A DNA stretch of 33,079 nt. Source: an uncultured Solirubrobacterales bacterium (lineage in GTDB: Bacteria > Actinomycetota > Thermoleophilia > Solirubrobacterales > 70-9). The stretch is from positions 1 through 33,079 of the forward strand of contig CAITDZ010000053.1 in the NCBI GenBank assembly GCA_903891285.1, given 5' to 3'. Below are positions 1-33,079 of this stretch, in pieces. A model generated the notes under the pieces. The model was not told where the DNA came from, ran no database searches, and worked only from the letters and a program-made list of their open reading frames with translations. Made by a program: the position numbers and the translations under genes. Numbering within the stretch: the stretch's first letter is position 1; each line of letters opens with the position of its first letter.

Positions 1-194
1 CCTACCCGGAGGTCCTTGCCTACGTCTCCGATTCCGGGGTCGAGGCAGCCCTTGCCGGCGAACCGGCCCGGAGGCTCTACGAACCCCAGATCTCCTTCTT
101 CCAGGACGAGACGGTCGCCGCCGATCCCTGGTGCACCGGTTACTCGGTCCTGCCGGAAGGCTCGGGCGCGCCGCTGGCCCGCTACGCCCCCTGA
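1..194 (+). CDS. C-terminal fragment of an unrecognised protein
   Basis: An open frame enters from the left edge (codons in phase from base 3) and stops with TGA at 192-194, giving the last 63 residues of a protein. The visible part contains FFQDETVAADPWC and ends in APLARYAP. I do not recognise the family and see no catalytic motif, signal or membrane segment. It converges on the epoxide-hydrolase-like gene and overlaps its 3' end by 13 bases, so there is no room for a terminator between them. Reading-frame use looks like that of neighbouring real genes, with G/C in third positions, which is the main support that it is coding. Confidence 0.55.
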   Translation, partial: YPEVLAYVSDSGVEAALAGEPARRLYEPQISFFQDETVAADPWCTGYSVLPEGSGAPLARYAP

Positions 195-1096
195 GCCGGT
201 CGCCCTTGTGGCGAGCCGATCCAGTCGAGTACCAGGTCGGCGACTTGCCCCGGTCGCTCCAGGTTGAGGAAGTGTCCGGCCCCCTCGAGTTCCTCGAATC
301 GGCTCCCTTCGGCCATCAGGCCCGCCCCGACCCGCGCCAGGCCGATCCGGCCGCACCCGTCGTCACTCCCATGGAGGTAGAGGGTGGGGGCGACCGGTTT
401 CAGTCCGGCCAGGTAGCCGATTCCGTAACGCAGGTTGTCCCGGTAGTACTCGAGCGAAGCCCGTTTCCTCCCCGGGCCATCGAGCGACGAGAGCAGCAAC
501 CCGATGTCTGCCGAGCCGTCGTAACCGGGCGACCAGGTGCGCCAGAGGTGCCGGACGAGTCCGTCGAACCGGTTCTCCGCGATCCCGAACTGGTTGAAGA
601 GGAAATACCAACTCAGTCGGAGCTGTCCCAGGCCGGTCGGAATGGTTCCGGGCGAGAGCCAGACCTCGGTGAGCACCTCCGGGGGCGGGACGGCCATCGT
701 GATGATCGAGTCGAAGCGGTCCGGCTGGTGGGTAGCCACTCCCCAGGCGGCGACCGCACCCCAGTCGTGGCCGATCAGGACGGCCCCCTGGCCTGGCTCC
801 TGTAGCGAGTCGGCGAGCGCGATCACGTCTGCCACCTGGTCGGATACGAAGTAGCGATCGTCGGGAGCCAGGTCGGTCGGCCCATACCCACGGGTGAAGG
901 GTGCCACCGCGTGCCAGCCGGCCTCGCCGAGCAGGGGCGCGACGTGGCGCCAGGTCCAGGCAGTGTCGGGAAACCCATGGACGAGCAGGGCCAGGGGTCC
1001 GTCTTCCGGCCCCCATGAGAGCGATCCGAACTGGAGGCCGTTGACCTCGGTACTCGACTCCCTGGCGATCTCCGGAACGCTCGTCCGGTCAGGCAT
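182..1096 (-). CDS. alpha/beta hydrolase, epoxide hydrolase-like
   Basis: 304-aa alpha/beta-hydrolase-fold enzyme. Seen: an oxyanion-hole HGFPD at residues 40-44; a nucleophile elbow GHDWG at 109-113, in which Asp111 is the nucleophile, as in epoxide hydrolases and haloalkane dehalogenases rather than Ser esterases; a probable acid in GSDDG at 243-247; and the catalytic His275 in GAGHFLN. An aromatic cap region around 160-200 could supply the ring-opening tyrosines. The expected reaction is hydrolysis of an epoxide (or C-X bond) through an alkyl-enzyme ester; the substrate is unknown. It has no signal peptide, so it is cytoplasmic. The start overlaps the stop of the squalene/phytoene synthase gene by 8 bases, indicating translational coupling and perhaps an isoprenoid-epoxide substrate (inference). 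Confidence 0.85.
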   Translation of the reverse strand: MPDRTSVPEIARESSTEVNGLQFGSLSWGPEDGPLALLVHGFPDTAWTWRHVAPLLGEAGWHAVAPFTRGYGPTDLAPDDRYFVSDQVADVIALADSLQEPGQGAVLIGHDWGAVAAWGVATHQPDRFDSIITMAVPPPEVLTEVWLSPGTIPTGLGQLRLSWYFLFNQFGIAENRFDGLVRHLWRTWSPGYDGSADIGLLLSSLDGPGRKRASLEYYRDNLRYGIGYLAGLKPVAPTLYLHGSDDGCGRIGLARVGAGLMAEGSRFEELEGAGHFLNLERPGQVADLVLDWIGSPQGRPAQGA

Positions 1097-2216
1097 GTGG
1101 GGCGCTCGGCCCGATCAGGCTCGCGGCGCTGGTGAAGTCCCGCTCGACTCGCCTGACAGTGCGGCCGGCGAGGGTCCGCGAGACCAGCGCCGGCGCGGAG
1201 CCGAGGATCACCTGCAGGCGGTCGGCCGGCCCCGGCCACGGAAGGTGGCCGGCCCGGATGGCGCAGCCGCGGTAGTGGAGGTCGGTGAAGAGCAGCATCA
1301 GGACCGATGCGACCCGGACCCGAACGCTTCGGTCGAGCTCCAGACCCTCGAACATCCTCCGGTAGGCAGGTGCCCGCGAGAGGGCGAGCGCGATGTACTG
1401 GCCTCGAACATCCCTGACCGTCGGGATCACTTCGGGCTCGTAGCCCGACCGACCCAGGAACGGGGCGAGCGATGGGTGGTAGGCGATGCCCCGGTTCAGG
1501 TCGCTCTCGACATCCCTCGAGACGTTGGCCAGCTGGATCATCTCGCTGACCACCAGCGCGTTTTCGCGGGCATCGGCATCGAGGTCGCGGTCGCCGACCT
1601 GCTCCAGCATGAACAGCACCGGATTGCCGATCACGTGCCGGCAGTAGCGGGCCAGCTGCTCCTCGTCCAACAGGACACCCCCCTGGGCATTGAAAGTGTC
1701 CCACGACCAGACCATGCCCTCGGCCATCGCCCGGACCAGACCCGCGATCCGTTCCCGGGTTCCGGGATCGAGCTCCCGGTAGACCGCGTCGATCAGCTCG
1801 ATCCGGTCGACGAGGATCTCGTAGACCCTCTCACGGTCGGTCTTCGCGGCGCCCGGAGGAAGCGGGGGAGGGGCGCTCGGGGGGTCCGCCTCGAAGCGGT
1901 TCGCGAAGCCGATCAACGCGGCCGCGGATCCCGATGGCTCGGGGATGAGGTCCTCGTAGGTATCGAGGGCCCGGCAGTAGAGGTAGGCGACTGCCGCGGC
2001 CCGGGCGTCGGACTCGGGAAGGACGACGATGCTGGCGGCGAAGCTCCTGGCCGCGTGGGGGAGAATCGCCCAGAGGAAGGCCTCGGGATCGGTCTCGGAG
2101 GCAAGCGAACGCAGGTCCGGCTTTGACCGGTCCGCGAGCATTCCGTAGATCAGCCTGATCGGCGTTCGGAGGCGCGGCGGAATGCTCCCCGCGCCACTCG
2201 TCGGGCTCCTCCTCAC
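1089..2216 (-). CDS. squalene/phytoene synthase family protein
   Basis: Trans-isoprenyl diphosphate synthase of the head-to-head condensing type. Both Mg-diphosphate-binding motifs are present: DTYED (residues 85-89 of the short form) inside CRALDTYEDL, and DVESD (235-239) inside NVSRDVESDLNRG, the equivalent of the squalene synthase RDYLED region. Whether it makes squalene, phytoene or a related C30/C40 product cannot be told from motifs. Start: a GTG at 2216 lies 6 nt after a TACCTT hexamer and gives a 375-aa protein whose first motif falls at a usual position. An upstream in-frame GTG at 2288, preceded by AGGA, would add 24 residues, which would be encoded partly by the promoter-like hexamer. 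It sits in the minus-strand run HugZ-like, this gene, epoxide hydrolase. Confidence 0.85.
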   Translation of the reverse strand: MRRSPTSGAGSIPPRLRTPIRLIYGMLADRSKPDLRSLASETDPEAFLWAILPHAARSFAASIVVLPESDARAAAVAYLYCRALDTYEDLIPEPSGSAAALIGFANRFEADPPSAPPPLPPGAAKTDRERVYEILVDRIELIDAVYRELDPGTRERIAGLVRAMAEGMVWSWDTFNAQGGVLLDEEQLARYCRHVIGNPVLFMLEQVGDRDLDADARENALVVSEMIQLANVSRDVESDLNRGIAYHPSLAPFLGRSGYEPEVIPTVRDVRGQYIALALSRAPAYRRMFEGLELDRSVRVRVASVLMLLFTDLHYRGCAIRAGHLPWPGPADRLQVILGSAPALVSRTLAGRTVRRVERDFTSAASLIGPSAPHA

Positions 2217-2222
2217 CCGGCC

Positions 2223-2228
2223 AAGGTA
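2223..2228 (-). promoter_or_regulatory. putative -10 hexamer for a leaderless synthase transcript
   Basis: TACCTT on the minus strand fits TANNNT and is followed by a 6-nt spacer and an in-frame GTG (2216). No Shine-Dalgarno precedes this GTG. The same arrangement recurs at several other genes here. No -35 element was recognised. Confidence 0.4.
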
Positions 2229-2316
2229 GCAGCGAAGCGTCGATTCCGGAAACGCTTCCCGGGCAGGGAAGCGATTGGCCCGGGCCACTCCTGTCCCCAG
2301 GAGACTCCGGGTCGGG

Positions 2317-3165
2317 TCAGGCCGTCGAGGTTTCGCGGGCCCGGCGGGCCAGGTCCACGGTCGCTCCCCGAAGGCCGTCCGGGGTGGCGACGGGTTCCGC
2401 GAACTCGACCCGGACTGCCTCCCGCCCGGAGGGCATCTGGACGGTTAGATCGAGTCCGTACCTGTCGGCCGCGGCGCAGGTTGCAGCTGTTGCGCCGACC
2501 TTGCCCCCGAGGTTCCTTGCCATCTCGAGCAGCGAATCGGCGTGATCCTCATTCAGGTGTCGAACGGCATGGGCCGCTCCGGCATGGACCGGATCCGGCT
2601 CGGCCGTGGCGAACTCGGCCGCGTGGGCGGTGTCCATCCGACCGTAGCCCCCGACCCAGCGGGCGCGATCGACGTCGAGTACCCAGAGCGAGAAGTCTTC
2701 GAAGTCGAGATAGCTCCCGGCGGAGGGAACCGCCTCTAGATGGGCCTCCCTGGCTGCCTCACCGAGTGGGTGGTCGGCGGGCCGGACCATGCTCCCGGCC
2801 AGCGTCACCCGCCCCCCGGCAAGGACTTCGCCCTCGTGGGTGGGATCGGCGACCATCAGCGAAGCCTGGGTCCGCTCCAGCAAGTTCCGGCCGTGCTCGG
2901 CGAGGGTCGAGAGGCAGAAGACCGGGGAGCCATCGGCGAGCAGCCCATAGGTGACCAGGGAGGCCCAGGGTGATCCATCGTCGCTCAGGGTGGCGAGGGT
3001 GCCGGAGGTCGACGAGGCAACCAGCGTCCGGGCCTCTTCGGCAGGGGTTCGCCTGCGGCCATTCCGGGCGAGCGGATCGACGTCGGGCACGGCCACCCCG
3101 TCGGGGAGGCGGTGGGCGCCGACCACCTCGCGGGCCTCGGGTCTGGTTTCCGTCTGGTTGCTCAA
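2317..3165 (-). CDS. HugZ-like heme oxygenase (PPOX split barrel + DUF2470)
   Basis: 282-aa protein with two domains. An FMN-binding-type pyridoxamine 5'-phosphate oxidase split barrel spans about 42-175, including GTLATLSDDGSPWAS and WVGGYGRM. A DUF2470 domain spans about 195-278 and begins with AVRHLNEDHADSLLEM, the conserved H-x-N-x-D-H. This PPOX-DUF2470 combination is that of HugZ-type proteins, which bind and oxidatively open heme to release iron. It faces a heme ABC importer across a 172-bp control region containing an iron box, which supports heme degradation over a pyridoxine role. Start: TTG at 3165 with GGAGAG about 7 nt upstream. No signal peptide is present, so it is cytoplasmic, as expected for an enzyme using imported heme. 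Confidence 0.85.
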   Translation of the reverse strand: MSNQTETRPEAREVVGAHRLPDGVAVPDVDPLARNGRRRTPAEEARTLVASSTSGTLATLSDDGSPWASLVTYGLLADGSPVFCLSTLAEHGRNLLERTQASLMVADPTHEGEVLAGGRVTLAGSMVRPADHPLGEAAREAHLEAVPSAGSYLDFEDFSLWVLDVDRARWVGGYGRMDTAHAAEFATAEPDPVHAGAAHAVRHLNEDHADSLLEMARNLGGKVGATAATCAAADRYGLDLTVQMPSGREAVRVEFAEPVATPDGLRGATVDLARRARETSTA

Positions 3166-3217
3166 GTTCGGCTCTCCGGTCCGGGGGGGTGCCCGAAAGG
3201 GCGGCGACCCCGGGGAC

Positions 3218-3236
3218 TTAGGCTACCCTATTATTT
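3218..3236. promoter_or_regulatory. DtxR/IdeR-like iron box between HugZ-like and hmuT genes
   Basis: TTAGGCTACCCTA at 3218-3230 is an imperfect palindrome (TAGG...CCTA). Within a 19-bp frame it matches the DtxR/IdeR consensus TTAGGTTAGSCTAACCTWA at 12 of 19 positions by eye. It lies midway between two divergent heme genes. It also contains a TANNNT hexamer on each strand (TACCCT plus, TAGCCT minus), so a bound iron-loaded regulator would block both promoters. A short CCGAC/GTCGG hairpin lies at about 3283-3297 in the hmuT leader. The regulator itself is not in the window. Confidence 0.6.
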
Positions 3237-3337
3237 CCCCCTCGATCGGGTCGAAGAGCGGTCTGCCGGGTTTCAGGGGACACCGACGCGAAGTCGGGGC
3301 CGAAGCTGTCGAGAGAGATTCCCAGAAAGGTGCCGGG

Positions 3338-4282
3338 GTGGCAAGAGCTGATATGGATCCAGGGCCCGAAGGCCCACGCCGCTACGGAGCGGATGACCGC
3401 AGGCTTCGACTGGCGTCCGCGGCCTGCGCCCTGGCCCTTGTCGTCGCTGCCGCGGGCCTCGCGAGGAGCCTGACGCCTTCCGGAGCAAGCGCAGCCCCTT
3501 CGAGCTCCGCCCCGAAAGTAGTGGCCCTCACCCCCTTTGCAGCAAATTCGATGGCCCTGATGGGCGTCTTCCCCGAGGCGATCGGCCAGACCCTCGGAGG
3601 TGATCGTCGTTACGTCTCTGGCCTCCGTACCACCCCGAGGATTCCGATGAGCCACCCGAACGGCCCCAACATGGAACTGCTCCTCACCTACGGACCCAGC
3701 TTGATCTTCTCCTCCCCCCAGTGGGCTGCAGGCCGGGACGCGATGGAACAGATCGCGGGGCGGGTGGTCAATGCCGATCCCAGCTCGATAGCCGGCTCCT
3801 ACCGGAAGGTTTCCGAAATTGCCCGCCTGGTCGGTCGCAAGGCCCGCGGCGAGCGCCTGGTCACCCAGATGAAGAGATCGGTTCGCCGGAGCACTCAGGG
3901 GATCTCCAGTCGGCCGCGGGTAATGCTGATCCTCGGCGTCGGCAGGACGCCCTGGGCCTTCCTCGGGGACAGTTGGGGCGGGGAGATAGTCGGGCGCGCC
4001 GGGGGGCGCCTCCTGACCGGTGGGGCCGGAGGCCGGGGTTTCGCCCGGATCTCGAACGAGGTGGTGATCGCCGAGAACCCGGAGGTAATCATCGCCGTAC
4101 CGCACGCGAATGCGGACGAGATCACGCCCGAGCTGAAGGCTCAGCTCCGCGAGCAGTGGGCCGGGACTGGCGCTGCCGACAGTGGCCGGATCTACTTCTC
4201 GGACGACAACTCGCTGCTCCAGGCCGGGACGGACATCGGGACGACGATCCGGAAGGTGCGCCGCTTCCTCGGGAACGGCTAG
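3338..4282 (+). CDS. hmuT: heme ABC transporter substrate-binding protein (HmuT-like)
   Basis: 314-aa periplasmic-binding protein of the TroA/BtuF fold (PF01497 type). A hydrophobic segment at about 24-42 (ASAACALALVVAAAGLA) would act as a secretion signal or membrane anchor. I see no good lipobox cysteine, which is unusual for a Gram-positive binding protein. The mature domain spans about 59-310, with family-like stretches VVALTPFAANSMAL, LLTYGPSLIFS, ENPEVIIA and a C-terminal IYFSDDN. It delivers substrate to the permease encoded immediately downstream. The family also binds cobalamin and siderophores; the HtaA and HugZ neighbours favour heme. Start: GTG at 3338 with AGAAAGG 7 nt upstream. 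An ATG at 3353 is possible but lacks a clear ribosome site. Confidence 0.85.
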   Translation: MARADMDPGPEGPRRYGADDRRLRLASAACALALVVAAAGLARSLTPSGASAAPSSSAPKVVALTPFAANSMALMGVFPEAIGQTLGGDRRYVSGLRTTPRIPMSHPNGPNMELLLTYGPSLIFSSPQWAAGRDAMEQIAGRVVNADPSSIAGSYRKVSEIARLVGRKARGERLVTQMKRSVRRSTQGISSRPRVMLILGVGRTPWAFLGDSWGGEIVGRAGGRLLTGGAGGRGFARISNEVVIAENPEVIIAVPHANADEITPELKAQLREQWAGTGAADSGRIYFSDDNSLLQAGTDIGTTIRKVRRFLGNG

Positions 4283-4294
4283 CCGGAAGGCAGT

Positions 4295-5281
4295 TTGACC
4301 CTCCGGCGGACCCTCGTCGTAGTGGTGCTCGGGGTCGTGGCGGTCGCCGGGTGCGCTGCGTCACTCGCCTTCGGTGCGGTTTCGATCCCGATCAGCGAGA
4401 TCCTCAACATCCTCTTCGGCTCGGTCGACTCGGGTCCCGACTACGAGATCATCCAGCGCCTGCGGCTGCCGCGAATGGTCGAGGCACTCCTGGTGGGCGC
4501 GGCCCTGGGCGTCGCCGGGGCCTGCCTGCAGGGGGCCCTCTCCAACCCGCTCGCCTCCCCCGATGTGATCGGGGTGACGGGTGGCGCCGGGTTCGGGGCG
4601 ATGCTGGTCCTCCTCCTCCTGCCGGCCCAGGCGGCCCTCGTCCCGCTGAGCGCGCTGGCCTTCGGTCTGCTGGCAGCTTCATTCGTCTTCCTGATCGGAT
4701 TCGTAGGCGAGCGGGGAGGTGGCATCGGTCGAGTGATCCTCGCCGGGATCGCGATCGCCTCACTCTTCGGAGCTGCGACCGCGGCCCTGATGGCTGCCTT
4801 CCCGGACCGGGTACCGGCCGGCCTGTTCTTCCTGGTCGGTGGTCTGACCACCACCGGGTGGGACACGATCAGACAGGTCCTTCCCTACTTCGTGGTCGGC
4901 TTCGTTCTCTCGGTCTTCCTCGTCCGCCCGCTCGACCGGCTGGCGCTGGGGGATGAGGTGGCCGCATCGCTCGGCTCCCGTCCTCGAAGGATCCGCTTCC
5001 TGGCAGCATTCGTAGCGGCACTCCTCGCATCTGCCGCCGCTGCGGTCGCCGGACTGCTCGCCTTCCTCGGCCTGGTCGTTCCGCACATGGTGCGGTTGGC
5101 CGCCGGGACCGCCAGGAACACCTACGTACTCCCGGTCTCCGCCCTCGGGGGCGCGGCACTCCTGGTCTCGGCCGACACCCTGGCCCGGGTTATCGCCGCA
5201 CCGGTCGAGCTGCCGGTCGGGCCGCTCCTCGTACTGCTCGGGGTACCGGTCTTCCTCTATCTCCTCAGGAAAGCGGTCTGA
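4295..5281 (+). CDS. hmuU: heme ABC transporter permease (FecCD/BtuC family, HmuU-like)
   Basis: 328-aa polytopic membrane protein of the FecCD family, with about 9-10 predicted helices starting at residue 5. The characteristic block RLRLPRMVEALLVGAALGVA, followed by GACLQGALSNPLASPDVIGV, lies at about 55-95. The coupling region GLVVPHMVRL, which contacts the ATPase, is near 265. As a homodimer it forms the channel for heme taken from the HmuT-like protein. Start: TTG at 4295, preceded by GGAAGG at 4284-4289; 12 nt separate it from the hmuT stop. Its stop overlaps the ATPase start by one base, so the three genes are translationally coupled. Confidence 0.88.
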   Translation: MTLRRTLVVVVLGVVAVAGCAASLAFGAVSIPISEILNILFGSVDSGPDYEIIQRLRLPRMVEALLVGAALGVAGACLQGALSNPLASPDVIGVTGGAGFGAMLVLLLLPAQAALVPLSALAFGLLAASFVFLIGFVGERGGGIGRVILAGIAIASLFGAATAALMAAFPDRVPAGLFFLVGGLTTTGWDTIRQVLPYFVVGFVLSVFLVRPLDRLALGDEVAASLGSRPRRIRFLAAFVAALLASAAAAVAGLLAFLGLVVPHMVRLAAGTARNTYVLPVSALGGAALLVSADTLARVIAAPVELPVGPLLVLLGVPVFLYLLRKAV

Positions 5282-6090
5282 TGCGCACCAGCGCCGAGGT
5301 ACTCCTCGAGGCGACCGGCGTAGGGGTCGAGATCGGTGGCCGACCGATCCTCGACGGCGTCGACCTGACCCTGTCCACGGGCGAGCTCGTTGCGGTCGTG
5401 GGGCCGAATGGTGCCGGCAAGTCGACCTTCGCCCGGGTGGCCTGTGGCCTCCAGCGGGCGACCTCCGGGCGGGTCGAGTGGGGCGGTCGACCGATCGGCG
5501 GGATACGTGGCAGGGAGCTCGCTCGGACCCGGGCGTTCATTCCGCAGCTCCCGCAGGTACCGGCCGGGGTCACTGTCGGGGACGCGGTGTCGATCGGACG
5601 CTCGGCGCACTTCGGACCTTTCAGGGGGTCCTCTGGCACTGACCGCGAGGCGATCACCGAGGCGCTCGGGAGGGCGAGGGTGGACCGACTGGCCGATCGT
5701 CTGCTGACCACCCTCTCGGGCGGCGAGCTCCAGCGGGTCCAGATCGCGGTTGCCCTGGCCCAGGACGCGCCGGCGCTGGTGGCGGACGAGCCGACCGCCC
5801 AGCTCGACCTCGGTGCCACCGCTGAGGTGTCCCGCCTCCTGCGAGGTCTGGTCGAGGGTGGGCTGGCGGTCCTGCTGATCGTCCACGATCTGGCCCTCGC
5901 CGCCGCGGTGGCGGACCGGGTCGTCGTGATCTCCTCCGGTCGCTCTATCGCAACCGGAAGCCCCTTCGAGGTGTTGACACAACAGCTGATTTCGGAGGTC
6001 TGGGGCGTCGAGGCCGAACTCGTCAGTCGCGACGGTCGCTCGGCCCTCCACGTCGGCTGGTTGGATCGAAGGTCCGGACTCGGCACCTGA
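5281..6090 (+). CDS. hmuV: heme ABC transporter ATP-binding protein (HmuV-like)
   Basis: 269-aa ABC ATPase that powers the HmuT-U importer. Walker A is GPNGAGKST (41-49), the Q-loop is Gln89 (FIPQLPQ), the signature is LSGGELQRV (145-153), Walker B plus glutamate is ALVADEPT (165-172), the D-loop is QLDL and the H-loop is His202 (IVHD). All catalytic elements are intact. The ATG at 5281 overlaps the permease TGA by one base. The gene ends 20 bases before a double iron box, so the following HtaA genes probably have their own iron-controlled promoter as well as possible read-through. Confidence 0.9.
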   Translation: MRTSAEVLLEATGVGVEIGGRPILDGVDLTLSTGELVAVVGPNGAGKSTFARVACGLQRATSGRVEWGGRPIGGIRGRELARTRAFIPQLPQVPAGVTVGDAVSIGRSAHFGPFRGSSGTDREAITEALGRARVDRLADRLLTTLSGGELQRVQIAVALAQDAPALVADEPTAQLDLGATAEVSRLLRGLVEGGLAVLLIVHDLALAAAVADRVVVISSGRSIATGSPFEVLTQQLISEVWGVEAELVSRDGRSALHVGWLDRRSGLGT

Positions 6091-6109
6091 TCGGCGCCGA
6101 ACGACCTGA

Positions 6110-6146
6110 TTAAGGCTTCCCTAAGTTGGCTAAGGTATCCCTAACC
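6110..6146 (+). promoter_or_regulatory. tandem DtxR/IdeR-like iron boxes upstream of htaA-like gene
   Basis: Two imperfect palindromes lie in tandem: TTAAGGCTTCCCTAA (6110-6124) and GGCTAAGGTATCCCTAACC (6128-6146). Their TAAGG half-sites start exactly 20 bp apart (6111 and 6131), about two helical turns. They match the DtxR/IdeR 19-mer at about 12 and 13 positions by eye. TAAGGT at 6131-6136 could serve as the -10 element. They fill most of the 121-bp gap before the HtaA-type gene at 6212, suggesting iron-repressed transcription of the surface heme proteins. Confidence 0.65.
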
Positions 6147-6211
6147 ACCACTTCCCAAGGCACCTTCCGGGCTGGAGCCGGGGCGGGCCGAGTGGCGAAA
6201 GGACTCGAGAG

Positions 6212-7507
6212 ATGAACGGCAGGAATGTTTCGGGCGCAACCGATCGGCGGACGGGCAGGGCACTCGCCGGCTTCCTCGCAGGCGGAATCCTTCTCACCGG
6301 GATGGTTGGCTTCAGTGGGGTTGCCTCGGCTGCAGTCGGGCCGCAGGGCTCGGCGACCATGGACCTGGGCTCCGGGAAGGCCGCCAGGGCGCTCTCCGCT
6401 GCAGGGATTCGAATCTCGGCGACCGGTGCCGCTTTCCCGACGCAGCTCTCGAAAGGTCGGGTAAGGATTCAGGCTCCGGCGAAAGACGTCTCGGTAACCG
6501 GCGACCGGGGTGTGATCACCCTTGCCGGCTCCCTGGTCTTTTCCCGTGGAACGGAGAGGCTCGTGATCGGGCGGCTTTCGGTCGTCTCGGGAACCGATGC
6601 ATCGGTGGTCAAGGGCCGCATCGGCAAGAAGACCGTCTCGCTCTTCAAGACTGGCGGACCGGCGGAGTTGGATGACCAGGTCGGGACCGTGGCCCTGGAT
6701 GGACGGGCGACCGGCCTTACCCCCGTGGCCGCCCGGGAGATCGCTTCCAGGTTCGGTATCGACCGGCTCCCGGCGTCGCGGGTCGGGACCTCCTCGGCTT
6801 CGGGCCAGGCAGCCTTCGAAGACCCTTATGGGAGCCTCTGCGAACTCCAGGCGACCTCGAAGACTGCCGGAACGCTGCAGGAGGCCGGGACGCCGCCCGA
6901 GTTCGAGGGAGCTACTGCTGCGACAGGGCTCGACATCTCCTGGGGCTTTCGCTCGAGTTTTCGCAACTACCTCTTCTTCCTGCCCGGAGCCCAGGGCGTG
7001 ATGCAGGCTGCAGACGGATCCTCGGTCATCCCCAACCCGGTGCCGGGGCTTGCCCCGACCGGCTTCAAGTGGCCCTACGTGGCCGGAAGGTTCAACGCCT
7101 CGAGCACGGGCGTTGCGAGTGACCAGGTGGTCCTCGAGGGCTCCGGGACGATCGTCCTCTGCCACAAGGGACAGTTCAGGGTCAACCTCTCGAACCCGAC
7201 GATCATGATCGATGGCCTGAAGGCCCAGCTCGTCTTCGACGTCGACACCAGCGTCAACGTAAACCCTGCCGAGTCGAAGGTCGATTGGATCCCCACCCAG
7301 CGGGTCGTCCTGGCCAATCTGGTCACCTCCGAGGGAACCCGCACCCAGACGGCGGACACGATTACCTGGGCCAACGTGCCGGTGATCCTCACCGAGACCG
7401 GCTCGGAGGTCCTCAGGCTGGCGCCGTTCTCGCCGACATTCCGCTACCAAGCCGGGCAGGCGCTGCAGACGATCGGCTTCTCGGTGACCTCGGCTACGCC
7501 GGCCTGA
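6212..7507 (+). CDS. htaA: secreted HtaA-domain heme-binding protein
   Basis: 431-aa exported protein. A signal peptide spans about 1-40 (charged start, hydrophobic FLAGGILLTGMVGF, cleavage after VASA). An N-terminal region (about 46-190) contains ALSAAGIRISATGAAFP and reads as a degenerate beta-rich module. An HtaA domain (PF04213 type) spans about 238-425, starting with LDISWGFRSSFRNY. Tyr253 sits where corynebacterial HtaA uses an axial heme tyrosine, and His318 in LCHKGQFRVNLSNP matches the conserved histidine of the family. It should capture heme at the surface and pass it to HmuT. Start ATG with AAAGGA 8 nt upstream. There is no C-terminal membrane helix, so it is secreted or held by partners. 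Confidence 0.82.
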   Translation: MNGRNVSGATDRRTGRALAGFLAGGILLTGMVGFSGVASAAVGPQGSATMDLGSGKAARALSAAGIRISATGAAFPTQLSKGRVRIQAPAKDVSVTGDRGVITLAGSLVFSRGTERLVIGRLSVVSGTDASVVKGRIGKKTVSLFKTGGPAELDDQVGTVALDGRATGLTPVAAREIASRFGIDRLPASRVGTSSASGQAAFEDPYGSLCELQATSKTAGTLQEAGTPPEFEGATAATGLDISWGFRSSFRNYLFFLPGAQGVMQAADGSSVIPNPVPGLAPTGFKWPYVAGRFNASSTGVASDQVVLEGSGTIVLCHKGQFRVNLSNPTIMIDGLKAQLVFDVDTSVNVNPAESKVDWIPTQRVVLANLVTSEGTRTQTADTITWANVPVILTETGSEVLRLAPFSPTFRYQAGQALQTIGFSVTSATPA

Positions 7508-7511
7508 TCCG

Positions 7512-8732
7512 ATGAATCCCGGCGCGACAGGGCGCCCTGCGGCACTTGCCGTGCTGGTCGCTGCGGCCGTGCTGTTCGGCCCGGCGGTCCCCGGCACCGC
7601 CGCCACCCCCGAGCCGCTCACTGCCTGCCCGGTCGATCCGGACGGCAACACCAGGATCGGCAATGCCGAGCTGACCACCAAGCGGTCGACTTGGAAGAAG
7701 CTGAACCGGTCCGGCTTGACCCAGCGCTACCTCGTTCCCGCGGTCCGGGAGGGAGGGGTTCCCGTATTCCCCGTCAATTCCAACGACGGGCCGGGGGAAA
7801 CGGTCTCGGTCGGGCTCTCGGGCGGGTTCACCGTCACCGGTGGCAAGAACCGGAAGGTCAAGGTGGCCCTGACCCGGTTCGTGCGGCGACCGACCGGAGA
7901 GGCCTGGGTCGAGGGCAGGAGTTCGAGCGCAGCGATGCGACTCTTCCGGGTGGTTGGGACGAGGGTCCAACGGAAGACGGGCGCTCTTTCCGGAGCGATC
8001 GTCACGGGTGGTCGGACCAAGCTGCTCGGCAGATTCGCCCGCGACCTCCGGAAACGAACCGGACTGGCCGCCCGCCGGGGGATGGAGTGGGGTGGTTTGT
8101 ACCTCGACTGGACCGATCCGGTCGAGCCGGACGTCACCCCGCCCCAGCCCCCCCCGGACTTCCCCCGACCCGCCGGGGCCACGGAGCTGGTCGGTGGCAC
8201 GATCAAATGGAACGTCCGCCAGAGCTGGGTCCAGTACGTGGCTAGCGGTGACCCACCGTCAGCCATCGGTGGGGCAGTCCCCGATTCGCCGGTCACCCTT
8301 CCCGGTCAGCCCCCGCTCGTCTACTCCTTCTCGTTCCCATTCGTCGCTGGTTGGTTCGATGGAGGCCCGGGGGGCGGGAGGTTAGCGTCGAGCAGGGGAA
8401 GTGGCGGGGTCTACTTCCGCTACTGCGGCAGCCAGAACGTCTACAAGGGGATCAACTTCACGGTGACCGCACCCGAGGTGGAACTGGACGGGACGGATTC
8501 GCGACTCGTCTTTACGGTCGAGGGAATCGATGGCACCCCGTTCAGCCGTGGGAGGGCCGTGGTGGTCGACCTCCGTCCCGACCTGGTCACCCCGGTGACC
8601 ACTGGATCGACCACTACCTGGACAGGTATCCCGGGATCGGTGCCGGCAGGCTCGACCGGCGTATTCGGTGGCTTCTACGCTCCAGGGGCAGAGTTCGGTT
8701 CAGTCGACCTGTCGATCCGGAGGGCTCCATGA
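7512..8732 (+). CDS. secreted HtaA-like protein with divergent heme site
   Basis: 406-aa exported protein that starts 4 nt after the upstream stop without a clear ribosome site of its own, so it is probably translationally coupled. A signal peptide spans about 1-31 (ALAVLVAAAVLFGPAVPGTAA). The N-terminal part (40-200) resembles the first module of the preceding protein. The C-terminal part from about 227 starts GGTIKWNVRQSWVQY, an HtaA-type opening with Tyr242 in the ligand position. Where the preceding protein has HKG, this one has YKG (Tyr311), and five extra residues with a cysteine (CGSQN) come just before. It may bind heme differently or act as a relay. The stop overlaps the next ATG (ATGA). 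Confidence 0.7.
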   Translation: MNPGATGRPAALAVLVAAAVLFGPAVPGTAATPEPLTACPVDPDGNTRIGNAELTTKRSTWKKLNRSGLTQRYLVPAVREGGVPVFPVNSNDGPGETVSVGLSGGFTVTGGKNRKVKVALTRFVRRPTGEAWVEGRSSSAAMRLFRVVGTRVQRKTGALSGAIVTGGRTKLLGRFARDLRKRTGLAARRGMEWGGLYLDWTDPVEPDVTPPQPPPDFPRPAGATELVGGTIKWNVRQSWVQYVASGDPPSAIGGAVPDSPVTLPGQPPLVYSFSFPFVAGWFDGGPGGGRLASSRGSGGVYFRYCGSQNVYKGINFTVTAPEVELDGTDSRLVFTVEGIDGTPFSRGRAVVVDLRPDLVTPVTTGSTTTWTGIPGSVPAGSTGVFGGFYAPGAEFGSVDLSIRRAP

Positions 8733-9901
8733 ACCGGGGCCGCTCCCTGCTGCTCCCGCTGGGACTCCTCCTCGTCCTGGCAATCCTTCCGGGTTCCGCG
8801 AGCGCGAAGGATGGGACCGTCACGGTAAGCGCGCCGGGTACCGACCCGAGCCAGGTGACGGTCCGGCTCGCAGCCCTCGGATCCCCGGACATCAACAACC
8901 AGGCATATGCACTTTCGTCAGGTCGGAAACAGGTCAGCGGCTACTCGATGCGCCGGGTGCTCGAGGAAGCCGAGAAGGAGGCAGGAGGATGGCTCGACCT
9001 GGCAACCCTCCCCTCGATCGAGGTCGACCTGCCGACGGCAGGGGTGATCAGGCTTTCGCGGGCGGAGGCCCTCGACCGGAACTACTTCACCGACGGCCCA
9101 CCGGTCTTCTACGAGAACAACGGGACCACGGTCTTCCTGATGCCCGGATCCCCCGGGCGGGAGTACACCTTCAGCTTCGCTCCGGTGGGTATGAAGGTCG
9201 GGAGCGGCCTCGACTTCGCGGTCCGTATCTCGGCGACGCCCAGTCGGCCGAAGCGGGGCCAGTCGGTGGCCTTGACCGCGAAGGTGACCGGGGCTCCCGC
9301 CGGGACGAGCCTCTCCTACCGATGGACGTTCAGCGACGGCACCGCCAGGACGACCTCATCCCCGACCATCGAGCACACCTTCGAGGGGACCGGCAGGCGA
9401 TCGGTGGTCCTCGTCGTCTCGGGTGGTGGCGGGGAGGGCCAGGCAGCACTCTCGCTTGATGTCTCTCCTTCCGGAGGCGGGGATTCCGGCGGCACGGGAG
9501 GAAGCTCGTCCGGGAGTCCGGCGCCAGCGGCTCCGGGGGATCCGGTCTACGGCTCCGGGGGATCCGGTGGCGGCTACGGTTCCGGCGGCTCGGGCGGCTC
9601 GGGCGGTTCGGGGTCGGGCAGCCCCATCGCCCCTTCCGGGCAGGCACCCCCTGACCGAACCAGGCAGCCCCAGAAGGCCGCCACGTCAAGGGACGGCCTC
9701 AAGGAGGTTTCGGGCCTGCTGATCGACCCTGCAGCCACCGCAGCCCAGAGCGCCGTCCCCGAGGCGGGGCCGAAAGGGTCGGGTGCAGGCGGACCTGGGG
9801 TAATGGGTCTCTCGGGCGAGGCAGCGACCCTTTTCGGCGTGGGACTGCTGATCGCCCTGGGCGGACTGATCGAGGCCCGGGTCCTGGTCAGACGACCCTA
9901 G
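8729..9901 (+). CDS. membrane-anchored PKD-domain surface protein of the heme island
   Basis: 390-aa protein. In order it has a signal peptide (1-26, LLLPLGLLLVLAILPGSASA), an N-terminal domain of unknown type (about 28-150), a PKD-like Ig-fold domain (about 165-246, with YRWTFSDGTA and a late HTFEGTG), a Gly/Ser-rich linker (about 249-298, encoded by an imperfect GGC/TCC repeat at about 9475-9625), a Pro/Ala stretch and a C-terminal hydrophobic helix (about 365-384) followed by VLVRRP. This makes a surface protein held by one membrane helix. By position it corresponds to the membrane-anchored partner of HtaA in corynebacterial heme loci, though its N-terminal domain is not an obvious HtaA domain. 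ATGA overlap with the upstream gene shows it belongs to the same operon. Confidence 0.7.
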   Translation: MNRGRSLLLPLGLLLVLAILPGSASAKDGTVTVSAPGTDPSQVTVRLAALGSPDINNQAYALSSGRKQVSGYSMRRVLEEAEKEAGGWLDLATLPSIEVDLPTAGVIRLSRAEALDRNYFTDGPPVFYENNGTTVFLMPGSPGREYTFSFAPVGMKVGSGLDFAVRISATPSRPKRGQSVALTAKVTGAPAGTSLSYRWTFSDGTARTTSSPTIEHTFEGTGRRSVVLVVSGGGGEGQAALSLDVSPSGGGDSGGTGGSSSGSPAPAAPGDPVYGSGGSGGGYGSGGSGGSGGSGSGSPIAPSGQAPPDRTRQPQKAATSRDGLKEVSGLLIDPAATAAQSAVPEAGPKGSGAGGPGVMGLSGEAATLFGVGLLIALGGLIEARVLVRRP

Positions 9902-9910
9902 GCCGGGGGC

Positions 9911-10654
9911 TCAGGCCCGCTCGACCCTCGAGCCTCCGGTGATCCCCTCGGTGCCGTCCGGGAACCTGACCCAGGCCTTGTTGGTCCCGTCGTAGTCAGG
10001 CGCCCAGAGGACGAGGGTGGCCGCCCCCGCGTCGGCCACCTCACAGGACTCATCACCCTCGGGGTCGAGCCCTCTCCACACCCGAACGAATGGGTTTGAT
10101 TCGAGTTCGTCGCCGATCGTGGTCGGACCGGCGTGGCCCGGGTGGACCCGTGTCGCCGGGTCGAGCTCCATCAGCACGTCCATCACCGAAGACTTCATCT
10201 CGTCGAAGCCCGAATTGCCCGGGAGCATCGTTCCCCCGACCGTACCGGCAAAGAGGACGTCGCCGGAGAAGAGGTCGTCTCCGTCGACCAGGAAGGCGAG
10301 GTGCACGTCGCTGTGCCCCGGGGTGTGCAGGGCCTCGACCTCGAACCCGTCCAACTCGACCTTCTCGCCACCGTCGATCGGAGTCACCTCGAAGTCGAGC
10401 ATCGGGGCGGCCTGCGGGTGGGCCAGGACGGTCAGGCCGCGCTCGGCTGCCAGCGCGCCAGCGTCGAGTACGTGGTCCCAATGTTCATGGGTGAGGAGGA
10501 GGTATGAGACCTCGATGCCCTCGGCGTCGGCCCGTTCGAGGAGTTCCCCCGCCCGACCGTTGGCGTCGACCAGGATGCCCTTTCCCCGATTCCGGTCGAC
10601 GACCAGGTAGGAGTTGGTCAGCCACTCAGGCTGTTCGTCACGGATCACCTCCAT
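9911..10654 (-). CDS. MBL-fold metallo-hydrolase (glyoxalase II-like)
   Basis: 247-aa metallo-beta-lactamase-fold hydrolase. The two-metal site is complete: THEHWDH (55-61), His114 (HTPGHS), Asp132 (FSGDVLF) and His174 (HPGHA). This is the hydroxyacylglutathione hydrolase-like branch. The roughly 60-residue C-terminal extension after 190 (AATLVLWAPDYDGTNKAW) is not part of the core fold and is unassigned. Substrate unknown; probably a cytosolic thioester or related ester. It follows the glutamine synthetase gene by 62 nt on the same strand. Start: ATG at 10654 gives the family-like opening MEVIRDEQPEWLTNSYLV. An in-frame TTG at 10663 adds three residues; neither has a good ribosome site. It converges on the PKD gene with 9 nt between. 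Confidence 0.85.
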   Translation of the reverse strand: MEVIRDEQPEWLTNSYLVVDRNRGKGILVDANGRAGELLERADAEGIEVSYLLLTHEHWDHVLDAGALAAERGLTVLAHPQAAPMLDFEVTPIDGGEKVELDGFEVEALHTPGHSDVHLAFLVDGDDLFSGDVLFAGTVGGTMLPGNSGFDEMKSSVMDVLMELDPATRVHPGHAGPTTIGDELESNPFVRVWRGLDPEGDESCEVADAGAATLVLWAPDYDGTNKAWVRFPDGTEGITGGSRVERA

Positions 10655-10716
10655 CCCGTGCAAGTCAATCAGGAGCGGGATTGGGTCGGGTCCCTCCCGC
10701 GGCCGGACCGCCTTCC

Positions 10717-12864
10717 TTACTTGATGAAGAGCATCTCCGAGTACTTCGGCAGCGGCCAGAGGTCATCGCTGACGATCCGCTCGAGCCGGTCGGCGACCTC
10801 GCGGACGTCATGCATCTTCGCCAGCTGCTCGTCCCGGGCGTAGACCGCGAGGTCGAGCCCTTCGGCGTCGATTCCGTCGGGATACATGTTGACCCCCTCG
10901 AGGGCAACCGTCCTCTCGACCAGCTGGTCGAACAGGGCCCGCGCCTCCTTCTCGAGCTGATCGGCATCCGCCTCGTCGAGCATCGCAAGGTGCCTGAGTA
11001 CGGCCGGAATGATCTGGGTCCGGGCGATGTCCGCGGCCGTCTCGGCCTCGATGTTCGCTTCCATCGCGTACTGCTCGACCCAGACCTCGAAGCGGGCCTC
11101 GAGTTCCCGGCGGTCGAGCACCCCGTACTTGCCGAAGGTCTCCACCGTCTGTTCGCTGACTATCTCCGGCAGGGCGTCGGGCGTCGTACGGAGGTTCTCC
11201 AGCCCCCGCTTCGCCGCCTCCTCCTGCCACTCCTCGGAATAGCCGTCGCCGTCGAAACAGATCTGGCGGTTCTCCCTGTAGGACTCGCCGACCACGCTCT
11301 CGATCGCAGCGGCCAGGTCGTCGGTGCCGATCGCCTCGACCTTGTCGGCGAGGTCGTCGATCGCCTCGGCGACGATCGTGTTCAGCACGGTGTTGGTGAA
11401 GGCGAGCGACATGCTCGATCCGAGCGCCCGGAACTCGAACTTGTTGCCGGTGAAGGCAAACGGGGAGGTCCGGTTACGGTCGCCTCCGTGGAGCGGCAGG
11501 TCAGGGAGCACTTCGGCCCCCAGGTCGAGGAGTTCGCCCGGGGTCTCCCGCTCGCCCTCGCCGGCGGCGATCGCATCGAAGAGCTTCTCGAGCTCGGCGC
11601 CGAGGAAGATCGAGATGATCGCCGGCGGTGCCTCGTTTGCCCCGAGCCGGTGGTCCTGGCCGATGTTCGCCACCGAGGCACGGAGCAGGCCCTGGTGGCG
11701 GTTCACCGCCTGGATCACCGCTGCGCAGAAGAAGAGGAAGCTCAAGTTCTGGGCGGGGGTGTCGCCGGGGTCGAGCAGGTTCTTCCCGGTATCGGTCCCC
11801 ATCGACCAGTTGTTGTGTTTGCCGGAACCGTTCACCCCGGCAAAGGGCTTCTCGTGGAGCAGGCAGACCAGTCCGTACCGTCGGGCGACGTTCTGGAGCA
11901 CCTGCATCAGCAGCTGCTGGTGGTCCGAGCCGACGTTCGAGTTCTCGAACATCGGGGCGATCTCGTACTGGGCGGGGGCGACCTCGTTGTGCCGGGTCTT
12001 GATCGGGATGCCCAGTCGGGCCATCTCGTCTTCGGCCTCCATCATGAAGGCCAGGACCCGCTCCGGGATCGCCCCGAAGTAGTGGTCGTCGAGCTCGTGA
12101 CCCTTGGCCGGCTTGGTGCCGAACAGGGTCCGGCCGGTGAGGATCAGGTCCGGCCGGTCGAAATAGTACTGCTCGTCGATCAGGAAGTACTCCTGTTCGG
12201 GTCCGACCGTGGTCACGACGCGCTCGGTTTCGGTATCCCCGAGGACCCGGAGGGCCCTGACCGCCGATCGCGACAGTGCATCCATCGAGCGCAGCAGGGG
12301 GATCTTTGCGTCGAGCGCCTCGCCGGTCCAGGAGGCAAAGGCGGTCGGGATGCAGAGGAGCTTCCCGTTCGGGTTGTCCAGCAGGAAGGCCGGGCTGGTC
12401 GGATCCCAGGCGGTGTATCCCCGGGCTTCGAAGGTTGCCCGGATCCCACCGGTCGGGAATGAAGAAGCATCGGGCTCGCCCTGGATCAGCTCGCTCCCGG
12501 AGAAGGCCGCGATCGCATGACCCTCCGGCGTCGGGGTGAAGAACGAGTCGTGCTTCTCGGCAGTCGATCCGGTCAGGGGCTGGAAGACGTGGGTGAAGTG
12601 GGTCGCACCGTTCTCGAGCGCCCAGTCCTTCATCGCGTCGGCGACCGCATCGGCCAGCTCGACATCGAGTGCCGCACCCTTCTCCAGCGTCGCGACGAGT
12701 CGGTCGAAGACGTCGGCCGGCAGCCGCTCACGCTGGGCCGCGAGCGAGAAGACGTCGCTGCCGAAGACGATGTTCTCGTCCCGAGTCAGGTCGACCGGCA
12801 TGACCGGACCACCATTCGGGTTCCACTGGGCGGCAGTGACATTCTGCTGGCGGGTCCGGGTCAT
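10717..12864 (-). CDS. glnN: glutamine synthetase type III
   Basis: 715-aa enzyme of the GSIII (GlnN) class, which makes glutamine from glutamate, ammonia and ATP. The length fits GSIII (about 700) rather than GSI/GSII (350-470). Signature blocks are [15 protein letters not shown] (136-150), GPEQEYF (221-227), [10 protein letters not shown] (292-301), [12 protein letters not shown] (343-354) and [15 protein letters not shown] (465-479). The C-terminal third is the helical region typical of the class. Start: ATG 12864 with GGAGGT about 10 nt upstream. The gene stands at the head of a minus-strand pair with the MBL hydrolase. I see no recognisable GlnR site or riboswitch upstream. Confidence 0.95.
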
Positions 12865-13091
12865 GTCTGAGGCACCTCCGGGGCGGATTGGGATTTCTTC
12901 CGGCTACCGCACCTGCCGGGAGCAAGGAACGGTTCACGGAGTAAAGCGTGGATGCCGATTCGGCGCTTGTCCGGCAGGCTAAGTTTTCCCCAGGGGCTAT
13001 CTCCATCGGGACAGGGAGCGCTCGGCCAATAGGGGAGCCAAATGTTTACGTTCACTCACAAACGCCCTACGGTTCGCTAAGGTCTTTTCCG
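12865..13091. other. divergent intergenic region between glnN and the M23 gene
   Basis: The 227 bases carry the GGAGGT ribosome site of glnN at the left end and a probable leaderless promoter of the M23 peptidase at the right end. The AT-rich stretch around 13040-13083 is the likely M23 promoter area. I looked for a ydaO/c-di-AMP riboswitch, which often precedes actinobacterial cell-wall hydrolases, and for a nitrogen-regulator box, and found neither by eye. Confidence 0.4.
13078..13083 (+). promoter_or_regulatory. putative -10 hexamer for a leaderless M23 transcript
   Basis: TAAGGT fits TANNNT and ends 8 nt before the in-frame GTG at 13092. There is no convincing Shine-Dalgarno for that GTG, so a leaderless or near-leaderless message is the simplest reading. 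Confidence 0.35.
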
Positions 13092-13964
13092 GTGCCCGAT
13101 CCCCTCCACACCTCCGGCCGCCTGCCGCTGCCCAGCTTCGGACGGCCCGTATTGATGGGTCTCCCCGTCTTCTCGGTTGCCCTGGCCCTATTCCTGGGCC
13201 TCTTCACCGTCCATGCTTCCGCGGCCGACAAGACCGGCGGACTCGGTGTCGCTGGAGAACCCCAGGTCGATGACGCCGTCTGCGTGACCAGGTGCGTCGA
13301 TGCCCGAAAGGCGACTCCGGGATCCAAGGTCAGGGTCGAGGGCGACTACCTCGAATCGGTCAGCCGGGTCGTCTTCGCAGGGGCCAACGGGCCGATCCCG
13401 GCCGGTTATGCAAGGCGGGGCTACGGGGCGGTCACCGCGACCGTGCCAAAGGGTGCGGTGAGCGGTCGGGTTTCGGTCGTTGCCGCCGACGGGACCCGCT
13501 CGAACCGGACCCCTCGCGAGCTCGAGGTCCTTCCTCCGAGCATGATCCCCAAGGAAGTCTTTCCGATTCGCGGCCGCTACTACCCCTTCACACCGAACTT
13601 CGGTGAGGACAGGGGGACCCACATGCACCAGGGGCAGGACATCGGGGCCCCCTGTGGCACCTCCCTCGTTTCCGTGAGGAAAGCGGTGGTCGAAGTTCGC
13701 GACACGCAGGCGGGCGGGGCCGGTAACTACGTCGTGCTCAGGAACCTCGGCACCAATACCCGATTCGCCTACATGCATCTTCAGGAACCCTCCCCCCGCA
13801 GGGAAGGCGACCGGCTCGGGGCCGGGCAGGTGGTTGGACAGGTCGGCAACACCGGAAGGTCGTTCGGCTGCCACCTCCACTTCGAGTACTGGGTCGGTCA
13901 GTGGTGGACCGGGGGCAAGCCGATCGACCCGTTCCCGTACCTCCGCTCACTGCTTCGCAAGTAG
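13092..13964 (+). CDS. secreted M23 family metallopeptidase with TIG-like domain
   Basis: 290-aa cell-wall endopeptidase of the LytM/M23 family. A long signal or anchor spans about 22-45 (MGLPVFSVALALFLGLF...HASA). A TIG/IPT-like beta domain spans about 73-147 (ATPGSKVRVEGDYLE). The M23 domain spans about 155-285, with the zinc ligands HQGQD (His179, Asp183) and HLH (His261, His263), and His229 in YMHL; the site looks complete. It should cut peptidoglycan cross-bridges outside the membrane. Start is uncertain: GTG 13092 follows TAAGGT and is preferred, ATG 13155 would begin right at the hydrophobic core, and an upstream in-frame ATG at 12948 would read through the promoter region. It lies 151 bp upstream of the mce cluster on the same strand. 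Confidence 0.82.
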   Translation: MPDPLHTSGRLPLPSFGRPVLMGLPVFSVALALFLGLFTVHASAADKTGGLGVAGEPQVDDAVCVTRCVDARKATPGSKVRVEGDYLESVSRVVFAGANGPIPAGYARRGYGAVTATVPKGAVSGRVSVVAADGTRSNRTPRELEVLPPSMIPKEVFPIRGRYYPFTPNFGEDRGTHMHQGQDIGAPCGTSLVSVRKAVVEVRDTQAGGAGNYVVLRNLGTNTRFAYMHLQEPSPRREGDRLGAGQVVGQVGNTGRSFGCHLHFEYWVGQWWTGGKPIDPFPYLRSLLRK

Positions 13965-14084
13965 GCCATCGTCCGACCGGTCGGTGGTCGGGACGACCCC
14001 GGTTCCGTAGCCGTCTGAGGCCCGTCGGGTAGCCCCTTCCCGGGGGATCCCTCAGGTAGCATCGTTCGAGAGGAAGGAGGCTCC

Positions 14085-14106
14085 TCCGGTGGGGAGAAAC
14101 ACCGGA
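14085..14106 (+). promoter_or_regulatory. hairpin in the leader of the mce cluster
   Basis: TCCGGTG (14085-14091) and CACCGGA (14100-14106) pair perfectly around an 8-nt GGGAGAAA loop, ending 9 nt before the first possible start codon of the mce cluster. There is no T-tract, so it is not an intrinsic terminator. TAGCAT at 14057-14062 is a possible -10 element. Any regulatory role is inference. Confidence 0.35.
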
Positions 14107-14115
14107 TAGCGAAGG

Positions 14116-15495
14116 TTGACCCCAGCCAGTCCAGCAGAGTCCGGCGGAGCAACGGTCCGAAGCCGGAGTTCCACCTTGCTCAGGTTTTCGATCCTGGGCG
14201 TCTTCGTATGCGCGGTCGTTCTGCTGGCCGTCCTTATATTCAGCGGTAGCTCCGGTTACCGGTACAAGCTCCACTTCGAGAACGTGAGCCTGATCGTCCC
14301 GGGCAACCTGATCATGGTCGGGGGGCACCCGGTCGGGTCGGTCACCGACATCGGCCTGACCGAGGACAGCATGGCCGAGATGGAAGTCGAACTCGACGAG
14401 CCGCTCCATGAGGGCAGCTCGTTCATCGTTCGCAAGCGCTCCCTCTCGAGCGTCCACAACCACTACCTCTCGCTGATGCCCGGACCCGACAACGCGCCCG
14501 AGATTCCGGAGGGGACCGTCCTCGGAGAGGAGAACACGACTTCAGCAGTCGAGATCGACCAGTTCTTCGACATCTTCGATCGTCGGACCCGGGACGGACT
14601 GTCGGGCGTATTCCGGGGGATCGCCCAGATCTACGCCGGGGACGCGGCTGAGGGCGCGAACCAGACCTTCAAGTACACCGGTGCGTCATTCAGCAGTACC
14701 CAGAGGCTGATGGCCGAGCTCTCCGATCAGGACTCGAAGCTTGATGTCTTCGTGAGGAACGTCGGGGGCCTGATGACGACGCTGGCCAGCGTCGCCCCGG
14801 AGATAACCGATCTGGTCGGCAACGCAGACATCGCCCTGAACGCCATCGGCCGACAGAACCAATCCCTCTCGCTGGCGCTCCAGGAACTCCCTCCGACCCT
14901 CAGGCAGGGCAGCACGACCCTGGTCAACCTCCGCCAATCGCTCGACGACATCGAGCCGTTGTTCAAGGCGAATGCCCGGGCGGCCGACGCCGGCCTGGCC
15001 GGATTCCTCAAGAACCAGCTCCGCCCGGTCCTCAAACGGGCGCGCCCGGTCTTCTCCAACCTGGCGACCGCGGCCGGACGCAGCGGGAAGAACAATGACA
15101 CCTCCGACCTGCTCAGCTCGCTGATCCCACTGGAGAGCAAGGCCGGACCGGGGGTCGATGCGGCGATCGGTGCTCTCGATGCCTCCCAGGACGAGGTCGC
15201 GGAGACCAGGGCCTGGTCTCCGGACATCTACGCCGCCCTGGCGAAGCTCGGGGCTGCCTCCGCCAATTACGACGTCAACGGCCATTACACGCGGGTCAGG
15301 CCGACCGCGATGGGTCTCTACCAGCTCAACGGCACCACGATTGAGCCGGCTTCGACCGCTGTCTACAGTGGCCTCGACTTCATCAGTGGTATCCAGCGTT
15401 GCCCCGGTGGCTCGACCCAGCCGATCGCTGGATCGAACCCCTTCCTCGACGACGGCAACCTCGTCGGCAAGTGCGACCCCACGCAGGTGCCATGA
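14116..15495 (+). CDS. MCE/MlaD family protein 1 of 6 (MceA position)
   Basis: 459-aa MCE protein. One N-terminal membrane helix spans about 21-43 and an MCE/MlaD beta-barrel domain about 48-125 (LIVPGNLIMVGGHPVGSVTD). A long helical region with repeated leucine and asparagine heptads follows to about 330, then a C-terminal tail. MCE proteins form hexameric tubes that move lipids or sterols between membrane and envelope. Start is uncertain. TTG 14116 abuts its only purine-rich stretch (CGAAGG). A second in-frame TTG at 14176 has GGAG about 8 nt upstream and would begin MLRFSILGVF, giving a neat N-terminal anchor and 439 aa. The stop overlaps the next ATG by 4 nt. Confidence 0.88.
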   Translation: MTPASPAESGGATVRSRSSTLLRFSILGVFVCAVVLLAVLIFSGSSGYRYKLHFENVSLIVPGNLIMVGGHPVGSVTDIGLTEDSMAEMEVELDEPLHEGSSFIVRKRSLSSVHNHYLSLMPGPDNAPEIPEGTVLGEENTTSAVEIDQFFDIFDRRTRDGLSGVFRGIAQIYAGDAAEGANQTFKYTGASFSSTQRLMAELSDQDSKLDVFVRNVGGLMTTLASVAPEITDLVGNADIALNAIGRQNQSLSLALQELPPTLRQGSTTLVNLRQSLDDIEPLFKANARAADAGLAGFLKNQLRPVLKRARPVFSNLATAAGRSGKNNDTSDLLSSLIPLESKAGPGVDAAIGALDASQDEVAETRAWSPDIYAALAKLGAASANYDVNGHYTRVRPTAMGLYQLNGTTIEPASTAVYSGLDFISGIQRCPGGSTQPIAGSNPFLDDGNLVGKCDPTQVP

Positions 15496-17096
15496 GAAGG
15501 CTTCTCGTCATCTCCGGAATCATCCTCGCTGCGGTCCTGGCGCTCCTCGTGATCCGCAACCTCTCGGGCGACTCGAACCCCTACCTGGTCCGCGCGGTAT
15601 TCGACAACGGTGCCTTCGTCGTTCCGGATGTCGATGTCCGGGTCGCAGGAGCGAACGTCGGCTCGGTCGACTCGATCGATGTTTCGATGCCTGACGAGGT
15701 TGTCACCGACGATCCCGAGGACCCGACCAGTCCGGGCAAGGCGATCGTCGTGATGAAGATCAACGACCCTGACTTCCAGGACTTCCGCGACGACGCCTCC
15801 TGCGTCATCCGTCCACAGTCTTTGATCGGTGAGAAGTTCATCGACTGCCAGGTGACCGAGCCGAGGCCCCCGGGTACCGAACCGCCTCCGGCCCTCGCGG
15901 TCATCCCCGAGGGGCAGCCGGGGGCCGGCCAGAGGCTGCTCCCCCTGGAGAACAACGGCCGCTCGGTCGACCAGGACCTGATCAACAACATCTATCGCCT
16001 CCCGTACCAGCAGCGCTTCAGGATCATCCTGAACGAGCTCGGCGTGGGACTCGCGACACGGGGTCCGGAGCTCCGCGAGACGATCACGAGGGCAAACCCG
16101 ACCCTGCTCGAGGTGAACAAGGTCCTGAGGATCCTCGCTTCCCAGAATCGGCGACTGGCCGAGCTCGCCAGGAATGGCGACAACAACCTGACGCGACTTG
16201 CCGCTCGGCGCAAGCAGATGGTCGGCTTCTTCAAGTCGGCCGGTTACACGGCCGGTGCGACTGCCGAACGGAGCGACGACATGCGGGAGAACCTGAGGCT
16301 TCTGCCGCAGACGCTGCGGGAGTTGCGGGCGACCTTTGCGGCTCTGGAGACCTTCACCGGGGATGCGAGACCGGTCTTCGCTGCGCTGAGGCCGAGCGCC
16401 AAGGACATCTCCCAGGTGACCGAGCAGCTCGCCCCGTTCGCGAGGGCCAGCAACGTCTCCCTGACCAGCCTTGCCCGGGCAACCCGGACCGCATTGCCGG
16501 ACCTGCAGGCCTCGATCCCGATCGTCGAGTTGCTCGGGGATCAGGCCCGGGCAGCCAAGGAGCCGAGCACCAGCCTCGAGTTCCTCCTCAAGAGCACCAG
16601 GGAGGCGAATGGCTTCAAGAACCTGATGCGGTTCTTCTACAACACTGGAAGCGCCCTCTCCGGCTACGACCAGTTCGGTCACTACCAGCGGACCAACGTC
16701 CTGGTGACCGGTTGCTCCGAGTACAAGGTCGTCAAGTTCAGTGACTGCCCCGCCCAGTGGGCCAATACGGCCCAGTCGCTCTCGGCGACAGCCCGCGAAG
16801 TCCTCCCCGACCTGGGAACCGGTGGCATTTCGCCGGAGGATCTCGAGGACGGCGAGGCAGTACCGACCGAACCCGGTGACGAACCCGTGCCCGAAGAGCC
16901 GGTCGTCCCAGAGGAGCCGGCAGGGCCCGAAGAGCCGGTCGTTCCCGAACCGGTCGCGCCGGCGGCCCCGGACGATGGGGGCACCTCCCCGGCGGGCGAC
17001 CAGGCTGGTGCCCTTCAGCGCGGGAGTGATGACCGCAGGGCGAATCCCAGACAGATGACCCGAATGGCGATCCTGGAGTACCTGCTCGGACGATGA
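15492..17096 (+). CDS. MCE/MlaD family protein 2 of 6 (MceB position)
   Basis: 534-aa MCE protein starting at the ATG of an ATGA overlap. It has a membrane helix at 4-22 (LLVISGIILAAVLALLVI) and an MCE domain at about 31-120 with VDVRVAGANVGSVDSIDV. Helical stretches follow to about 400, with LRETITRANPTLLEVNKVL. The tail contains a cysteine pair (VTGCSEYKVVKFSDC). From about 450 the C terminus is acidic and Pro/Glu-rich with an imperfect PEEPVVPEEPAGPEEP repeat, ending in a basic segment MTRMAILEYLLGR. Such a tail is not part of the core MCE fold and may span the cell wall (inference). The gene lies in the middle of a fully overlapping operon. Confidence 0.88.
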   Translation: MRRLLVISGIILAAVLALLVIRNLSGDSNPYLVRAVFDNGAFVVPDVDVRVAGANVGSVDSIDVSMPDEVVTDDPEDPTSPGKAIVVMKINDPDFQDFRDDASCVIRPQSLIGEKFIDCQVTEPRPPGTEPPPALAVIPEGQPGAGQRLLPLENNGRSVDQDLINNIYRLPYQQRFRIILNELGVGLATRGPELRETITRANPTLLEVNKVLRILASQNRRLAELARNGDNNLTRLAARRKQMVGFFKSAGYTAGATAERSDDMRENLRLLPQTLRELRATFAALETFTGDARPVFAALRPSAKDISQVTEQLAPFARASNVSLTSLARATRTALPDLQASIPIVELLGDQARAAKEPSTSLEFLLKSTREANGFKNLMRFFYNTGSALSGYDQFGHYQRTNVLVTGCSEYKVVKFSDCPAQWANTAQSLSATAREVLPDLGTGGISPEDLEDGEAVPTEPGDEPVPEEPVVPEEPAGPEEPVVPEPVAPAAPDDGGTSPAGDQAGALQRGSDDRRANPRQMTRMAILEYLLGR

Positions 17097-18547
17097 GCCA
17101 GCCGAAGAAAACAGGGATCTCGGCAAGCCCGCTCCTCGTGGGGGCGGTGACGACCCTGATCGTCGTTGTCGGGGTGTTCTTCTCCTACAACGCGAACACC
17201 GGGCTGCCGTTCGTCCCGACCTACCAGATCAACGCCGAGTTGCCATCGGGCGCCTCCCTGGTCAACGGGAACGAAGTCAGGATCGCCGGGGTGAGGGTCG
17301 GAACGGTGCAGGAGGTGAAGCCGGTCCAGCTCGAGGACGGCCAGACCATCGTCAACCTCTCCCTCAAGCTCGACCAGAGTGCGGGACCGATCCCCGAGGA
17401 CTCGACCGTGGTGGTCCGACAGCGCTCCGCCCTGGGGCTCAAGTACCTGCTGCTGACCCCGGGCGAGTCCGACCAGGAGCTCCCCGACGGGGGCACCCTT
17501 CCGATCACCCAGGCCGTGCCGGAGCCGGTTGATCAGGACCAGTTCTTCAACATGTTCCAGCCCGACGTCCGCCGGGCGATCCAGAGCAACTTCGCCCAGT
17601 ACGGCGGCGCCTTCGCGGCGCGGGGCGGAGCAATCAACGAGATCCTCGGGCTCCTCCCGCCGTTGCTGGAGGTGGCCCGGCCGGTCACCCGGAACCTGGC
17701 TTCCGAGCGGACCGACCTCGAGGGCTTCATCAAGGGCTTGAGCCAGGCCGCCGCCGAGGTTGCTCCCGTGGCCGAGCAGCAGGCACAGAACTTCGAGTAC
17801 CTGAATACGACCTTCTCCTCCCTGGCGACGGTCGCGAGGCCCTACATGCAGGACTCGATCACCGAGAACGTCAAGACCCAGAAAGTCGTCCAGCGGGAGG
17901 CACCCCGAATCCGGCCCTTCCTCTACACCTCCGCACGTTTTGCGCGGGCGCTTCGGCCCGGCGCAGTCGCCCTGGGCGAAAGTGCCCCGATCACCAACCA
18001 GGCCCTCAAGGTCGGCATCCCGGTGCTCGAGGACTCGCCGCAGTTGAACGATCAGCTCGCCCCGACCGCGAGGTCGTTGAGGCTCTTCGGCGAGAACCCG
18101 ACCAACGTGCAGGGACTCGACTCGCTGGTCGAGCTGGGGCAGACCCTCCAGCCGTTGACCTCGTTCGTCACCCCGGCCCAGAACGTCTGCAACTACCTCG
18201 CGCTCCTTCTCAGGAACATCCAGGAGGTCTCCTCGACCGGCAACTCGACCGGCAAATGGGTTCGGGCGATCTCGGTACTGCCTCCCGTCGGCGTAAATGC
18301 CGAGGGTGGGCCGGCAGCAGCCCCGGCCAACGGTGGACCTGCACCTGCGCCGTACCCCGATAACCCCGGCAACTTCCTCCATTCGAACCCCTACCCCTGG
18401 ACCGCGTCGCCCGGGCAGCCACGGGTCTGTGCCGCCGGCAATGAGGGCTACACGATCGGAACCCAGGTGATCGGGAATGGTGATGCGGAGCGCACGATCG
18501 TCACCAACGACCAGTCCCAGGCGCAGCTCGACTGGGGGACCGACTGA
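17093..18547 (+). CDS. MCE/MlaD family protein 3 of 6 (MceC position)
   Basis: 484-aa MCE protein. It has an N-terminal membrane helix at 12-31 (SPLLVGAVTTLIVVVGVFF) and an MCE domain at about 44-124 containing GNEVRIAGVRVGTVQEV, then the helical domain to about 370. A C-terminal Pro/Ala-rich stretch (GGPAAAPANGGPAPAPYPD) precedes a short cysteine-containing end (RVCAAGNEGY). It overlaps the previous gene by 4 nt and the next by 1 nt (TGATG). Expected to be one ring subunit of a hetero-hexameric MCE assembly on the outer face of the cytoplasmic membrane. Confidence 0.88.
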   Translation: MSQPKKTGISASPLLVGAVTTLIVVVGVFFSYNANTGLPFVPTYQINAELPSGASLVNGNEVRIAGVRVGTVQEVKPVQLEDGQTIVNLSLKLDQSAGPIPEDSTVVVRQRSALGLKYLLLTPGESDQELPDGGTLPITQAVPEPVDQDQFFNMFQPDVRRAIQSNFAQYGGAFAARGGAINEILGLLPPLLEVARPVTRNLASERTDLEGFIKGLSQAAAEVAPVAEQQAQNFEYLNTTFSSLATVARPYMQDSITENVKTQKVVQREAPRIRPFLYTSARFARALRPGAVALGESAPITNQALKVGIPVLEDSPQLNDQLAPTARSLRLFGENPTNVQGLDSLVELGQTLQPLTSFVTPAQNVCNYLALLLRNIQEVSSTGNSTGKWVRAISVLPPVGVNAEGGPAAAPANGGPAPAPYPDNPGNFLHSNPYPWTASPGQPRVCAAGNEGYTIGTQVIGNGDAERTIVTNDQSQAQLDWGTD

Positions 18548-20055
18548 TGGCCGATAAGCCTCGCGGAACCCCCCGTTACAACCAGGAGTTCTTCCGTGAG
18601 TGGAGGGGACTCGGTCCGCTCGCAGTGGGCCTGATTGCGATCGGCCTGATCGCAGTCTTCCTCTTCTACGCCTTCACCAAGTCGATCCCGTTCACCGACC
18701 CCGGATACGAGGTCCGGGCGACCTTCGCCAACGCGGTCGACATCTCGGAGAAGTCGCCAGTCCGGATAGCTGGGATCAACGTCGGCAAGGTGGTCAAGTC
18801 GGAGCCGAAGGGCGACGCCACCGTGATCACCTTCACTGTCGACGAGGAGGGCCAGCCAATCCATACGGACGCGGCAGCCCAGATCCGGCCGAGGCTGTTC
18901 CTCGAAGGCAACTGGTTCATCGACCTCGACCCGGGCACTCCGACCGCACCGGTGATCGAGGAAGGTGCCGAGATCCCGCTCTCGAGGACGGGTACGAGCG
19001 TCCAGACCGGGGACGTTCTGCGGAACGTCCTCCAGCTTCCCCAGAGGGCCTACCTCCAGAAGCTCCTGGCCGGGCTCGGTGAAGGCCTGACCCGGGAGCC
19101 GACCGCGGTCGACGACATCACCTTCGAACCGCTGGCCCAGGGACTGACCGGCGGCCAGTCGCTCAACCTCGCATACCGGAGCGGCCCGGTGGCCGCCCGG
19201 GGCACTGCGATCGTCAACGAGGCCTATCTCGGGGAGGGTCCGAACGACCTGAGGAACCTGCTCCGCGGTCTCGGCCGCCTTACCGGGACGGTCAACGAGC
19301 GGCAGGACGATGTCCGGGGATTCATCCGGAACTTCGAAATCTTCACCGGGGCCCTGGCTGCGGAGTCGGGCAACCTCGAAGCGACGGTCCGGGAACTGGG
19401 ACCGACCATCGCCACGGCCAGGGTCTCGCTGACCAACCTGAACCGGGCCCTGCCGGCGATCCGTGGTTTCGCCAGGGCGGCAGAGCCGGGGATCAACGAG
19501 CTGCCGCGGGCGATCCGGCTCCTGCCCCCGCTCACCACACAGCTGAAGGGTCTCCTGACCCAGCCCGAGCTGCTCGGCCTCTCGCAGATCCTGAGGAAGT
19601 CGGCCCCGCCGGCGGCTAAGGCGGCGGCCGGGACCCTGGGAGTGATGACCCAGCTGAGGCCCTTCGGACTGTGCGTTTCGGAGAACCTGATCCCTACCGG
19701 CGACCAGGTGATCACCGACAGCGGCCTTGGCAATGGCCAGCCTGCTTCCCGCCAGGCCCTTTACTCGGCGGTCAACGTGGCCGGCTCGACCTCGACCTTC
19801 GATGGCAATGGGCCGTTCGTCCGGTTCCAAGTGGGCGGCGGCCCAATCAGCGTGAAGATGGATGACCCGAGCGAATCCGGGACGAACACGCCCCTCTACG
19901 GACGGATGGGGGAACCGACCGTCGCCTCGAGTCCGCTCGACACTGGGCTTCCTCCGCTGAACCCCAACCTCGACTGCTACACCCAGGACGTACCCAACCT
20001 CAACGGCCCGGCAGCAGGACCCGGCCCGGCCAGCCCGGTGGTGTACACGCCATGA
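18547..20055 (+). CDS. MCE/MlaD family protein 4 of 6 (MceD position)
   Basis: 502-aa MCE protein. A cytoplasmic N-terminal tail of about 20 residues is rich in charged and aromatic residues (RYNQEFFREWRG). It is followed by a membrane helix at 22-43 and an MCE domain at about 53-130 with KSPVRIAGINVGKVVKSEPK and FLEGNWFIDLDPG. The helical region runs to about 350, and the C-terminal tail ends in a Pro/Ala stretch. The 4-nt overlap with the next gene is ATGA. The conserved core RIAGxxVGKV is shared with the third and fifth members, showing the cluster arose by tandem duplication. Confidence 0.88.
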   Translation: MADKPRGTPRYNQEFFREWRGLGPLAVGLIAIGLIAVFLFYAFTKSIPFTDPGYEVRATFANAVDISEKSPVRIAGINVGKVVKSEPKGDATVITFTVDEEGQPIHTDAAAQIRPRLFLEGNWFIDLDPGTPTAPVIEEGAEIPLSRTGTSVQTGDVLRNVLQLPQRAYLQKLLAGLGEGLTREPTAVDDITFEPLAQGLTGGQSLNLAYRSGPVAARGTAIVNEAYLGEGPNDLRNLLRGLGRLTGTVNERQDDVRGFIRNFEIFTGALAAESGNLEATVRELGPTIATARVSLTNLNRALPAIRGFARAAEPGINELPRAIRLLPPLTTQLKGLLTQPELLGLSQILRKSAPPAAKAAAGTLGVMTQLRPFGLCVSENLIPTGDQVITDSGLGNGQPASRQALYSAVNVAGSTSTFDGNGPFVRFQVGGGPISVKMDDPSESGTNTPLYGRMGEPTVASSPLDTGLPPLNPNLDCYTQDVPNLNGPAAGPGPASPVVYTP

Positions 20056-21428
20056 CCAAGCTCGCCCGGGCGATCAAGGATCACACCAGGGACTTCGTCG
20101 CGGTCTCGCTGATGATCCTGCTGGCGATCGTGACCCTGCTGGTCATCCTCGCCAACCAGAAGGCCGCGCTGCCCGGATGGATCCCGGGCCTCGGCCAGGA
20201 GTTCTACTCGATCAACGCCGAATTCGAGACGGCCCAGGCAATCACTCCCGGTCAGGGCCAGGCCGCGGTGATCTCGGGAATCAACGTCGGCAAGGTCGGT
20301 GCCGCCGAGCTCGAGAATGGCGTGGCCAAGGTCCGGCTCGACATCGAGCCCCGTTACCGCGAGCTGCTCCATCAGGACGCCGAATTCCTCCTCCGACCGA
20401 AGACCGGCCTGAACGACATGGTTGTCGAGATCGATCCCGGCACCACCGGGCCGCCCCCCGAGGAGGGGTCGACCCTTCCGCTCGCCCAGGGCCTCTCGAA
20501 CGTCCAGCTGGACCAATTCTGGGCCAGCCTCGACAGGGAGACTCAGGACTACCTCGTCCTGCTGCTGAACGGTGCCGGCATCGGCCTCGACGGCAAGGGA
20601 CCTGAGCTCTCCCAGGCCCTGAGGCGGTTCGGACCCTTTGCGACCTACACGGCCCGGATAAACGGCCTGTTGGAGAAGCGGCGAAACAACATCTCCGGGG
20701 GAGTTCGGGCCCTCAGCCTCCTGGCCACCGAGCTGGGCAACAACGACACCGCAGTCAGGGACTTCGTCACCAACTCGAAGAACAACCTCCAGGCTTGGGC
20801 CGATGAGGAGGCCTCGCTGCGCGAAGCCCTGACCGAGTTCCCGTCGACCCTGGTCCAGGCCCGTCGCGGCCTCGCTTCGTCCAACCGGCTCTCCCTGGTG
20901 ATCCGACCGACCCTGCTCGACCTGATCCCTGGAGCGAAACGCCTCAAGGACGGCCTGATCGCCCTGGAAGACCTGGCCGGGGACGTAACCGTCCCGATCC
21001 GTGACGACATCCGGCCCTTCGCCCGGAACTCGCAACCGTTCTTCAAGGCCCTTGCCAAGACCAACAACGCGGCCCAGTTCACCGCACCCGCAACCCAGGG
21101 CTTCTACACCCAGCTGAATCGGCTGTTCAACTTCCTCGCCCACAACCCGTCAGGCGACACCCAGGAAGGCTTCCTGTTCTGGGCTCCCTGGCTGGCCCAC
21201 AACCTGAATTCCTCGATCAACGCCCAGGACGCAGGAGGTCCGGTCCGGCGCGGGATCAGCACCATCTCCTGCAACACGGCCCAGCAGGCGGCCGGAGTTG
21301 CCTGGAGTTCGCTCACCCAACAGGGGATACCCCAGCTCTACACCGCCTACCAGCTGGCCCAGCTCCCGCCCCCGACCAATCCCGTAGATGGCGGCATCTG
21401 CCCCAACGTCCCCCCGGAGAGCCCGTGA
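20052..21428 (+). CDS. MCE/MlaD family protein 5 of 6 (MceE position)
   Basis: 458-aa MCE protein. It has a membrane helix at about 14-35 (DFVAVSLMILLAIVTLLVIL), an MCE domain at about 51-130 with QAAVISGINVGKVGAAEL and GLNDMVVEIDPG, then a helical region and a tail with two cysteines (STISCNTAQQ and GGICPNVPPESP). In mycobacteria the MceE subunit is usually a lipoprotein; here I see no lipobox, only an uncleaved-type anchor. The 4-nt overlap with the next gene is GTGA, so the last gene starts with GTG. Confidence 0.88.
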   Translation: MTKLARAIKDHTRDFVAVSLMILLAIVTLLVILANQKAALPGWIPGLGQEFYSINAEFETAQAITPGQGQAAVISGINVGKVGAAELENGVAKVRLDIEPRYRELLHQDAEFLLRPKTGLNDMVVEIDPGTTGPPPEEGSTLPLAQGLSNVQLDQFWASLDRETQDYLVLLLNGAGIGLDGKGPELSQALRRFGPFATYTARINGLLEKRRNNISGGVRALSLLATELGNNDTAVRDFVTNSKNNLQAWADEEASLREALTEFPSTLVQARRGLASSNRLSLVIRPTLLDLIPGAKRLKDGLIALEDLAGDVTVPIRDDIRPFARNSQPFFKALAKTNNAAQFTAPATQGFYTQLNRLFNFLAHNPSGDTQEGFLFWAPWLAHNLNSSINAQDAGGPVRRGISTISCNTAQQAAGVAWSSLTQQGIPQLYTAYQLAQLPPPTNPVDGGICPNVPPESP

Positions 21429-23002
21429 ACAAGCAGGCACCTTCAGCAGGACAGCTGATCACGGTCGCGGGGTTCGCCCTGGCCTGCTTCGCCCTCCTGC
21501 TCTTCGTCTGGACGGCCTTCGGCGGCCCCACCCCGCTGGCTGCCGAGGGATACAAGCTGAAGATGCCCCTCGTCCAGATAAACCAGCTGGCCGAACAGTC
21601 CCAGGTCAAGATCTCGGGCCTCGAGGTCGGCCGGGTGAGTGACGTGCGCCTCGGTGAGGAGGACGACCGCGACAGGGCGATCGTCACCCTCGAGATCGAG
21701 CCCGAGTACGCACCGCTGCCGAAGGACACCCGGGCAATCTTGAGGGCCAAGTCCCTGATCGGCGAGGCCTATGTCGAGCTAGCGCCTGGCAATCGGTCCT
21801 CGGGGATGCTCGAAGACGGAAGCTCCCTGCCGCCGGCTCAGGTAGCCCGCTCGGTCCAGCTCGACGAGATCTTCCGGACTTACGACGAGGAGACGAGGGC
21901 AGCCTTCATGCAGGGCGCGATCGACAATGCGATTGCCAGCCGGGGTAGGGGGGTATCGCTCAACCAGGCGCTAGGGGTGCTCCCGGGGACTCTGGTCCAG
22001 CTCGACGACGTACTCAACATCCTCAACTCACAGGAAGAAGACGTGACCCGCCTGATCCGGAACACCGGGGTCGTCTTCGATGCCCTGAGCCGTCGCCAGG
22101 GCCAGCTGTCGGGCCTGATCCGGGGAACCAACACCGTCTTCCGCACCACCGCCGACCGAAACGTCGAGCTGGCCGAGTTCTTCCGCGCATTCCCGACCTT
22201 CCTCCGTGAATCGCGGCTGACCCAGGAGAGGCTGGGCGACTTCAGCGAGGCAAATACACCCCGGGTGGAGAAGATGGTCCCGGTCGCAAAGCAGCTGTCG
22301 CCAACCTTCAAGGCAGCCAAGCGGCTCGCTCCCGAAAGCCTCCGCTTCTATACGAACACCAGACCGGTCATCAACAAGGCACCGAGGGCCTTTCCCTCGC
22401 TCCGCGGCTTCCTCGACAACGAGGCGCCGAGGCTGCTCGCTAGGCTGCCCGATTTCCTCAAGGAGTTCACCCCGTTGATCAGCGCCGCCTCCTACTACCG
22501 GCGTGAGCTGGCCGCCTTCCTCGGCAACGCCGCCGCGGCAACGAATGCCCGCTCCCCCTATGCGAGCAACTTCACCGGGGTTCGCTACATCCGCGCCGGG
22601 GTGACCCTTGGTCCCGAGTCGACCACTGCCTTCGGCCCGCAGAGGCTGACCACCAATCGTTCGAACCCCTATCCGGCGGCCGGATCGAGCCTCGGCTTCG
22701 CGAGTGGGGGCCTCCAGGTCTTCGATTCGACCAACTGCTCGGCAGGACTCAACGCGACGATGCCCGAATGGAGCGCCCTCACCCCCGCCGAACAGGCCCA
22801 GTACACGAACAACCTGCGTTACCCGCTCACCCCGACCGAGGTGGAGGAGCAGTACGACAACGTGATCACCTTCGGATTCGCTGGAGCGCTGCAGACCAAC
22901 GACGTTCCGGCCCCGGCCTGTCTCCAGCAGGCCCCGTTCACGCCGCTCGGTGATCCCTCCAGGCCGGCCACCCAGTACCAGCACGTCTACCGCCAACCCT
23001 GA
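21425..23002 (+). CDS. MCE/MlaD family protein 6 of 6 (MceF position)
   Basis: 525-aa MCE protein. It has a membrane helix at about 10-32 (LITVAGFALACFALLLFVW), an MCE domain at about 42-123 with SQVKISGLEVGRVSDVRLGE and SLIGEAYVELAPGN, a helical region (LVQLDDVLNILNSQEEDV), then a C-terminal part with cysteines at STNCSAGLN and PAPACLQQAPF. Start is the GTG of a GTGA overlap. It is the last gene of the overlapping run. No YrbE/MlaE permease, MlaF ATPase or Mas-type accessory gene follows; the next gene has its own leader. Confidence 0.88.
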   Translation: MNKQAPSAGQLITVAGFALACFALLLFVWTAFGGPTPLAAEGYKLKMPLVQINQLAEQSQVKISGLEVGRVSDVRLGEEDDRDRAIVTLEIEPEYAPLPKDTRAILRAKSLIGEAYVELAPGNRSSGMLEDGSSLPPAQVARSVQLDEIFRTYDEETRAAFMQGAIDNAIASRGRGVSLNQALGVLPGTLVQLDDVLNILNSQEEDVTRLIRNTGVVFDALSRRQGQLSGLIRGTNTVFRTTADRNVELAEFFRAFPTFLRESRLTQERLGDFSEANTPRVEKMVPVAKQLSPTFKAAKRLAPESLRFYTNTRPVINKAPRAFPSLRGFLDNEAPRLLARLPDFLKEFTPLISAASYYRRELAAFLGNAAAATNARSPYASNFTGVRYIRAGVTLGPESTTAFGPQRLTTNRSNPYPAAGSSLGFASGGLQVFDSTNCSAGLNATMPEWSALTPAEQAQYTNNLRYPLTPTEVEEQYDNVITFGFAGALQTNDVPAPACLQQAPFTPLGDPSRPATQYQHVYRQP

Positions 23003-23079
23003 GCAGCCGACCCCGCTCAGCAGGCGAAATCGGTACTTCCGGGTGCCGCAACTCCGGGCGAAATCGACTGTTATGTGTC

Positions 23080-23085
23080 TAGAAT
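23080..23085 (+). promoter_or_regulatory. putative -10 element for the secreted protein at 23145
   Basis: TAGAAT matches TATAAT at 5 of 6 positions and lies 59 nt before the start codon. It is the same hexamer as that in front of tRNA-Glu at 24165. No consensus -35 is visible at 17 bp. It suggests the secreted protein is transcribed separately from the mce genes. Confidence 0.4.
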
Positions 23086-23144
23086 CACGTAATGGGCCGC
23101 CGCTTCCTGCGCCCGGCCTCGTCAAACGAGAAGGAGAGAGTCAG

Positions 23145-23948
23145 ATGAAGAAGTCAGTGGTCGTTGCTGCTGCCGCCTTGGCTGCGCTCGTCGGCGGGGT
23201 CTCGATCGCCGCTGCGAGCGGCGAGGTCGCGGTCATCAACTACAACGTCAAGGGCAAGTTCTCGCCGAAGAAGTACAAGCCGGCGAAGCTCACCTTCGGA
23301 GTCAACCTGTCGGCTCCCAACCCGCCGAACATCACGATTTCACCGATGCAGGTGGCGGACATGAGGTTCCCGGCAAAGGGCGTCATGCAGTTCACGCCGA
23401 AGAAGGGCCTGCCGGTCTGCAAGGCGACTCCGACCCAGCTGTCGGTCTCTCCGGAGGCGGCTTACGCCACCTGCCCGAAGGCCTACATCGGACACGGTGA
23501 GGCAACCTTCCAGCTCGGCCAGAACAACTCGTCGATCGCCTTCCGCAAGGGAACGGTCGTGATCTTCTACGGCGGAATGTCGGGTAAGAACGTGAAGATC
23601 AAGTTCAGCGCCTGGTCCGGGGACACCAACGCCGGTGTCTACGCGGAGGGCATCCTGAAGCCGAACGGCCAGATGAAGATCGCGATGCCGGTGCTTACCG
23701 CCGACTCGTCGGTCACTTCACTGAACCTGGCAATCCCGGGTACCGGGGTAAATGGCGCGTTCAACAACGGCACCCCGTACAGCCTGAAGAAGGGTCTGGA
23801 CGCCGGCTTCGTCAAGGTCAAGTGCCGTCAGGGCCAGAACCTGAAGTTCGCTTCCACCTTCACGCTCGGTTCGAGGAACTCGCTCGGTCAGCCGACCGGT
23901 CCGACGAGCACCGTGAGCGCGAGCTCGAGCTCGAAGTGCGGTAGCTAG
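23145..23948 (+). CDS. secreted beta-rich protein of unknown function
   Basis: 267-aa exported protein, family not identified with confidence. It has a signal peptide at 1-24 (MKKSVVVAAAALAALVGG, cleavage near AAAS). The mature part is rich in Lys, Gly, Thr and alternating hydrophobics, suggesting a beta-sandwich. It has four cysteines (LPVCKATP, YATCPKAYIGHGEA, VKCRQGQ and the C-terminal SKCGS) that could form two disulfides, and a Ser/Thr-rich tail. There is no membrane helix after the signal. Start ATG 23145 has a very strong AAGGAGAGAG site at 23131-23140, and the gene ends at a strong terminator, suggesting high expression. It follows the mce operon, so it may work with it, but it has its own likely promoter. 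Confidence 0.8.
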   Translation: MKKSVVVAAAALAALVGGVSIAAASGEVAVINYNVKGKFSPKKYKPAKLTFGVNLSAPNPPNITISPMQVADMRFPAKGVMQFTPKKGLPVCKATPTQLSVSPEAAYATCPKAYIGHGEATFQLGQNNSSIAFRKGTVVIFYGGMSGKNVKIKFSAWSGDTNAGVYAEGILKPNGQMKIAMPVLTADSSVTSLNLAIPGTGVNGAFNNGTPYSLKKGLDAGFVKVKCRQGQNLKFASTFTLGSRNSLGQPTGPTSTVSASSSSKCGS

Positions 23949-23984
23949 GAGTCGCTGAGTAGCGCACTCCTTCACGGGAGTTCG

Positions 23985-24015
23985 AAAAGGGGCGGCCTTC
24001 GGGCCGCCCCTTTTT
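23985..24015 (+). terminator. rho-independent terminator with UUCG tetraloop
   Basis: GGGGCGGCC (23989-23997) pairs perfectly with GGCCGCCCC (24002-24010) around a TTCG loop. Four As come before the stem and five Ts after it, so the stem can extend through A-T pairs. It ends the gene at 23145. The A-tract on the other side could also let it stop minus-strand transcription leaving tRNA-Leu. Confidence 0.9.
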
Positions 24016-24024
24016 CGTTTCCGA

Positions 24025-24108
24025 TGCGGCTGAGAGGAGTCGAACCTCCACGTCCTTGCGGACACAGGCACCTGAAGCCTGCGCGTCTACCAGTTCCGCC
24101 ACAGCCGC
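24025..24108 (-). tRNA. tRNA-Leu (anticodon CAG)
   Basis: 84-nt class II tRNA on the minus strand. The acceptor GCGGCTG pairs with CAGCCGC, with discriminator A. The anticodon stem CAGGC/GCCTG encloses loop TTCAGGT, giving anticodon CAG, which reads the CTG codon that is common in this genome. A long variable arm (TGTCCGCAAGGACG) and T-arm GGAGGTTCGACTCCTC are present. CCA is not encoded. Confidence 0.95.
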
Positions 24109-24119
24109 TCGGGGACGGC

Positions 24120-24125
24120 ACTCTA
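24120..24125 (-). promoter_or_regulatory. putative -10 element of tRNA-Leu
   Basis: TAGAGT on the minus strand ends 11 nt before the tRNA 5' end, the same spacing as TAGAAT before tRNA-Glu on the other strand. The two tRNA promoters are therefore divergent within 73 bp. Confidence 0.45.
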
Positions 24126-24164
24126 CCGGGCGCCCCCGGCCCCGGTCGGCCCGATTTCACTTGT

Positions 24165-24170
24165 TAGAAT
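24165..24170 (+). promoter_or_regulatory. putative -10 element of tRNA-Glu
   Basis: TAGAAT ends 11 nt before the mature tRNA start. No consensus -35 was recognised. Confidence 0.5.
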
Positions 24171-24181
24171 CGGCGTTCCGC

Positions 24182-24253
24182 GCCGCTATCGTCTAGGGGT
24201 TAGGACGCCGGATTCTCAGTCCGGAAACCGGGGTTCGAATCCCCGTAGCGGTA
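24182..24253 (+). tRNA. tRNA-Glu (anticodon CTC)
   Basis: 72-nt tRNA. The acceptor GCCGCTA pairs with TAGCGGT (one G-T pair), with discriminator A. The D-arm contains TAGGGGTTAGGA. The anticodon stem CCGGA/TCCGG encloses loop TTCTCAG, giving anticodon CTC (Glu). T-arm is CGGGGTTCGAATCCCCG. CCA is not encoded. Confidence 0.95.
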
Positions 24254-24267
24254 CTCCCGGGCCGGTT

Positions 24268-24735
24268 TCAGTTCCGACCCCCCTCCGCGGCGCTTCGCCC
24301 GACCGTCTTCAACAGGCGGCGCGTAACGAGTGCATGCGCCCCGGATCCGACCACGAGAAACCGGAAGAGGCGTCCATGCAGGCCCGGGAAGGCGGCGCTG
24401 GTGGTGGCCGCCAGGGTGGTCTGGTCGGTCGTAGCCGACTCCAGGCTGAATCCGAGCCTGTATCGGGAGAAGCGGTCCTCCCCGGCCAGGGTCAGCTGGG
24501 TCGTCGGTGCAAAGGTGACGATGCGGAAACCCGGGATCGACCCTCCCTCCGCCAGGGGAAGATCCGTCTTCCCCAGTTCCGTGCAGCCGAGGGCTCGGGC
24601 TGCGAGCTTCGATCCTCTCGAACCGAGAGAGCGGGTCAGAACTTCGATCAGGGCGTCCCAGGTCGCCTGCGGCCCGGCCTCGACCTCCACCGAGTGGCAG
24701 TCGATGAACGGCAGGTCTTCCTCCCCGGCGACCAT
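24268..24735 (-). CDS. SRPBCC/START-like small protein
   Basis: 155-aa cytosolic protein with the outline of an SRPBCC (START/Bet v1-like) ligand-binding fold. An opening strand carries CHSVEVEAGPQATWDALIEV. Mid strands carry IPGFRIVTFAPTTQLTLAGE and FSRYRLGFSLE. A long C-terminal helix carries LFRFLVVGSGAHALVTRRLL. The family holds hydrophobic ligands; no ligand can be named here. No signal or membrane segment. Start ATG at 24735 has no Shine-Dalgarno but follows TAGCCT by 7 nt, consistent with a leaderless message. It ends 14 nt from tRNA-Glu, facing it. It stands alone, so context gives no role. Confidence 0.75.
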   Translation of the reverse strand: MVAGEEDLPFIDCHSVEVEAGPQATWDALIEVLTRSLGSRGSKLAARALGCTELGKTDLPLAEGGSIPGFRIVTFAPTTQLTLAGEDRFSRYRLGFSLESATTDQTTLAATTSAAFPGLHGRLFRFLVVGSGAHALVTRRLLKTVGRSAAEGGRN

Positions 24736-24742
24736 GGCCAGG

Positions 24743-24748
24743 AGGCTA
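24743..24748 (-). promoter_or_regulatory. putative -10 hexamer for leaderless SRPBCC gene
   Basis: TAGCCT on the minus strand fits TANNNT, with a 7-nt spacer to the ATG at 24735 and no Shine-Dalgarno between. Confidence 0.4.
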
Positions 24749-24857
24749 ACGCCCGGTAACTCCGCCGTGCCCCCGTGCGACGGCCCTCTCGGCGCAGCTC
24801 GAGGGGGCCTTCTCTAGGGTGACCGGGTCCGAAGTACTACGAAAGGAACCCCAAGAA

Positions 24858-25160
24858 ATGCACGTCGCCGAGTTCACCCTTCATGCCAAGCCGGGGCAGT
24901 TCGAGCCGGTCGCTGAGCTCTACTCAGCCTTCGCCCGTGACTTCCTCAGCCACCAGCCCGCACTCGAGACCGTCCTCATCCTCGGTGACGAGGCCCAGGG
25001 GATCGTCCGTGGCATCGGAGTCTTCGACGACGAGGACTCGGCCGACGCGGTCAACAGCAACCCCGAGTTCGCAGCGTTCAACGAGGCAGTCGAGCCGCTC
25101 CTGGCGAGCCCTTCCGAGCGGGTCGAGCTGAACCTGCTGCACAGCTACGTCAAGGCGTAG
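24858..25160 (+). CDS. small ABM-like dimeric alpha-beta barrel protein
   Basis: 100-aa protein resembling the antibiotic biosynthesis monooxygenase/Dabb ferredoxin-like fold. An opening strand is HVAEFTLHAKPGQFEPVAEL, a helix carries YSAFARDFL, and central strands TVLILGD and GIVRGIGVFDDEDSAD precede a closing strand RVELNLLHSYV. Such proteins are small oxygenases, heme-degrading enzymes or unknowns; I see no residue that settles it. Start ATG 24858 has GAAAGGAA about 10 nt upstream. It is followed by a 139-bp folded leader belonging to the next operon. Confidence 0.7.
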   Translation: MHVAEFTLHAKPGQFEPVAELYSAFARDFLSHQPALETVLILGDEAQGIVRGIGVFDDEDSADAVNSNPEFAAFNEAVEPLLASPSERVELNLLHSYVKA

Positions 25161-25177
25161 CGCCAGGTTTTCAGGCA

Positions 25178-25297
25178 GCGCAACGGGGCGCCGCCGCGGA
25201 CCGGGCGAAATCGCCCTCGCGTCGGCTGCCCCCGAGCGCTTCCGTCCTTGCCCCGGGACTACTGTCCCGGGGTGGCATTTCCCGTGACGGAAGGACG
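25178..25297 (+). promoter_or_regulatory. highly structured 5' leader of the APC/RCK operon (candidate riboregulator)
   Basis: Three nested or adjacent foldings are visible. (a) One long imperfect stem-loop at 25178-25239: GCGC-CGGGG pairs with CCCCG-GCGC, then GCCG/CGGC, CGCG/CGCG and an apical GGGCG/CGCCC. (b) A perfect 9-bp hairpin CCCCGGGAC/GTCCCGGGG (25251-25272) with TACT loop. (c) Two mutually exclusive stems that cover the ribosome site: 25239-25246 with 25286-25293 (8 bp), or 25243-25249 with 25291-25297 (7 bp). Both would hide AAGGA in front of the GTG at 25300. There is no T-tract, so control of translation is more likely than termination. It does not show the intact conserved blocks of the ydaO c-di-AMP riboswitch. 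Confidence 0.5.
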
Positions 25298-25299
25298 TC

Positions 25300-27165
25300 G
25301 TGGCTAGGCGGGTCCCCAGGGACCAGGGTCTGAGGCGGATCCTCGGAGCCTCGGCGCTCTACTCGGCCGCCTACGGCAACGTCGGGTCGTCGATCTACTA
25401 CGCCCTGGGGGTCACGGCGGCATTCGCCCTCGGCCTCACCCCGGTCGCCTTCCTGATCGCCGGGCTGATCTTCATCTGCACGGCGGCGACCTACGCCGAG
25501 GGGACCGTGATGTATCCGGAGGCCGGCGGGTCATCGAGCTTCGCCCGCCACGCCTTCAACGAGCTCGTCAGCTTCATCGCTGCCTGGGGCCAGATGCTGA
25601 ACTACACGATCACGGCTGCGATCTCGGCCTACTTCGTGCCCCACTACCTGGCCGTCTTCTGGGCCCCACTCGGAAGCGCACCCGGGGACATCATCGCCGG
25701 CGCCGTGGTGATCCTCGCCCTCGCAGCGCTCAACATCAGGGGGGCGGAGGAATCGACCAGGTTCAACCTCGTCCTGACGATCCTCGATATCGCGACCCAG
25801 GTCGTCCTGGTCGCGATCGGCGTCTTCCTCGTCCTGAGTCCCGAGGTCCTGGTCTCGAACGTCCAGCTCGGAATTGCCCCGACCTGGCCCGACTTCGCCC
25901 TTGGTATCGCGGTCGGGATGATCGCCTACACCGGGATCGAGACGATCTCGAACATGTCCGAGGAGGCTAGGGACGCCGCCCGGACCGTGCCCCAGGGGGT
26001 GATCCTCGTGGTGATTACGGTCCTCGCGCTCTATGCCTTCATCCCGATCGTCGCCCTCTCGGCGATGCCGGTGGTCCAGCTTCCCGACGGATCATTCGTG
26101 ACCGAGCTGGGGACCACCTACGCCGATGATCCGATCCTGGGGATCGTCGAGAACCTGGGGGTTTCCGGTGCCCTGAAGGAGGCATTGAAGATCTACGTGG
26201 GCCTGCTGGCCGCGGTGATCCTCCTGATCGCGACCAATGCCGGGATGATCGGGGTCTCGCGCCTCAGCTACTCGATGGGCCAGCACCGCCAGCTGCCCGA
26301 GGCGATCCGACGGGTGCACCCCCGCTACCGGACGCCCTACATCGCAATCGCCTTCTTTGCCGTCGCGGCGATCGTGACGATCCTTCCCGGCCGGGCGGAG
26401 TTCCTGGCGACCCTCTACTCGTTCGGCGCGATGCTTTCCTTCACGATCGCCCATGCAGCGGTGATCCGGATGAGGAAGACCGAACCGGATGCCGTGCGGG
26501 AGTGGATGCCGCCGCTCAACTTCCGGTTCAGGGGGACGCTCCTGCCATTGACCGCGATCGTCGGGGGTCTGGGCACGTTCCTCGCCTGGATAGTCGTGAT
26601 GGCCCTCAATCCCGTGACCCTGCTGGTCGGAAGCCTCTGGATGGCGATCGGGATCGTCGTCTACCTGCTCTATCGCCGCTACCAGAACCTTCCGCTCAGG
26701 GAAACGGTGACCGTCGTCATGCCGGAGCCGCTCGGCGTGGAGGAGATCGAATACCGAAGCGTGGTGGTCGGCCTGCGGCCCGGTGAGGTCCTATCGGACG
26801 AGCTGATCACGACGGCCCTCGCACTCACCTCCCAGACCCGACGGGCGATCCACGTGGCCCCACTGCTCGCCGTCCCGTCCGACCTGCCGCTCGATGCCGA
26901 CCTCACCGAGGCCGAGGAGAAAGCCCAGAACGAGATCGAGAGGGGGAGGATCGAGGCCGGTCTCAGAGTGACCGGCAAGGTCGTGCGGGTCCGGGAAGGG
27001 GAGGAGGGGTATTCGCTCGATCGGCTGGCCCGTTCGCTCGATGCCGAGGCGGTGATCGTCGACCTGCCGACCAGCCACGGCGCCCCGGTCTACGACCGCG
27101 TCCTCCGAACCCTCCTCGCCAAGCGACCCTGCCGGGTGATCGTGGTTTCCGGGGAGGCAAAGTGA
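25300..27165 (+). CDS. APC-family transporter with C-terminal UspA-like domain (1)
   Basis: 621-aa protein. Residues 1-465 form an APC-superfamily transporter with about 12 membrane helices. Helix 1 carries ALYSAAYGNVGSSIYYALGV, and the conserved loop YPEAGGSSSFARHAFNEL follows helix 2. Residues about 480-621 form a cytosolic UspA-like domain (EYRSVVVGLRPGE ... AEAVIVDLPTSHGAPVYDRV ... CRVIVVSG) whose nucleotide-binding glycines are degenerate. The same architecture, APC plus cytosolic sensor, is seen in KimA/KUP-type potassium uptake proteins. Together with the two TrkA proteins downstream this suggests a cation symporter, although amino-acid transport cannot be excluded. GTG start 25300 has GGAAGGA 5 nt upstream, within a folded leader. 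The 3' end overlaps the next gene by 4 nt. Confidence 0.85.
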   Translation: MARRVPRDQGLRRILGASALYSAAYGNVGSSIYYALGVTAAFALGLTPVAFLIAGLIFICTAATYAEGTVMYPEAGGSSSFARHAFNELVSFIAAWGQMLNYTITAAISAYFVPHYLAVFWAPLGSAPGDIIAGAVVILALAALNIRGAEESTRFNLVLTILDIATQVVLVAIGVFLVLSPEVLVSNVQLGIAPTWPDFALGIAVGMIAYTGIETISNMSEEARDAARTVPQGVILVVITVLALYAFIPIVALSAMPVVQLPDGSFVTELGTTYADDPILGIVENLGVSGALKEALKIYVGLLAAVILLIATNAGMIGVSRLSYSMGQHRQLPEAIRRVHPRYRTPYIAIAFFAVAAIVTILPGRAEFLATLYSFGAMLSFTIAHAAVIRMRKTEPDAVREWMPPLNFRFRGTLLPLTAIVGGLGTFLAWIVVMALNPVTLLVGSLWMAIGIVVYLLYRRYQNLPLRETVTVVMPEPLGVEEIEYRSVVVGLRPGEVLSDELITTALALTSQTRRAIHVAPLLAVPSDLPLDADLTEAEEKAQNEIERGRIEAGLRVTGKVVRVREGEEGYSLDRLARSLDAEAVIVDLPTSHGAPVYDRVLRTLLAKRPCRVIVVSGEAK

Positions 27166-27359
27166 ACCCGGCCACCGGGCACGACCGGGCGGTCCGGGTC
27201 CTGACCATCGTCCAGGTCGGACTGGGGGTGGCGATCGTCGCCGTGACCCTGGTCCGCGGAGGTGGACCGCTCTCGTTGGGCGTGATCATCGGCCTCGCAC
27301 TGATCGCAGTCGGCTTCGCCCGGTGGCGTCTCCAGGAGCGGATCGGAGGGGACCGGTGA
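27162..27359 (+). CDS. small two-helix membrane protein between the APC genes
   Basis: 65-aa protein with two predicted membrane helices (about 12-31 VLTIVQVGLGVAIVAVTLV and 37-53 LSLGVIIGLALIAVGFA), a short loop RGGGP and a basic C terminus RWRLQERIGGDR. GTG starts at both ends: its own GTG overlaps the upstream TGA by 4 nt and its TGA overlaps the downstream GTG by 4 nt. A GGGGAGG site precedes it. Such strict coupling supports a real subunit, perhaps a small accessory like those of Kdp or Trk complexes. I know of no named family. Confidence 0.7.
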   Translation: MNPATGHDRAVRVLTIVQVGLGVAIVAVTLVRGGGPLSLGVIIGLALIAVGFARWRLQERIGGDR

Positions 27360-29287
27360 ACGGCGAGGACAGGCGGCGCCCGAGCGCGGCGATCTGGGTC
27401 GTAGCGATCACCTATGCGGCGATCGGCTCCTCGATCTACTTCGCGCTCGGGGTGATAGCCAGGGACGGCCTCGGCCTGACTCCGGCGATCCTCCTGGTCG
27501 CGGGCCTGCTCTTCTTCCTCACCCTCTTTGCCTTCCTCGAGGGTGCGACGATGCTCGGAGAGCGCGGTGGTTCGTCCAGCCTCGTACGAGCGGCCTTCGG
27601 GGAGTTCCTCGCTTTCGTCGCCGGCTGGGTCGTCCTGCTCGACTTCGTCGTGGTGATTTCCCTCGCCGTGCTCTCGATACCGCAGTATCTCGAGCCCTAT
27701 GTCGGCCAGGTAGAGGGATCGGCGTGGGAGGTCGTCCTGCTCGGCCTGGTCGTCGGCTACATCGTCGTCATGAACCTGATCGACCTGACCGGCAGGAGGA
27801 GACCCCGGTTCCTGATCGCCCTCGCGCTCGGCGACCTGGTGATCCAGGGCCTGGTCGTCGTGATCGGGCTACTCGTCTTCCTCGAGCCCGGCGCCCTGAC
27901 TGCGAGCCTGGACCTGGGGAGTGGCTCCCCGGGCGTCGAGGATGCCCTCTACGCCGCGGTTATCGCGCTGGTCGCGTACGCAGGCCTCGAGGCAGTCAGC
28001 GACCTGGTTCCCGAGCTGGACATCTCTCCGGAGCGGGTCGGGAAACTGGTCGGTCGCTCGGCCTGGACGATTCCACTGCTGTTCGCGGCGATCGCCGTGG
28101 TCGCACTGCTGGCCCTGCCGGTGGTCGAGGGGCCCGGGGGACCCTCGACCGAACTCGGCACGACTTTCCTGGGAGCCCCGATCCTCGGGGTCGTAGCGAG
28201 CTTCGAGCCGGGTTGGCTGGCCGACTTCATGAGGTACGTGGTTGGCCTGGTCGCTGCCCTGACCCTCCTCTGGGCAGCCAATACCGGCCTGCTCGCGCTT
28301 TCCCGCCACACGTTCTCGCTGGCGGTGCATCGGCAGATACCGATCAGGGTCGGGGTTCTCGGCAAGCGGTTCGAGACGCCGTACCGGGTCCTGATCATGG
28401 CGGGCGTGGCGGTCTTCCTGCTCGCCCTCTTCGGCGACGTCGATGTCCTCGCCGGGCTGTTTGCCTTCGGTGCGACCCTGGCGATCACCCTCGCCCACCT
28501 CGCCCTGATCCGCCTGAGGATCACCCGTCCCGATGCCGAGCGGCCGTTCACCGCACCGCTTTCGATCCCGTTCCGGGGCGGCCGCATCCCACTTACCTCG
28601 GTTGCCGGGGCGCTGCTCGGGGGGCTTGCCTTCATCTCCGTCCTGGTGATCCACGACGAGGCCCGCTGGGTCGGTGCGGTCTGGCTGGTGGTCGGTCTCG
28701 CTGGCTATGCCATCTACAGGCTGGTTGTCCAGGGTGTGGGCCTGAACAAGCCGATCGAGCTCGACACCCGGACCCTGACCCGCCCCGAGCCCCGGGCGAG
28801 CCTCGGGCGGATCCTGGTGCCGCTCTTCGGAACGGCCCTGGACCAGGACATCGTCAGTACGGCCGGCCTGATGGCGGCCGAGGAGGAGCCGGAGATGGGC
28901 ATCGAGGGTGCGAAGGTGATCCTGCTCTACACGACCGAGGTGCCGATGAACCTGGCCCTGGAAGATCCGGTCGAGGGCGAGGAGGAACGCCTGGAGGTGC
29001 TGGGGGAGAGGGCACGGGCTATCGCCGAGGAGTACGAGGGCGTTTCCGTCGAGGTCGAGTCGGTCCGCTGCAGGGAGGCTGGCGAGGCGATAGTCGAGGC
29101 TGCCGGGCGACTACAGGTCGATGCGGTGGTGATGGGGGCCGAACCGCCTACCGGAATCCAGGGTGGGCCGCAGCTCGGGGGCCTGGGGGAGGCCCGCTAT
29201 GAGGAGGTCGGTCCGGTCACCCTCTATGTCCTCAGCCACGCGACCGCTCCCGTGCTCGTTACGGCGCCGCCGACCGACCAGGACTAG
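27356..29287 (+). CDS. APC-family transporter with C-terminal UspA-like domain (2)
   Basis: 643-aa paralogue of the transporter at 25300. Its APC part (about 10-460) keeps the helix 1 pattern AITYAAIGSSIYFALGVIAR and the post-helix-2 loop LGERGGSSSLVRAAFGEFL. Its C-terminal UspA domain (about 480-640) is better preserved than that of the first copy, starting SLGRILVPLFGTALDQDIV and including VDAVVMGAEPPTG and APVLVTAPP. Two complete, diverged copies in one operon suggest a hetero-oligomeric transporter. Start: GTG 27356 in a GTGA overlap. The TAG stop overlaps a TAGACT hexamer that may start a separate transcript for the TrkA pair. Confidence 0.85.
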   Translation: MNGEDRRRPSAAIWVVAITYAAIGSSIYFALGVIARDGLGLTPAILLVAGLLFFLTLFAFLEGATMLGERGGSSSLVRAAFGEFLAFVAGWVVLLDFVVVISLAVLSIPQYLEPYVGQVEGSAWEVVLLGLVVGYIVVMNLIDLTGRRRPRFLIALALGDLVIQGLVVVIGLLVFLEPGALTASLDLGSGSPGVEDALYAAVIALVAYAGLEAVSDLVPELDISPERVGKLVGRSAWTIPLLFAAIAVVALLALPVVEGPGGPSTELGTTFLGAPILGVVASFEPGWLADFMRYVVGLVAALTLLWAANTGLLALSRHTFSLAVHRQIPIRVGVLGKRFETPYRVLIMAGVAVFLLALFGDVDVLAGLFAFGATLAITLAHLALIRLRITRPDAERPFTAPLSIPFRGGRIPLTSVAGALLGGLAFISVLVIHDEARWVGAVWLVVGLAGYAIYRLVVQGVGLNKPIELDTRTLTRPEPRASLGRILVPLFGTALDQDIVSTAGLMAAEEEPEMGIEGAKVILLYTTEVPMNLALEDPVEGEEERLEVLGERARAIAEEYEGVSVEVESVRCREAGEAIVEAAGRLQVDAVVMGAEPPTGIQGGPQLGGLGEARYEEVGPVTLYVLSHATAPVLVTAPPTDQD

Positions 29288-29290
29288 ACT
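29285..29290 (+). promoter_or_regulatory. putative -10 hexamer for leaderless trkA-like transcript
   Basis: TAGACT fits TANNNT, with a 7-nt spacer to the ATG at 29298 and no Shine-Dalgarno. It overlaps the stop codon of the second APC gene and would permit TrkA subunits to be made independently of the transporters. Confidence 0.4.
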
Positions 29291-29297
29291 CGCGCAA

Positions 29298-29741
29298 ATG
29301 TTCATTCTGATCGTGGGCTGCGGCAGGACTGGGTCCCGCCTCGGGCGCTTCCTGATTGACCAGGAGGGAAACACCGTCTCGGTCATGGACCGTGATCCCG
29401 AGGCCCACGCCAGGCTCGAGGTCGGCCTGGACCAGCCCTGGGAGGAACTCGGGGGAAGGTTCACGGTCGGGGCAGCGCTCGAGACCGACGCACTCGAACT
29501 CGCCGGCATCGAGGAAGCAGATGCCTTCGTCGCAGCGACCAACGGCGACAACACGAACATCGTCATCTCCCAGATCGCCAGGGAGCGGTACGGGGTGGAC
29601 AAGGTGGTCGCCCGGATCATGGATCCGGCCCGGGCCAGGTGGTACCGGGATCGGGGTCTGGAGATCGTCTGTCCGACCTCGATCTCGGCTGGACTCCTCG
29701 GCGAGGCGCTGGGCTACCCGGATGCGCTGGGTGAGGCCTGA
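29298..29741 (+). CDS. TrkA-N (RCK) domain protein lacking RCK_C
   Basis: 147-aa Rossmann-fold RCK_N protein. The dinucleotide motif is GCGRTGS (7-13) with Asp31 at the end of strand 2 (VMDRD), as in NAD-binding members. AFVAATNGDNTNIVISQIAR and VVARIMDPARA are typical TrkA-N blocks. It stops right after the first domain, so it has no RCK_C (TrkA-C) ligand domain. It should form mixed rings with the following two-domain partner on the cytosolic face of a channel or transporter. Start ATG 29298. The next gene starts on the last base of its TGA. Confidence 0.88.
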   Translation: MFILIVGCGRTGSRLGRFLIDQEGNTVSVMDRDPEAHARLEVGLDQPWEELGGRFTVGAALETDALELAGIEEADAFVAATNGDNTNIVISQIARERYGVDKVVARIMDPARARWYRDRGLEIVCPTSISAGLLGEALGYPDALGEA

Positions 29742-30400
29742 TGTACCTGCTGGTGATCGGGGCCGGCAAGGTCGGCTCGAACCTCGCCCGGGAGCTGATC
29801 GACCAGGGGCACGAGGTGACCCTTGTCGAGAACTCCCGTAAGCGCTACCAGGCGATCGAGCCGATGTTCGAGCATCGGATCCAGCTGGGGGATGCCTCGG
29901 AGCTCTGGGTCCTCGAGCGGGCCGGGATCGAGCGGGCCGACATGGTGATCGCGGTAACCGGCGACGACGAGGACAACATCCTGATCTCCCAGGTGGCCAA
30001 GGAGAAGTACGGAGTCCCCCAGATCATCGCCCGGGTCAACAACCCCCGCAACAGGCAGCACTTCGACCTGCTGGGAATCTCTCCGGTCGTCTCCTCGACC
30101 AGCCTGATCCTCAGCTTCATCGAGCACGGGGTTCCCCAGAAGGGGCTGATCCGCCTGCTCGACCTCGGGAGCGAGGGGATCGAGATCATCGAGGTAAGGG
30201 TCGGGGAGGACTCCCCGGTCCGGGATACGGCCGTCCGTGACATCGACCTGCCCGAACGGACGCTCCTCATCTCGGTGCTCAGGGAGGGAGCCGGGTTCGT
30301 GCCAGAGCCCGATTCGGTGCTCGAAGAGGGCGATCGGCTGCTGATCGTGCTCGATCCCGGCCAGGAGGAGGCGGTCAAGGCCGCTCTCCGAACCGCTTGA
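29741..30400 (+). CDS. TrkA family potassium uptake regulatory protein (RCK_N + RCK_C)
   Basis: 219-aa TrkA/KtrA-type protein. RCK_N is at 1-130, with GAGKVGS (7-13), Glu30 closing strand 2, and TGDDEDNILISQVAKEKYG. RCK_C is at about 138-218 with EIIEVRVGEDSPVRDTAV and EEGDRLLIVLDPGQEEAV. The second domain can bind small ligands (c-di-AMP in several Gram-positives); binding here is untested. In mycobacteria a similar pair (CeoB/CeoC) lies beside an APC-type membrane protein. It overlaps the preceding gene by 1 nt and converges on a minus-strand gene with only 5 nt between, so no intrinsic terminator fits there. Confidence 0.9.
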   Translation: MYLLVIGAGKVGSNLARELIDQGHEVTLVENSRKRYQAIEPMFEHRIQLGDASELWVLERAGIERADMVIAVTGDDEDNILISQVAKEKYGVPQIIARVNNPRNRQHFDLLGISPVVSSTSLILSFIEHGVPQKGLIRLLDLGSEGIEIIEVRVGEDSPVRDTAVRDIDLPERTLLISVLREGAGFVPEPDSVLEEGDRLLIVLDPGQEEAVKAALRTA

Positions 30401-30405
30401 TCCCC

Positions 30406-30894
30406 TCAGCCCTCGAATAGCGAAAAGGCGAAGAGCGAGGCCAGGATCACGGCCTTGACCCCGACCGCGGCAAAGGCGATCGGCTCGATCCTTACCGACT
30501 CCTCGACCGGGTCCTGGATCAGTGCGGGCAGCCTGCGGTAGATGATCGCCGACTGGAGGCTGCCAGCGAGGAAGAGGTTCAGCGGGAAGAGGTGGATGGT
30601 CAGGGCGTTCAGCAGGCCCGCCAGGATGGCGGCCCAGAGGACGAACCGGACCGTCCTGAAGGTGTCCGGAAGGGGGGTCTCTCCGGCTCGGCCGGCCAGC
30701 CAGACGGTCAGGGTGGTGACGACGCAGAACAGGATCGAAAGGAAGCCGGCACCGAGGAGTCCCATCTCGAGCTGGATCTGACCGGAGGTCAGGAAGAGCA
30801 GGGCCAGGCTGAGGAGCGTCCACGGGACGAAGGAGACGGTGAGCGAGAAGCGAAGCGCCTCGCCCCTGGTCCACGATCGGTGGAGCAGGTACAT
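30406..30894 (-). CDS. four-helix membrane protein of unknown function
   Basis: 162-aa integral membrane protein with four predicted helices: about 16-37 (FSLTVSFVPWTLLSLALLFL), 43-66, 83-110 and 140-160 (IAFAAVGVKAVILASLFAFS). It has a basic N terminus MYLLHRSWTRGEALR and few polar residues in the helices. It resembles YIP1-type membrane proteins only in size, and I do not assign it. Start ATG 30894 has no Shine-Dalgarno and follows TAACCT by 6 nt. It is downstream of the lysozyme and DedA genes on the same strand. Confidence 0.7.
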   Translation of the reverse strand: MYLLHRSWTRGEALRFSLTVSFVPWTLLSLALLFLTSGQIQLEMGLLGAGFLSILFCVVTTLTVWLAGRAGETPLPDTFRTVRFVLWAAILAGLLNALTIHLFPLNLFLAGSLQSAIIYRRLPALIQDPVEESVRIEPIAFAAVGVKAVILASLFAFSLFEG

Positions 30895-30900
30895 GGGGGG

Positions 30901-30906
30901 AGGTTA
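30901..30906 (-). promoter_or_regulatory. putative -10 hexamer for leaderless membrane-protein gene
   Basis: TAACCT on the minus strand, a 6-nt C-run spacer, then ATG at 30894. No Shine-Dalgarno. Confidence 0.4.
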
Positions 30907-30925
30907 GCCGGGACCGGGGAACCGG

Positions 30926-31594
30926 TCAGTTAGAGGGGATGCCGCCCGAGTTGCCCGTGTCAGGGACTTCGCAGCGCGCACCACAGTTCTCCAGCTGCCT
31001 GATTCCCTTCAGCATCAGCTTGAACTCGTCGTTTCGGCGACGGGTCAGGCCGGGAAGGGTGTAGCGATCGCCGCCGGAGATCACCCCGTCGTAGATCCTC
31101 ATGTCGCGGGCTGCTCCGAGGTAGTTCCCCTTTCGCATCTTGCCCGCGATGTTGGTGGTTCGGGTAAATCCATTCGACTTCTTGAAGTCCAGGTATCCAG
31201 GCCCCAGGTTGAAGGCAAACGAGGTGAGTGCGGTCATCATCGGCGGGGTCACCGGCACTCCTGCGATCCGCTGCTTGACCTCGGCCTCGTAGGAGACCAG
31301 GTCGAGGCGGAGCAGGCGCTTCGCCTCTTCTTCGGTCAGGCGCCCCGGCCTCTTCTGGCCCGGCACCCAGATCCGCTTCCAGTCGGACTTGTTGACGGGC
31401 CGGTAGGCGATCAGGTGGCCGTGGCCGATCGTCGCGTAGCCAACAGGGTCGTTGCAGGGTGTGAGGCATACCCCTTCGAACTCGGCGATGAAGTCGGCGG
31501 TCGCCTTGGTGACAGCGGAGGCGCCGGGCGCGAGGGAGAGCAGGAAGAGCGCAGCGGCCAGGGCCGTTGCGGCTGAGAGGGCGGTGCGACGCAT
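30926..31594 (-). CDS. secreted GH24 (T4-type) lysozyme
   Basis: 222-aa muramidase of glycoside hydrolase family 24. A signal peptide spans about 1-27 (LSAATALAAALFLLSLAPGASA). The catalytic triad has exactly the T4 lysozyme spacing: Glu40 in EFEG, Asp49 in PCNDP and Thr55 in GYATIGHGH (T4: Glu11, Asp20, Thr26). Further family marks are LTEEEAKRLLRLDL and MMTALTSFAFNLGPG, and a late RRRNDEFKLML. Cys43/Cys47 near the active site and a second pair near the C terminus (NCGARCEVPD) may stabilise the exported form. No phage genes surround it, so it looks like a host cell-wall enzyme. Start: ATG 31594, leaderless-type; an upstream in-frame ATG (31705) would read through the promoter and the end of DedA. 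Confidence 0.85.
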   Translation of the reverse strand: MRRTALSAATALAAALFLLSLAPGASAVTKATADFIAEFEGVCLTPCNDPVGYATIGHGHLIAYRPVNKSDWKRIWVPGQKRPGRLTEEEAKRLLRLDLVSYEAEVKQRIAGVPVTPPMMTALTSFAFNLGPGYLDFKKSNGFTRTTNIAGKMRKGNYLGAARDMRIYDGVISGGDRYTLPGLTRRRNDEFKLMLKGIRQLENCGARCEVPDTGNSGGIPSN

Positions 31595-31601
31595 TAGTGA
31601 A

Positions 31602-31607
31602 AGGTTA
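31602..31607 (-). promoter_or_regulatory. putative -10 hexamer for leaderless lysozyme gene
   Basis: TAACCT on the minus strand with a 7-nt spacer to ATG 31594, and no Shine-Dalgarno. This is the same hexamer as at 30901. Confidence 0.45.
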
Positions 31608-31629
31608 GGGAAGCGACAGGATTCACAGG

Positions 31630-31646
31630 AAAAAAACGGCGGGCCG
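31630..31646 (-). terminator. weak terminator-like element after dedA
   Basis: Read on the minus strand, a short CGGC/GCCG stem with a very small loop is followed by seven Ts (31636-31630). The stem is too short to be convincing, but the T-run is the longest in this GC-rich stretch and lies 15 nt past the dedA stop. Confidence 0.3.
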
Positions 31647-31661
31647 CAAGTTCCCTTGGCT

Positions 31662-32387
31662 TCAGCCCTTGCTCCGGTCTTGGTCGCTCCCCGCAGCCCC
31701 CTCACTGACCTCCACCTCGCCGGAGGATTCCCCGCCCGAGCTCCGACTTGCCCTGAACAGCTCGAAGAAGACGGGGAGGACCGAGATCAGGACGATCGCG
31801 ATCAGGATCGGCTCGATGTTGTCCTTGACGAACTGGATACCACCGAGGAAGTAGCCGAGAGCGGTCACCCCAACGCCCCAGAGGACCCCTCCGATCACGT
31901 TGTAGGTGACGAAGACCCGGTACTGCATCCTGGAGGTGCCGGCCATCACCGGCACGAAGGTCCGGACGATCGGCACGAACCGGGCCAGGACCACCGTCTT
32001 GGGTCCGTGCCTCTCGAAGAAGGCGGCAGAGCGGTCGACGTACTCACGCTTGAAGAACCGGCTGTCTGGCCGATCGAAGAGCGGGGTTCCGAACTTCCGG
32101 CCGATCGCATAACCGACCTGGTCTCCGGCGATCGCGGCGAGGGGAATGGTGACCAGCAGGACCCAGATGGGCGGCAGGACCCCGGAGGCGGAGAGCAGGC
32201 CCGCGGTGAAGAGGAGGGAGTCACCCGGCAGGAAGAATCCGACCAGCAGACCGGACTCGATGAAGACGATCGCCAGGATGCCGAGGGTTCCGAACGTCCT
32301 GATCAGGTTCTCGGGATCGAGCCACGAAGGGCCCAGGGCGATCGGGGTCGAGTGGGCCAGCCAGGCGAGGGCTTCGGAGGGGTCCAC
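31662..32387 (-). CDS. DedA family membrane protein
   Basis: 241-aa DedA/SNARE-associated (PF09335) membrane protein. Family motifs are FFLPGDSLLFTAG (51-63) with the re-entrant F-x-PG-D/E, GDQVGYAIGRKFG (88-100) and ARFVPIVRTFVPVMAG (135-150), which contains the essential arginines. There are several membrane helices and an acidic Ser/Gly/Glu tail after 215. DedA proteins act in membrane homeostasis; some are undecaprenyl-phosphate or phospholipid scramblases. Start: GTG 32387, 7 nt after TACCTT, no Shine-Dalgarno. It heads a minus-strand run with lysozyme and the four-helix protein. Confidence 0.92.
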   Translation of the reverse strand: MDPSEALAWLAHSTPIALGPSWLDPENLIRTFGTLGILAIVFIESGLLVGFFLPGDSLLFTAGLLSASGVLPPIWVLLVTIPLAAIAGDQVGYAIGRKFGTPLFDRPDSRFFKREYVDRSAAFFERHGPKTVVLARFVPIVRTFVPVMAGTSRMQYRVFVTYNVIGGVLWGVGVTALGYFLGGIQFVKDNIEPILIAIVLISVLPVFFELFRASRSSGGESSGEVEVSEGAAGSDQDRSKG

Positions 32388-32394
32388 GACCTAG

Positions 32395-32400
32395 AAGGTA
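32395..32400 (-). promoter_or_regulatory. putative -10 hexamer for leaderless dedA
   Basis: TACCTT on the minus strand with a 7-nt spacer to GTG 32387. Same hexamer as at 2223. Confidence 0.4.
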
Positions 32401-32440
32401 GCGGGGCGAAGGGATGGCCGTGCCCGTCCGGTCCCGTCTG

Positions 32441-32612
32441 TTAGGTTGCGACCGAAGTCGGTCAAGCCCCCGAACGGGGCCAGGGAATCCGGTCGAAATC
32501 CGGAACTGGCGCGCAGCGGTGGGGACGCGAAGAGACCGGGCTCGAATGCCACTGGACCACCGGTCCGGGAAGGCAGCCCAGGCGAAGCGTCCAAGTCCGA
32601 AGACCTACCGGC
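32441..32612 (+). promoter_or_regulatory. cobalamin (AdoCbl-type) riboswitch
   Basis: The region lines up by eye with the cobalamin riboswitch consensus over its whole core. In order it has GACCGA/TCGGTC and CCCC/GGGG stems, AGGGAA-TCCGGT-AAATCCGG-ACTG at about 32482-32508, a GCAGCGGT equivalent of CCGCAACTGT, GCCACTGG (32548-32555), CGGGAAGG (32566-32573) and the B12 box AAGTCCGAAGACCTACCGG (32593-32611). The 5' TAGGT (32442-32446) pairs with ACCTA inside the B12 box (32603-32607), closing the element. It should bind a cobalamin and reduce expression of the gene at 32686 when B12 is plentiful. TAGGTT at 32442 could also be a -10, so the transcript start is uncertain. Confidence 0.88.
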
Positions 32613-32654
32613 TTTACGCCTCCGGCCACCCGCTGGGACGCGTCACTGGAAAAC

Positions 32655-32673
32655 GGACCTCGCGCACAGGTCC
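32655..32673 (+). promoter_or_regulatory. hairpin abutting the ribosome site, probable expression platform
   Basis: GGACCT (32655-32660) and AGGTCC (32668-32673) form a perfect 6-bp stem with a 7-nt loop (CGCGCAC), directly next to the AGGAG ribosome site at 32674-32678. No T-tract follows, so translational control by the riboswitch is more likely than termination. Confidence 0.45.
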
Positions 32674-32685
32674 AGGAGAAAGAGG

Positions 32686-33079
32686 ATGAAAATGAAGAGC
32701 AGGTTCCTGATTGCGTCCGCCGCGATGGTGGCGGTTGCCGGACTTCTGATGTCGTCGGGTGCCCTGGCGTCCGCGAAGGTGCCGGTCGAGGTTCGGGTCG
32801 TCACCTTTCGGGGCGAGATCCTCGCCCAAGGGAGCGTCAGGACCGGGACGACAACCGTTGAGACCTCGAGGCGGGCGACTTGCCTGGGCGGAAAGCCCAC
32901 AGATGATCGGAAGCGAGTCGCGGGGGCCACCGCCCTTGGTGCCCTGGTCGACCTCGCTCGACGGGCTCCGCGGCTCGACCCGCTGCTGCTTTCGGGAGCC
33001 TTCGACTTTGGCATCGGACTCTGCGGAGTCGGTTCGGCCGTCGCCACCGGGAAGCAGTGGTGGGCCCTGAAGGTGAACG
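32686..33079 (+). CDS. secreted DUF4430/transcobalamin-C-like protein (partial)
   Basis: The first 131 residues are visible; the gene leaves the right edge. A signal peptide spans about 1-30 (FLIASAAMVAVAGLLMSSGA, then ALASA). From residue 32 a beta-strand VPVEVRVVTFRGEILAQGSV opens a domain. ATALGALVDLAR and FDFGIGLCGVGSA lead to GKQWWALKVN, matching the DUF4430/transcobalamin C-terminal pattern (tvlDaL ... I.gv ... yWwyyvNG). Cys66 and Cys113 may form a disulfide. Start ATG 32686 is preceded by AGGAGAAAGAGG. Control by a cobalamin riboswitch and the transcobalamin-like fold both point to extracellular B12 capture. Confidence 0.75.
   Translation, partial: MKMKSRFLIASAAMVAVAGLLMSSGALASAKVPVEVRVVTFRGEILAQGSVRTGTTTVETSRRATCLGGKPTDDRKRVAGATALGALVDLARRAPRLDPLLLSGAFDFGIGLCGVGSAVATGKQWWALKVN

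What the first reader, a model, noticed from the sequence alone, without database searches (positions are those of the whole stretch)
25178..30400. Two APC-UspA transporters, a two-helix peptide and a split RCK pair in one coupled operon: candidate cation uptake system
Five genes are joined by 1-4 nt overlaps or a 10-nt gap. Trk/Ktr systems pair RCK proteins with TrkH/KtrB; none is present here, and two full APC-superfamily transporters occupy the place. One RCK protein has only the NAD domain, the other also has RCK_C. Mycobacterial CeoB/CeoC lie beside an APC-like protein (from memory), so the association may be ancient in actinobacteria. The doubling of the transporter and the 65-aa subunit look unusual. 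Substrate K+ is inference.
Basis: partly seen in the sequence, partly recalled or inferred. Interest (0 to 1): 0.72.

Follow-up and report, generated by a model that had tools for sequence, protein, structure and literature searches.

The report
Likely potassium-uptake operon with paired transporters
Soil and water bacteria of the class Thermoleophilia carry a conserved five-gene set that probably imports potassium: two related membrane transporters and a tiny membrane peptide, controlled by a split version of the regulatory ring that works with the potassium importer KimA or the channel TrkH elsewhere.

Summary
The five-gene operon (25300-30400) is real and not confined to this genome. The order T1 - 2-TM peptide - T2 - RCK_N - RCK_N+C recurs in about 90 Thermoleophilia loci, including cultured Conexibacter, Patulibacter and Solirubrobacter; strong T1 homologues were found in 0 of 180 sampled Actinomycetota outside the class. 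The two RCK genes are orthologues of the CeoB/CeoC-type pair of other Actinobacteria. There the pair usually lies beside a true KimA K+/H+ symporter, not TrkH. So the APC pair here replaces KimA as neighbour of a potassium-type RCK pair.

T1 is not a KimA family member by sequence, but its pocket reads as KimA/KUP-like rather than amino-acid-like, and is nearly invariant in 109 homologues. T2 is a faster-evolving paralogue with a decayed pocket. The split RCK pair matches the Thermotoga TM1088A/B gating ring. Ten near-complete genomes with T1 lack TrkH/KtrB, KimA, Kdp and Kup; three of them also lack two-TM K+ channels.

Best reading: an RCK-regulated K+ (monovalent cation) importer, T1 transporting, T2 as partner, the peptide as accessory. 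Substrate, direction and complex formation are unproven. The essential KimA Asp36 is Asn in T1. c-di-AMP control is unlikely here.

The parts
25300..27165 (+). T1: 12-TM APC-superfamily transporter with C-terminal UspA-like domain; proposed transporting subunit
   Evidence: AlphaFold model pLDDT 80, top PDB match KimA 8b71 Z 40.9 over 515 residues, with amino-acid APCs within about 2 Z units over the TM part. Pocket nearly invariant in 109 homologues.
27162..27359 (+). 65-aa two-helix membrane peptide, GTGA-overlapping both neighbours
   Evidence: homologues in 46 of 51 T1-bearing class genomes and 1 of 38 others; stays with the RCK pair where T1 has moved away (L045, L049).
27356..29287 (+). 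T2: paralogue of T1 (APC + Usp) with a degenerate ion pocket; proposed non-transporting or regulatory partner
   Evidence: model best matches KimA 8b71 Z 40.5.
29298..29741 (+). RCK_N-only protein (147 aa), orthologue of the first (CeoB-type) gene of the actinobacterial RCK pair
   Evidence: best PDB match TM1088A, 143 aa, 1e-18; tree.
29741..30400 (+). RCK_N+RCK_C protein (219 aa), orthologue of the second (CeoC-type) gene
   Evidence: tree.

Best explanation
The operon encodes a potassium (monovalent cation) uptake system. T1 is the transporting subunit: a LeuT-fold APC carrier whose pocket resembles that of KimA/KUP carriers, probably driven by H+ through Glu214. T2 is a diverged paralogue that most likely pairs with T1, as two KimA chains pair, and has lost an intact pocket. 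The RCK_N and RCK_N+C proteins form a mixed nucleotide-binding gating ring like Thermotoga TM1088A4B4 that docks on the cytosolic face and sets activity by nucleotide (ATP/ADP or NAD(H)) status. The two-helix peptide is a small accessory subunit, tied genetically to the RCK pair. Shown here: gene order, conservation, orthology of the RCK pair, KimA as the usual neighbour elsewhere, pocket conservation, distribution of other K+ importers. Inferred: substrate, direction, coupling, T1-T2 pairing, ring formation and docking, peptide function.
For: (1) RCK orthology: {RCK_N, first gene} and {RCK_N+C, second gene} separate with SH-aLRT 100 in a 72-row tree. (2) Outside the class the pair usually lies beside KimA: 22 of 33 loci examined held a KimA, including named Nonomuraea gerenzanensis, where the two are divergent with a few bases between the open frames (L227); the mycobacterium-like copy matches KimA at 1.5e-109. 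A review lists S. venezuelae Vnz_27465 as KimA-like and Vnz_27460 as an RCK_C protein, consecutive locus tags (PMC10117811). (3) T1 pocket: Y25 G26 N27, S30-Y34, T105, S109, D163, T211, N218, Y373 are invariant in 109 sequences and E214 in 106, matching KimA Y43, T121, S125, T230, E233, N237, Y377 (roles from PMC6994465). Most other class APCs show GxGI in TM1, several have K in TM5, and GFD/GYD is common in TM6. (4) T1 and KimA are almost exclusive in 89 class genomes: both in 4, T1 only 47, KimA only 17, neither 21 (Fisher 8e-5, not corrected for descent). (5) Ten genomes at least 95% complete have T1 and none of TrkH/KtrB, KimA, KdpA, Kup; three of them also lack Ion_trans_2 channels. (6) RCK_N best matches TM1088A, part of a Thermotoga ring needed at low K+ (PMC4380455).
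Against: KimA Asp36, essential for K+ in KimA (PMC6994465), is Asn in all T1 and variable in T2; Asp117 is mostly Asn in T1. The tree puts T1/T2 far from KimA, and T1's nearest solved sequence relatives are amino-acid carriers (GkApcT 1e-23, KimA 1e-9). TM1 register against KimA is ambiguous. Nine of 12 genomes checked have K+ channel genes, and two near-complete genomes lack both T1 and all four importers, so an untested importer may exist. In some genomes T1 lies apart from the RCK pair. No known case of an RCK ring on an APC carrier was found.
Confidence: 0.62

Rival explanations
1. T1/T2 carry an amino acid, amine or compatible-solute precursor, and the RCK pair couples that transport to nucleotide, redox or osmotic state.
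For: Best sequence relatives in the PDB are CAT/LAT amino-acid carriers; Pfam and NCBIfam hits are amino-acid or ethanolamine permeases.
Against: TM1 GSS in place of GxG, D163 in place of the proton-coupling Lys, TGxE..N in TM6 and T/S in TM3, unlike the other class APCs checked; the RCK pair's usual neighbour elsewhere is KimA; RCK rings are known from K+ systems.
Confidence: 0.15
2. The system exports or exchanges cations (K+/H+ or Na+ efflux) rather than importing K+.
For: RCK proteins also gate KefC and KhtTU efflux systems; the carboxylate D163 in TM5 could serve antiport.
Against: KimA, the usual neighbour of the orthologous pair, is an importer; ten near-complete genomes with T1 lack the four importer families searched.
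Confidence: 0.12
3. T1 is a K+-Cl- or Na+-K+-Cl- type cotransporter, with N27 playing the part of the TM1 Asn of NKCC1.
For: NKCC1's K+ site uses TM1 Asn298-Ile299, a TM3 Tyr and a TM6 Thr (PMC7035313); N27-V28, Y102 and T211 are conserved in T1; weak K-Cl cotransporter model hit; NKCC1 and KCC structures are in the match list.
Against: NKCC1 pathways lack formal charges whereas T1 keeps E214 and D163; fold and sequence matches to CCCs are weaker than to KimA or CAT.
Confidence: 0.06
4. The adjacency is not functional: the RCK pair serves a TrkH encoded elsewhere or a K+ channel, and T1/T2 are independent carriers.
For: TrkH occurs in 22 of 51 T1-bearing class genomes; the close Thermotoga pair works with TrkH (PMC4380455); some genomes have T1 unlinked from the RCK pair.
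Against: No TrkH in any of six genomes of the window's family; tight gene coupling conserved over about 90 loci; TrkH is not enriched with T1.
Confidence: 0.05

Closest known systems
KimA (YdaO), B. subtilis K+/H+ symporter of the KUP family
   Same: 12-TM LeuT-fold core plus C-terminal Usp-like cytosolic domain; best full-length structural match; conserved T121, S125, T230, E233, N237, Y377 equivalents; occupies the same place beside the orthologous RCK pair in other Actinobacteria
   Different: Separate, distant clade; D36 replaced by Asn; two paralogues instead of one gene; small peptide added
CeoB/CeoC ('Trk') of Mycobacterium tuberculosis
   Different: Window RCK1 lacks RCK_C; neighbour is T1/T2 instead of a KimA orthologue
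TM1088A/TM1088B split TrkA gating ring, Thermotoga maritima
   Same: RCK_N-only protein (143 aa) plus RCK_N+C protein (218 aa) from overlapping genes; best PDB match of RCK1
   Different: Membrane partner there is TrkH (TM1089)
ApcT / GkApcT (CAT-type amino-acid transporters)
   Same: GkApcT is the closest solved sequence to T1; same fold
   Different: TM1 GxG, TM5 Lys; no UspA domain or RCK partner
KtrAB / TrkAH
   Same: RCK regulation of K+ entry
   Different: Pore is a TrkH/KtrB channel, absent here

Membership tests
KimA (KUP subfamily) | Sequence homology clearly closer to KimA than to other APCs | tested here: not met
   T1 vs KimA 1.4e-9 but vs GkApcT 1e-23; KimA forms a separate clade on a branch of 2.7
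KimA (KUP subfamily) | 12-TM LeuT fold plus cytosolic Usp-like domain, whole-chain structural match | tested here: met
   8b71_A Z 40.9, rmsd 10.8, 515 aligned (T1); Z 40.5, rmsd 10.9, 514 aligned (T2); the large rmsd probably reflects domain placement
KimA (KUP subfamily) | Essential K+ and H+ residues D36, Y43, T121, E233, Y377 | tested here: not met
   T1: Y, T, E, Y kept; D36 is Asn in 109 of 109; TM1 register not fully certain
KimA (KUP subfamily) | K+/H+ symport activity | not testable with these tools
   needs a transport assay
Trk/Ktr K+ system | RCK protein(s) with nucleotide-binding Rossmann fold | tested here: met
   TrkA_N in both, GCGRTG and GAGKVG motifs
Trk/Ktr K+ system | TrkH/KtrB pore subunit in the operon | tested here: not met
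Two-subunit (TM1088-type) split TrkA ring | RCK_N-only plus RCK_N+C proteins from overlapping genes | tested here: met
   1-nt overlap; TM1088A 1e-18, TM1088B 9.5e-27
Two-subunit (TM1088-type) split TrkA ring | A4B4 octamer | not testable with these tools
   no complex prediction or assay available
CeoB/CeoC-type actinobacterial RCK pair | Orthology by tree | tested here: met
Amino-acid APC (CAT/ApcT type) | TM1 GxG carboxylate-binding motif and TM5 coupling Lys | tested here: not met
   GSS and D163 in essentially all T1 (alignment)
c-di-AMP-regulated RCK_C proteins | (I/L)(I/L)x2DxRx5N(I/L)(I/L) signature | tested here: not met
   0 of 155 RCK_C-type proteins including P0005 (signature from PMC10117811)

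The most novel reading that the evidence does not exclude
An RCK gating ring directly controls a carrier, not a channel: in most Actinobacteria (CeoBC included) the carrier is KimA, and in Thermoleophilia it has been swapped for a distantly related APC heterodimer with one intact and one decayed K+ pocket plus a two-helix subunit. This would make 'Trk' of M. tuberculosis a KimA-RCK system.
Probability: 0.4. Interest if true: 0.8.

Novelty: new variant of a known kind. Interest (0 to 1): 0.6.

Why it matters
The M. tuberculosis 'Trk' system is described as two TrkA proteins (PMC13163235, PMC4553272); the passages read name no membrane subunit for it. The conserved neighbour suggests that a KimA-type carrier is that subunit in Actinobacteria, and that one class has exchanged it for another APC carrier. 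RCK rings are textbook regulators of channels; finding them with carriers in two separate lineages would widen how cells gate K+ uptake and is testable in ordinary laboratory strains.

Tried and rejected
Filing T1/T2 as KimA orthologues: rejected on sequence, tree and D36. Direct profile alignment T1-Kup gave nothing significant. Profile alignment T1-KimA placed TM1 differently (Y25 on Y43) from the motif reading (Kup YGDIGTSPLY vs T1 YGNVGSSIYY) and from the best structural alignment, whose first pair is residue 21 to KimA 30; the latter is preferred but not settled. c-di-AMP control: no signature, no DAC hit. A palindrome just upstream of T1 was looked for in relatives and is not conserved. 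TrkH co-occurrence with T1 showed no significant link. Named mycobacterial locus: none fetched, so Rv2690c itself was not tested. The one annotated Streptomyces plasmid copy of KimA opened (H1) sits among transposase genes without annotated RCK genes, so KimA also occurs alone. Literature search found no paper holding both ceoBC and KimA; open-access library only.
Full report
WHAT IS THERE. The five genes are confirmed on the + strand at 25300-27165 (T1), 27162-27359 (65-aa peptide), 27356-29287 (T2), 29298-29741 (RCK_N) and 29741-30400 (RCK_N+C), with junctions of 4-nt overlap, 4-nt overlap, 10-nt gap and 1-nt overlap. Pfam: T1 and T2 are AA_permease_2; T2 has Usp above cut-off and T1 below it; RCK1 has TrkA_N only; RCK2 has TrkA_N and TrkA_C. 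No TrkH was found in this MAG (1.75 Mb, 87% complete). Near relatives in named records are Solirubrobacterales (Thermoleophilia), one at 99% identity over T1.

IT IS A CONSERVED SYSTEM. RCK2 was used to pull loci from 198 phylum genomes, and T1 from 89 class genomes and from named genome contigs (482 relatives, 80 kept). Automatic gene ordering gives T1-(peptide)-T2-RCK_N-RCK_N+C in about 80 complete loci, plus about 15 that are cut by contig ends or lack a called RCK gene. Where the script missed the peptide in the first relatives, the raw translations show it (L040, L041, L044, L046). A second form, in two other families, has peptide - single T1-like transporter - RCK_N - RCK_N+C (L116-L123), and L124/L125 have two T1-like copies. 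In genus g12, T1 lies elsewhere and no T2 was seen, but peptide-RCK_N-RCK_N+C stay together (L045, L049). The peptide was found in 46 of 51 T1-bearing genomes and 1 of 38 others. Strong T1 homologues occurred in 10 of 18 class genomes and 0 of 180 other Actinomycetota of the phylum sample.

THE RCK PAIR. In a 72-row tree all RCK_N rows group with the first gene and all RCK_N+C rows with the second gene of the RCK pair of other Actinobacteria (SH-aLRT 100 for the split). The Thermoleophilia form has no RCK_C on the first protein. The best PDB match of RCK_N is TM1088A, 143 aa. TM1088A and TM1088B (218 aa), from overlapping Thermotoga genes, form an A4B4 ring that binds AMP and, with the TrkH protein TM1089, is required at low potassium (PMC4380455). 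The split pair is thus not new in itself.

THE NEIGHBOUR ELSEWHERE IS KimA. In the rest of the phylum the pair usually lies beside an APC protein; 22 of 33 loci examined held a KimA homologue, nearly all with KimA motifs such as SDALSSVAY, DYVLTVAVS and TGVEA (a few of the 33 are class loci or short contigs). The mycobacterium-like copy matches B. subtilis KimA at 1.5e-109. A named case is Nonomuraea gerenzanensis (L227), with KimA divergent from the RCK pair. A review lists S. venezuelae Vnz_27465 as KimA-like, Vnz_27460 as an RCK_C protein, and no TrkH or KtrB in that species (PMC10117811); that their consecutive tags mean adjacency is my reading. For M. [quoted passage not shown]). That Rv2690c beside them is the KimA orthologue is expected from this pattern and from memory of the locus, but was not tested on a named mycobacterial record.

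T1 AND T2. T1 and T2 are sister clades, distant from KimA; the single-transporter form groups with T1. AlphaFold models (mean pLDDT 80 and 78) best match KimA over the whole chain (Z 40.9 and 40.5). ApcT and CAT-type amino-acid carriers follow within about 2-3 Z units over the transmembrane part only, so fold alone does not give substrate. Pocket reading: in KimA the K+ and H+ residues are D36, Y43, T121, S125, T230, E233 and Y377 (PMC6994465). T1 has invariant Y34, T105, S109, T211, N218 and Y373, and E214 in 106 of 109, but Asn27 at the D36 position and mostly Asn at D117. The single-transporter form has Asp at D117. TM1 reads YGNVGSSIYY, close to the Kup motif YGDIGTSPLY and unlike the GxGIF of amino-acid APCs; the TM5 coupling Lys of GkApcT is Asp163. 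NKCC1, also of the APC superfamily, binds K+ with backbone atoms of a TM1 Asn-Ile pair (PMC7035313), so Asn is not incompatible with K+. The TM1 register is inferred from motif and structure; one profile alignment disagrees.

DIVISION OF LABOUR. Over 86 loci with both, T1 averages 58% identity to the window copy and T2 42%, T1 higher in all 86. Pocket positions are nearly fixed in T1 (entropy 0.13 vs 1.03 for its TM region) but not in T2 (1.25 vs 1.60) (the pocket list was chosen by me, partly from conserved columns, so only the contrast between T1 and T2 should be used). In T2 the TM1, T121 and S125 positions vary, while D96 (91 of 91) and E212 (88 of 91) are kept. I read T1 as transporter and T2 as partner; KimA is a homodimer, so a T1-T2 pair is the natural guess, not shown.

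POTASSIUM. In 89 class genomes T1 and KimA rarely coexist (4 both, 47 T1 only, 17 KimA only, 21 neither; Fisher 8e-5, shared descent not removed). No TrkH, KimA or KdpA was found in any of the six genomes of the window's family; two of them have Kup. Ten T1-bearing genomes of at least 95% completeness lack TrkH/KtrB, KimA, KdpA and Kup; three of these (G055, G132, G200) also lack Ion_trans_2 channels. Two near-complete genomes lack T1 and all four importers too, so unknown importers exist or were missed; absence in draft genomes is weak evidence one by one.

MECHANISM, SHOWN VS INFERRED. Shown: operon, conservation, orthology of the RCK pair, KimA as the usual neighbour, pocket conservation, distribution. 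Inferred: K+ substrate, uptake direction, H+ coupling by E214, T1-T2 pairing, A4B4 ring docking, the peptide's role. c-di-AMP control is not supported: no signature in 155 RCK_C-type proteins and no DAC domain in this incomplete genome.

VERDICT. A new variant of RCK-controlled potassium transport: known regulators, different carrier. It is of real interest mainly because it points to KimA-type carriers as partners of CeoBC-type RCK pairs, a point for which no paper was found in the library searched.

Noticed in passing
L139, L141, L143, L146, L148 (about 35-60 nt upstream of T1); weaker in L151, L152: A recurring CGTATATTCGG-like sequence upstream of T1 in relatives, possibly a promoter or operator; not seen in the window.
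   Followed up: no
window 25250-25275: Palindrome CCCCGGGACTACTGTCCCGGGG shortly before the T1 start; not conserved in relatives.
   Followed up: partly
L045, L049: In genus g12 a membrane pyrophosphatase-like gene lies just upstream of peptide-RCK_N-RCK_N+C, with T1 elsewhere in the genome.
   Followed up: no
L039, L152, L159: A second small-peptide-like frame lies upstream of T1 as well as the usual one between T1 and T2.
   Followed up: no
L124, L125: Tandem duplication of the single-transporter form, apparently a separate doubling from T1/T2.
   Followed up: partly
L176, L183, L191: Public MAG contigs titled Bifidobacterium breve carry Thermoleophilia-type T1 homologues; the labels look wrong.
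   Followed up: no
window 21425-23002: MlaD/Mce-type protein upstream, probably part of an mce operon.
   Followed up: no
window 30926-32387, minus strand: A PF00959 lysozyme-like gene and a VTT-domain gene follow the operon on the opposite strand.
   Followed up: no
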